DNA from: Liolophura sinensis
Lineage: Eukaryota; Mollusca; Polyplacophora; Chitonida; Chitonidae
Assembly: GCF_032854445.1 (NCBI RefSeq)
Contig: NC_088300.1
Span: 66,376,984 to 66,440,983, forward strand
Reading direction: 5' to 3'
DNA length: 64,000 bases
Shown in pieces: positions 1 through 64,000 of this stretch. A program made the position numbers and the translations under genes. Under the pieces are notes generated by a model. It did no database searches. It had not been told where the DNA came from and saw nothing but the letters and a program-made list of their open reading frames with translations. Each line of letters opens with the position of its first letter. Position 1 is the stretch's first letter.

Positions 1-313
1 TTGTATTTTCTCTGTCAGATTAGAATTCTAGAATTCTGAAACTTGTATCAGCATCAGGGTTCTTTGTTTGTAAAGCTCACATAGCCTTAGGTACTCATGA
101 CTATCTTGGCAAAGCAATTCCTATAGCACTGGTTGTTATGGTTGTTGCGTGGCCAAGGAATTGCGAGCACTTCACAGAACTTAGCATTGATGGCTGTAGG
201 ATTTGTAGGTCTGTTTGCTTGCTTGTAAACCGTGATGTGTGGTACATACATTGTTAAGAGAACACTGGCATGCATTGGGGACAAAATGATGACAAATGTA
301 TTGTTTTTACGCA

Positions 314-379
314 AAAGGTTTCTTGATTTTACATCAAAGGTTTCTTGGTTTTACGCCAAAGGTTTCTTGGTGTAAAATT
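314..379. repeat. Short tandem repeat, 22-bp unit, three copies
   Basis: Three adjacent copies of a unit beginning AAAGGTTTCTTG and ending in TTTTAC plus a few variable bases. The third copy is degenerate at its end. No coding or regulatory role is visible. Confidence 0.75.
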
Positions 380-1793
380 TGAATCGCTGACATGGAGGCA
401 CTTGGTAAGGCAGATTAGGTGTTAAATACAAGATGAAATCTGCGGAAGACCTTCCACATTGGTTGAAATATATTGGCGCAGAAGAGACAGTGGTAGTGTC
501 AGATGCTAAGTTGGTGTTGTATATGGGGTATCATTACTTCGTCTAGTATTTTACGAGGGTTTTATGAAAAAAATGTGTGAAGTAAAGATCATTGATGCAA
601 ACTGGATTCACATGCGTGGTGATTCAATATTCAGATCTTTGGTGTTTTATTACCTACACAACTGGGCATTGCACTTTCTGACATCTGTACTTACAAATTA
701 ATTTATGAATCCTGGTACCTAAGAAGACAGCAGTTTAAACGCCATTTTGTCAGGGTAAAGCATATATTTGTATGTAAATACTTCGGTGACAACTTAAGGC
801 ATATACGTATATTTTTGTAGAGTTCCAGACAATATTTTTGTAATTTACATCAAATATTGCACTTTAAAAAAAAATCATTATGTATAGTATAAATATATAT
901 ATATAGGTAATGTAGCAAGTCAACACTGTTTATTTGAAGAAGCTTTAATCTGTATATATGAAGTTCACTGTACATTGCTTTTGTCCAATGAGCATATAAA
1001 TGAAAAAAAAAGAACTGTTATGGATTGGGGAAAAATTAAATGTGAAATATTTACTTGCATTGAAAAAAGTGTATTTCATCTCTAAGTATATGGTACTTTT
1101 GGAATGCCAGTTGATATTTGCTGTCAGTTGGCAATTCAAGTGACTGTTGTTGATGATAGGAGCTTTGTAAACATCCATTTCGTGCTTTTTAGTGATTATG
1201 ATGCTTTCGCGAACATTTGAAACTTGAACTCATTTGAGGATATATATGTTTCGTATAAATTAGACTTGTATCTGGAATATAAACTTGTAACTGTTTGATC
1301 AGATGAGAGCGAAAGATACGAAGCCTATAAAGAAAGGTCAGTGCGTATCAAGGCTTTGGCCTTAGTGGTTTAAAGCAACAAGCAAGGTATTCTTCCTCGA
1401 GTGGGTTCATTCTCCTTCAGGATAAACGAAAAAGCAATAATTTCAAACTTTTGTCGAATGCTAACAAAAGAACTTAGTATGATGTGGTATAGTATATAGA
1501 AGTTTGGGGGAGTCAGTTCGTGAGAAAAGTTTCCACTCAAACCGCGAGTCCATGTTGTACAGCTTTATTGTCAAAAGTCATTGTATTGATGGTCCATTTG
1601 AAGAACTGGAGTCCCTACCATACCTTTGCTTTCTTGTATGCCAAGGTAAAATTGCGACGAGTTTTGATGTTCCTCAGATGCACAGATGTACCTCTTTTTC
1701 TCTGGTATGAGATTTATACCCTAAACAAAACTAGCCTTAATCCGTCGTGACATGTATCCTCAGATGTTATTGACCTAGAATGTCCTTATCGGT

Positions 1794-1861
1794 TTTTTTT
1801 CGTCATATGACTGAAAAATTGTTAAGTACCACGTTAAACCCCAAGCACTCACTCACTGACT
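1794..1861 (+). repeat. 3' tail of SINE family 2
   Basis: A solo tail with TCATATGACTGAAAAATTG, then a CGTTAAACCCC segment and a CACTCACTCA run. The same tail ends the longer family 2 copies at 5185-5516 and 42700-43042. The tRNA-like head is absent, as in a 5'-truncated insertion. Confidence 0.7.
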
Positions 1862-2044
1862 CTTTATTGGTTGACGGCTAGTATACGGATGTCTGTTTCG
1901 ACGTATAAGCTATTATTGTTGTACTCTTATTATGTACGTCATCAACAGCATGTCGCATGATAAAATGTATAATTGGTGCTGCAAAAAGTTACGTACACGT
2001 TTGTTGAGTGATCGGGACAGTATATGCTCAGGTCGACTTCTGGC

Positions 2045-2190
2045 AGTTGGTAGCTTGTGGCTTTAAGTCAGGAGGTTTATCAGGTATACAGGGATGTGCA
2101 TGGCTGTGGGTTCTTGTTTTCTACCGGCTGTGGGGTTCCCTCAACCTACCTATAAAACCCTGACTTACGGCGTTAAATCTAGGTGCCATG
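2045..2190 (+). repeat. Diverged SINE remnant
   Basis: Contains a 'GGCTGTGGGTT...CCGGCTGTG...GGCGTTAAAT' series that loosely follows the body and tail order of the window's SINE families. It is strongly diverged, and family membership is a guess. Confidence 0.3.
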
Positions 2191-3257
2191 ACAGACATTA
2201 ATTAGATTGCTATTATCAACCATATAATGGACCAATGCCAAAACCCATGTTCAAGACAAAGCACCATATATTACGAACTAAGTACATAAGGTAAGAATTG
2301 AGAACAGAATCATGTAATCAAGACAGAATCAGGTTTCATTTGGATGTCGGAATAAAAGAAATAAAATAGATAAATAAATGAACGGGTGATATAGACGGCA
2401 TGGAAAGGTGTACACCAAATTCTGAACACTAAAGCTGACAATGATGCCAGTGTTGTAAGGAGAGAAAGAAAGGGAGCAAGGGGTATTTTGAAGAAAAACA
2501 GCTTTGCGCTGATTGGCAATTTCTGGAGAAATCCGTTCACGTTTCTTTTTACACAGCCGCGAGTTCACTAAACATCAAACGCCTCTTTTTACAAACTTTG
2601 ATCAGCGCTGTATATCTTTTGCCATTTGTTCCCCTTCCTTTGAGTTTCGTTTTGCGATGGAATCACAGGCGGTAAATTTGTCGCGGATCTTTGCTTTGAG
2701 AGAACTATACGAAGCCCCGATGGGCTTTATCACGACAAGTCTGTTACTTGTTCACAATTCAACCCTATCAATTATTCAGAGTTTTTCCTTAAGGTCACAG
2801 TAAAGAATGTGCGAAGCCCTGTGGGAAATAAGGCAGCTCATGCGTTCTTCAGCTTAACCGCCGATATGTATGTATAAAGAATCCCTTTCGTCAGCTATCG
2901 CTCTCTTGGATTGTCAGATACAGCTAGAACGTCGTCACAAACAATTAACATATGGCCTATACGCAGGTGTCGCTCCCACAACCCAAACCCGGCACCCCAC
3001 GCCATTCCTTCCCGTTGCACACATATCCCCCGTTAACACCTGACTGGAAGAAAATGATGTAGTGTGATGCAAATTTTGCTCGCTCGTTGACTGTGCCACA
3101 CTTGCGTTAACACCGATCGAGGAAGACACACGCCCACACATACATACGCCGTTGTACATGTTCACCAAAAAAAAAAATGACCTTTTGCTGTCTTGGTGTG
3201 AAACGAGAAACCTATCGGACCATTCGGTAAATAATTGCTGAGATAACATCGACAGTT

Positions 3258-3441
3258 GATTTATTTATTTGATTGATGTTTTATGCCGTACTCGAGAATA
3301 TTTCACTTATGCGACAGCATTATGGTGGGAGGAAATCGGGCAGAGCCCGCGGGAAACCCACAACCATCTGCAGGTTACTGGCAGCCCTATCCACGTACGG
3401 CCGAAGAGGAAGCCAGCATTAGCTGGACTTGAACCACCGAA
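3258..3441 (-). repeat. SINE family 1 copy (tRNA-derived)
   Basis: On the plus strand it begins with a TTTATTTATTTGATT stretch (the A-rich tail in reverse), then GTACTCGAGAATATTTCACTT, GCATTATGGTGGGAGGAAA, the CGGGCAGAGCCCG segment and a body ending near AGCTGGACTTGAAC, which is the degenerate B box in reverse. The distal tRNA-like part is missing. Confidence 0.8.
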
Positions 3442-3589
3442 AGTGGGGGGAGGTTCCTGAGTAATTGCGCCGTGATGGCGTGCTAACCCCCATTGACAGT
3501 TGAGGTCATTGGAACTGAATTGTTATTTTCAGAACGAACAGTCACCAAAGAATGAGGCCATAGATATCTATGTGCGTTAGAACGCTTGA

Positions 3590-4050
3590 GAGCCTTTACA
3601 TATACTGTACTGGCATTCAGCATCTGAGCTAGGTGCAAGAACTGACAATACCACTGCTACTCGCAGTCTGGAATGAATGATTGGCGTCGTACTTAACATA
3701 TTTTCAGGCATATCACGACGAGGACTCAGTAGGTGTTTGCACATATACTGTGTCTCCTTGTGACATGGCGAGTCCTTGCTGCCAAAGTGCTGCAGCCACT
3801 GAAGTATCATGCCAAAGATACCAGACATGCATGGCACCCAACCCAGTGACATTATATTGACATTATCCTGACACCAACCAGTCATGTTTCCTAGCTCTAA
3901 CTTCTCGGTGCTGAGCGTCAAGCGAGGCATCAACAAGCACCATTTTCAAGTGTTTAGTATGACACGACCCGCTTTTGATTCCGGGTGTCTGCTCGTTCGA
4001 ACCATTCGGTAACTGAAACGGTCTTTGCAGTCTGGAGGCCAGAGTTCTAT
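3590..4050 (-). repeat. SINE family 3 copy
   Basis: Shares an ordered set of blocks with 7180-7515: a tail with GTACTTAACATATTTTCAGGC, then a block around TGTCTCCTTGTGACATGGCG, a GTTTCCTAGCTCTAAC block and a promoter-like end near TTTGATTCCGGGTG. The open frames across it are incidental. The family definition rests on these two copies only. Confidence 0.55.
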
Positions 4051-5184
4051 TTATATGTCTATACATGTATGGCTTTTTTAAAATGTGTCACATGATATAT
4101 GTAAAATTTTAAGAAATTGTTAAATGATATCCATAGAAGGATTGATGATATGGTGGTAATAATTTGAGACAAAAATACATCTGATGACAGGCCTCATGGA
4201 GGAAAAGTGAGAATTTCAATTGATTGCTATCTTTACTTCCATACAGACGATATCAAGATTGATATAATGGTGTCTTTAATTCAGTTCTTAGAACCCTTGG
4301 CTAGAGCTATGTATAGTTGGTACGGTATATCTAGCACGGTTGTATATTGCTCGTCGCCCAGTGTGCGCACATTATTCATCAACATGAGCCGAAAACCACC
4401 TCTTGTTTAGTCGCATTAAGTCTGCTATAAATCCCGAGAAAACGGCGTTGTTCCGTACCGGAATGTCTCATCAAAGTCTGAAGTTCCAAGCACATCTCAA
4501 GTTCCAGTTTATCTAAATCAACTATGGTAATTAACTAGTGACATTTAGTTTGACTCTTTGATGCGAAAGGACAGGACTCTCTCAGCGAAAGAGTCCTGTC
4601 ACTTGAGCTAAACAGCGTCTTTTGCGCGGAGGTATGTAAAGGTATACTGTCGCGTGAAACTTTGTTACTGTTACTTTCTGAACACTTTCTGTTACGTGAA
4701 CGAAGGAAAAACTACAGCTTCTGGCCCCGAGATCACGAAGCTATCTTAGACTTAAGTCAAGCTTTCAGATCACTTTAAAATTGTTATTTCTTACGTAACA
4801 AAGTCAAAACATTGTTTGACAACGTGAATTCTGGGTAAACTGTCGTAAAACGATTTTTAGCTAAAATAACGGAAATGAACACATTAAGTTTAACGACCGA
4901 AATTTTGACTTAAGTTTAAGGTCGCCTCGTTATCCCGGGGCCTGGTGGTTAAACGTTTAAACAGATTCTGGTGTAGGAACCTAAGTATATGCAGTATTTG
5001 TTGAGTGAGCGGCTTCTTTTGTTCGAACGTATGTGGTGTAAGCGTGGACATAAGAACATCTTCTGGAAGCGAACGTTTATTAGCTTCTATATTGTGCGAA
5101 CGTATGATCAGCTATCTGTTGTGCGGACGTAAGAGTTATGCTGTGTGAATGTGTGAACATTTTATCATTTTTCATCCTCTTTCA

Positions 5185-5516
5185 TCGCGTTTCCGGAACG
5201 GTAGATCCAGGGTCCATCCTGGGTCGAGTCACACCTAAGACTTTAAAAAGAGGAAGTTGTAACTTCCTCGCTTGGCGTTCAACATGAAAGGGATAGTGCT
5301 ACGACTGATTGACCTGCGTTAGTATAATGGTTCGGGCGGGGCTGCTTACTTGCCTTCGGTAAGGCGCATGAGTGAAGCAGCACTAGATAAAAGAGCGGTG
5401 GAAATCGGTTCTGCAACAAGGAGGCACATTACATGCAAACTAAGGACTCTGTCGTCATGTGACAGAAAAATTGTAAAGTACGACGTTAAACCCCAAACAT
5501 TCACTCACTCACTCTT
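5185..5516 (+). repeat. SINE family 2 copy, nearly full length
   Basis: Begins with a tRNA-like segment (GGTAGATCCAGGGTCCATCC, resembling a B box). Next come a conserved body with GAGGAAGTTGTAACTTCCTCG (a 7-8 bp hairpin) and CTTGCCTTCGGTAAGGC. It ends in CGACGTTAAACCCC and a CACTCACTCA run. The reverse-strand copy at 42700-43042 matches it along its length. Confidence 0.85.
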
Positions 5517-6264
5517 TCATCTCATTATTGACATATGGTTGTTACGGAACCTATACATCCTTCGCCGATAAGAAATTGAAGCGGATCCAAATATTTGTCT
5601 TCAATGCGAGTTTTATACAACTTCCTCGCTCCATAAATGTCAGTGCTTAACGCCGTTTTAACTGCATGTGCTTTGTAAATCATCAAACAGGCATGCTTTA
5701 TATTCTTTGTCAGGGTTTTCCCACGCTGGACGATGCACGTCGACGATCCCAGTGTGTCACACTTCCTCCAGCCCGCAGTATTGGCTACCCATCCAGAATA
5801 AATGGCTTAACGCGACAGTGGCAATTTCCCTCGTGTCTGTTTACATAAGGTGTAAGTTAACCCGAATTGTCCGTTTGCACAAGGTGTCTGTTTATCCAAA
5901 TATGCCTCATTAAGAGAAATGCTTCCTTATCGATATGTTTATCAACATTTCATCTTTTCCTTTTTGACCGACTTGTTGATAACAAACAGAAATGATATAC
6001 TGAGATTGTGTAAGTAGTTTATACAAGCAGGTTATACATGTATAACCAGTTTGACCGGATTGCTTAGCCTTTGGTGGTACCTATCGGTAGGGCTTGTAAT
6101 GTTTTTGGTTGCCATCTTGATGAGGTTTTCCCCCACATTCCACACTGAAAAACTTTGTTCAAGCTGATCGAATTGAACGACAAAAATTTACAGTTATGTA
6201 CACCCTACGTACTGAAGAAATGAATGTCGTTTGTATTAAACACAGCTTGGTACAGAGGAAGCGA

Positions 6265-6600
6265 AAAATTGGACATAGAACCCTCTGTGAGAGGAGCGAA
6301 AAAGCATTCGCTAGGAGAGGAGCGAAAGTGTAAGCTACAGAACCGGCTGGGAGAGAACTAACAAGTAGAAAACCCACAAAATAACCAGTGAACCCTCTGG
6401 GAGAGGAGCAAAATTGTCGTACACAGAACCAGCTGGGAGAGAGGTGCGAAAATTTCGGACATAGAACCAGCTGGAAAAGAAGCGAAAATGCCGGACATAG
6501 AACCCGCTGGAAAAGAAGCGAAAATGCCAGACATAGAACCCGCTGGAAAAGAAGCGAAAATGCCGGACATAGAACCCGCTGGGAGAAGAGCGAAAACGTA
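6265..6600. repeat. 36-bp minisatellite
   Basis: About nine tandem units of 36 bp, best preserved at 6455-6590, each carrying AACCCGCTGGAAAAGAAGCG and a GAAAATGCCGGACAT segment. The left units (from about 6265) are more diverged. The unit length is a multiple of three, so a 12-residue repeat (GHRTRWKRSENA) stays open on the plus strand and a similar one on the minus strand. No start context or flanking exons suggest it is translated. Confidence 0.85.
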
Positions 6601-7179
6601 GATCACTGAACTAGCTGCAAGTAACGTATTTTTATTGTATAGTCAGTAGTTTGCACTCGTTGGGGGTAGTAGACAGCGTAGAATCTATTTTCAAGAAGAA
6701 AATAGGAATTAACAAAGTTCATAGCTGGAGACGAATGTGCGTACACAATCGAAGGCCGAGTTCCGCCTCCACCACGCAATAAGAGGTATCGTGATTTAAT
6801 CAGCGGTAGACCAACTGGGCCGTCTAGACCATGATCTATGGTGTCACGATGATAGACACGGGCCTGTGGGAGGTCGGCAATGATGCCAGACTAACATAAT
6901 ATCGTCACACAGACACTAATTATTAACTCTTCACTGCTTATATGTGTATAACTATGCATGTTTACCAAAATGCATCACGCCGTATCTCCTGTTGCTTTCG
7001 GTTTAGAGCCATTCGTGTAATGAAACCTCGCCATTATAGGTAAATATATATATAAAGATGAATTAAGCGAGGCAATTGATGACATTCCACGAGAAGCCTA
7101 TGTATAAGAGCTGTTAATTTTATATTCTATATCCCTCGTGGCTGGGAATATTGATGTGATGGTATGTATGTAAGCTTGC

Positions 7180-7515
7180 TGGTTTACTTCTTGGGATACT
7201 TAACAATTTTTCAGTCATATATGTGACGACGGGGCGTGTTTGTGTATATATACTGTTTCTTCTTGTGGCAGGGTGAGTCCATGCACCCAAAGTCCTGCCG
7301 ATACTGGAGCATCGTGACGAAGAGACCAAACATGACATCTCTCAAATAGTCAAATTGTACTGACAACGGGGTGTTTCCTTGCTCTAACCTCTCAATACTG
7401 AGGGCCAAGTGAGGCAGCAAAAAATACGATTTTTAAATTCTTTGGTATGACCGACTTGGATTTGATCCCAGGTTTCCCGACTTCTGGAATGTGGTGCTAC
7501 CTCATACAGTAAGCA
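7180..7515 (-). repeat. SINE family 3 copy
   Basis: Matches the copy at 3590-4050 in block order: an AACAATTTTTCAGTCATAT tail, a TTCTTCTTGTGGCAGGGTGA block, a GTTTCCTTGCTCTAACCTC block and a distal TTTGATCCCAGG box. Its tail is nearly the same as the family 2 tail, suggesting a shared reverse-transcriptase partner. Confidence 0.6.
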
Positions 7516-8502
7516 GGGCCAGAATAAATTATTTTAATGTCAAGACCTAGTATTTTGATAAATTGTATGGCTTTATTTCAGCGTGTGACATTATTATTCA
7601 TTCTCCCATGGTTGGGTTTCCACGATTTATCTGAGATATTTACTGTCACATTTGTTGTGGAAGTTAGAAAAATAACAAATACCAGCACGTAGACAGTGCA
7701 CGGTTAAATAACCACGGATAAATCCGTACACACTAATGCAGATTTATGCTTGTAAAGAACTCAGTTCTTGATAACACCGCTAAAATGCCATTCTTTGAAT
7801 GTGTTTTATATAGTGTAGTCTCGGGCGCTGAGGGCCGGTGCTTGTTGTTGCATGGTGTGCTTTTCTTTTTTATTTTCTCGTTCACCTTGTCTTGCAAATT
7901 CCTAGCTATTCATATTGTCCCTATGTTGTGATAAGCCCAAATAACCTCAGAAATGTGCAGCAAATAATTAAAAAATGCAAAAAAAGAAACAAACTAATCA
8001 CTAATACCAGACAGCTCTTACTTTATACGGATTACAGTCAGGTGCGTACCGGGTGTTGATGAACGATCCACTGAATTATCCTTAAGTCCTTCCTATACAG
8101 CCAGCACGTCTTCCGTCAACACAGATAAAGACTTATCTTAAAACAAGCTTACTTTGCAATCTGGTTTAAGACGCTTTTCTCTAGTTACAACCAAAATGCC
8201 GTTCTGAGCTGGCTTCAGACTTCCTAAGCTGATATTGTACGTGTATATAATTGGTGACAAGGATAAAATATACGGATGGATATAGGCACTGCTTTTTAAA
8301 TGCCCAGAATTTTTTTTTTAAATCCTGGACTTCATCAGGAGATGATTGATTGGTTGAATTAAACTATGGTTTCAATCTGTCCATTGTCTGCTTATAAACG
8401 AATAACTCGGATATTTTTTTCTCCTCAATCTACGCTCCAAAAATAATCTGTTAATGTTAACAATGTAATTGTAATTATATAATAATACTACTACTCGCCA
8501 CG

Positions 8503-8557
8503 ATATGGCTGAAATATTGGCGATGTGGCGTTAAGTCATAATCATTCATTAATAATA
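8503..8557 (+). repeat. Solo SINE-type tail
   Basis: Carries CACGATATGGCTGAAATAT followed by GATGTGGCGTTAAGTCATAA. I recognise this tail type from gastropod repetitive DNA. No body or tRNA-like head precedes it. Confidence 0.55.
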
Positions 8558-9035
8558 CTACTATGTCATATTCAACAGAATATCCTGTTTTTGTTGATTT
8601 TTTTGTTTCGGCTCCACGTAAAAACAAAACGAGTCCACATTAGCCTGTATTCATTCAACAACCTATAAGTTTATTCTGTCGCAAATACTAACCCGAAGGA
8701 CGTATAGCATTCATTGGACAATGGAATTTGGATGATTTACAAAACGACTGTATACTGAATGATATGTAAAAAGAAACTTGCATTTTGGTAATAAAGTAAT
8801 GTACCAAACAACTTCAATGTGGGGGAATTGGCTCAGACAGATATAAAACGGCATTGCTGGGTTTTGGGTGACTTTAGAAATGTTGAATGCCTCAGTTATG
8901 AATACAGCACCAAAAGCCAGAGATCCTGGACAACCCATCCATATTTATTTACAAGAGAACCGCATTTAATGCAAAATATATATATTATTTGTCTTTATTT
9001 AAAGTTTTTGGATATAAAAAAATGCAGCATCTATA

Positions 9036-9082
9036 AAGCTGGAGACGCGGGTTCAATCCTGATTCGAGTCATACTTTTGCAA
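9036..9082 (+). repeat. tRNA-like head fragment of SINE family 2
   Basis: GCGGGTTCAATCCTGATTCG followed by AGTCATAC resembles the B-box part of family 2 (compare 18040-18080). There is no recognisable body downstream, so this is a fragment at best. Confidence 0.4.
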
Positions 9083-10349
9083 CTGTCATCCACTGAGGCA
9101 AAACTGAAATTCTGTCTATACTGAGTCTTTAGCAAGACAGTGTAGTGACAGGACCGAAATATTTGCTGGGAGCAAACGTTAGCCGTATGATGTATACGGA
9201 CGCCATCAGGTCAATAATCTTGATATTAGCTTCCAAGGCAATTTTCTTGCAACAGTAAATCCTCCGGCAAGTGAGATATACTTAAAGACATACAGTAAAG
9301 AGAGTAAAACGAAAGCAGAGACTACAGTGTGGCAGCTATGAACTGACTACACGTATCCGGTGAAATATGACCTCTTGTCAATTTACCTCATTTTGGGTTT
9401 AATACTCATTGTTCATGTGAATGTTTAAATACATGTAGTACCAAATTATACGCCATCCTCCACTCATATTATGTGAAACATAATGTGCGATCCCATAAAA
9501 CGTAGCTATCAAACCGTATATACCGAGCACTGTTAAAGGTGTCGATATTTGAAATCTGTCAAACGAAAGGAAATACGCAGACACATGGAAACGGCAGATA
9601 GCAGAGTTGGGTGGAATTTGGATCACAGTGTTCAAGCCAGCGAACATCCGCCTGGAAGTCCGTGCATCGTTGGCGAGATGGGACTGGCCTCTTCCATGAA
9701 ACGAGACTGTAATCAAGTATCGGCATCTTCATTAATGCAGCTGCACTTCTTTACAGCGTAGCTCATGTTCTGCTTACAGCATACAGTATATCAATCGAAA
9801 ACAATATGAATGATTCAGTGAAGATGGTGACCGATTAGATCTAAACCGTTGATTTCTGAACCAAATGCAAAAGCTGCATTATAGCGCTAAATTTAATCTT
9901 ACATGCTTTCTTTCGTGTGACAGGCCAGATTTAATAGTGAATTCATGTGAACGTGATGATAAGTCATGCAAGCCACAACTGAGTATACATATAACAAAAA
10001 CAGAATTATAAACGCAAATGTATCAGACAGTTCAAACTGCATGAGATCCTATCTTCGGTATGCTTTTGAGAGCATGTGACTAAGACCTTTGGTATTACTG
10101 CTGTTGATGGCTGTCTGTAAAAAAGATTTTTCCATTATTACTTAGACGGGCAGTGTGAATAAGACTTGAGTTTGACATCTTTATATACCTTTACCTGCAG
10201 AGTACTTTTCACCGTGCAAATACCAGAAACCCTACACACTGACATGTTGGACAAAATAAAGAACCTTGGAGTGTGTCTAAGATTTGCCAACTATATGGAG
10301 AACATTGTATATAAGTTGTCTATGCTAGCTGGTTAAGGCCATCATCGGC

Positions 10350-10560
10350 CGTCGATCGTGCTGAGCGATGACATGACAATACGAAGCGATGGCACGATTG
10401 TGCCACGAAGGGGTGACACGATGGCACGATGACGATTGCAAATTAAAACGAAGCGATGGCGCAATGGGGCGAAACGACATGGAAACGATACAACATTAAT
10501 GTCTTCGTACCCTGGTGCGATGATGCTACGACGGTACGATGCTGCGATGATGGCCTTCAC
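10350..10560. repeat. Cryptically simple CGATGG/CACGATGG-rich segment
   Basis: GATGGCACGAT, ACGAAGCGATGGC and similar words recur with irregular spacing. This is degenerate simple sequence rather than a clean tandem array. The open frames over it are a by-product of the composition. Confidence 0.5.
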
Positions 10561-10768
10561 AGGCCTCCATACTTGCCCGCCTTAATACCAGATTGTATGC
10601 AGATCCTACATAGACTGTATACAGATCAGTGCGTGTACCACCATATACCCTGTGCTGGTGTCTGCCGTACTCACCTTTAGCATAGTATAAGTGATGAAAT
10701 ACACGACCAATCCTAATGACGGCGTGCTCATGAAAGAAAACCACATAACAAGCGCATAGGTTTTATGA

Positions 10769-10774
10769 TTTAAT
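10769..10774 (-). terminator. Candidate poly(A) signal (ATTAAA) of the kinase-like gene
   Basis: The minus strand reads ATTAAA about 440 nt past the stop codon of the kinase-like gene, giving a 3' UTR of ordinary length. It was chosen by position only, and other weak signals exist nearby. Confidence 0.35.
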
Positions 10775-11214
10775 TATTAACACATGCCATTACAAAATAA
10801 TGAGTAGTAAATTTGTCAATTTCAAGCGAAGGAAACCTCATGATTAATGTCAGGATTGCGGTGAGCAGTGAAGCTTGAACTCTTTAATACGACAGCTGTA
10901 CATTGCATATAAAACTTGTATATTGATTCAAAGAATTTTTTTACTCGCATCCGATCATAATAAATCACCTGGATTCGTGATTAAATGGTAATATGAAGCG
11001 AATTTCTCCAAGCTATTATCAAACTACAGTATCTTGTAACACACTGCCTAGAAAGCAGTTAGCAATCTTCACATGATCATTACACTTTAGCAAAATAGGC
11101 CCAGGGGTATAAAAAATATCGTTTTCTAAACGAGTACATGCCCCTTGCACATATCTCCCTGAAAAATATAATTATATTTAGTAATACATTTCACAAAATA
11201 AATTCTGAATCTTG

Positions 11215-13359
11215 TTAGCAAAACCATCGTTTCTCTGTTTGTGAGTGAAGCGGTGAAAACTCGAAAGGAGAATGTCTCTCGAGATTGTCTGTGACGTCTA
11301 TCAGCTGATGGACTAACTCCTGAACAGTTGGCCTGTATTCCGGATACTGATGAAGACATGGTAAAGCAATGTTTTTTATAGGGTCAAGGGGCACGATTTT
11401 TGCAATACTATACAATATCTTTCCAAGACTGTAGACGTCCGAAGCTGGGGAGGTATGCTTTAGGCGTCTCACTTCCGGCGCCAAATGAGTAAACTGCTGC
11501 ATGTAGTCGGATGAGCCGTAGAACACACGGCCCGTTTTGTAAGACGCCAAACCCATGTCAATAAACTTCAGCTGGCATTCCTCTTCGTCCCGACAGTCGA
11601 CCAGTATGTTGTCCTTTTTAATATCGTTCATGAGGATACCTTTCCGGTGAAACATGTCGATTCCGATAACCATCTGAACGCAGAGGTTCAGCCAACACGT
11701 CTGGGACAGTCGCAAGGGTTTGTCTTCCAGCAGATTGTGAAGGCTCATTCCTTGACCGAAAAATTCCTGCACGAGCGCGAAGCGTTGAGGGGAAGCCACG
11801 TGCAAGACGCCATAGAAGTAGGGGATGAATCCAGTGTTCAGCAAATGCATAAGTATTCTCGCCTCTTCCAGAATTTCTATTGGTTTTGTCACACCTTTCG
11901 GAGAGAAATCTTTCACGACGACCTGATACACGGCTCTTTTTGTGAATAAGTCCGCCAGGTACACGCTTCCGAATGAGCCTTCTCCAACCTTCACAGCACC
12001 CTGCTGGTTTACATGGAACACCAAATCACTCGCAGGCACCGATGCCACTTTTATTACGCTTATGTCCTTCTTGTCTTCTTCCGCTGACCAAAATTTTTTC
12101 TCCTTAGGTCTAATCTGACGTATGTGCGCATCATCCGGCTGTTGTGACAGAGGTTTCTGAAACTCTGTGACCTCTGCACGACTACAAGCAACATCTTCAA
12201 CAGCTGTGTTGTCTTGCGAAGAGGTGCGCTGTGTGTCATTCACCTTTCCCACATTGGATACTGGACATTCATAGTCTTCGGGAACAGAGTCCTGATAAGA
12301 AGATACTTTAAAGTCGACAGAGCCAGGCTTTGTTATCTCTGCATTTTTGATACATTCAAAGTTTTCCGCGGAAATTGGTGGAGAGGAATCAGACACTGTA
12401 ACACTTGAATCAGTACCTTTTTCAGACAAACTGTTATTCCGGATGTCGCAAAGATCTGACCAAAAGGTTAAACTCTTAGGTTGTTGGTCTATCACTTTCC
12501 CATTGTCGTTACATGTTTTGAAAGTATCGGACTCTTCCACCTTGCTTGGGTCCGAATACTGAAAAGGAAAGTCTTGCACCACGGAGAAAAGCATATCTTC
12601 CTTAGTACCGTTTTCGTATGGGAGCAATAGGTCTTGGGCGCACAGCAGTTCGTGGGGAAGCTCATTCACCTCGGAGAGACGGTTGTCCTTGTTATCCGGC
12701 AAAGACTGAGGGAAAATTAGCTCAACACTTGATAGAGATTCTTCTGTTGAGGTTATCGTGGAGAAACTGTTGGTGGCGTTGCTGGTTTTCAAGTCATCCT
12801 CATCGGAGCATCTTCCGACCCGTGAGTCTTCGAACCGACCACTTGCATCGTAGCACTTGGCTCCTACTGATAGCTCCTGAATGTCCGAAGAAAAAGAAAG
12901 AGAACCCGAAGAGCTTGGCACAGAAACTAATCCTGCCGACGATTGCTTCAGGTTTCCACGATGTTTTGATGTTTTGATTTCTGCTAACTTTAAGTAGCAG
13001 ATCCTCAGCTCCTTTGCAACATTCCGAAAAAAGTTTGCATTGTCTCTTTCTTTGTCGCCCGCGCTCCCCCCTGTGAAATACAACAAAACCTCGTCAGGTA
13101 CAAGTTGCCATTCTTCCAGTTTCTCTGGATTTTCGTTCGAAGTTGAACCAACAAGATTCGCTCTATAATTTCGGTTGATCAAATGCCCCGGGTCAAAGTC
13201 GCCACCTAAGGATTGATTCAGATCACCACTGCAGGATCTTGCGAGGTGTCTAGAAGATACTTCGATAGTCGATCCTTGGGCGCCGTGGGTAACGGCATTG
13301 GGCGTAGATCCAGAAGAGAGAGAAGATATGTGCGGTGGTCGCCTTAATCCATGCGACAT
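11215..13359 (-). CDS. Intronless protein with C-terminal protein-kinase-like domain
   Basis: A 714-residue single-exon frame. The start is well supported: an in-frame TGA lies immediately before the ATG. Residues 1-440 are Ser/Thr/Asp/Glu-rich and look disordered, with no domain I recognise. The kinase-like domain starts near 455: glycine loop GEGSFG (459-464), VVVK lysine (K483), an MND triad in place of HRD (577-579) followed by IKKDN (K581, N584), DMG in place of DFG (601-603), APE (627-629), helix-F Asp in SDVYSLG (641) and the Arg of YRP (676). Lysine, catalytic Asp, Asn and the metal-binding Asp are all present, so catalysis is plausible, but the His and Arg of HRD are replaced. That makes it an outlying kinase whose group I cannot name. 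The lack of introns, unlike the flanking genes, could mean retroposition or a lineage expansion. No substrate can be inferred. Confidence 0.88.
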   Translation of the reverse strand: MSHGLRRPPHISSLSSGSTPNAVTHGAQGSTIEVSSRHLARSCSGDLNQSLGGDFDPGHLINRNYRANLVGSTSNENPEKLEEWQLVPDEVLLYFTGGSAGDKERDNANFFRNVAKELRICYLKLAEIKTSKHRGNLKQSSAGLVSVPSSSGSLSFSSDIQELSVGAKCYDASGRFEDSRVGRCSDEDDLKTSNATNSFSTITSTEESLSSVELIFPQSLPDNKDNRLSEVNELPHELLCAQDLLLPYENGTKEDMLFSVVQDFPFQYSDPSKVEESDTFKTCNDNGKVIDQQPKSLTFWSDLCDIRNNSLSEKGTDSSVTVSDSSPPISAENFECIKNAEITKPGSVDFKVSSYQDSVPEDYECPVSNVGKVNDTQRTSSQDNTAVEDVACSRAEVTEFQKPLSQQPDDAHIRQIRPKEKKFWSAEEDKKDISVIKVASVPASDLVFHVNQQGAVKVGEGSFGSVYLADLFTKRAVYQVVVKDFSPKGVTKPIEILEEARILMHLLNTGFIPYFYGVLHVASPQRFALVQEFFGQGMSLHNLLEDKPLRLSQTCWLNLCVQMVIGIDMFHRKGILMNDIKKDNILVDCRDEEECQLKFIDMGLASYKTGRVFYGSSDYMQQFTHLAPEVRRLKHTSPASDVYSLGKILYSIAKIVPLDPIKNIALPCLHQYPEYRPTVQELVHQLIDVTDNLERHSPFEFSPLHSQTEKRWFC

Positions 13360-13708
13360 TCAGGAAACGAGGAAATGCGTCGGCTTAAATTTTAGGCTCT
13401 GAACATGGTCTGTCTGGTTGAAAATAGTCACATTTGTCGCCTCTACAACATCGTGGCTCCTCTGTCGGACAACATGTGAAATGTTCATGAGTTCCACTTG
13501 TGTTCATCGCAGTAGAGGTCTCCACATGATGCCTACATGTAAAACATAATGATTGTATACCTATATATAGAGAGAGAGGGAGTATATATCACTCTCACGC
13601 CTTGACTATGGTGACCATTATTGTTTTAATGTACACAAATGTCCATAGTTATTTTTTTTAACACAGCTAACGAATATAATACATATATCATAGACTACGC
13701 GTTGCAAT

Positions 13709-13846
13709 CCCAGGGGTCGTTTCACAAAGCGCACGTAACGTTACGTGCACTTCACTTCCATGGCCACCAGTGCTGTAAGTATTACGTCGTCATGGTAGTT
13801 ACGTGGACGTAGCGCTACGTTCGCTTTGTGAAACGTGCTTCTGGGG
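13709..13846. mobile_element. MITE-like element with terminal inverted repeats
   Basis: About 138 bp bounded by imperfect inverted repeats of about 38 bp. Both ends contain a perfect 14-bp core, CGTTTCACAAAGCG at 13718-13731 and its reverse complement at 13822-13835. Inside these lie near-palindromes ACGTAACGTTACGT and ACGTAGCGCTACGT. The outer ends read CCCAGGGG and CTGGGG. There is no coding capacity, and no clear target-site duplication is visible. Confidence 0.75.
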
Positions 13847-15776
13847 CCACTTTCACTAATAACTTTTTTGTGCTTTCCTCAGAAACGAATAATCTTATTG
13901 TCGCATTACTAACAGGCAACGTCATTTGTGTAGAAGGTATGAGAAATATGCATGTTTTGGCCCATGACCACATTTTAACTTCACGTCGTATTACCTTTTC
14001 TGGTGTATCAGAACATGTATGCAGACGTTGTATATTTATCGGTAATTAAAGTGTCAAATTAGTTTGAATACCTTTATTTAAAATTAAAATGTACATATGA
14101 GGAAATACTACCTTCTTTCCTCCCCAAAGAACAAGGCCATGAAAGTTCTTTTCAATTCGAGATGAGTAAATAAGTTGATGTTATACTGTTGGTTTTTCTT
14201 TACGCCATATTCAAAGCTGAGATCTTCTATAATCAGTTTAAGGACGGAGGCAAATCACAATCAAACGAGTAACAGCGAATTTAGCGCATTCATCTCATGA
14301 ATTTTACAAAAATCAAAATGATTACTCTCAAGCCAGTTGCAGTTAGTTTTCACTACAAGTCATTTTCATTTGGCATGTGGACTTCAAAACATGTGGCAGA
14401 TCGATCTATAAGGCTTAAAAATATACTGTGTGAAATATAAATTTATGTTCAGAATGGTTCAAGATTATTTGCTACTAATGAAAGCCATGTGTGCTGTGCA
14501 GTGATCTGCATACACCCACCGTATTTATATTCACCTAATCAATAGAAAAGAATAAGGCCTGTTTAGTCTACATTCCTGTTTTGTCTACAACCAAGCTTGG
14601 AGTAAAAGCGACTAACCTGTATAGAACTCTTCTCTGTGGTCAGGTGAATAGTGAAGGTTTTAAGCATTTTTTTTATCATAGTGTGTTCCGTTTGACACTT
14701 GACTGTATATTTCAAGTATTTTACAGCGTATTTTACTCCATGTATTGCCAGTACAGTTTCGCAAGATGTACACATATATTGTCTGTTCATGCTGACCAGT
14801 CTATGGCCTTTATAGTTTTCAAAGAGATGACCTAAAGCTGTGGGGACGGAAAATTATTGCTCGAAAATGATTCTGTCTATAAAGGCATTAGGCGACATTC
14901 CATTATGCCAAAGGCCTTGAGCAGTGAGCATCTATTATGACAAAAGAGTCGGACGTGTTGGTAGCATTACTTCCTAGCTGTGGCAGGGCCCTAGTTTCCC
15001 TGTACTCTATATTATATTATAACTGTTTGCGTGCTATGCGAGTATTAGCTTATTCCTCAGGGGTTTCAGTTATCAAGTTTTGCTACGACCTGACAAAGGG
15101 TTTCTTATCTTTCAAGTGTAGCTTCAAGTGTATTTTCACATTTCAAATGGAAAAACCAACCTCATTTCGGAAACCAAAACATATATGTAGCATCTAAGTG
15201 TGTCTCTGAAAAGACTAATCCTTCACATCTGATATTTTAAAAGAGATCAAAGCCTATGGAGATATGAAATATTTGGCAAATACGGTACTAACATTCTTAT
15301 CTTTATTTTGAGCAGAATACATGTTATGTCACACAATTTTGTCTGTGGACCCTTGTGTATCTGAAGCTACAATGTAGCTAAAGCCAACATTTGTCTCTCT
15401 CCTTTAAAGTTAATTCTGCATCCGTAGGCCTACACCCAAGATTAGTTACCGGTATTCAGTCTCCACCCAGAATTTTTGCATGCATTGTCAGAATACATTT
15501 CTTAATTTGTCATAATTTTCGTTGAAATCCTCCTAGTGGTTTGATTGTAAAAAATACATCTGTTGACCCATAAGTATAACTTACCAATAATCAGTATTTG
15601 TCAAATCCGTAACATTTCGAGATCGAGGTTTCCTCCAGCCTCTATATTGTTTCTTTGACGCCACCCCACACCTCCAGCAAAAATGTCTTTATACCCTCCA
15701 AAGCCAACTCTTAACAAGATTTCCCGACTTCAATTACCACAGTTGACAAGATTGTTTACTAGTTACCACGGATAAC

Positions 15777-15873
15777 GACGTCACAAGTGCCATTACATCA
15801 GAAGTGACATCACAATGTCATTGACGCGCAGCGCACAAATGACGTCAACTACGGAATGTTGTCAGTACGTCAC
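15777..15873. promoter_or_regulatory. Cluster of CRE/ATF-like sites
   Basis: A perfect TGACGTCA at 15840-15847 is flanked by GACGTCAC (15777-15784), a degenerate GTGACATCAC and ACGTCAC (15867-15873), all within 100 bp. CREB/ATF factors bind TGACGTCA. No transcript start can be assigned next to the cluster, so function is inferred from site density alone. Confidence 0.35.
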
Positions 15874-16805
15874 GACGGCATAAGCAATGATCGACTTGGC
15901 ATACATGTATAATGTGTACGTGTCTGAGACCACTTTTCATAACTCCGTATTTCCCTTTTTTCGTAAAAGACGTTGTCTACAGAATAGTACCAACAGGCAA
16001 AGTCATTTATGAGGAAAGTTAAGAGCGTGAATCCTGCTTCGTTTTTCTGGACACGGTAACATTCTGCTGTGGTCCGCCATTGTGCTCCGCGTCGCGGGGT
16101 AAACAAACTAGTCTGACTGAACCTTACCCACTTTCGATACAAATGTTCGCCATTTCTACTCACCATTTTACTGCTGATCTGAAATGATCAGTATTATATA
16201 ATATAATACTGATACTTATAATACTTATAATATTTGAAATGCAAATACCACAATGCGAATACCACAACAACATAGTTTTGTACACAATAAAAAAGAATGT
16301 TGCTCTCTTTTCGTTATCTTTCACACGTGCATGTTTGTCACAAATTACGACGTACAATAAGGAATCCATTCAAAGAACATGTGTGTGTCAATGGAGGTCT
16401 CAACGATTTCATTCCATGCCATTTGTAGCAAATAATTTGCTCTATTGGTGATAAAATTTAATATTAATTGGCCTTTGCAACGGTGAGATCTGCTCGGTTG
16501 TGAAACCCCTCTACTTTATTTTCCGTGAATTTTCGGGAATAATGTCATCGATCAACCTGCATGTTTTGACAGCGATCATTCTTGACGTCACTACTGAAGA
16601 CTTAGGATATGATGCATGTCTGATAAATTTAATGATAATATTTATGAATATATTAAAAATATCCCCCACACCCCTAAGCGGACCAGTGCCACTTTGAACT
16701 CACAGGTTCACGTGACGTTCAGGCCGGAGTTCAGCCTAAACGTTTCAAATCTAACATTCTGTTACTGCCACTGGTCAACCGAAAAGATACTAAAAGGCTT
16801 AATTA

Positions 16806-16975
16806 CAGCATAGGAAGTAATCTGGAGCGGTGACGACAGTTTGATAACTGGCAAATGGTCACATTTACGGCCTCATGTCAATTTTCCTCAGCTATGATTT
16901 TATTCTAACTGTTAAACGCTTAAATGGTAGAAAATTACACGCCCTCTTGCACCATTCCTTAAGCAGAATTAAGTA
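16806..16975 (-). repeat. Dispersed repeat family 4 copy
   Basis: The reverse complement of this stretch matches 42478-42655 in order: a CTTAAG-N-GGTG block, GGGCGTGTAATTT, a TTTAAGC block and GTGACCATTTG-CAG-TATCA-ACTGTCGTC. It is non-coding and non-autonomous. Confidence 0.65.
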
Positions 16976-17904
16976 AAAAAAATTGTCATTAAGGACTTCA
17001 GAATTGATATCCCGACATACATCTTTTGGCAAAATTCATACACTCATAAACCACCCCAACAAAGCACACAGACTGAAATAATGGTGGTTACTTGACAAAG
17101 ATAACGGTCCATGGATGAGTTTTCTTCTGGATGTCCAGTAAAAAAAAATTTCGAAAATCCACGCAGGCACGAATCCATGCAAATCACATCCAAATCACAC
17201 CCGAAGTCACGCAAGAGACATCAGTATAATTATAGATGTCGTATCCCTCCGACCCAGTAATTCTGGGAAATGGGTGTGGAGAACGTTATTTCTACTCGTC
17301 TGGGATGTTTTGTATACCAAACAGAGCGTCTTAAAGTATATTTATGCCGACATATAGAATCTATTCATTTAGGATGACGGTGATGCGTGATGTTTCATAA
17401 TATCTAGAATATCTCTAAGCCTCCAAGCCTCCCAGCCTCCCGCGCTATCTAAGGATCATAATTAACATATGCATATGCGCACTGGAATGGAAATTCCACA
17501 TTCGCATCAAAGGCCCTATATCCTAATAACAGGTGTCAGCAAAATTTTGAATAATTCATAAGCAATTTTGGTGAAGATAGCTTCACAAACGACAAATATC
17601 TCCCAAACCAGAGACTCTTATATATACACACTAAGAACTCTGGAATGAATTAAGCCATTCAGAAGCAAATTCAACATGCATTCAACATGTATCTGAAAAC
17701 ATCTGTGCTTTTGAAATTATGGTTGAAACCTACTGGAGATATATGTTCACAACTCTGTAAAATGTCCCCCAACTGACCTTCACCCAGGCCTGGTTCTTTT
17801 GCAATGTTTTCTGTATTATATGACGACACATGCAGCATTTTTAGCAATTCTAGAGCAGCGGGGCCCAATAAAGTTCAAATAAAACAGCATTTTGAAACCT
17901 AATA

Positions 17905-18000
17905 CTTCTTAAGTCGTGGTCCTAGGGGGCGCATATATGTTGCCATGTTTTTTTAGCACTTATATGAACATGTAGCTAGAATAAAGCCGTTATAGCTAGG
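17905..18000 (+). repeat. Dispersed repeat family 4, partial copy
   Basis: Carries CTTAAGTCGTGGTCCTAGGG, GGGCGCATATATG and a 'TAGCACTTATAT...AACA...AATAAAGCCGTTATAG' series parallel to 42478-42575. It lacks the distal half present in the other copies. Confidence 0.6.
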
Positions 18001-18009
18001 GTGGTGAAT

Positions 18010-18285
18010 TTCTTCACAGATGATAGAGCGTCCGCTTCGGGAGTGGTAGACCCAGGGTCAATCCTGAGCCGGGTCATACGTAAGATCCTAAAAAAGAAGT
18101 TGTAGCTTACTTGCTTGGCGTTCAGCATTAAGGGGATAGTGCAACGACTGGTTGACCCGAATCAGTATAATGGCTCGGATGGATCAGCTTACTTGCCTTC
18201 GGTAAGGCATCTCAGTAAAGTAGCTCTAGATCAAAGAGCTGTGGAAATCCGTCGTGTAACAAGGAGGCACATTACATTCAAAGGC
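18010..18285 (+). repeat. SINE family 2 copy, 3'-truncated
   Basis: Its tRNA-derived head is well preserved (GATAGAGCGTCCGCTTCGGG as A-box side, GGGTCAATCC as B box). The body has CTTGCCTTCGGTAAGGC and CAAGGAGGCACATTACAT. The CGTTAAACCCC/CACTCA tail is missing. Confidence 0.8.
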
Positions 18286-18480
18286 GTAGCGTGGAGTCTA
18301 AGCCTGTCCTAATTGCGGCATCATATAGGGGCCACGTCATTTCTTCTGTCAGTGTTCATGAAATTTCAAGGCAGCAAACCTGCGGTGCTCATTCGATGGC
18401 GTATCATCGGTCGCCAATATCCAGTTTAAGTACAGAAGAATCCACGAGAAACACACATTCTGTAGGCAAAATACTTCAGC

Positions 18481-18486
18481 TTTATT
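18481..18486 (-). terminator. SRF: Candidate distal poly(A) signal of SRF
   Basis: The minus strand reads GTATGAATAAAGC here, a canonical AATAAA. It is the last such signal before sequence composition changes and a SINE appears at 18285. Confidence 0.4.
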
Positions 18487-19892
18487 CATACACGACTGTA
18501 CAAAACGATGGTAACAAACAGATCACATGATTCTGGATGAAAAGATATAACATGATGGGCGCAAACTTGAAACATATCTAACGGATATGGACGTGACATA
18601 TATGCAGCGAACGCATACAAACATTTTCACGTTCAATTGTTGTCACATGAACGATCAGTATGGCTTTATAGTTATGCTCAATTAACAACTCCAATGAGGA
18701 ATATAAATTTAATTTCCACATCTCTGACATAATATGGCAACACTGGTATTTTACTGTAGGTTGGCAAAGAGCGAACACAAATAACAGCACACCAAGACAC
18801 ATGTTCAAATGATCACTGACAACTTCAAAAATTTCACGATATCAAAAATGTGAAAAAAGGATCCACTAAGAAATTTTACAGTCTTATCCATCTTAATTCA
18901 AAAATCTCAATGGTCGGTCCACATGCTTACTTTGATCACTCATCAAAGATTTCTTCCAAAATTTCACTTACAATTTCACGTGTGTCAAATAACTCCTTAC
19001 TATGGTATTTAAATACAACTGTATAGGTTACAAGACTAAAAGCATGTAAATTTGTGCTAGAATAATTAAATTTTGACACAAAATTGTACATATATATATA
19101 CCTGTAAATACACACACACTGAAGACTATTAAGTTACCTCAGTAAACCAATGAAAATGCTCTCACTTGTTGAATAGGCTTGAACACCTAAAATCTGGGAG
19201 ACTGGAGAATCTTAAAGCATTACTGCCAAGACTTTCGTTGTAATTACACATAATCCACATAATTAAGTACAAGAAACATAAAAAGACATCAAAATTTACA
19301 AGATATGGTTTCCCAATTCAATTATGAAACAGTGCCTTAGAGAAGCAATAACTGATCCACAGCATTTCAATTATCTGTACATAAAATGTATATTAACAGC
19401 TGTGAAAACAGAGATGGTATACACCAGGTTTCCAGACCAGCCATTTAATATGTATGTATTTTTACATCACGATCTTGTCAATTGTCATCATCATCAATTT
19501 ACATCATCAACTTGATACAATATCAACTTAGAATGCGTTTACATTCACCGAATCTGCCGTCTATAGGTCTGTGGTTAATTTGCAACGATGTAATTAAATT
19601 GTAATTTTTGTAAACCTGTGCAAAGCAGCTATCATGTCTGACCCCGTTCCACTGTAATGATACTTGTACAAAGGTTTTTTTACAAAGCAGATGATTCAAA
19701 ACTGAATCTGCCTTCAAAAGGCAGTACAAGTGCATGTTTACAGGGCTTTCATTGTTTTTTTCTTGCAGGAACAAGGGAGTGATCGGGTTTCTGAATCGAA
19801 ACTGCACAAGAATATCAACTCAGTCTCTTAGGTCAGTACAAGCCAGAGGATGTAGAAATACAGCTTGATCTCTTGCAAGCATTTCTTGTTAA

Positions 19893-20100
19893 TGCATCAA
19901 TACAGAACACCACATGTATGTGATATGTGTCACATATCAGTAAATGTTTCAGTCTTGACCCATACAGACATGAGTCAGTACATTGTGTGCTCAATGCTTT
20001 GTTGCATCAATACAGAACACCACTGTATGTGATATGTGTCACATATCAGTAAATGTTTCAGTCTTGATCCATACTGACATGAGTCAGTACATCATGTATG
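19893..20100. repeat. Tandem duplication (~105-110 bp unit) in probable SRF 3' UTR
   Basis: Two adjacent copies starting GCATCAATACAGAACACCAC and ending ACATGAGTCAGTACAT, separated by a short variable part. Each contains GATATGTGTCACATATC, a perfect 8-bp inverted repeat around one base, which would form a tight hairpin in RNA. Confidence 0.8.
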
Positions 20101-21788
20101 CACAACACTGTATAAAACAAGCTACACTAAAATAAATAAATAAACTGTACAATATATACATGTAAAATACAAGTGCTGGGTCTGTGCTGAAAACTGAAAC
20201 TTGCCATAGCAGCTACACTGTACACAGGAGATCGTTCACTACCATTTGCTACTGGCTAGCATCTGAAGAAGGTGAAAACAAGACCTTTCTACAGCCATCA
20301 GAGTGTTTAACTTACAGATTTCAAAAGCTCCATTAACTGGTTACTTTATTTAAAGCTGTCCATCTTGGCACCAGGCCTCAAACATTTCAGTGGATAGTAC
20401 CATATTTTTATTTTCTTTAAAATTATCTGTAAAACAAGCTAAAACAAGTTTTGTTATAACAACAAAGAGAGGCAAAGAGAGCAAACGTCAACATTATATG
20501 GCTGAAAGAGCCTGATTAGAGAACCTTTCCCTGCTTTTGTTGTCATGGAGTTGCTGTTCATTTTCTATTTTTACTGTAAGCATAGTTGTACAAAACAAAA
20601 AACATCAGAATATAATTTTTATATATTCCTGCCATAATGATAGACTGTTGCTGTATAGTACTAATATCTCAATAAAGGAAAAATCCTTGATTCTGATTGA
20701 CTGACAGAAGCGACAGATGATCCAATGTTCAAGCTGCATATGTAGTAACACCAGAAGTCAATTACCAAGAAGTATCCAACTTCCCTATACCTAGTCTCCA
20801 CGTCATTTTACACTTTAATTCCATCTCTAACAGATTATGTGACATATCTGGGCATGCATGTATTTATTTTATTTCTCTATTGCGCAGCTAACATTTGAGT
20901 AACAGCTGATGCATGGTGGGATCCAAACGCAGTTGTGTTGAAATAGACTTTAAAAAATTACAACAATGTCTTTGATAGTAATGGTTTTAGAGTTGCTTGG
21001 AAAAATAGAAAACAGTCAGTGGGTTTATAACTGCATACCAACAATGATTATCAAATTGTAGTTTTTAAATGCGGAGTTCAAGGTGTGGCCAGTCCCTGTA
21101 GCAGCCGGTTACAATTAGATTTCCCATAATTCAGTTCACAGCTTCTACCCCAGAGTTTGGCATAATTCTCTACCAGGTGGAGCAAGCTTAACAAGTGTAC
21201 TGTGCCATGGAGACTAGTTATAGGGAAATGGCATACTTCTAGGTAATGGACTTCTGCTAACACTCTAGTACATAGGACACACTGGGATGTAATGTACAGT
21301 TACAGCGATTCAACTTATGAATCAGGAGTCCCATGACAGCCAATCAAAATACTACCATTTTCTCTGATAAAAATAAGTACAATCAATACAAATCCTTGAA
21401 TTCCAGATGTCATAATAATGTATCATTATGACAATGTTTGTTATCTAGTTACACAATTTATCATATGCATGCATGTTTGTGGATGAAGTACAGCTCCCTA
21501 GATTTTAACAATATTGTCATGCGAAGCCTTATTAACATTCAACAATAGAGTTAATATTGCAGCATGTGCTAATTTGCTAATACAAAATCATGATATAGGT
21601 CAAATTAATTCTGAATTCCAGTTTTGTAGGTCTTAAATACAAACCAAATCATCAAGATACTTTGTTAAATACATTTTTTCTTTCCAATATTATGCTATTT
21701 GCCTATATAAAATACTGATTATTTCAGTAAATAAACAAAACAAACAATGTGAGAATAGAGGTGAAGGAAGATTTTTGCGTCTCATTCT

Positions 21789-22000
21789 CTAATGCAGTAC
21801 AAGTGCAGAAACAATATGTATTTATTTATATCTGAAGACAGCTCTGAAGAAAACATCATAAAATCCCATCAAGGCCTAGGCTTAAATCAAAGACTGTGAC
21901 TCTAATGCAGTACAAGAACTGAAACAATGTACATTTAATTATATTTGAAGACATGTCTCAGGGAAAAAACATAAAATTCCATCAAAGACTGGGGTTAAAA
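21789..22000. repeat. Tandem duplication (~112 bp unit), diverged
   Basis: Two copies beginning TCTAATGCAGTACAAG, with shared GAAACAAT, ATATTTGAAGACA-like and CATAAAATTCCATCAA-like blocks, in the probable SRF 3' UTR. They are more diverged than the duplication at 19893-20100. Confidence 0.7.
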
Positions 22001-22671
22001 AGGGAGCATCTTAATTAGCAGTTTTGAATAAATCACCAGAAAAGTAGAAGATTTTATATTTTTGTTAAAATTTAAGAAAAAACATCCAAAAAGACAGGAC
22101 AAATGATAGTCAAGACAAGTAGATATATGAGCTATACTTGATTCCTCTTACAAATATTTCGCCGTGTACAAGCTGAGTTAATGTTATTAGTCACCAGGCA
22201 GTAACATCCATGCATGACAGCCAGATGACTTGTGGAAGTTCATGATATGTTAAATGCAAGACCTTTTCACATGTTACTGCATTGTTACATAAAAAAATAC
22301 AATATATCCTCTGTTAACAGCACCCTTAACAACTCCCTGATAGGCAATGTAAAACTTACTATCTCTGAAAACACAACTGAACAATTAAAGATATGGGCTA
22401 GAGATGGGGCAGTATGTGGAGTAAGCTTGTGCCTTATGAAAGCGCCATCATACATGCATAATGTATTTTACATATCTATCCAAGGGAAATTACTCTTTCA
22501 GTCCAGCTGTAAGAGTTGTCTTTCCCTCGACAGCACTATTTTTGAAACGACCCAATGTGTATTTTACCACACGTTGTGACAACCGAGACAAAATTCAGTC
22601 CAGCAGAATCAGGTTTGACCAGCAAGAAAAGAGTGTAGAAATAGTATCGATGAAGTGTTCCTCTCAACATT

Positions 22672-22758
22672 TCATTTTCTCGACTTCTTAGCCACTGATG
22701 GTTGTGAGAGTTCACCAATCGTTGTCGTTGCATCTCCAGTCTGTGATATCTGTAATAC
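22672..22758 (-). CDS. SRF: SRF terminal coding exon 8
   Basis: 87 nt including TGA. Acceptor TAATTCTTCCAG. Encodes VLQISQTGDATTTIGELSQP then SVAKKSRK-stop in phase 0. Two further AGs spaced 9 nt apart inside the start of the exon could trim three or six residues in frame (NAGNAG-like). Confidence 0.85.
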   Translation of the reverse strand, partial: VLQISQTGDATTTIGELSQPSVAKKSRK

Positions 22759-25700
22759 CTGGAAGAATTAAAAAATGTGACCTTAGTATTACACGCATTA
22801 CTATTAAGACACACAACTTCAATGATTAAATGATTGCTTTGTGTACCATATTTTACAAACATTTTCCTCATAAAACCGGAAAAAATTCAAACTAGAATAT
22901 GCTAGCTGTGACACAAGTCTTCTGTGGCTTGTGCAATTTCTACCTGGCGAAACTCTTGTGACAACATACAGTGAACAGGTGTGTCACCACGGATTAGTAA
23001 ATGCCCTTGCAACAGACTCAGCATTTTCCACGGGCCCCTGAAGACTTATTGAAACCAATAAAACAAGCATTCTGGAAGTACTGTATTAACCCTAATGGTT
23101 TCAACCAAGAAAATAATAGCTGTCTCTGCTAGTTCAAATTTGACACAACCTAATGATGTATGTACAAGTAGGCCTAGTGATAAGAAAGCAAAAACTGTTG
23201 AGTTACCTGTGGTGACCCAGCCAGCGACACAGGCACGGGAATGGTGATGTACTGCTGAGAACCTGGGCAATAACACAAGTGCCGCACATGTTTCATAAAC
23301 AATATTATATTATATATAATGTCATATTATAATTGTAGGTTAAAACATGGCATTTAAGCTTAATTTTTTTACACCTGTTTAGATACAGACACATTTCCTT
23401 TGCAGGATAAAGTTTTCCTCTGAAGTAAAACATGATTTTTCCGATGATATAGGATCGGTTTATGGTTTATTTCAATTCAGGGCTTGAAAGCTGACTTACA
23501 CATCTGACTTATGTCTACAGGCCGGGACAGATTGAACAGACATGAATAAATCACATTAGCATACAGTAGGGAAAATGGACAAAAATGAGCCGTAAACTAC
23601 CCTTATCCCATATGCTATACTTTTAACATTTGTAAGTTATGATTATAATGATGGCCAAACAACATAACTATTAGCACTAGTGGGCTTCTGCAGCCTGAAA
23701 AGCTCTCTAAAATCCCTTTCAAACCAAAAGTAAATGCTTTTAATATAATACTATGCTTAGATTTCTTACCAGCTTGTTGTTCTGGTTGGGCTAATGATAA
23801 TGCTGTGGCAGGCTGTTGAAAATTAAATATAGATCCATCAGGCAGAGTGGCTGTAGTGGGCGTAGCATACACGACCCCCTGAGGGGTCTGGTACATGACA
23901 ATTCCTGGGGTCATGGCTGGATTACTGTTAGTTGTGGGTACACCAGTACCCCCTTGAACACAACACGAAGACAGTAACTAGTTTTACCACTAATATCTAC
24001 ATGTATTTATTTATTTATCTGATCAATTGGCATTTTACACCGAGCTCAAGAATATTTCACTTATATGATGGTGGCCAGCATTGTGGTGGGTGGAAACCAG
24101 GCTGAGCCCAAGACCATCCGCAGGCCAATCAAATAAAACATGAAATACCTACAAGTAATTAATGCCCATTTGCATGAGTTTGTAATGAACCAGGCATATG
24201 TTTAACCATGTAGCACTTATTAATCTGATTTGTTTTAAATGCTGTACTCAAGAATATTTCCATTAATCAAGAACAGTCAGTTTTATGGGTGGAGGAATCC
24301 ATTCTTTTCCTGTGAAAACCACCAGCACTTTCGTATTTATCTGATAAACTTCCCGAGTTAAAGCCACAGCCTAACATATCTGAACTGTTCCGTGAGATAC
24401 AGTTCCGGCAGCACAAATCCCACTTCTCAATGTGGGCTTTCTTCAAAATGACAGAAGTGACTCATGAACACTAACGTAAATCTCCCCCTAAAGCATGATT
24501 TCGCCTTATATGAATTTCATGCTTAATTTCTCATAATCTACAAATCAGCTTCAGTGAGAACAATGTTTAAAATACCTTGAAAGTGAACTACAAAGTAATT
24601 TGACTACAGTAAACAAAGTATTGAATTAACCTTTACACTGAAGTTATAGACCAAGGGAGGTAACTCTTCTTATTTACTGGTACGATAATGTCCCAAGCCA
24701 TTCATATAAAGCATCTTACTTCCTGTCTCATAATCTGTTTCGCTGAATTTTGTGTTTTTGTTATAAGTTTGGTACCCAATCATACAAACTTACCTTGAAG
24801 AATGTTAACATTTGATGAGATGGAAGTCCCCAGGTTTGACAGCGACTGCCCTGTATCCGTGGTTACAGTGTTTTGCTGTAAAGCGCCGCCTGTACAGAAG
24901 TGTGAATCTTGATTACTATCAAGGGGAAATACTTAAGCACATCAATATTCTTGATTTTCAGAAGACATTGGTCTGTCAGCATATACAAATAGGATTTTAT
25001 TTATTTTATTTCTTTGACTGGTGGTTTACTCAAGAATATTTCCCTTATATGACGGCGGCCAGCACTACGGTGGGAGAAAACCAGGCACAGCCCTGGGAAA
25101 ACCCACAACCATCCGCAGGTTGCTGGAAGACACCATGGTTTTGAAAGCATGGTATGACTAAACTTACAAAAAGTATTATTATTTACACAGGCTACTTATT
25201 TATTTGACCCTTCTGAAGAATTAAATACATATATAAATACACCTCTATAAATGTATAACTAATATATCGAGGGTATTACACAGTGAAGGTTGAATATCAT
25301 GTATATTTTCTGAGTGAGAGGTGAAACTGATAAAACTGATTAAACTTGTATTATAACGTGCCTTCGCTGAGCTTGGATTGGAACAAAATGTTTTGACAAA
25401 ATGTAGAAACAAAAGTGATATCACTTCTATCAGTGAAGGAAATCCTGACATTTCACCTTTATATAAAATAACAAAGTCTGATGGTTTACAAATTCATATC
25501 AAGTTTTTTTCTTTAGTCTAATTTTTTTTCTTTGCAGTAGCACAACCTCTTTATAATAGCTAACATACTTATCACATATTATAAAGTTTATTGCACTTTT
25601 TTACTAGAAACAATTTGTTCAAAGCGCCAGTTACCTTCCAGCTAGCCATAAGAAACCTTCCGTGTTGAACTTACCTTGTAGAGAGACAACTTGGTTAGGT

Positions 25701-28700
25701 GTAGGGATTCGATACAGCGTCTGCTGCTGAGGTTGGGAGATCTGCGAAGTATTCTGTTGTACAGGGATTGTGATGGGTGCACCTACAAGGCAACAAAAGT
25801 GAACTGAGTATTCTGTTGTACAGGGATTGTGATGGGTGCACCTACAAAGCAACAGAAGCGAACTGAGTATTCTGTTGTACAGGGATTGTGATGGATGCAC
25901 CGGCCAGGCAACAGAAGCGAACTGAGTATTCTGTTGTACAGGGATTGTGATGGGTGCACCGGCGAGGCAACAGAAGCGAACTGAGTATTCTGTTGTACAG
26001 GGATTGTGATGGATGCACCAGCGAGGCAACAGAAGCGAACTGGGTATTCTGTTGTACAGGGATTGTGATGGGTGCACCTACAAGGCAACAAAAGCGAACT
26101 GAGTATTCTGTTGTACAGGGATTGTGATGGGTGCACCGGCGAGGCAACAGAAGCGAACTGAGTATTCTGTTGTACAGGGATTGTAATGGGTGCACCTACA
26201 AGGCAACAAAAGCGAACTGAGTATTCTGTTGTACAGGGATTGTGATGGATGCACCGGCGAGGCAACAGAAGCGAACTGAGTATTCTGTTGTACCGGGATT
26301 GTGATGGCTGCACCAGTAAGATAACAAAATAAATTGAGTATTCTACTGAACAGGGATTGTAATGGGTTCACCAGATAGGTATCAAAGTAAACTGAGTATT
26401 CTATTGTACAGGGATTGTGACTGGTGCACCAGTAAGATAACAAAATAAACTGAGTAATCTATTGTACAGGGATCGTGATGGGTGCACCTACAAGGCAACA
26501 AAAGCGAAATGAGTATTCTGTTGTACTGGGATTGTGATGGCTGCACCAGTAAGATAACAAAATAAACTGAGTATTCTATTGTACAGGGAATGTGATGGGT
26601 GCACCTACAAGGCAACAAAAGCGAAATGAGTATTCTGTTGTACAGGGATTGTGACTGGTGCACCATTATTCTGAGTATTCTATTGAACAGGGATTGTCAT
26701 GGGTGCACCTGCAAAGCAACAGAAGCGAACTGAGTATTCTGTTGTACCGGGATTGTGACTGGTACACCATTATTCTGAGTATTCTATTGAACAGGGATTG
26801 TAATGGGTGCACCTGCAAGGCAACAGAAGCGAACTGACTATTCTGTTGTACAGGGATTGTAATGGGTTCACCAGATAGGTATCAAAGTAAACTGAGTATT
26901 CTGTTGTACAGGGATTGTGACTGGTGCACCATTATTCTGAGTATTCTATTGAACAGGGATTGTAATGGGTGCACCTGCAAAGCAACAGAAGCGAACTGAG
27001 TATTCTGTTGTACCGGGATTGTAACTGGTGCACCATTATTCTGAGTATTCTATTGAACAGGGATTGTAATGGGTGCACCTGCAAAGCAACAGAAGCGAAC
27101 TGAGTATTCTGTTGTACCGGGATTGTAACTGGTGCGCCATTATTCTGAGTATTCTATTGAACAGGGATTGTAATGGGTGCACCTGCAAGGCAACAGAAGC
27201 GAACTGACTATTCTGTTGTACAGAGATTGTAATGGGTTCACCAGATAGGTATCAAAGTAAACTGAGTATTCTATTGTACAGGGATTGTGACTGGTGCACC
27301 AGTAAGGTAAGAAATTGAGTATTATGTTGACTATCTAAAAGTTACATTAACATGTACTGTAAATTGCAGTGCATTCAATGGTCCATTAGTACTAGATAAG
27401 CCAAGGTAGAGACAAATGAGAAGGATATCCATAACTGAATTCATCTGATTGCTGTTTAATGTCATACTCAAGAATTTTTCATCTTTACAATGGCTGTCAG
27501 TTTCTTGGTTCGAGGAAACTCAAGTGCCAGAAGTAAATCACCCACCACTGGCAAATTACAAACAAACTTAATCACTTGTAATGTACATAGCATATTAGCA
27601 TATAAGGCAAGCAGCGTTTTACTTTATATATTGTAGTACCTTGTTGTATGATAGCTGTAATGCCCCCTGTTGGAAGCTGCATCGACATATTCCCAGATTT
27701 GGAGGACGCAGTGCTGGTGCTGACAGTGGACGCATTTGACAGGGTGTAGGAGCTAGCAGAGGACATGTAAGGTTGAGTGGAGGTGTAAGACTGACCCCCA
27801 GTGATCTGTACTGATACAGGCTGAGCAGTCTGCAGCTGGGTGGCTGTAGGCGTGATGGTCTGGGCCTGCATCAGCTGATGCTCCCCACCCCCAGTGCTGA
27901 TCATCTGACCCGGAATGGCTGTGTAGATCCCATGTTTAATGCCCTGCAATTCACCAGCCTGAAACAAGGGAGAAAACTCTGATTATTTTATGAAAAGCAT
28001 TTATTTTATATTTGACTTGTTTTTCAAGTCAAGAAATTTTCAAATAAAAAATGATCAATTTCATGGCTAGGGATCCCATGTTCAATGCCATATAATTCAT
28101 AAGCCTCAAACAAGGGAGACAATTATGTGATCTTCTTATGAAAAGTACATGTAATGCTTTGACTTATTTCATCGCTGTATAATGCCACACTTTAATAAAT
28201 TTTCAATTATATTTTATGGGGTGAGGCAACTGAAGTGACCAGGGTAAATCATCAGCCTTTGGCAACCTTAGCTACAGGAGAGTTGTGATTTACAGATACG
28301 CACACCATATATAGGTGGAACTGACTGCTGAAATGGTCACACAAGCCTTGCTAAGCTTTTATTGTCACCAACAGCTAACAAACAGTAAGAGACAGTATGC
28401 CCCTGCCAATGGCTAGGATTGAATCCCGACCCTTTATGAGCTAACAATTCAGCACTCCGCCACAATCAACTACCATGAAAACTGGGAAGTAAAATCTTTT
28501 TAGGTCACCAGTAACAGCAAAATTGAAAAGGCACTGACAGTTTCACTTTATACATCCTTCAACAGTGAATTGTTCTAAGCTTTCAATAAACAGGAGTATC
28601 CGGACTGTTGTTTGAACATTTCTCACTATGGACAGTGAGTTGTTGATGACATCTGAGCAGATAACAACATATCAAATGCAGGAAAGCCTAAAAATATACA

Positions 28701-31700
28701 CTGTGATATCACATAAACAGTCGGATAGCCCATTCGGGTCAGGCACTCCATGAACTGAATTCACGGAATTCTTCTATTTTTCAACCTTGTTCATTTCCCA
28801 TGTGTTCTTTTATGCATCACACAATCAGGTCTCATAAGAATTGGGTTGCTTATACCAGATTTATGAGCTTATTATCAGGTATATATTTATTTGATTTTTT
28901 TTGACTGGTGTTTTACGCCGTACTCAAGAATATTTCACTTCTACGACAGCGACCACATTGGTGAGAGAATCCTGGGTCATTACGCTGCCCTAGTGCGCTA
29001 ACCAACTGAGCCACGGAGGCCCCACAAGGTATATATGTGACAAACAGATAGCCCTGTTCACCTATAGAATACACATTGCAGTAGATTTATTTATTTATTT
29101 ATTTAATTGGTGTTTTACTCCCTCCTACTCAAGAACATTTCACTAATACCACTTATGATGAGAGACCTACAGACTTTACATGGATTTCTTCATAGTCAAC
29201 TAAAAAGTTGGTTTGGGACTACAAGTATTTCAGCTGTGAAAGGTTTACTTATCTGCTGAACTGTCATGATAAACAAATTATGGGTCCCAAATATCATAAA
29301 TCATAAATTTAAGATCACAAATTTATCCCATATAAATATTCTTATCAATATTTCTTCAACTTTTGTGCATGTTTAAGGGTAAACTTTAATGTAATATATC
29401 CACCATAATCCTTACAACATAACAGTTTTACAGAAAATGTAATCTTTGGCCTCACAAGATATTCTTAAAACAACACATTGAAGATTATAAAAAATGAAAA
29501 CTTTGCTTATAAGAAGGGCAACTTGCAAATAAATTTTATATTTATGTAACTCGTATGTAATTTGATTATGGGGATATCATCAGCCAACTTATTGGTGTCA
29601 TTACAGGGCTAACAAAATTTTATCACTCTAGACAGACAAAGTTTACATGTAATGTAATCTGTAATATATACCTCCAGCAATACTGTATAAACAGGCTTTC
29701 AGCATGAAGAATGACATCACCTAGGCCTATAGCTAGGTGACCCAAGTGGGTGGGGGACACCCACCAGGCCCAACCCAGCAGTAAACAACCATTCTGCAAG
29801 TATTGCTTTCACTTTACGTTCTTTTATTTGTTTCCCTTCATTCTGTTACTGTCGTGTAAGTATAGCTACTTGTTTGTCATGAAGACCTTTACCGATAAAA
29901 ACTGATACAATTTCACTGAAAATAAATAAATCACCGTCCAACTGAAATTTGATCTTTAACTTGTCATTTTGAAGCCACATACTACTTTTCAATTCAATAT
30001 ATCACACTTTTCTGAAAGAAAGTCTGGAAAACTGTCCAAGAGGACAAAAACACACAACAATTTTATCTGCACTGGACATATGCAGACAGAAATTCAGACT
30101 TGATAAGCAATTCATCCTGGTGAAGTTTCAGTTCAATATGGTGAACCATTATGAAAAACGGTCCAGAAAGCAGTCTTATGCTGGACGAACATCACCTGTC
30201 TCCCCAATCCCCCTTCATACCAGCAGAGGACTAATACTAAGCTGTTGTAATCATGTACTGCCTAATAAGAAAATGAAAAACATTCTGAGTAGTCTTCACT
30301 TGAAATCTTGTGCAGCATCTAATAATTCGGCCTTATCTGGACCAATGCCTTTTGTGGTTGCATTAATGGAAATATTTAGGGTGTTTCATAGTCCTAGAAC
30401 TGTACCCTTTCATGTGTTCACCCCCATACCCCCCCCCCCCCCCCCCCACTTCCTTCCTCACCTCCCTTTCCCTCCAACCTACCAACTCTAAAGAAGCCCT
30501 GTAACTAGGTAGAGCATAAGTAATGAGTACCAGTAGTATGCATTACCCCTGGAGATAAGAGAAGAAGCTACAGTCTTCCATCAGCAGGCCCTCCAGGAAT
30601 TTGGCCTTAGCTGTTCTACTTCTGTCCCAAGTAGGGGGCGTCAGAAAAGGGCAAGGAGCCAAAAGAGGATCTAGGTCCTGGAGGAGGGCCTCCTGAACAA
30701 GTCCACTGACTAGACAAGGCCAGGGAGAGAGGCCAGACCTTAAAGGTCTTACCCCCTACCCTCTTCTCCCAGGTCCTCTGCAGCCAGAATCACTTATCTA
30801 GTCCCTGATTTAACCGCAGTAACAGCTGTTTCAACTTCTGGTATGCTACCCCAATATTCCCCTGTGAGTATAAGAGCAGTGAAAGGTTCTAGGTATATCT
30901 ACATGGGAAGTAGAAAAATGGGCTGGCCCAGGGAAGCTTGTTTTCACATTTGGGTTGTGCATCTTTTCCTGGCCAATGTTTCATCCTTAGCAGATCCCAT
31001 CTACAAGTCAACTCCCCATAGTAAACATGTAGGTGTGTATCTATATATAACTTGTGAGGAGCGAAAAGTTTACCTGCTAAGAGAGCTCTTGCTTAAACTG
31101 GGTCGAAAAGTACAATTTTCTGTCACAGACAAATATCATAGATGCAAGTTTAGCTTAATTCTTTGCATCTTTTGACAAGCAACGTTTCTGTAGACCACAC
31201 TGATACAAAATGCAAAATAACAGAAGCAGAATCTATTACCCAAGTCAGAGCAACTGGTAATTACATTTTTTCCCCGGTCTCTTACATGATTATACCGTTG
31301 CTTGTGCTCTTGACTAAAAACTGAGTGATACTAACTCATGCACTTTTTCTTTAACATGTTTTTGTTTTTTGGGGGTTTTTTGGGGTTTTTTTTTTTCTAA
31401 CGGATGTTGCCACAAGGTGGCATTTACCATAAGCGATTCAATTAGCAATATGAGTCAAAGTAATTTTTTCAATAAAATGTTTATAACATAATTAGAAAAT
31501 TAAAAATCATGAAATATCTATCAGGTAAACACTGATTTCCTTGACCAACATGTATAAGTCTTTCTTGTCATGTACAGAACAAGAAAATGTCTGTCACATC
31601 CTCCGTAATTAAAGAAATCTTTGCCCAAAGTTCCACCACATTTCAGTTCTATCGTGTAGGCATATGGTTAAGTGCATGCTGATGAAGTAGTTACAAGGTA

Positions 31701-34700
31701 CTTGCAATGTGCTATACATACAGGAAAACTACTGCTTTTTTTCCCGACTACAGTTAAACTGAATGCTCAGCCTCAACTAATGACGTTTTTGGGGAGTTGA
31801 TCCAATCAGCACCAAATCTTATTTTTGGTTAAGTTTAAACCACCTACATCACCACAAATCAGAGCAAATAACCTCCATTTACACTGAATGAAAAGGTAAT
31901 AAAAAGAAGGCTCAAGAGAAAAAAAAAAAACAGGGGAATGGAGTTTGAATGAAAGATTGTAGAACTGTTGGTATTCCAGAGTATATGGCTTCGGGAAATA
32001 AAATATTGGCTGCCAATATCCAAAGGATGTATGAAGGTATAAATACCACATATTAATAACAGAATGTTGACCTGGGATGAATTCCATACACAGAACAGTA
32101 AGCAAAAAATATAATAAAGTCTGGGTAGGCCAACAGGTCAAAAGGGCTAACCGGGATATTTTAATCTCTACGAAGTGACAGTTATTTGAAATATGGTTGA
32201 GTTCCCTATTGGTTTTTGCAACATAAACAGACCACTGCCAGCTGCCATGTACATTCTGATGGAGAGAGAAAGAAGGGAAGAACACATATGTGGTTAGGAG
32301 CTATAGATGGGAGAGAGGGAGAGGTAGTGAAACCCTGCAGGGTAATGAGCTCAAGACATGATGACTGGGTACCATCAGTTGAGTATTATATACTATCTAC
32401 ATATGGAGAACTGCCACAGAGAGGCAAGCTGGTGATAAACAGTGATCTGATTACTTCTGCATCATCCCTGCTGGCCTGCACCCCTATCCTCATCCCCACC
32501 CCCACCCCTTATAAGGCCCACACCTCCATATGTACACTGGTCCTGGAGAACCCAGATGGTGGCTCTGCTTGATCAGCCAGCCTCTGTAACCTTCCCTGAA
32601 ACCTACTACATCTGCATCATCTTCAGCACCAACATGCACAAGGGACTCTTGTGTGTATTTGAGAGCTGGAGAGGGTGTGGGGAAAGAGGTGTGGGGGCAG
32701 GGGGTGGCTTTTTAATGCCGTCTTCAGAAAAACCTGCTAATATGAAAGGTGCCCTTGGTTGATCACACTGCCCACATGTTTTTCCATACTAACTTCATTA
32801 AGAAATATTCACATTTTGGGAGAAACCATCAAAGTCTTCAAAAAAATACTGAATTGCTTCCTATCCAATATGTACATATATTTTATATGAGATACATGTT
32901 CAGATTAATTGATGCCTGACGGGAGGTTACTCCTCGGTAAATTGCTACAAACGAACAGACATTTAAGTTATTTTCTTTTTCGGGAAGAGAAAGTAGTTTC
33001 CATCCATATCTGCATGCTTAGGTTATCTTATGTTAACCTAAATTAACATAATTCTTTTAATTTATTTGCTTGGTGTTTAATTCCAAACCCAAGACTACAA
33101 TGTATTTCCCTTTTAAGCTGGGTAGAGGAATGGGCTGAGGAAAGCCTTTCACCAGGTATAAGCTTTGTGCTCAGCTAAGGCAGCCACAACCAGATTCAAG
33201 CTCGAAGTCACTGGCCAGAGTATGATCAACTGCAGCAAGAAGAGTAATCCCGCACATTTAGATTTATCCTATTCAAGTAGAATTTAGAGGCATGAATGCT
33301 GCCCCTCAAATATTAACAATGGAATTCAGAAAGTGCACATGTACTACTATATGATCCCACCCTTAATATGTAACCTTTATGCATGGGGCCAGCATGGTTC
33401 TGAACTTGGTCTGAAAGGCCACAAAAGAAACATCCACACAACATTTAGCAAAAATCGGACAATATTTCAAGCAGTTATGTCACACAAACCAAAAACCAAT
33501 AAGAATCTTAGAATTCATCAAACAGGCAAAACTTGTGCATGGAACGTGTCAATTCTTATACTTTCATGTGAGCTAGTACACAACAATTTATCAAAACTGG
33601 ACAATACTTATGGTATTATCACTGTATGGAAGCCAAAGTGTGACCAACAGACAGACAGACAGAAGGATGGATCCTCACTGTGAACTCTGAACTGCGAGAA
33701 AATACAACATATAATCCTACATATATAGTAAAGTACATATCAGCTGTTACATATGTGATTAGATGAGAATAATCCAGTATAACACTTACTTATATCAACA
33801 AGACTGTTTGATTCCGAAAAATGACTTCAAAATGTTAGCAACGATATGCAGCTGCTGCAAGTATTATTTTCAAGGAGAGAATTTCAATTTTATTATCAAA
33901 CCTCCTATCAACACATTTATTCTATACAATGCCATTTTACAAGGCACCTGAAGATACAGGTAATTTTCAAAAATTTAAGAATATTTTAATATTAAATTTA
34001 ACACACCTGTTTCACACCTGAAGACAGCTAAAACATATAAAGCAACAGCTGAACTCTGTAAAATCTGAGGTAAATTCAAAGTCTCTAAATGATGACCCAT
34101 TAACACATAGTCTGTATAAAATTTAAATGGCAGACACAAACAAAAATCACCCCACCCATCCACCCACCTCTAAAAGAAAGAGCAGAAAAACAACAGCAGG
34201 TTTTTACAGAAAACAAGAAATAGTGTACACGTAACTGAAACAGTTTGGAACCAAAATCTTTCACACCCCTTGTTTACTTTGTCTGAAATAGATGTATACT
34301 TCATTTACAGCAGCGTAAACATTTCTTCAAGGATCGTGTGGGAGTGGTGAAAGTCACAGAAAAACAGCTTCGCCAGACACAGATACATGAAGGTCTGCAA
34401 AGTTTTGACACTGAGAGATGAGTGGGCTCATGTGGCCGAACTATGAATGGCCTCCAGTCTAGGATGATATAACAGGACATTTGGATAGAGAATCTACACA
34501 ACAGGTTGAACAATTATCAACAATATCTTGGAGTATTAATGACATATGGTTTTATTTTACTGGCTAATTAACACCTATGGCACTAATGCTTCAGCTCTCA
34601 ACAGATAATGACATTTGGTGCTGCAAATGTTGGCCACACTTTAACGGCCATTAAGTGATAATGCGATCGATTCTCCATACTGCCACACCTGGATCACTTC

Positions 34701-37700
34701 TATATATGGTCAAAAACCTTGAGGAACTACTTTTCCTCTTTGTGGCCTCCCTGCTAGAGAGGCAGGTGAATGAGATGAGCCCACTCTATGCAAGCCACAT
34801 TAAGCCATATATCATGCATTCTCCATCACAACAATGTATCAGCTTTCACTGATTGACACAGCTGTTTGTAGAAAATGTCAACTATCTCAGCTGTGATAGT
34901 AAACATTAAAATGTCAAATGGTACCAATAAAACAAACCTACACATTGTAGTAAAAGACTGTAGTTGACTGAAGACCAAGAATGAAATTGTATCTTTTGTC
35001 AACAAATTGTTCCAAAATGTCACTTCAAAACAAAAGGTAATTTTCCATGTTTTTAAGAAGTATGTAATTAGTAGATTATATACGGATTCAGACATTAGCT
35101 AATCAAATCACTGGATATTTACATGCCAGAATGCATCAATTGGTGAATGCAAGAATTCTTGTAGCTTTCAAGTCAGCAGGACAACTTCCAACATTTGGTA
35201 CATGCTTTTATCAGGATAACATTCTGCTTGATGGTTCTGTATATGAAATAAACAGTAATTAAATTTAAGCGTTGCTGTTTTACTTCTTACAAAAAAATAA
35301 AAACTCATATTATTACATCTGGGTCTTTTTTTGCGGGGGGGGGGGGGGGGGAGTTACAATTTTAGATGCAAATGCATGTAAATTTTTGAAAATCGCACAT
35401 ATTTCCAGTAGCACATCATCGTACCATCCAAACAAACCTCAAAATGCCTTTCTAAGATGTATATGGATCATTTATCACAACTGATTTGCCTGTCTTTCAC
35501 AAAATGTTGTCAGTAATGGCCTTGCTAGGACGACTCCATCAAGCAAATGACCTTTTGATGAAAATCTCTGCATCTGATTTCTATTCATCTAAATAGCTCT
35601 ATTTTATACATATTTTGCATCGATGGTTGAGACTTTCCATAAAGACCTTCATCAACGAAATGAATGCTGGGTGAGCTTGGTGCTCCCCAATCTGCCCCAA
35701 AACCTACCCACCCACACACAAATAAACTTGTTGACGACAGGGATTGGCTATTCACATGTAATTTCCAGGCTGACCAATGGGGCCTTTAAAAAAAAAAAAA
35801 TAAGTACTTTCAAGTCACTTTTATAAAACATCTTAAACGGCATATTAAGTAACGAAAAAGGACTGTTTGATGTATCCCTTAAAAACCTGACTATACATAC
35901 ATACATACTTACAAACATGTACATACACAAAACCTTTGGTACATGCTCCGTGGGTAATCTGCTAGGTAAGAAGAATTTAAAGATAACCACAAAATTCCAG
36001 TTGCTGTGCACTCAGGCCCACTTTACAGTGAATGGACCATGTTAAAAGATATGATGTTCAAAATTTGTCTAACCAAACAACTGGCAGACAAAGAGAGTGG
36101 CTTACATACAGCTTTGGGAAATTACATGCATAGATCTGACACCCAATTGCATTCCCCTACATCAATCTCTACATCATTATTTCGTCCTATTTAACTCCCA
36201 GCACTGACCTGAAGTAGTTGATGCACCAGTGATGTCCTATGTCTCACCAACATATTTGTTTCTTTCCTGATCAGTATTAGAGATCCCCCCAGTCATATTC
36301 TTGTGCATTTTTATTTCGAACAGTTCTTAATTTGTTACAGCGGTGTCAGTAAGTCATTTCAAATCATACCTGACAGATAATTTTAACTTCTGACTACACT
36401 CTGATAAAATAATACTGATTATTCATCTCGTTGTCAAACCAAAATTACACACTACGTCTTCTGTCTAACTACCCTAATTCTTCAAACCATCTTCCACCTC
36501 TGCAACCAATAGTTTGAAAACATTCTGGGAGAACTATGGAGTGTAGAGAAATAATTTGCACAGTTTTATGACGCTTGCCTTCTTAATGACACAAACCAAC
36601 AGTCTTCAGCATCATTCTCATAATTGTGTGCATAAATTCCACTGAAAAAAATAGTGCTTATCTGACTGAAAAGGTTGAAGATTTACATACAAGTATATAC
36701 ACAGAATCAATATTCATTATACATGGCTTTTAAAGATCCCTGTTTCTATGACATGTTCTTATCCACCAAGTAATATTACATCATACTATTTAATACAAAT
36801 GGGGTACTACAAATAAAGTGAGTCCATGATCAACAACATCTGAAGCCTATTCCTGACAGTAACAAAAAAAAAAAAATAAAATGGTTAAGTCATTCAGATA
36901 TCCCAAGAAATTATGAACAAAAGTGAACAATATTCCCAAATCTGACACAAAGTCATTCTCAAACTTATGATTATTTACTTTTGAATGTTTCAAGATGCAT
37001 GTACATGCCATACTTCCTGAAATTATGATTGTCAAGTGCCCTAGTGCTGCCACGTCATATTCTTAGTCACCCCTGCTCTGTCACATTTTGATGATTAAGA
37101 TTTGTCAAATCACAAAATGTTTCTTGTAATCCTTATTCACTAAATTAGTTTATGTGGCGTGTTCTTTTTAAGTTATAAAAATGGGCTTAATGACAAGGAT
37201 TCATGAGTTCTCCACAGTCAACAGGTACTCTCGGCATGCAAGCACACACCCTTTCTTACATCCAGAAATTCATTGAGTAATGGCCGAAAATATGTGTACC
37301 AGGCATAGCAGCAAGAAGACAGCTAATACACATCATTTAAGAGGAGTGTTAATGGAAGCACATTAGATTTCTTATTAATTCTCAACAATTTTTCCACACC
37401 TATTTCCAAAAGATTCTTTTTACAGACTATGTGTTCTGTTGGTAAAACTGAGAAATTAGGACAATATAAATAATCTGCTTTTCTTTCTGTTCACACAGTT
37501 TTCAAGTTTTTCCCACTCTGACCCTTGATTAACACAGTTAGAGAGAATAAAGTCTGAAATTTGATGCCAAAAATGTAAAAAATATTTACATTTATTCCAT
37601 GAATAAATCCTATTTGAAAACTGCACAGAAAGTCACACTTAATGACCTTTATTTGCCTCTAACAAAGTACTTCGCACTTGTGGGCATGAATTTCTTGGTC

Positions 37701-39283
37701 AAATACCAAACAATAATTTGAGGACGGGTCCCAAATTAGGTTACTCCTTTTACCTTTGTTTCTTCTTCATTGACAGCATAGGAAAGTTCTGTTTCTTCAA
37801 AGCCGGTGGGGTTCATGCGCTGGTCTATGGCTTGCTGGGTGCCGGGCACATTGGGCTGTTCAGGAGAGTTAAGGCAGGTCTGTATCAAGGCTTTCCCACT
37901 TTCACTGGTGATCATGGGCTGGAGTTTGCGGGTGGCGAAAGTGTAAACATGTCCAGTCTCACTGGCCACGAGTAACATCACCTGGGTTCCGGTCAATGTC
38001 GACAATTCATATGCCTGGTTAAACAGAACAGGCGGTCAATTTCTATTAAAAATCAAACTGACTTCTACATCCCATTATTCGTTATTCAGCAGATATAAGA
38101 ATAATCTAGAGAAACACTGTGATATGTAATGACGTACAACAAAACATGTTGATTAAAATGTTAACTTTCAAGGTAAAATATTTGAACACAGTTACTTTTT
38201 CAAAACTATTATTCCTACACACATACATACATACCAAAATAACATAAGTTGAACTTGCATCATAAAAAACAACTTTAAGAGTACCAATAACATCATTCTA
38301 AAATTAGAAATAAGAAAAAAAAGTACAATGTAATTTACTCAACATAAATTTGAGTAAAGTTTGTGCTCCCAAATAAACAATCAGCTTTAATGATAAGCAT
38401 TTTGCAGAAGTAAAGGATACTACATGCTACAGGTGTAACTGACACTAACTTAGAGAAAATATTTTACATAAGAAATATGCAATACTATAAGTACATTCTA
38501 AATCAAAATGTTACTTAAACTTTACAACATATAGTTAGACATTCCCAAATTACTCTCTCCATGTTGCAGTGGAAGCAATCAGAACAGCTAGTTCTAAGCA
38601 ACATCCAAACAACGTAGTAAATGGAACACTACTTGTTTATATTATATCTATAATCGTACAAAAACAAAGTTGATCGACTTTTATAGCCACAGAAAAATCT
38701 AGAACGCAACTTTTTTCTTAGGTTATCTTGAGGACTCAAACGACAAGTCTGACCTGATTTTACCATTACTATCATCTACAGTGATTACTAAATACTCTAA
38801 GTCACGCACATAAAATGCATACCACACCTACAATTCTACATCACTTTGCGTTTCAAAACGCGTGACTCTTTAAAGTTTGTTTACCTTTTTCATTATGCCC
38901 GTTTTACGCTTGCTAAAAGTCGTGTACCGTCGAAGTTTGTTTTCAATAAACTCCATTTTAATCTTGACTCTGCCTTTTGTTTTCTTGCCCGGTTTGAGTC
39001 CGGTTGGTGCCCCATCCTGGCCCTGGGAGAGCTGTGCGTGCTGTCCCCCGATGACAGGTCCCTTGGACAGCCGCCCGGCCCCTCCCCCTCCTTCCGAGTC
39101 GGAGTCGGAATCGTCGTCCAAACCAGGGTTTTCCATGATCATAGTAACATTCCCTTTCAAGCCTTCGTTTGTCGGAGTAGTTTGAAGCACGGGACGGTTG
39201 ACATTCGCCCCATTCAAGCTGTCCTGTCCAATGTTTGCCTTATTGATCGTTACTAGGCCACCACTGTTCCGCAAATTCTGCAT
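22672..39283 (-). CDS. SRF: Serum response factor, complete 8-exon coding region
   Basis: MADS-box transcription factor that binds CArG boxes, CC(A/T)6GG, as a dimer in the nucleus and recruits ternary-complex and MRTF cofactors. Coding exons: 39283-38885, 38014-37754, 27958-27640, 25782-25675, 24889-24794, 23952-23770, 23262-23207, 22758-22672. Their sum is 1509 nt (502 aa plus stop), close to the 508 aa of human SRF. All introns are GT-AG and all phases agree (0, 0, 1, 1, 1, 1, 0). Residues 1-103 hold a Ser/Asp/Gly stretch (DDDSDSDSEGGGG). The MADS box and dimerisation region (about 104-195) are nearly invariant relative to vertebrate SRF, with RVKIKMEFIENKLRRY and KRKTGIMKK, then LVASETGHVYTFATRKLQPM. 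Exon 2 ends with the family's GFEET motif. Exons 3-8 encode a Gln/Ser/Thr/Pro-rich transactivation region ending AKKSRK. Intron 2 spans 9.8 kb. The acceptor of exon 4 is amplified in tandem. Confidence 0.95.
23207..23262 (-). CDS. SRF: SRF coding exon 7
   Basis: 56 nt, phase 1 to 0. Acceptor TATTGCCCAG, donor CCACAG/GTAACT. Encodes SQQYITIPVPVSLAGSPQ, similar to the VQIPVSAVQL segment near the vertebrate SRF C-terminus. Confidence 0.85.
23770..23952 (-). CDS. SRF: SRF coding exon 6
   Basis: 183 nt, phase 1 to 1. Acceptor GTGTTCAAG, donor CAAGCTG/GTAAGA. Encodes PGIVMYQTPQGVVYATP and LPDGSIFNFQQPA, which parallels the MMYPSPHAVMYAPTS / GDGSLTVLNAF segment of vertebrate SRF. Confidence 0.9.
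24005..24130 (-). repeat. SINE family 1, partial, in SRF intron 5
   Basis: TTTATTTATTTAT tail followed by CTCAAGAATATTTCACTTAT, GATGGTGGCCAGCATTG and CCATCCGCAGG. The tRNA-like part is absent. A second, more eroded copy follows at about 24227-24330. Confidence 0.75.
24794..24889 (-). CDS. SRF: SRF coding exon 5
   Basis: 96 nt, phase 1 to 1. Acceptor TTCTGTACAG, donor CTTCAAG/GTAAGT. It encodes a Ser/Thr/Asn-rich stretch from GALQQNTVTTDTGQS to NVNILQ. It is symmetric and could be skipped without a frameshift. Confidence 0.9.
24994..25135 (-). repeat. SINE family 1, partial, in SRF intron 4
   Basis: ACTCAAGAATATTTCCCTTA, GACGGCGGCCAGCACTACGG and CCATCCGCAGGTTGCTGG blocks in the order seen in the full-length copy at 53810-54086. 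Confidence 0.8.
25675..25782 (-). CDS. SRF: SRF coding exon 4
   Basis: 108 nt, phase 1 to 1. Acceptor CCTTGTAG before GTGCACCC; donor CTACAAG/GTAAGT. It encodes GAPITIPVQQNTSQISQPQ and continues to NQVVSLQ. Its first 36 nt are the exon-derived part of the tandem array at 25748-27326. Confidence 0.9.
25748..27326 (-). repeat. Tandem array of the SRF intron 3/exon 4 boundary
   Basis: About 28 head-to-tail units, mostly 58-59 bp with some 45-bp deletion variants. Read on the minus strand, each unit is GTGCACCCATCACAATCCC, TGTACAACAGAATACTCAG, then a pyrimidine-leaning stretch such as TTCGCTTCTGTTGCCTTGTAG-type ending before the next GTGCACC. The first part equals the start of SRF exon 4 and the second equals its splice acceptor. 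About 11 units keep an intact AG before GTGCACC (CTTGTAG, TTTGTAG or TTTGCAG types). The others read GCCGG, GCTGG or ACTGG, lacking AG. Three reading frames stay open over long stretches because few stop codons occur in the unit other than the TAG of the acceptor. Confidence 0.92.
27640..27958 (-). CDS. SRF: SRF coding exon 3
   Basis: 106 codons plus one base (phase 1). Acceptor TTTCAG before GCTGGTGAA; donor CAACAAG/GTACTA. Gln/Ser/Thr-rich, starting AGELQGIKHG and ending ITAIIQQ, typical of the transactivation region. Confidence 0.9.
27959..37753. other. SRF: SRF intron 2 (9.8 kb)
   Basis: No exon that fits the phase-0 junction is evident. Contents: SINE family 1 pieces (28882-29023, 29088-29150, 33055-33150), poly-C (about 30430-30449) and poly-G (about 35335-35351) runs, and GC-richer unique stretches at 30540-30800 and 32430-32760 whose role is unclear. 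Long first or second introns of transcription factor genes often carry enhancers, but nothing here proves one. Confidence 0.7.
28882..29023 (-). repeat. SINE family 1 with internal deletion
   Basis: The tail part (TACTCAAGAATATTTCACTT) is joined directly to the tRNA-like part (GGTGAGAGAATCCTGGGTCA, then GCGCTAACCAACTGAGCCAC). The middle of the element is missing. Confidence 0.8.
37754..38014 (-). CDS. SRF: SRF coding exon 2 (rest of MADS box and SAM region)
   Basis: 87 codons, AYELSTLTGTQV to NEEETK, between a TTAACCAG acceptor and a GTAAAA donor. It contains the dimerisation beta-strands (LLVASETGHVYTF) and GKALIQTCLNSP, hallmarks of SRF as opposed to MEF2. Confidence 0.95.
38666..38963 (-). 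repeat. Source copy of SRF exon 1 duplication
   Basis: The last 79 nt of SRF exon 1 with the adjacent ~219 nt of intron 1. Nearly identical to 40528-40813 (three substitutions and one 12-bp indel by eye). Confidence 0.9.
38885..39283 (-). CDS. SRF: SRF coding exon 1 (N-terminus and first half of MADS box)
   Basis: 133 codons from ATG to IMKK, followed by donor GTAAAC (phase 0). It splits the MADS box right after KRKTGIMKK. The last 79 nt and part of intron 1 are duplicated at 40528-40813. Confidence 0.95.
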
Positions 39284-39559
39284 CTTCCTGCTCCAAATTG
39301 GAATAATTTACCAAATACTCCGCTTGCTCATGTGGCTGCTCCGAAAAAGGCTATGTCAGCAGTTAATCGGCTGTGTACGCGCGCTATATCAAATAGTACG
39401 GCAGCCTTGTTTCGTCACTATTCGCTTCCCACGTTCAAAACGAACAGTGGCCTGATTAATTTATTGGTAAGTCAAAATGACTCGAATCAGATCAACATTG
39501 TTTATTAAAAGCGTTTATAACATCTGTCCGCGCTTTGGGCGGAGTGATATACATCTGGT

Positions 39560-39630
39560 GCACATATGGACGGCGAAGCCATCTTTGGTAATGCTACTTC
39601 CTATATATGGGCCGTACGTCCATGTATGGT
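39560..39630 (-). promoter_or_regulatory. SRF: Probable SRF promoter-proximal CArG-like sites
   Basis: CTATATATGG (39601-39610) and CCATGTATGG (39620-39629) each differ from CC(A/T)6GG at one position and lie about 320-350 bp upstream of the SRF start codon. A GCCATCTT YY1-like site sits at 39579-39586. Vertebrate SRF is known to be autoregulated through CArG boxes in its own promoter. Conservation of that loop here is inference. The transcription start is not defined. Confidence 0.4.
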
Positions 39631-40527
39631 GCATAAAGCCCGCCGCCGCCGGCTAAACAACCCAGCGATTCATGGCCAGGCACCGCCAAGCTCCTTTCAT
39701 GAATGGATGCTGGCGAATGAAGTGCTTGGAGTCAACACAATCTTGTTTTTGTGTCACCTCACTCGTAATTTGTCACGAAACTAATAAAGACATTATTTCA
39801 CCGACACTGAATTTATATTCACATTTGAAACTGAAAATATAAATAGACTACAGCATGGCGATAATCTCAATTAATAGTTAAAGTTAAACACTTCCTAATT
39901 AGATATACATATCGCAGTAGTAATGAAACATGCATACATGTGTTGATCGACCCGAGAATACTGTTACTTTGCACAGGCCCTGTATTACACGCCATTGCCC
40001 CTGCATTGGTGAATCCTTCGCTTTAAACACATGTGTTTGCCCACGATTGCATGGCGTTTGAAATACATGTAGGCCTGTGTCATTCTTTGTTGAATTCACT
40101 AATTCACTAAGACCTGGGATAAGGACAAGCAGTTGTGACTCCTAACTGTGAATACATGTAGGCCTATTTAGCATAGGTGTGTCCAATCTTAACAGAGTCG
40201 CCAGTAATTATGATTAACGCGTAATTTAAGTGCACGACATGCTGGCTAAAGTAATAAAGTATTACAGACTTGTTAGGCCTATTAGTACATAGCGTGCAAT
40301 TTGCAACTGTGTTTGATGGATCTACTGTCCACGCGATCAGGGCTATAGTTAGGCCTACAAGTACATTGGTCTAAGCATATATAGGCCTATAGGCCTAATA
40401 TTATGGCCTAGACTACAGACTAGGCCTATGTATGTATGTATATCATATTATGAACTACATGAAATAAGAGTCTCCTGTACACAAGTTCATATTGTTATAT
40501 ATAGGCCTATATATATAAAGTTGATAT

Positions 40528-40813
40528 AAAGTTGATGGACTTTTACAGCCACAGAAAAATCTAGAACGCAACTTTTTTCTTAGGTTATCTTGAGGACTCA
40601 AACGACAAGTCTGACCTGATTTTACCATTACTATCATTTACAGTGATTACTAAATACTCATAAAATGCATACCACACCTACAATTCTACATCACTTTGCG
40701 TTTCAAAACGCGTGACTCTTTAAAGTTTGTTTACCTTTTTCATTATGCCCGTTTTACGCTTGCTAAAAGTCGTGTACCGTCGAAGTTTGTTTTCAATAAA
40801 CTCCATTTTAATC
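40528..40813 (-). pseudogene. SRF: Duplicated fragment of SRF exon 1 (half MADS box) with its splice donor
   Basis: A 286-bp copy of 38666-38963, in the same orientation, about 1.25 kb upstream of the SRF ATG. It keeps the codons for IKMEFIENKLRRYTTF and SKRKTGIMKK and the GTAAAC donor, but begins abruptly inside the exon, so it has no start codon or acceptor of its own. Only three substitutions and a 12-bp deletion separate the copies, implying a very recent event or an assembly effect. If transcribed from further upstream it could be spliced in phase 0 to SRF exon 2. There is no evidence that it is. Confidence 0.88.
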
Positions 40814-42477
40814 GGTTACGTCGGTTATATTAGTCATAGGCAGATATCATTAAATTAGTAGTGGTGTAACTATAAGTAACAGCAGAAACCCATTAGGTAA
40901 TGAACTTCTGGTAACAGCATCACCTTTAGTTGTTTGGGATTTACAAGTGGCCAATTAGGCTGTGTTATTCGCTGTATATATAAGCCCATCCCCTGTTTTT
41001 GTGAGGGTACGTTGGTGGAATGGACCAGAAGGTTAATATGTATATGTAGGCCAATATATTGGTGACTATATGCATTTATGAGGTTATTGGTTCGAAACCC
41101 GGTCTTGGCTAATTTTTAGCATTAGAATCTGATATATACCAGAAATTGTAATGTCCAAGGTATATGTAACACATATGCTGCTATTCAATTGTCGTATGTC
41201 ATGGACATGTCGACTGTGCCGTCGTATACAGGTTAAGTCTTTGATTTGAATGGTGCAAATAGATGTATATAAATACTGGTCAACTCAAGTTAGTAAAAGT
41301 GGCACAATTTTGGGCACTTATACGATCAACTTTGTCTTTGAACTAATGCGTCCACGACTATACTCATTTGATTGGTATTTGATGTATGTATGCATGCATG
41401 TAACCAACTTAATGCATTTGCATGTATAACGGCATGCTCTAATACTTGACACTATTATATATTTCTGAAAAAAACTTCGAATATTGGCCTACAAAAGGGT
41501 TTTTGAATAAACTGAAAATCTATGCACATGACAGAAGAGCATGCGTAATAGCTATAGAGATGAGAATAAGGACATCATAAATATTGTCGGCCCATGTACA
41601 TATACCAGTAGATTAAAAATAAATTTGACCTGAGGCAATGCTCCTTCCCACGACAAACCGACCCAGTTTGCAATGCTGAACGGGCTCTCCAGAAGTTTAC
41701 TATAACAGTCTGAGTCAGCCGAACCCATCAGCTTGTCTGTATAGTAAAGCCGACAAATACCAACGTTTTACAAAGTTATACGCCCTCTCTAGAAACGTGT
41801 AGTAGGCGCAAGAAGTTTCTGTATACGCTTTTTCTTATGTACGCCCGTCTATACAAGTTTTGTTTTGTGTTCCTTTGGGTCACATGGAGGTGGAGTCCTG
41901 TCCCTATCTTTTTTCGGACATCTCAGCAACTTTTAGGTTAACTTAACTCATTTCAGTTGAAGCAAAGACAAACCGCTACATTTATTAGATAAAGCAGAAA
42001 TATATGAAATTTAATTTTTAAAATGGCAAGACTATATGCCATGCATGTGTTTTAATATTAAATAGTATACATGTATAATTATATTTTCATTGACCTAATT
42101 AATGGGTGTTTGGTTGGGCACCAATGTTCATTGTATTGTTAGTTTACATTACTACTGGGTAGTTTAAATACCATATCTAAAACATTTGATACATAAATCT
42201 GCTGAGAAAACAGTCAGCACATGCAATTGTGGCCTATATCACAACATATAGACCTGTGTTCAGTATGTAATAGTACAAAATTTGTAAATCTGTACATTCA
42301 TCGAATATTTGGTTTTCTTTGTGGATATGTAGATTTGTAATTGCTCTTTTCTTGTATTTTGTGTTCTTGTGTGTTTTCTTGTAAAGTGATTGTATGGTAC
42401 TTCCATGAGTAATTGTATAGATCAGTGATATTTAATATATTACAATCAACATCACTGCATATTTCTTTTTTACCTAA

Positions 42478-42655
42478 TCCTGCTTAAGTGATGGTGCTAG
42501 GGGGCGTGTAATTTACTACCTTTTAAGCATTTATATCCATGAACAATTAAAATAAAACCGTAACTGATGGGATAAACTGATCGGATACGTGTGACCATTT
42601 GACAGCTATCACACTGTCGTCGCTGGTCTGTTTTTACTATCTTATGCTGTACGTC
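42478..42655 (+). repeat. Dispersed repeat family 4 copy
   Basis: The best full copy: TGCTTAAGTGATGGTGCTAG, GGGGCGTGTAATTTACTACC, a central ATAAAACCGTAACTGATGGG and GTGTGACCATTTGACAGC. Matches 16806-16975 in reverse and 17905-18000 in part. Confidence 0.65.
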
Positions 42656-42699
42656 TTTGGCTATATATTAAGAGGACTGCACAATTATTGTACGTGCTT

Positions 42700-43042
42700 G
42701 AGTGAGTGCTTGGGGTTTAACGTCGTACTCAACAATTTTTCAGTCATATGACGACGAAGGAATCATTACGGTGCATGTACGTGTAATGTGCCTCCTTGTT
42801 GCAGGACGGATTTCCACCGCTCTTTTATTTAGTGCTGCTTCACTGAGACGACTTACCGAAGGCAAGTAAGCCGCCCGCCCGAGCCATTATACTGATACGG
42901 GTCAACCAGCCGTTGCTGAACGCCAAGCGAGGAAGTTACAACTTCCTCTTTTAAAGTCTTAGGTGTGACTCGATCAAGGATTGATCCTGGATCTACCAGT
43001 CCCGAAGCGGACGCTCTACCAACTGTGCTATCCGGGCCGGTC
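42700..43042 (-). repeat. SINE family 2 copy, full length
   Basis: Minus-strand order: tRNA-like head (GATAGCACAGTTGGTAGAGC as A box, GATCAATCCTTGATC near the B box), a body with the GGAAGTTGTAACTTCC hairpin and CTTGCCTTCGGTAAG, the CAAGGAGGCACATTACA block, then the CATATGACTGAAAAATTG tail and CACTCACTCA. About 340 bp, the most complete family 2 member here. Confidence 0.88.
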
Positions 43043-43087
43043 ACAATTATTGTAGTCTACTTCGATGCCATGTTTGATCGCGTGTGT

Positions 43088-43102
43088 TAATTACTGCTTT
43101 CA

Positions 43103-43172
<70 letters not shown>

Positions 43173-43234
43173 CTTACATTCTTATAAAACATAGATATTT
43201 GGTATAGGATGCCAAATCGTAATTACTGCTTTCA

Positions 43235-43290
<56 letters not shown>
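43088..43290. repeat. Two (TA)n microsatellites within a direct repeat
   Basis: TAATTACTGCTTTCAGGATA occurs at about 43088 and again at about 43219, each followed by 55-65 bp of pure TA. The direct repeat suggests a local duplication. Confidence 0.9.
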
Positions 43291-43293
<3 letters not shown>

Positions 43294-43479
43294 GAACTAT
43301 AATATGCGCGTTTTTCCATGTTCATGTTCATGGTACAGGCGCGTTTCCCCTTTTTTAATTTATTTTCACCAAAAAAAATATTCATAGCATTTTCTTGCTT
43401 TTTTTCTACAGCTGTATGTATGGATTTGGCATCCTATACCAAATATCTATGTTTTATAAGAATGTAAGCCTTATATATA
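43162..43479. repeat. Long perfect inverted repeat (57-bp arms)
   Basis: The arm at 43162-43218 (with GGCTTACATTCTTATAAAAC) is the exact reverse complement of 43423-43479 as far as I can read it. The 204-bp loop includes the second TA run. It could be the end pair of a small non-autonomous element or a foldback. No coding content. Confidence 0.85.
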
Positions 43480-43904
43480 GATGAAAACAATCCCGTGTTC
43501 ATCGAGAAAAGCGCACGTATGAGTCCATATACTGGAACATTTTATGACCATGCACAAAAGCTCCGAAATGGAACAATGGAACTTTGGGGATTGTTGGAAT
43601 CAATCTATATAGATTTCATTTCCTGTAACACCTTTTTCGGTAGAAAACGCGTAGAAGTCGAGGTATATTATAGATATAATTGGACATATGAACACATTTT
43701 CTTGGAAAATATTTTATACAACTATAATTCTAAGGCTGCGATTATATGTGTCACTCTTTTCTATAAATATCGACAAAATTAGTGAATAATATTCTAGTTG
43801 TTGACATGTCTCTTTCTGTAACTTTCCTGTATCCGATCTGCAATCGTAGGTATTGTAATGCATTTCAAGCCCCTCTCCCACCTTCAAGAGTAATGGCTAT
43901 ATTA

Positions 43905-44094
43905 TAGGTGCCCATCACGACGCAAGGGTCAACATCGGTCGTTATGAGTTTATGCTGGCTTTCTCTTAAGGCGTATAACTGTGAAGGCCTGCCAGTAATA
44001 TACTGTTGGTCGTTGGTTTCCCCCCGGCTCTGTCCAATTTCCTCTCACCACAGTGCCGGCCGCCGTCATGTGAATGAAATATTCTTGAATGGAG
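43905..44094 (+). repeat. SINE family 1 copy, plus orientation
   Basis: Degenerate tRNA-like start, then TTATGCTGGCTTTCTCTTA, a GGTTTCCCCCCGGCTCTG block, GCCGGCCGCCGTCATGTGAA and ATATTCTTGA. It runs directly into the family 2 copy at 44095. Confidence 0.7.
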
Positions 44095-44267
44095 TGAGTG
44101 AGTGCTTGAGGTTTAACGCCGTACTTAACATCAGTTTTTCAGTTATATGACGACGAAGGAGTCCTTATAGTGCATGTAATGTGCCTCCTTCCTCTTTTAA
44201 GGTCTTTTACGTGACCCGGTCTACCGCCCCGAAGCGGACGCTCGCCAGCTGAGCTACCAGAGCCGGT
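44095..44267 (-). repeat. SINE family 2, internally deleted
   Basis: Tail part (GAGTGCTTGAGGTTTAACGC, CAGTTATATGACGACGAAGG) joined to the head (CCGAAGCGGACGCTCGCCAG, CTGAGCTACCAGAGCC). The A box in reverse is well kept; the body is gone. Confidence 0.8.
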
Positions 44268-44289
44268 CTATACGGCACAGAACATCAAT

Positions 44290-44290
<1 letters not shown>

Positions 44291-44323
<33 letters not shown>
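44291..44323. repeat. Poly-A run (~33 bp)
   Basis: An uninterrupted A tract, flanked on both sides by ACATCAAT, a possible 8-bp target-site duplication of a small retroposed sequence or simple slippage. Confidence 0.8.
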
Positions 44324-44324
<1 letters not shown>

Positions 44325-44611
44325 ATCAATGACATTGGCTGTCATGGACAAGAAGGTGACGAGCACTACAACAATGTGGTACGAAGTAACCACGAAATAT
44401 GCTATATGGGTGACCAAGACAATATGTCACCATGTACCAAGATTATAGACAAGAATATAGACAATATATTGTTGCTACGTTGTTCTACGAAGTGACCATC
44501 AGATAATAATATGATGTATCAATAAATGCATTAGTACGACGTACAATGATTTATCAAGAATTCATATACCATACAGCAAGATGTGTATAAGTAAAATAAA
44601 TGGAGGTAGAT

Positions 44612-44876
44612 GACACGATGTTCGAGATTAGCGCGCTATCGCAGCGTAATGACCCAGGAGCCTCTCACCAATGCGGTCGCGGTGAGTTCAAGTCCAGCTC
44701 ATGCTGGCTTCCTCTCCGGCCGTAAGTGGGAAGGTCTGTCAGCAACCTGCGGATGGTTGTGGGTTTCCCCCGGGCTCTGCCCGGTTTTTCCAATCACCAT
44801 AATGCTGGCCGCCATCGTAGAAGTGAAATATTCTTGAGTACGGCGTAAAACACCAATGAAATTAATAAATAAATAC
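44612..44876 (+). repeat. SINE family 1, nearly full length
   Basis: tRNA-like head (TTAGCGCGCTATCGCAGCGT, then GGTGAGTTCAAGTCCAGC as B box), body (GCGGATGGTTGTGGGTTTCC, GGGCTCTGCCCGG), tail (GAAATATTCTTGAGTACGGC) and AATTAATAAATAAATA end. With the copy at 53810-54086 it defines a ~270-bp element. Confidence 0.9.
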
Positions 44877-44920
44877 TATATGATCAGTATCAGCTACTGT
44901 TGGCCGAGTTGTAATAGGAA

Positions 44921-44999
44921 GAAGACAGGCCATCTCACACCAATTTCCTGTGTGCCGATCCACAGGTGTCGCAGGTTGTTGTGAGATGGCCTGTCTTCT
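44921..44999. other. Stable hairpin with nested stem
   Basis: GAAGACAGGCCATCTCACAC at 44921 pairs with GTGAGATGGCCTGTCTTC ending at 44999: a 23-bp stem with a single mismatch. Inside the 33-nt loop, CCTGTG and CACAGG pair again. The size would suit a small-RNA precursor or an element end. No expression evidence. Confidence 0.8.
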
Positions 45000-47900
45000 G
45001 CTTGAACGTGCTCATACACACATGGTACATTCTGCAAGAAGCATAGCATATAGCCTCATACGATAGACACACAGCTGCGACCTACCTGGCTATAGCGAGA
45101 CCTGACAAGGGAACGCATTATGGTTTCCGACATTGCACATAATATCATCAATCGTATTGTTATAGAAACGTGCAATGCCATGTGAGTGCAGAATACCATG
45201 AAGAGGTCATGCCCTTCCCCATAACCACGAAAAACAAGAAAGCAATGGCTGGAACGTTCTCAATTACGTAATGGAACTTCCACTAAAATTTGGGTACATT
45301 TAGAGATGGAAAAGATCTACCAGGCACGTTGTTCAGCCAATGGTGTTTTCATCAAAATTCACTCCCTCTCACTGTTTGTGGAGATTGGTTGGAGATTTGA
45401 CTGACCAAACTGGTTTGGCTGTTCAACGAACGAAACACATAGCCATATGTTGCCCAAGCAACTGTAAAGATTCCTTGCTCTTACGCACTCTTACAGAGTC
45501 GTCTTGACTGTATGTCGACAATAAGAGGCCAAGGACATTCGTGTGGCCCTTTGAGCAGTCACACGCTCATTGAAAACTGTATCGCATCTATTCTGCCTAG
45601 ATCGGCTGATTTTGAGAACCGTTACAACATGGCGATGCTTCCAGAATGATTAAGTTACCTTTAGGATTGAAACCTACAGAATATTTGCAAAGCCTTTACG
45701 AATATTTACGAATCATTGCAAACATACTTCCAGTTACGAAATTTCTGAAGTTTATTAAATTGCCGCCGAAAAGAAAAATAGAACACGAATTCATTACGAA
45801 CGCTCACGAATCAATACGAAAGAACACGAATGTAAACACGAATGCAAACACGACTGCATTACGACGTCAATTCGTAAGAGTCCGGCAAAAAATTGTCTTC
45901 ACCGTATTTCTTGACAATACTTCTTAGCACCATTGTTCTCTCCTCGTGTCTAGCTATATTATATTAGTCTCTTGCCAATGTGGTGGTCATATTCTTGAGA
46001 AATCTTGGTCATTCTTGCTCGTCACTGAAGTCGTATAGAAAATCCTTTACATTTCTTGATTGGTCGTGACAATAAATCATGCTATCAATAACCATGATTT
46101 AACACGACACAGCCAAGATCACGAATCGACAAGGCAATATCAGGAATTGTCTTAATATGTAGATATACGACATACCAGATTTGTTCAACCTGCATCTTTT
46201 AAAATTCGAAAACACGTCACGGTAGGACACGACATACTAAGCTTCTAAATTGATATGGAGGTTAATACGGGATCAGGAAGCCTATGCGTGTAAGTGCGTG
46301 TAACCGAAAGTTAAAAAAGCCGAAAAGGGACTTTGTTGCCCAGCTAAACGTGTATGCGTTGAATAGAACTGTTAAAATGTAAACTAAAGTTTTCAAAAAC
46401 ACTAGGCATTGGCGGCAATAAGCGGTTGAAGACGATCGCCTGTGGACGTTTCTGCAATATGAATGGCGTTTGACGAAGCGCTTGCCTTCCACCAATATGT
46501 GCTAATGTGCATGTCATCACACGACGAAAAGTTCGTCAGCAATCTGCCAAAGATCTGGCTTTTCACTGGGCACTCCATTTCTGTTCACGTACCAAAAAAA
46601 AAACAATCAAATCAATTTCATACATTTTGAAACCGGTTTATTACTTGAAATTTGGAGTGGTGTTCTTGAACGTTTGCACACTCATGTGCATAGAGCAAAA
46701 TTAATTTGAGTGCGCAATTTCCGACATCTGAAAGAATGCCATTCAAGAGGCATCATAGGACAGTCGCTGTATTTCTCCCTATTTACGATGTACACAAGAA
46801 TATAAACTTAGATTGCTTTCACAAAGGTCATTTTCACAAGTTATTTCTGAGATTGTGTCATTCTCCTTAAAAATCCATAAGAATACCATACATATCTGTC
46901 CAGAGGGAATATTTGAAACGATATATAGTAAATAAAACGACAATATATGTGTATATGTATATATCGTCAGTGATTTGACTAAGGCACAATAATGTATATA
47001 TATACCTTACATGTTAAAAAACATACACTATCTAATAGATACGATTTTCATATTTTCGAAGAAGCCACGAAAATTTCAGGAAAGTATACTAATAAAAGTG
47101 ATAAAAAGTTATTTGATATCGGGCGATGCACCCAGGGAAAAGTCTTCGCTTTCATGAAAGGGTTATCTAAAGGGTTATCTTCGGGAATACAATGCATTTC
47201 TGAGTATGAAAGAAAACAACTAAAAACACTTCTTGACTAAAAATGCAGTAGAATGCGAATGACCATTTATATCAATGGGGAACGTCTCTCAGCTAAAGTA
47301 ACTCGGGTCAAAGCTATGTAGTATATATATTGCTCATTACCGCTTTTGCGCAATGAGGATTTCTGGACAAAGTGATATAATAGTATATAAATATAGTACT
47401 GGTGTATTGCAAGAGAATAATGGCCAATCAGGTTAATGGAGAAAGATAGGTATAATAGGTCAGCATATAGTGAACATGAATGAAGAGAAATCCGTTAATT
47501 TTGTATAAATTAAGCTTCAGTGCATGGACAGGTTCTATTTAGCTATTTCTGAATTACATGCGTCAAAATTTAAAACCTCGTCACGGTATTTTAATTTTGA
47601 AACTGCAGTCGGAAATGTGGGCACATCAGTGTTTAGACAACATGTACGAGGTGGTCCCAATTTCTATGGACCAAAAATAAGGCATAAAATCGAATTTTAA
47701 ATTCCAATTTAATTTAGAAATGGCTTTGTGGATCCATTCCCATGCGGTCCATGTTGCCTGATAACCTTGTTAAGTGTTGATTTAAGAGTAGCTCTATAAT
47801 GGGATTAATCATAACTGGCTACTGGTATTCAGTCTAGAGAGAATTCTTCAGATGATCGTTTGTTATGTATACAGGTATGACGCATGTTTATCAAATTCAA

Positions 47901-48220
47901 CTACAGAGAACTGTCTAGAAGTTATACACTATAATGTACGCGTATGGACAGTAGGGCCTATGCCAACAAAACCTTCTGATCGTCGTTAGTTAAACATCCT
48001 GGTATAACTAATCACCCCTAGCGACCTACGGGGAAGACAAATCTTACATCATCAGCAATACATATCAGACTGTCAGATGGAAATGCAGTTTCCTGCAAGA
48101 TTATGTTATCTCACATAGGAATACAGCCCAATTTTGATCAGGAGAAAAGAGAGAAAGTGGCATTTTTCATTTTGTAGCACAAATGAGATATCCAGCAGCA
48201 TTATCATATATTTTGTTTGT

Positions 48221-48349
48221 CTAATTGGCAGAGTTAGTGCGGGATGTGGCTGATTTGGGAAGTGACGTCTCCTTAGCATTCTCCAGAATCCAGGGGTGAG
48301 TCAGAACATGAGTTAATGGCAGTCTCTTCATGGGGTCATGACGCAGAAG
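48221..48349 (-). CDS. AURKB: AURKB terminal coding exon 7
   Basis: Acceptor TTCCCTCACAG. Encodes [20 protein letters not shown], then [19 protein letters not shown] and SAN-stop (TAG). Confidence 0.92.
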   Translation of the reverse strand, partial: LLRHDPMKRLPLTHVLTHPWILENAKETSLPKSATSRTNSAN

Positions 48350-51300
48350 CTGTGAGGGAAAGAAAGCATTTTATTGACATGATTCTTGCTTAATGCCATG
48401 CTCAAGAATTTTCACTTTTGCGCTGACTGTTTGTGTGATGTACAGACTTGCCCACTGTATTGTCAGAACACAGGTGACTTAGCTTTTTGCTTGTTTATTT
48501 ATTTTTTATTTGACTGCTGTTTTACTCCATACCTCTAACTAATGTAAGCCTGATCAAATGGTCTCAGAAAAGCCTTCGATCACTTACTTTCACCAAAGCC
48601 CCTTGAACAATCTAGAAACTGAACTCACACCTTGTGTGACTAGTGGCTAAGAGACACACACATTTATACTTCAATAAGCAATGTCCCATGCCTTCAAGAT
48701 AGAACACCAAAAGATGCTAAACTGGTCTCACATAGCTGGTAAAGGCTGTTGACGTAAATTCTGAAAATATGCCTAAAATACAGAGGTAATTTAAGGACAC
48801 TAAATATGCCCAACATATGTTGAAAATTTTTACAAAATTTGTTTGCACCATTTTCTTCATTTCACAGCTTTTTTTCATGAATATTAAACCTACCTTTGAA
48901 ATCAAATCCCTGGCACCGTTGGATACATGAGAGGGAAAATGCAGATCAACTTTGGTGATTCGTCTGTATGTCTCTGTGTTTCCCTCTGCTTCAAACGGTG
49001 GTTTCCCTACCAGAAACTCGTAGCAAAGGATGCCCACTGTCCACAAATCTACCTTCTCGTCATGATGGCGCCCCTCTATCATCTCTGGGGGAAGATAATC
49101 TAGTGTCCCACACATCGTTGCTCTCCTGTAAAAAAAAAAGATGAAAGTAATATGAAATTCAGTATTCCTGTATAATGGAGATTCTCTATTATCCCTACAA
49201 GAGCCACACCTTGTCAAGCATAGTACATGTCCCAAAAGTACATCCAAGACTAAGCAGTACATGTTATTTGATTCCGAGAGATGTACTGATCTTGAAAAGA
49301 TGTTCTGATGTTTGTTTGAAAGGTAGAATGATATCCTTCTGGAAAATGTGAAATTCAGCACAAAAAGTAACAATATGAATTACTTGTTTGCTTCTAAAAA
49401 TGTTTTTGCACCTTTGGGGCCAAATTTTAGGTTGTTAACTCCTAATCTATAGGCCAAATGATATTACCCTTTTCTGGGTAGAATGTCAAGCTACAAGTGC
49501 ACAACTGAGTCATATTCATAGGATTTCCTTATTTGCTATGTGAATATAGCATATACATGCAGGTTTACTCAGCATCAGTTAATGTGTCTTTCAGCTATAA
49601 ATAAATTCAATTCCCTAATGTATCCACGCATATTCACTCTAATGAACAGCATATATATTTAATTTATTTATTTATTTGATTGATGTTTTATGCCATACTC
49701 AAGAATATTTCACCACTGCGGCCAGCATTATGGTGGGACGAAACTGGGTAGAGCACAGGGAAACCCACGACCATCAGCAGGTTGCTGTCAGACATATATA
49801 GTTAATACTAGAATACAAAACTGGACATCCTGTTTTATGACCTCTTTATACATCAAGAGTATTATTGTCATTTGGTATTTGCTATTTCTGGGTACAGCAC
49901 AAATGACAATTCTGATATTTAACCACTTTCTACATGACATCCACTAATCTTGCTGTACACTGTCACCTTACATAGTTAGGCATACATGTACTGTACAAAA
50001 AATACTTCTTTAATTATTGGATTGCCTTGTAATGCAATACTCAAAAACTTCACTTCAGTTATACAATGGTTGTCAGTTTTCAACTTTTCAACTCAACTCT
50101 TATGTAAACTATCAGTGACATATGATTAATATCATTAACTGAAATACAAACTTTGCTCAGTTTTGTTGTTCTTGTTTCACAAAGATGTTAGAATAAACAC
50201 TGAAACGTAACCAGAAAACAAACACTGTTGTTATTCATACACAACACATCTATTCCTTTACAGATCAAACTACATAAACCTGCAAGTTGTGACAATGAAA
50301 CATACCTTGCAGAAGGTGCATGGACTGACCAACCAAAATCAGCTATCTTTAGTTCACCTGCCAGTCCCAGAAGCAGATTTTCTGGCTTGATATCCCTGTG
50401 TATGACTTTCTTGGCGTGACAATATATTAAAGCCTGTGCCAGTTCTGCTATGTACTAAAAAGAAATATATACAAATATGTTCAATCAAGCCATCATTAAA
50501 ATAAAAATAATAATTAATGTAAAAAAAACAGCCTTGTTTTTACTGGGATTTTGAAAGAGGTTTTTGCTTTATTTTTCTTTAAAATCTTTATCTTTCCCCG
50601 TTCCCCCTACTGACCAAAGTTCTGTACATACATGTACTTTCAAACTTTTCAGTGAAGAAAACCTTCAGATTTTCTTTATATTCAGAAGCTTTTTTTTCTT
50701 TTCTCACCAATCGGAAGACGATATCTGTGATATCTTAATAATATATCTAATACAATTATGCTTCTATTTTTTAACAACTCCAACCTTATTCATCTCATGC
50801 ATTCATAATGGTTTTAATCAAAGTGTGTTGATAATAATAATAAAATTTTTTCTTTTTGTCCTTAAACTGTCTCTCTTCCCTGAGATTTTTGTAATATATT
50901 TTTCAACTTTATAGTATTCTTGCAATTATTAAGAAAGCTGGTGATATGAAGGGCCTGGGTTTTTTTTTTTTACAATTAAAAATAAATTTCTTTGCCAGTA
51001 TTGTTAATATATTAAGGGGAGATTAGCACTTTCCCCATCCTAAGATAATTTTTCCCCTGTTAAGATAAGGTTTAGTTTGGAACTATTTATCCATTCTTCA
51101 GTCGGGCATTCCAGAAAAATATGTGTAAATGTTTCTTTGGTGATTTTACATATTTCACAAAACATTGTCATCTTTACCGCCTATTTCATAGAGATATGAT
51201 CTTGTTGGTATTATCCTATGTAATATTTTGTATTGAAAATCCCTCAGTTTTGTGTCTTGCGTACAATAATAAATAGATATTACATGCATTCCTGGCTATT

Positions 51301-54300
51301 TGTAGCTACCAAACTTTATAACATGTTTCACTTATAACAAGGTAGGTAGATTTGTCAGCTACTACCGACATCTTAAAATAAGGGAGAGGTGTACTTGCAA
51401 TCAAGACATAAAACCATAATGGGCAGCTGGTCAACTTCCGGCCTTCACAAAGAGTAAATTCTGTCAATCTAGGCAGAGTAATGCAGTCCTGACTATGCCT
51501 AAATGAACGACATGATAACATGTTACAGGGTTGAGGAATTAAGCATTAAATTCGAGCGGAAGATTAAAATGTCAACTTGGTACAAAACGTAGAGACTTAC
51601 TGTGGCCGTCCTGCGGTCATCAAATCTACCACTTTTCTGTAATTCTTTGTACAGTTCCCCTCTACCTGCAAACTCTAGGATCAGGAACACTCTCTTTGTG
51701 TCGTGAAAGTAGCCGTGCAGTTTTAATATGTGATCATGTCTGCAAACACAGCAATGTTAAATCATTGCATTAAATGTGTTCATAATTTATTAAATTGAAA
51801 AACTGGAACAGTAAAAACACTGTTCACAGACAACAAGATTTACAGCTCAAGTTTGTAAACTTGTTAAAGAATCTTATGTACACGTAATTTATAAACCTGC
51901 AATCTATGCAATAGAACAGATGTATAGTACAAAGCAAACTCTAATCAAAACCATTATGTTTATTTGTTTCTTTCATTTAAGTTAGAGTAAAATTTTTCAA
52001 GAAACAAACATCTTGTTTTAAATATTATTATTTATAAATTTACCTAAGATGGGACTGTATTTCTATTTCTCTGCGGAGTTGATGTTCCACACCTGCTTTC
52101 TGTAACTGGGACTTAAATAACACCTGTCATAAATAAACACAGAAACATAAATATATATACTTACAGCAGTCAGGGGTGTAGTTTTTTTTTCTGTAGGTCA
52201 TATTTCAAAAGTTTGGCCATCCTTAAGAAATTCTTTTTTGGAACTTTTCTTTTTTCATTCTGGCTAATGAGAAAAGTTAGGGTTTTTAAAGAAATTATCT
52301 ATTTATTTGATTGGTGTTTCACACCGTACTCAAGAATATTTCACTTAAACCACAGCGACCAGCATGGTGGGAGGCAAGAACCCTGTGGAAACCTATGACC
52401 ATCCGTACGCTGCTGACTGACCTTCCCACATACAGCTGGAAAGGAAACCAGAATGAGCTGGATTTGAACACACAGCGATAGCATTGGTGAAAGTTAAAAA
52501 AATTAACACAGACAGAAAAAAAGAAAAATTTAATTCCATCAAAAGCCCAATAAAAACTTTAGAGTAGTGAACTTTTCTTTGAGAGTCGGTCGAGTTACCC
52601 CCAACAAACATTTTTTACGATTTATTTATTTTATTCATTTGATTGGTGTTTTACACCGTACTCAAGAATATTTCACTGATACAAAGGTGATCAGCATTAT
52701 GGTGAGAGAAAATCGGACAGAGCCCGGAAAACCCCATGACCATCCACAGGTTGCTGCAAGACCTTCCCATGTATGTTTTTCAATGATTTGTCAACATATA
52801 TGTGACCACTTGACAATTATCCAACAACAGTTGCATGGCATTTATTCACTGGTTATGTTAAACTCTCTGAAAATATCACAGGCTATTTTAAGATATCATT
52901 ATGGTAAGGGAACTGTGATCCCAAAACTTTTTCATAATTAAGCTACAATACAGGTAGTAAATATACCTTAAGAGCAACAATATATTTTGTGGTTTTCTCT
53001 CGAGCCAGGTAGACATTTCCAAATTTGCCTTTTCCAAGAGGTTTCCCTATATCAAAGTCTTGAAGGGACCAATGCTTCCTGTAAACAGAGATCAGAACAA
53101 TGTATATTCCATAGTTACAATGTATACAATGTACATGTGGAATTGAAACTTTCTATGATCTCAAGGTTGAAATATTTTGACAATGTAATGTAATCATAAT
53201 TTTCAGGAGCCAGAATTCTATCTGATGAGGCAAAGGCAGTTAAATTGATGATACTGTACAATGCATATATATAAGGACAGAATGTCACAATAGCACAAAT
53301 ACTTTAGTTCTTTATTCCCTGCTTTAATAGTCAGGACTGTGCTCGCTTCAAGAGATAATGTTTTAGTTTAAGACTAACAAAAACCAAAAAACCTTCCAAA
53401 AAAAAAAAAACCTAAAAAAAAACGTTACATGAGCAGGTATTGATTCATTGGTATACAGAAATAAATGGTTCATGAACACATGCAGGTGCTTTTTATTAAC
53501 ACAATGGCGCTCATACAGCTATGAGCTTTAAGGGTGGATGAGTGGTCTAGGCAATACATTTGTTGACAAGGAATGTTCTTAGTGGCAAAGTGTAAGCGTA
53601 CTGTTCAAAGCTTGCATTCATAGGTGCTGTGGCTTATGGTCAGAGTTGCAGGGTGGAGAAGCGGAGGAGGGAAGAGGTTCAGTGAGGTGTCTGAACATTG
53701 AAGACTTCATGTGGATGGGTCAGGGGGGTTAGGATGGACATATTGATATATGTATGTTGACAGGGGATTAGAAGGTAGAGATGGGTAAATAACCCACATG
53801 GAATAGACAGAATTTATTTATTCATTTATTTATTTGATTGGTGTTTTATGCTGTACTCAAGAATATTTCACTTATACGACGGTGGCCAGCATTATGGTGG
53901 GTGGAAACTGAGCATAGCCCGGGGAAAACCCACTACCATCCACAGGTTGCTGATAGACCTTCCCACTTACGGCCGGAGAGGAAGCCAGCATGAGCTGGAC
54001 TTGAACTCACAACGACCGCATTGGTGAGAGACTCCTGGGTCATTATGCTGCACTAGCGCACTAACCAACTGAGCCACGGAGGTGCCTCTTGGAATAGACA
54101 GAAGAAAATTTATTTAATTATATATGTACCAGTATTTCATAGGTGTTTTACACCGTACTCAAGAATATTTCACTTATATGATGGCGGCCAGCATTATGGT
54201 GGGTGAAAATCGGGCAGAGCCCGGAGAAACCCACGACCATCCACAGGTTGCTGGTCGCAGGTTGCTGGCCTTCCCACATGTGGACAGGGAGGAAGTCAGC

Positions 54301-55864
54301 ATGAGCTGGACTTGAACTCACAGCGACTGCATTGGTGAGAGGCACTTGAGTCAATGAGCAGTACTGGCATGCTAACCACTTGGCCACAGAAGACCCTAGT
54401 ACGTAAAATTGCAGATGAATATGATGGGTAATTTTTGTCTCAAACACTGTAACTGCCACAGCAACTGCCTCAGGTTTTTAAAGTGAACATAAAGTCAGCC
54501 ATTAAAGCAAAATTAGTTAATAAAATAGTATTCCAGAAATGTTCTAAAAATATTTAAAATTCTACACCGCTTATCAACAAAAAAATATAGCAAACAATCA
54601 TAAGTACCTGTCCACTCCTTTGGTGACCCCATTTTGCCATGTTTATATAGCTATCTAGAGTGACGTCACAAAACCTAGGAGCTCTTCCATACCATCGGTA
54701 TTAAACAATGTGACAATGAGAAAATACAAACAAAAATGCCTGATATCCAAACACAGAGTGTCAGCTCTGTTCCGTGTTAAAAGAGCTGATGTTTCTTTTA
54801 GTTTGGCGCATGGCGAGGGCGATGTTCTTGGGCACAAGCGTCATGTTTTAGGGGCCATGCTCGTCCTCGTCCTGCATGGGTGTAAGCATTTGGCCTAGCT
54901 TGCTGTATAGACTTCAGGGAATTACCAAACATAACAAGACCTTCTGATTGATAACAGACTCTTTCATCTAGAAATTTCGGAAGATATTTTCATAATAAAT
55001 TTGACCTTGCTTAGGAAAAATAATGCAAAGTCACGATATTTTCCTTCAAGCAATTACTCTCTCGAGGCAATAGTCTCGCCAGCTCACCCTGACAAGTTAC
55101 AACAGTATCCTGCCTAACATGTATGCACTGTGAAACGGGCAGCCGTTCTCAGTTCCCTGTTCATAAGTGTGTGGTCCAAATTTGTGATTCTTAACACGTA
55201 AACTAACCACTAAATCCAATTTATTACATCAATAACTGTCTATCCACTATAAGAAACAAACAATGACAATCGAGAGCTAATAGGTTTTTTGATGTGACAG
55301 ACAATTATCATGTGACACTTTCAGCGCTAGTGAGTTCATAAGGGCTTCTAAAACATAGCTCCTCGGAGTGAACTGTCTGTCAGTGCCATATCCCCAATAC
55401 TGAACTTAATCTTCTCAGCTTTCAAAACTTTACAGAATTTTTAAAAATATTTTCTGTGATAACTGTGACCTGTATCATTTTTTCTGTGTATATACAGTGG
55501 CAGACTTTATGTTCACTGTAAACGGTACATGCTCGGATGCTGGTTTGGGGCCATCCTTGATTGAACAAATTTTTGCAAAGTGTAACGTCAGAGCAATCTC
55601 GCACTAAGGATGTTGTCAGTCAGTTCAATAATTCATTTCCTCCTTTTTGACATTTGTGTATATATCAACAAAGACTTGACGGAGTCTTGCCTCTTAACAC
55701 TTCTATATAATTACATACACAACTAGTTTGGCTTTAGGCCTGTCTCCATCATCATCAGCATTTTCAGCATTCATCGGTTTTCTGATTGCAGAATGACTGG
55801 CCGTATGGCTCACTGGTTGGTGATTTGGCTGGTTCAATGTTTTCAAAACTCTCTTGGCTTCCAT
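48221..55864 (-). CDS. AURKB: Aurora kinase B (chromosomal passenger complex kinase)
   Basis: Mitotic Ser/Thr kinase of the chromosomal passenger complex, phosphorylating histone H3 and kinetochore proteins. Coding exons: 55864-55719, 53078-52967, 52123-52044, 51739-51601, 50454-50306, 49125-48894, 48349-48221. Total 987 nt, 328 aa (human AURKB is 344). All introns are GT-AG with matching phases (2, 0, 2, 0, 2, 0). Landmarks: GKGKFG loop, VALK K86, helix-C E105, HRD 178-180, DFG 198-200, [16 protein letters not shown] with activation Thr 212, and the PWI near the C-terminus. The B rather than A assignment rests on R139, E141 and K144 in RGELYKE (Aurora A has L, T, R there), MCG after the activation Thr, and the short 50-residue N-terminus. 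The sequence before the ATG carries its own acceptor (TTTGTTTCAG, exon start 55889), so an upstream non-coding exon exists, probably near 57.24-57.4 kb. Confidence 0.95.
48894..49125 (-). CDS. AURKB: AURKB coding exon 6 (activation segment)
   Basis: Acceptor TTTTTTTACAG, donor TCAAAG/GTAGGT. Encodes [20 protein letters not shown] through [15 protein letters not shown] agrees with Aurora B rather than A. Confidence 0.95.
49657..49790 (-). repeat. SINE family 1, partial, in AURKB intron
   Basis: TTTATTTATTTATTTGATTG tail, CATACTCAAGAATATTTCAC, GGCCAGCATTATGGTGGGA and CATCAGCAGGTTGCTG. The tRNA-like part is missing. A weaker remnant follows at about 50005-50075. Confidence 0.8.
50306..50454 (-). 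CDS. AURKB: AURKB coding exon 5 (catalytic loop, DFG)
   Basis: Acceptor TTCTTTTTAG, donor TCTGCAAG/GTATGT. Encodes [20 protein letters not shown] and [13 protein letters not shown]. Confidence 0.95.
51601..51739 (-). CDS. AURKB: AURKB coding exon 4 (hinge)
   Basis: Acceptor TGTGTTTGCAG, donor GCCACA/GTAAGT. Encodes [19 protein letters not shown], then the diagnostic [17 protein letters not shown]. Confidence 0.95.
52044..52123 (-). CDS. AURKB: AURKB coding exon 3 (helix C)
   Basis: Acceptor TTATGACAG, donor CATCTTAG/GTAAAT. Encodes [20 protein letters not shown] and EIQSHL. Confidence 0.95.
52297..52494 (-). repeat. SINE family 1 in AURKB intron
   Basis: Runs from TTTATTTGATTGGTGTTTCA through GTACTCAAGAATATTTCACT to GAGCTGGATTTGAACACACA and GCATTGGTGA. 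Only the last part of the head is missing. Confidence 0.85.
52617..52775 (-). repeat. SINE family 1, partial, in AURKB intron
   Basis: Tail and body blocks only (ATTGGTGTTTTACACCGTAC, AGCATTATGGTGAGAGAAAA, GACCATCCACAGGTTGCTG). Confidence 0.85.
52967..53078 (-). CDS. AURKB: AURKB coding exon 2 (glycine loop, VALK)
   Basis: Acceptor TCTGTTTACAG, donor CTTAAG/GTATAT. Encodes [20 protein letters not shown] then [17 protein letters not shown]. Confidence 0.95.
53810..54086 (-). repeat. SINE family 1, full-length reference copy
   Basis: Complete tRNA-derived element. On the minus strand it starts with GTGGCTCAGTTGGTTAGTGC (a good A box, TGGCTCAGTTGG) and GTTGTGAGTTCAAGTCCAGC (degenerate B box), followed by the body and a TAAATAAATAAAT end. 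RNA polymerase III promoter and LINE-dependent retroposition are known properties of such elements; the particular family name is unknown to me. Confidence 0.92.
54128..54398 (-). repeat. SINE family 1, full length with small internal duplication
   Basis: Same order as 53810-54086. The CAGGTTGCTGG block is duplicated (CAGGTTGCTGGTCGCAGGTT). The head is present but the A box is eroded. Confidence 0.88.
54608..54668 (-). promoter_or_regulatory. CRE plus TATA box and splice donor inside AURKB intron 1
   Basis: On the minus strand: TGACGTCA (54661-54668), CTATATAAAC (54641-54650), then ATGGCAAAATGGGG and GGAGTGGACAG/GTACTT with the donor after 54608. This compact arrangement looks like an alternative promoter with a short first exon. 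Transcription is unproven. Confidence 0.35.
54761..54844 (-). pseudogene. Possible histone H3-like fragment
   Basis: A 27-codon frame reads [18 protein letters not shown] and onward. The first part parallels the H3 C-terminal segment VTIMPKDIQLARRIRGER, and the GC-rich codon use differs from the AT-rich surroundings. Upstream sequence does not clearly continue H3, so this may be an eroded fragment or chance similarity. Confidence 0.25.
55719..55864 (-). CDS. AURKB: AURKB coding exon 1
   Basis: 48 codons plus two bases, [13 protein letters not shown] to KAKLV, with donor GTTGT/GTATGT. The exon itself begins at 55889 with 25 nt of 5' UTR after a TTTGTTTCAG acceptor. Confidence 0.85.
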
Positions 55865-56775
55865 TATCACAACTTCACCCTATTCGGCACTGAAACAAAA
55901 CATAAAACACCTGTACAACATTCATGTTTAAATTAAACCCAATGTGTTGTCAGAATCTAAATATCTATGATTACAATTACACTACTAGTAGGGGTGAGTC
56001 TAAAGACTAGGCTGACAGACAGGGCGGATATAAAGACCAGATTTGAGAGCGGTCAGCTACACAGTGCACACAGACACGGTGTGTTAGTTTAAAATTCTGA
56101 TGTTCATTGAAACACTGAGCCCTTTGCCGCCTCTCAAAAACATGGCATAGATTTCAAACTCCCATCTCCTTTGAATTCATATTAATCTTACTCACTTCCT
56201 CCATTCATGTCTATGTCATTTTCCACTGAAATCTCAAATGCTATCCTCTTAATATACTATCTTCACAGATGAAATTAATTAACTCGCTACCTTGTGGTCA
56301 TATTGACTGCTAGAACTTTGGAGGTACTGAATGCAATGCCATCGACAGTCAGTCTGAAATGTCATGTGACCTAACCTACTTTAGGTTTGAAATATTGCCG
56401 AGTTTTAGCATTGAAATTCTCCGGAAAACTATTATATTCCCATTGCCGTCTGTATTTTTGAAAGCACAGCTTTAATCTCCTTAATTCAACCCAGAAAGGC
56501 ATAAAAAAGAACTTTTTTTAGTTCATTTGTGCAGCTAATTTATGGTGAGGTCAATGAAGGCCTCAAATGCTTTACTTCTAAAATCGTTAATGCTTTGTTT
56601 ACAGTCTTGTCCTTACGATCGAAAGGATGGTCTGTGACAGAAGCCACTGTGTGGACATCTATCAGTATATGCGAGTAATGACTAAGCACAGGCGCCCACC
56701 CTTGTAGCATGTATCCTAGCTCTAATATGTACCTCGTTGTTGTTAAAAACTTTGGACGGTATAGTACTGCTACAA

Positions 56776-56842
56776 CAGGGAAGACGTCACATAACAGGGG
56801 GAAGACGTCACATAACAGGGGAAGATGTCACACAACAAGGGC
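56776..56842. repeat. Short tandem repeat containing CRE-like GACGTCAC
   Basis: Three ~20-bp units of the form GGGGAAGACGTCACATAACA, the third with ATGTCAC. They lie upstream of AURKB coding exon 1, about 1 kb before the divergent gene. Confidence 0.8.
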
Positions 56843-56864
56843 AGGCGCCGGTAGACTAAGTGAT

Positions 56865-56907
56865 AGCCCTGGATGATTATGTTCGCTTTTTTAATGCATC
56901 CAGGGCT
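56865..56907. repeat. Short hairpin repeat (CCCTGGATG type)
   Basis: AGCCCTGGATG at 56865-56875 and CATCCAGGGCT at 56897-56907 are exact reverse complements around a loop with TTCGCTTTTTT. A related hairpin lies at 60930-60985. Confidence 0.75.
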
Positions 56908-57222
56908 AAGTGGTCGTCTGTTCCTGAATGTTATGGTTATAAGCTCAACTACGCTCTCGTGAAACCACACTTATTTAAACTAGATTCGAGCACAGCACTG
57001 TTATAGCCCCGAGGTGTTCCAACTACGAGCCACACAAGGTACAAATGTTGCTACAGGACCGTTGTTGTTGCAACTTCAAACGAGTGTGTATCGAGTTTTC
57101 ACTTGGTCAAGTGAACCACATCGATGGCATAATTTACACGTGGCTTCCAAAACAATGCCATCCAAAGTTTTTTTTTTCTTAACTGAGATCATTTTTCAAA
57201 CAAAAAAGACGACCTTTACTTA

Positions 57223-57480
57223 CGGTCCTTTACTTACAGGTTTACAGGTAAAACTCCTCTGAGACTGTGGTAGCTTTGAAATTCGTACCATGGCCTGTAA
57301 TAGGCCAATCCGAACAGACGTCTCACGCAATGTGTCCGTAAAGCTTGTTGTGATTGGTCTAGCATTTTACCCGGAAGTCAGCCATCAGCGCCACCAGTGT
57401 TGCCACAATAACAAGAACTGACGTTTGTTGACGCCTTTCACACGTTGAAAACGTTTGTTGCACGTCTTTGCCAAACGAGT
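57223..57480. promoter_or_regulatory. Probable divergent promoter of AURKB and the 57769 gene
   Basis: TATA-less, with CCAAT (57305-57309), ATTGG (reverse CCAAT, 57353-57357) and an ETS-type CCGGAAGT (57371-57378). A TTTGAA (57275-57280) matches the CHR element of cell-cycle genes. On the minus strand two GTAAGT donors (GT at 57236-57237 and 57222-57223) could end an AURKB 5' UTR exon. Assignment is from motif content and gene arrangement only. Confidence 0.5.
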
Positions 57481-57768
57481 ATAAAGAGAACCAGTTTAAA
57501 CAGTCCACTGCAAGGACAACAACGCATTGGCAGTTAAACGGAAAGAGGACGTTTGTTACAGCCACAAAACTGCAAGCTGGTGTGGAATCCTGCTCATGTC
57601 CTGATTTGCACAGATATTTATTTGAGTACGTGTAATAGGGCCTAATTAAGTGAATCCTTCGTTCATGGGTGTTCCGTCGTCTTCCTGTAGGCCTTGAAAA
57701 GTCAGCAAGTGTGGAAGAGCTCTTCATATTAGCGACATTTGCCACGACTTTGCAAGTAAAATATAAAA

Positions 57769-59580
57769 ATGGAATCAAGTCATGGGTCAACAGTTGTATC
57801 TAATACAGCAAAGAGCCATGCTGTGATTCTGTGGAAAGCAATTGAGCTTTTGGAGAGACAACGGAAAGCCTGTGCCAAGGACTCCAGGCCAAAAACAATT
57901 GAAGGGCTAAAGAATAATGTGTCTCCACTATGCAAGGTGATTTTCTTCAGTGATATCGCCAAGACTCTGAGGAATGTGTACGAAAAGTGGAAAGGGAATA
58001 TTCTTATGAGGCAGACAGTGATGTCAGAAATGTCCCTGGCGTCCGTCACTGTTAATGAATTGCTGGAAAAAGTATCTAAATCTGTTGTGGCCATGGCAAG
58101 AAAACAGAGGAGAGAGGTTTTAATGGCTCAATCATACACTGAGCCTTTCAAAAGTATACACAACCAGATGAAGAAATGGAAGAAGCTGTACAAATCTCAG
58201 ACACAATCATATGGAGACTTAATATCAGCTTTAGTAAATGCTTGCATATTTAAAGTAGACTTAGCAAATGCAGACTCTATTATCAGTTTACTCAAGAAAT
58301 CAAGTGTTGTAGATATTGATTATGAAGGCAAAGTGAAGTATGTATTCCCAGATAATGATGCCTTAGAAGCAGCTGTATCTAAATTTGAATTACAATACAG
58401 TTCTTCATGGAGTAAAAAGATAGATGTCTGCAACCCTAATCAACATTTGTTAGAGAGAAGTGACAGGGAAATGGAGACTGATGACAACCTTGATGAATTA
58501 ACTGTTCGTGTCATTGCTCATCTGCAGAAAATGAAAAATCACCAGCCCAAGACGGAGAAGGGCTTGAGGAATGCTCTGGCCCCTATGTTATCTTTGATGT
58601 ACGTAGCCTCTCCTAAATCATTACTGGAGTCTTTGATTGACAGGTCACAAGCAGTGTCTGTAAGAAATCCTAGAAAGCGTAGCTTGAGGACCTACAGCTA
58701 CAGAAGTGATTCTGATGTTGAAAAAGTTGTCTTCAAACGTAGAAATGAAGAGAATTGTGTCAGACCAGTGCCCCTAAATCATGTGATTCATGTCATTGGT
58801 TCAGTACTATATGAGAAGAAGGTCAACACTTTAAGACACCATAAGAATTTCATGCCCAGGGCATCAGGAGTGTGTGAAACAAAGGAAGTGTCTAGTCAAC
58901 ACAAACCTGGCTGTTACGTGTTACAAGAACTTCTGGAAGATGTTAGGAAAAAAGCACAGCGTCTGAACAGGAGAGTAATATTCTTGAGTTCACAGAATGG
59001 CCCAGAGGTGGTCAGTTGGGAGAGAGTAACTAAATGGCTTGAAGCCAATACAATACTTCCCAAGGGCCACGTGGGCTTACGTGGGCCTACCACAGAAGAG
59101 AAAAATACTACGGAAGCACCAATGGAGGATGACAGAGTATCAGCAGATCATGGAAACATATCTAAAGAATCAGCTGAAGTTAACACCACCTCTATGTCTG
59201 GTAGCACGCAGGCTGTGAATACTTGTAGGTCTAAGCCCATGTCAGCAGCAGAGATGTTGGCTTCTGTCCAGTCCTTGTCAAGCCATACTGGCGACATTGA
59301 CCCAGTCCATGTCATAAACATGTTAACACAGGCTGGGTATTGCACTGTGCATGACAGTCGTGTATCTTACCTGGATTCATTTCCAACAGCGACATATCAG
59401 GAAAGCCTGAGAGAAATGTTCACCAGCATAATTCAGGAACTTAATACTAGTTTTGTTGAAGGTCATGTTTCAAAAGAAACTAAATTTCCTTTTGCAAAAA
59501 CACAGGTGAAAGAGAAACAACACAAAGGTCCAATCATGATACCCATGAAACATTTCAGAAAAAGACCCAAGTATCAGTGA
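57769..59580 (+). CDS. Intronless 603-residue protein of unknown function
   Basis: Complete single-exon frame with an in-frame TAA 12 nt before the ATG. I do not recognise the protein. It has two related segments: PKTIEGLKNNVSPLC (41-55) and PKTEKGLRNALAPML (260-274), each preceded by an amphipathic helix (VILWKAIELLE, VRVIAHLQKMK). A second pair occurs as IISLLKKSSVVDIDYEGKVK (171-190) and VINMLTQAGYCTVHDSRVSY (515-534). The helix 'RPKT-x-L' followed later by 'L-x5-V-I-D-x-G-K-V-Y' resembles the winged-helix segments found C-terminal in some NYN-type proteins; that is a weak analogy. Basic clusters PRKRSLR (301-307) and KHFRKRPK (594-601) suggest nuclear location. No signal peptide or membrane segment is seen. 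It faces AURKB head to head. Confidence 0.88.
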   Translation: MESSHGSTVVSNTAKSHAVILWKAIELLERQRKACAKDSRPKTIEGLKNNVSPLCKVIFFSDIAKTLRNVYEKWKGNILMRQTVMSEMSLASVTVNELLEKVSKSVVAMARKQRREVLMAQSYTEPFKSIHNQMKKWKKLYKSQTQSYGDLISALVNACIFKVDLANADSIISLLKKSSVVDIDYEGKVKYVFPDNDALEAAVSKFELQYSSSWSKKIDVCNPNQHLLERSDREMETDDNLDELTVRVIAHLQKMKNHQPKTEKGLRNALAPMLSLMYVASPKSLLESLIDRSQAVSVRNPRKRSLRTYSYRSDSDVEKVVFKRRNEENCVRPVPLNHVIHVIGSVLYEKKVNTLRHHKNFMPRASGVCETKEVSSQHKPGCYVLQELLEDVRKKAQRLNRRVIFLSSQNGPEVVSWERVTKWLEANTILPKGHVGLRGPTTEEKNTTEAPMEDDRVSADHGNISKESAEVNTTSMSGSTQAVNTCRSKPMSAAEMLASVQSLSSHTGDIDPVHVINMLTQAGYCTVHDSRVSYLDSFPTATYQESLREMFTSIIQELNTSFVEGHVSKETKFPFAKTQVKEKQHKGPIMIPMKHFRKRPKYQ

Positions 59581-62093
59581 AACATCTTTGCTAATCAACT
59601 GTGTGAAAAGCCTTGTTGTGAATTTTACATGTTAGATTGTATAAGGCTTCAGGTTGATTAATGTGCATTCATTTATACTTTGCAGAGAATGTGAGCATCA
59701 CTAGGATGGGGTGGACTGTGTAGTTATACATACCTGGGTTTCTCACATGCCCTAAATGACCATAAAATTCGCCTATGATTAACTTGCCCATTTTTCGTGA
59801 TTGTGAGAGTTATATTGATTTTAGAAAGGTGATTTGGGATTCACTTGGATCATGGGATGATATTCTACTGTAAGTCCTAGCACCAAAAATATTTTGTTAC
59901 ATTTATTTACCCCCGAAAATGCACTTGTGTGGGTGAAATTTTATTTATGTTAGCATTTATGTATGTCCTGTTTATCATACAAGTTTTCTTAAAAACTCTA
60001 ACACATCACACTGCCCAAACTTTAATGTATAAGACCTTTCTCTTTTGCCCTGTATCAACTTTCATAAAATTTTGTACAAGTTTTTTGTCAAGTTTTGTCT
60101 GGTTGCTGTCATCTGTCAAATGAATCCATGCCTTTTTATGGTTATTCTGAAGTTGATTGTGTGTGTTTTCAAAATTTACTCATTTTTTCAGAGTATCTAC
60201 CTTGTTATAGTATTAGTCTCATTGACATAGCATATTATCCATAGCAACAAAAGCTGTATTAAATGATGGCCTTGTCAGAGTAAAAATGCCAAATAGAGCT
60301 ATTAGCTTTAGCAGAAAAGTTACAAACCATTTGGTATCTTGTGGATCTGTTCTGTCAGCTTAATTATACTCCGACTCTGAAAATACATGTACAATGTACA
60401 TCATTCTTCAAGTCAATTTCAATTGACAATTAAAAATTCAAATTTCAAACAATTAAAACAAATTTTGTGTTAATTTCCTTTATTTTCAAATAATACAAAG
60501 AAATTATGAAAGAAGAACCCCCACTATATTTTATCTTAAATTCTTTCCCTTTCCTCCCAAAATATGTGACAGCACAATAAAATTGTGTCACATCTGAACC
60601 CAATATATAGCTGTGAGCTTAAAATGAAATGTACATTATACTTTTTTTTTTAACAATTTACAAAAAAATATATCTTGATGCAAGGTGTAACATACAGGTA
60701 CATTTACTTCTAAATTTTCTTCACTCGGTGTATAATTAAGAACTTTACAGCAACAATAAACAAACATACCCAGCCATACAAATTGTTTCAAAAATTTTCA
60801 ATAAAAATTTTATGTAGATTAAAATGAAAATGCTCATATATTTTCTCTTGTTTTTCTTGAAGTGGGTAATTTTGCGGGTTAGAATGATGGAAATTTATTA
60901 CAGTAGGCATCCTGGTTTGGTTACCTTGTAGCCCTGGATGACTCTTCGCTTTTCGAAATATAAAAAAGTAAATAGTCATCCAGGGTGAGCTACCTAGTGA
61001 ATATATTTGAGCCTTAATTGGAAACATGTTCTTAGTTTACTTTTACACAATTAAGTGGTTCAAAATCAATTTACCAGCAAGTTAGCATCTTCAATGATGA
61101 ATGACATCAGAATACATCCAGTTGTAAAGCCTTCATGTAAAAGGAAAGGCTAAACAAGCATCAGTTTGGTACATAACAGTGTCTGTAATGAACATTTCAT
61201 TTTCTTTCCACCACTTTGACCAAAAATTTCCCAGCAATATTCTAAGGCAGAATTACATTTTTATCACAGACAAAGATGTTATGTACAGCACGTGAAGTTT
61301 GACATAATTCACACAATATACTCGCATATAAATACAAATGACATCAACACTGATAATGTAAATGGAAAGATCATAGGTACTGTTTAATAATGTTCTATTT
61401 TGTTCTTCTCAATAAGCTCGACTAATACTAGCATCAAACAGACAAATTTCAGTAAGGCACAGGCACAATCTTGTATTTGCCAAATGTCGTCGACATTAAG
61501 TTGTCATGGTATCTAGGCAACACTGTACATATGATTTATTTCTTGCCAAAAACATCCCTGGAATACATCACAAGCTAGGGGTATACAACAGCATTGGTTG
61601 GAAAACTTCAGAGAGTATCACAAACACATTACTGACTTTTCCAAGAATACATTTATGATATACATGCATGCACATATACATATTTATATAAACACATAAT
61701 TAACTGCATACACTATCAATACAACAACGCTGCTGAAGATTTATCCCAATGAAAGTTTTGAATGAATAGAAAATAAATACTTGGGAATATTCGTGTTTGC
61801 TTTATAAATGTAGGTTTTTTTTGTTTTTTTTTGTTTGTTTTTTTTTTTTCATGGGCGAAATTTCAGAGTATGGGATAGTGTGGAGTGTGTCAGCTTAAGC
61901 CATTTTAAAACTAGACAAAATTTGATCACTTTATATGTTTATATAATTTAAATCCCAATAAATCTGCCTTTGAAGGTTTTCAGTCGGTATAATCTGATTT
62001 CACTTTTGGACCTTTCTGGTACATGTGTGTGCGTCATTAAGACACACTGTCAGCAGTGACAGTGAAAGCTTGTTCTGATTGGCAGTCGTCTCA
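59581..62093. other. Convergent 3' UTR region
   Basis: AT-rich, no exons, no SINE. Plus-strand AATAAA at 60576-60581 could end the 57769 transcript. Minus-strand AATAAA at 60479-60484 could end the gene on the right, so the two transcripts may overlap by about 100 bp. A hairpin lies at 60930-60985 and T-rich simple sequence at 61815-61850. Confidence 0.45.
60930..60985. repeat. Short hairpin repeat (CCCTGGATG type)
   Basis: CCCTGGATGACT at 60932-60943 and AGTCATCCAGGG at 60974-60985 pair exactly. The loop carries TTCGCTTTTCG, similar to the loop of the hairpin at 56865-56907. Confidence 0.75.
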
Positions 62094-62180
62094 TCAATGC
62101 TCCCACACACACTTCGTCATTTTTGATGGAGGAGCAGGCAGACATTTGTTCAGCTTCAAACAACCTGGAGGTGCCCAGTT
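62094..62180 (-). CDS. Terminal coding exon of the unrecognised gene
   Basis: 28 codons and TGA, after an acceptor with TTTCTGTTTGTCAG. No SINE occurs between here and the probable 3' end. Confidence 0.65.
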
Positions 62181-63354
62181 CTGACAAACAGAAACATCAC
62201 AATATTTACCATATAGGATCACAATACTGGCAATGCAATGTTCTAATACACACATTCGAGATACTCCATTATGATAACAGAGTGATGTCCCTTGTGAAGT
62301 GATGTCATTGTTTTGTGACACAGCAGGACTTATCTATAACATGAGATGATGTATACGTCTTTGTTTATTTTATTGGTGTTTTACACCGTACTCAAGAATA
62401 TTTCATTTATAAATTCGTCCAAGGCCAGCGTTATGGTGGTTGAAACCCCACGACCATCTGCAGGTTGCTGCAGGCCCTCTCATGTATGACTGCAGAGGAA
62501 GCCAGCATGCTATGGACTTGAACTCACAGTGACTGCATTGGTGAGATGCTCCTGTATGATTGTGCCATGCTGACACACTAACCACAGAGGCCGCCAATGG
62601 TATATAGAATACAGAAAACCAGTTTTCAGACAAGGATTTGGCTGATCTTCTGAATATGTACTTCGATGGGTTTCGGTTCCCAATATTGCAAAAATAATGA
62701 TGTTCTGTCAGTACTTTGATCTAAGCACGAACTTCAGCATACAGCTAAGGCCCAATTTATCAGTGTGACTGGTGTTTTATGCCTTCCCAAGAATATATCA
62801 ACTCATACATGTATGTGGTGCTCAGGTTTACTGATTGGGGAAACTGGGCTGGGAAAGGTATCAGGTTTTTTTCAAGCAAGAAAATGTTGTCAGATACACC
62901 TCTCCTTCATTACAATGCCCTTGGAGGGAGACAAATCTGTCTATTGGATTGGAAGAGGTGAGTGATGTATGTATGTACATGTATATGTATTTATTTGAAG
63001 GGGTTTTAACACCATACTGCATAATTTTTCATTTACATGACCGTGGTCAGGTTAATATGTAGCGGAAAAATTAGGCTGAAATAAATTATCGGTCATGGGC
63101 TTACCCTGGACTTTGCCCAGTTACCTCACATCCGAATCCTGGCCATATAAGTGAAATATTTTTGAGCACGGTTTAAAACACCAATTAAATAAATAAATAG
63201 ATGAACAAATTATCTGTATTATTTATTCAAAATTACCTGTACAGCTGGGTCACAGTAGTTCAGTGATGGTTGCCCAGGTACCAGGTACTCCATGTGTGAG
63301 TTCACTATCTGCTGGATACCTGGCATCACCTGCTTATACTCCTCACTAGAAGGC
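62094..63354 (-). CDS. Last two coding exons of an unrecognised gene (5' end outside window)
   Basis: Exon 63354-63237 (acceptor TTTCCCCCAG, donor GTACAG/GTAATT) encodes [20 protein letters not shown] then [19 protein letters not shown] and ends in phase 0. Exon 62180-62094 (acceptor TGTTTGTCAG) continues [20 protein letters not shown] then MTKCVWEH and TGA. The matching phase and clean splice sites make a real gene likely. I cannot name it. The C-terminus has four Cys and several Pro but no zinc-binding pattern I can defend. The upstream exon lies beyond position 64000. The intron between the two exons contains SINE copies. Confidence 0.7.
62358..62597 (-). repeat. SINE family 1, near full length
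   Basis: ATTGGTGTTTTACACCGTAC, AAGAATATTTCATTTAT, CCATCTGCAGGTTGCTGCAG, GGACTTGAACTCACAGTGAC and the CTAACCACAGAGGCC head end. Located in the intron between the two exons of the unrecognised gene. A diverged fragment follows at about 62763-62860. Confidence 0.85.
62985..63205. repeat. Two SINE family 1 tails in inverted orientation
   Basis: The left part (62985-63075) reads as a reversed tail and the right part (63080-63205) as a forward one ending AAATATTTTTGAGCACGG and AATTAAATAAATAAATAG. Together they form an imperfect inverted repeat just downstream of the exon at 63237. Confidence 0.65.
63237..63354 (-). CDS. Penultimate coding exon of the unrecognised gene
   Basis: 39 codons plus one base from a split codon, open and in phase with the terminal exon. 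It is preceded (minus strand) by the 30-bp minisatellite in the intron. Confidence 0.72.
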
Positions 63355-63429
63355 CTGGGGGAAAATATGACGAGATACAATGAATGTATATGCAAATTTG
63401 GCAGAACTTGTACATCATAAATAGAACAA

Positions 63430-64000
63430 TATATAATACATGTACCCATCTGCCTCAGTGCTGAACAATATGTACCCAAATGCTCCAGCACTAAGCAACT
63501 TGCAGCCTTCTGCTCCAACACTCAACAACATTTATCCCTCTGCTCCAGCACTAAACAACATGTATCCCTCTGCTCGAGTACTAAACAACATGTATCCTTC
63601 TGCTCCAGCACTAAACAACATGTATGCTTCTGCTCCAGCACTAAACAACGTATCCTTCTGCTCCAGCACTAAACAACGTGTATCCTCCTGCTCCAGCACT
63701 AAACAACATGTATCCTTGTGCTCCAGCACTAAACAACATGTATCCTTGTACTCCAGCACTCAACAACATGTATCCTCCTTCTCCAGCAGTAAACAACATA
63801 TATGCTCCAAGACTCAATAATGTATCCTGCTACAGTACTCAACATGTATCTTTCCGCTCCAATGCTCAACAACATGTATCGTTATGCTCCAGAACTCAAA
63901 AACATCAATTTTTTTGCTCCAACACTCAAAAACATGTATCCTTCTGCTCCAACACTCAACAACATGTATCCTTCTGCTCCAACACTCAACAACATGTATC
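63430..64000. repeat. 30-bp minisatellite, runs off the window edge
   Basis: About 18-19 units of ~30 bp with CTGCTCCAGCACTAAACAAC and ATGTATCCTT. Read on the plus strand it gives the repeat MYPSAPALNN, open because the unit is ten codons. Units are most regular between 63480 and 63790. It lies in an intron of the minus-strand gene, so translation is unlikely. Confidence 0.9.

What the first reader, a model, noticed from the sequence alone, without database searches (positions are those of the whole stretch)
25748..27326. A splice acceptor plus exon edge of SRF amplified into ~28 tandem copies
Seen directly: the unit joins the last ~23 nt of SRF intron 3, including the AG, to the first ~36 nt of exon 4. 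About 11 of ~28 units keep AG before GTGCACC; the rest lost it by substitution. Using unit 2 (exon start 25841), unit 6 (26077) or unit 8 (26195) instead of the real acceptor (25782) would add about 19, 77 or 136 residues and then stop at a TAG that is itself part of a downstream intact acceptor. Such products would keep the MADS box and lose most of the transactivation region. Vertebrate SRF isoforms lacking transactivation exons are known to act dominant-negatively. This could be a length-polymorphic splicing switch (an 'acceptor minisatellite'), or a neutral array whose weak acceptors compete with the true one.
Basis: partly seen in the sequence, partly recalled or inferred. Interest (0 to 1): 0.9.

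Follow-up and report, generated by a model that had tools for sequence, protein, structure and literature searches.

The report
Repeated splice acceptor in SRF gene
In what is most likely a chiton genome, the stretch where an intron of the SRF gene meets the next exon is present in 28 head-to-tail copies, of which only the last appears able to serve as the working splice site, making the locus a natural test of how cells pick one splice site among near-identical decoys.

Summary
On the minus strand, 28 tandem units (mostly 45, 58 or 59 nt) join the end of SRF intron 3 to the first 35 nt of exon 4; 11 of 28 keep AG. The unit matched at one place in the genome. Both array edges carry AATACT, pointing to tandem duplication by microhomology across the splice junction. 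Using any of the 10 upstream AG units gives an early stop at least 110 nt before the end of exon 4, so RNA decay is likelier than a stable dominant-negative protein. Among units the -5..-2 bases change most (14 changes, 1st of 54 windows; next 12). I read it as a tolerated minisatellite with partly disarmed decoys and the last unit (25782) as the real acceptor. A length-polymorphic splicing switch is possible but unsupported: no RNA or population data could be used. Duplications and VNTRs across intron-exon junctions (potato RdRp, RHD-psi, FAM20C) and tandem AGGT arrays (UBC) are known; the copy number, and the working site being a member of the array, make this a new variant of a known kind. 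Host: very probably the chiton Liolophura japonica.

The parts
25748..27323 (-). Array of 28 tandem units, each the intron-3 end plus the first 35 nt of exon 4
25783..25806 (-). Intron part of unit 1, the acceptor inferred to be in use: TAG, pyrimidine tract, TTCAC motif with A at -18
   Evidence: only AG unit whose use leaves the frame open
25675..25782 (-). SRF exon 4, 108 nt, phase 1-1, donor AAG|GTAAGT
   Evidence: genome match
27640..27958 (-). SRF exon 3, 319 nt, weak native donor AAG|GTACTA
25841..25841 (-). Unit 2 exon start, AG kept; use adds 19 residues then a stop
26077..26077 (-). Unit 6 exon start, AG kept; use adds 78 residues then a stop
26195..26195 (-). Unit 8 exon start, AG kept; use adds 137 residues then a stop
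26487..26604 (-). Span from the exon start of unit 13 (26487) to that of unit 15 (26604): both keep TAG and have a CTCAT branch-like motif at -23; stop after 9 residues
26708..27182 (-). Span of the exon starts of five CAG units (26708, 26812, 26974, 27078, 27182), with four AG-less 45-nt units and one AG-less 58-nt unit between them
27300..27323 (-). Intron-side edge: oldest position, acceptor now CTG; begins with AATACT
23770..23952 (-). SRF exon 5; its start and frame fix the phase of exon 4 (its end is read by eye)
37736..39307 (-). Region of the two exons that carry the SRF MADS box (exon 2 starts at 38014)

Best explanation
A tandem duplication across the SRF intron 3/exon 4 junction, mediated by the six bases AATACT present on both sides, created a second complete acceptor. 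Unequal exchange then grew the array to 28 units. Because the units shift the frame and bring stops, only the last unit (25782) among the AG-bearing ones can give full SRF protein, so that copy is kept by selection and is the working acceptor; the unit at the far edge, where the original acceptor was, now reads CTG. The upstream units are decoys that have partly lost acceptor quality, and any product that uses one is probably destroyed by nonsense-mediated decay. The array is mostly tolerated, perhaps costing a little SRF output. Shown: anatomy, edges, frames, variation pattern. Inferred: the duplication event, use of 25782, NMD, near-neutrality, growth by unequal exchange.
For: Edges and joins fit the AATACT model: intron edge CATAATACTCAA, exon edge CAGAATACTTCGC, and the hybrid AGAATACTCAG in 20 of 27 internal joins (printed, compared by eye). 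Only 1 of 11 AG units (25782) keeps the frame open through exon 4, and its frame agrees with exons 3 and 5. In the 23 long units -2 has the highest entropy of 57 columns while -1 is invariant. The -5..-2 window changes most of 54 windows, with the tree built without it (14 changes, median 5; 13, median 4, in the long units). The intron part is 2.8 times as diverse as the exon part, column-permutation p 0.0012. Ten of 28 units carry a TAG stop in the exon part, so many upstream units are not kept as coding sequence.
Against: No RNA evidence shows which acceptor is used. Units are related by duplication, so AG loss is few events (3-4 changes at -2), and p-values that treat columns as free are rough. 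An exon window (+8..+11) comes close, with 12 changes, and five single columns change more often than -2 when each is left out of its tree. The exon part shows a non-significant excess of synonymous variants (9 of 20, p 0.087), which could hint at past coding constraint. The pyrimidine tract is as rich in AG-less long units as in AG units (0.72-0.78), so decay is not general. Two AG decoys, at 26487 and 26604, keep a full branch-like motif. The intron-edge unit is 5-6 nt shorter than others between AATACT and the junction, which the model does not explain.
Confidence: 0.62

Rival explanations
1. Unproductive-splicing dial: upstream acceptors are used at appreciable, perhaps regulated, levels; every such product is a decay target, so repeat number and the state of the proximal units set SRF dosage.
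For: 10 of 10 upstream AG units lead to early stops. Proximal AG units 2, 6 and 8 differ from unit 1 at only 2-3 of 59 bases and have the same pyrimidine content. A review says the vertebrate SRF exon-3-less variant carries an early stop and undergoes decay (PMC9185982, passages).
Against: Frame-shifting units would give stops without selection: 16 of 17 AG-less starts also stop. The most changeable bases are those that define the acceptor. No RNA or polymorphism data.
Confidence: 0.17
2. Self-correcting re-splicing: when exon 3 joins an upstream unit, the junction AAG|GTGCAC is itself a donor about as good as the weak native one, so the transcript can be spliced again to a later AG|GT until the last unit is reached. 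The array then acts as dual-specific splice sites and is harmless to the mRNA.
For: All 11 AG units read AG|GT. Donor score of the rejoined junction 3.95 against 3.80 for the native donor, with a recalled human-like matrix. Tandem AGGT arrays are spliced this way in human UBC (PMC10809524: abstract and passages; section 8).
Against: GTGCAC lacks the usual GTRAGT bases, and both scores are low against 12.56 for the exon 4 donor; at least 12 of 126 other GT sites in intron 3 outscore the native donor, so the matrix says little. 17 of 28 units have lost AGGT.
Confidence: 0.12
3. Dominant-negative switch: truncated SRF with the MADS box but little activation region is made and acts.
For: Stops fall after the MADS exons. 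Vertebrate SRF forms lacking exon 5 are called dominant negative (PMC9185982, passages).
Against: Stops lie at least 110 nt before the exon 4 end, so the RNAs are probably decayed. The vertebrate forms lack whole exons; none of the passages read describes acceptor choice.
Confidence: 0.05
4. Assembly artefact.
For: HiFi coverage is only 14x (PMC11068029, passage), if that is the assembly.
Against: The array is 1.6 kb against a mean read of 8.3 kb; unit variants are position-specific and form higher-order repeats; one locus.
Confidence: 0.04

Closest known systems
Tandem duplication across an intron-exon boundary, potato RdRp gene (PMC4974935; search listing and passages)
   Same: The duplicate takes the 3' side of an intron plus the 5' side of the next exon, with branch site, pyrimidine tract and acceptor.
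   Different: One duplication that made a new intron; here 28 units, and by inference the old intron grew and its acceptor moved.
[quoted passage not shown] listing and passages)
   Same: The duplicate spans an acceptor and may give a frameshift and early stop.
   Different: A single duplication in an inactive allele; here many copies in a gene whose frame is open in the exons examined.
[quoted passage not shown] listings and passages)
   Same: A VNTR over an intron-exon junction, reported as affecting alternative splicing.
   Different: Its unit and mechanism were not read here; the primary paper (Simpson 2007) was not seen.
Dual-specific splice-site arrays, human UBC (PMC10809524; abstract, passages and section 8)
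   Same: AGGT in tandem units that could serve as acceptor or donor.
   Different: In UBC the spliced intron is a multiple of the unit and the units are coding; here the native intron starts outside the array and the unit shifts the frame.

Membership tests
Minisatellite / VNTR | Head-to-tail units of about 10-100 bp | tested here: met
Minisatellite / VNTR | Length polymorphism between individuals | not testable with these tools
   one assembly, one locus
[quoted passage not shown]
   28 of 28 units carry the junction-derived bases; in the five 45-nt units the intron part is cut to 10 nt
[quoted passage not shown]
   no RNA data
Acceptor-spanning tandem duplication (potato RdRp, RHD-psi) | Duplicate contains intron 3' end plus exon 5' end, with both parental edges visible | tested here: met
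Acceptor-spanning tandem duplication as intron gain | A new intron is created inside the duplicate | not testable with these tools
   needs junction reads
Dual-specific splice-site array (UBC-like) | AGGT in every unit | tested here: not met
   11 of 28
Dual-specific splice-site array (UBC-like) | Intron length is a multiple of the unit, with both ends in the repeat | tested here: not met
   inferred native donor at 27639 lies outside the array
Poison splice / NMD switch | Alternative acceptors lead to an early stop more than 55 nt before the exon end | tested here: met
   10 of 10 upstream AG units; NMD rule recalled
Poison splice / NMD switch | Used and regulated, or conserved between species | not testable with these tools
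   no RNA; no related animal genome held

The most novel reading that the evidence does not exclude
The array is a copy-number-tunable, self-correcting splice ladder: exon 3 first joins any of the AG|GT units, the junction regenerates a donor as good as the native one, and repeated re-splicing walks to the last unit; transcripts that stall are decayed, so repeat length sets the delay and the dose of SRF.
Probability: 0.08. Interest if true: 0.85.

Novelty: new variant of a known kind. Interest (0 to 1): 0.45.

Why it matters
Eleven near-identical AG acceptors, the real one included, lie within 1.4 kb in front of one exon of a gene for a major transcription factor. That is a natural experiment on how the spliceosome picks one acceptor, how fast decoys lose their acceptor bases, and whether repeat number alone can tune output. 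It also suggests that a working splice site can be replaced by a copy of itself and move about 1.5 kb downstream.

Tried and rejected
Coding repeat: the 45-nt unit alone keeps the frame, but neighbouring 59- and 58-nt units shift it, and 26 of 28 starts meet a stop. Rejected.

Alternative exon 3 donor (AAA|GTAAAA, 17 nt downstream, phase 0): by hand-reading the exon 5 sequence printed, the frame it would give meets a stop after 13 codons of exon 5; not scripted. Rejected.

Branch-motif rule (only the real acceptor has yUnAy): fails. AG units at 26487 and 26604 also have one, as do 6 of 17 AG-less units (A at -45..-15); exon 5's acceptor has none, and 42% of all AGs and 47% of pyrimidine-rich ones have one (A at -40..-15). 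Kept as weak only. The private base of unit 1 that makes the motif is one of 4 such changes among 177 possible; chosen after the fact.

Synonymous excess in the exon part: 9 of 20 against 0.286 expected, p 0.087; third codon positions more diverse, p 0.092. Not significant.

Transposon origin or another copy: one locus only (that search skips very common words and gives lower bounds). Literature searches with no hits. The script's edge-to-edge longest match picked up exon sequence shared by the units and so did not test AATACT; the AATACT inference is from the printed edges. The intron-edge unit aligns poorly at its left end in the unit alignment and was kept in the counts of 28 and 23. Branch-point and donor matrices are human-like and recalled, not from this species. 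Other AGs inside the units (CAACAG, CTCAG) were not tested as acceptors. Secondary structure was not tested. Related animal genomes are not held, so conservation was not tested. Two of my search strings (exon 1 and 2 edges) found nothing and its two coordinates there are void; searches show the sequences and give the start of exon 2.

Full report
What is there. On the minus strand, between SRF exon 3 (27958-27640) and exon 4 (25782-25675), lies an array of 28 tandem units at 25748-27323. A 59-nt unit has 24 nt with a pyrimidine tract and an acceptor-like end, followed by the first 35 nt of exon 4. Sixteen units are 59 nt, six are 58 nt, five are 45 nt, and the intron-edge unit merges with unique intron. 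AG is present in 11 of 28 (6 TAG, 5 CAG); the other 17 read CTG (8), ATG (5, the 45-nt units) or CCG (4). All 28 keep G at -1 and G at +1. The unit was found at one place in the 609-Mb genome (27 matches, all in the array; that search skips very common words and gives lower bounds).

The gene. The exons at 38870-39307 and 37736-38035 carry halves of the SRF-type MADS box (Pfam PF00319); the first also matches solved SRF 1hbx (E 1.3e-17). A peptide from exons 3-5 matches only this locus (three matches, one per exon), so SRF looks single copy; withheld stretches could hide another. Exon 4 is 108 nt, phase 1 at both ends, so skipping it would keep the frame. Exon 5 starts at 23952 after TTCAAG in the phase that exon 4 needs (read by eye).

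The organism. G000 has 609,464,459 bases in 632 contigs. The Liolophura japonica assembly is 609,495,693 bases in 632 scaffolds (PMC11068029, passages). The mitochondrial cox1 reads without stops in the invertebrate code. I take the host to be this chiton, by inference; the difference of 31,234 bases is unexplained.

Origin. The intron-side edge reads CATAATACTCAA, the exon-side edge CAGAATACTTCGC, and 20 of 27 internal joins read AGAATACTCAG, left part as at the exon edge and right part as at the intron edge (printed, compared by eye). This is what a tandem duplication between two AATACT sequences would leave, one shortly before the old acceptor and one at the end of the 35-nt exon part. AATACT ends 18 nt before the junction in the edge unit but 23-24 nt before it in the 58- and 59-nt units, a small indel that I cannot place in time. 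The join lies about where a branch point is expected (CTCAG, A at -23), so a copy can carry its own possible branch site, pyrimidine tract and acceptor. The edge unit, the oldest position, now ends in CTG: by inference, the original acceptor is dead and the working one is a copy 1,517 nt downstream.

Which unit works. Joining exon 3 to each of 28 starts, only 25782 (AG) and 25959 (CG, so not usable by the normal rule) read through to the end of exon 4. The other 26, including all 10 upstream AG units, hit a stop. For AG units the added residues are 19 (25841), 78 (26077), 137 (26195) and 9 (each of seven distal units). Stops of the AG units lie 110 nt or more before the last base of exon 4, so decay of the RNA is predicted (rule recalled).

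How units vary. Among 23 long units the A of AG (-2) has the highest entropy of 57 columns, and G at -1 never changes. With trees built without the columns tested, the -5..-2 window has the most changes of 54 windows (14, median 5; long units only 13, median 4). Results that weaken this: the exon window +8..+11 and the window -8..-5 reach 12; and with leave-one-out trees on all 28 units, +11 (6 changes), +27 and -7 (5 each), +20 and -3 (4 each) exceed -2 (3). The intron part is 2.8 times as diverse as the exon part (0.260 against 0.093 in long units; p 0.0012 by column permutation). Ten of 28 units carry a TAG stop at the tenth codon of the exon part, so many upstream exon parts are not kept as coding sequence; synonymous variants are 9 of 20, not significantly in excess. 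I read this as faster change at acceptor bases in the decoys. Shared ancestry of units makes the number of independent events small (3-4 at -2), so selection against decoys is suggested, not shown.

Strength. Pyrimidine content from -20 to -3 is 0.72-0.78 in the 23 long units, AG or not, and 0.33 in the five 45-nt units. A yUnAy motif with A at -45..-15 is present in 3 of 11 AG units: 25782 (TTCAC, A at -18), 26487 and 26604 (CTCAT, -23); and in 6 of 17 AG-less units. The rate upstream of any AG in the window is 42% (3031 of 7246), and 47% (191 of 410) for pyrimidine-rich ones; of three other SRF acceptors, two have the motif. So unit 1 is distinguished from proximal decoys 2, 6 and 8, but weakly. 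Eleven of 25 pyrimidine-rich AGGT sites on the minus strand of the whole window are in this array.

Re-splicing. If exon 3 joins an upstream unit, the junction AAG|GTGCAC scores 3.95, against 3.80 for the native donor AAG|GTACTA and 12.56 for the exon 4 donor (recalled human-like matrix). At least 12 of 126 GT sites within intron 3 score above the native donor, so the matrix has little power here. A wrong join could in principle be spliced again. Such use of tandem AGGT sites is known in UBC (PMC10809524). There is no direct evidence here.

Known kinds. Duplications across an intron-exon boundary are described in potato RdRp (PMC4974935, passages) and RHD-psi (PMC4490371, passages), and a VNTR over an intron-exon junction in FAM20C (PMC5941971, passages). 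I found no report of a high-copy acceptor minisatellite whose last unit is the working site; my searches cover only open PMC papers and narrow word sets. Dominant-negative SRF forms in vertebrates are variants that lack exon 5, alone or with neighbours (PMC9185982, passages).

Verdict. Real, unusual anatomy; most likely a tolerated minisatellite with partly disarmed decoys; a dosage dial or re-splicing ladder remains open and can be tested with published RNA-seq.

Noticed in passing
6390-6602: A 36-bp minisatellite whose minus strand repeats TTTTCGCTTCTTTTCCAG in its best-conserved units, which also looks like an acceptor; no exon was tied to it.
   Followed up: partly
63438-64000: 30-bp repeats, open in one frame for part of the array as NMYPSAPALN-like peptides, running to the window end.
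   Followed up: partly
G000:C99 (L007, L008): cox1 appears seven times at about 15.5-kb spacing on one contig and once on C632, so the mitochondrial genome is probably assembled as a head-to-tail concatemer.
   Followed up: partly
27639: The inferred native donor of SRF exon 3 (AAG|GTACTA) is very weak by a recalled human-like matrix (3.80 against 12.56 for exon 4).
   Followed up: partly
26629-27182: Higher-order structure: 104-nt dimers of a CAG unit and a 45-nt unit, so AG-bearing and AG-less units alternate.
   Followed up: partly
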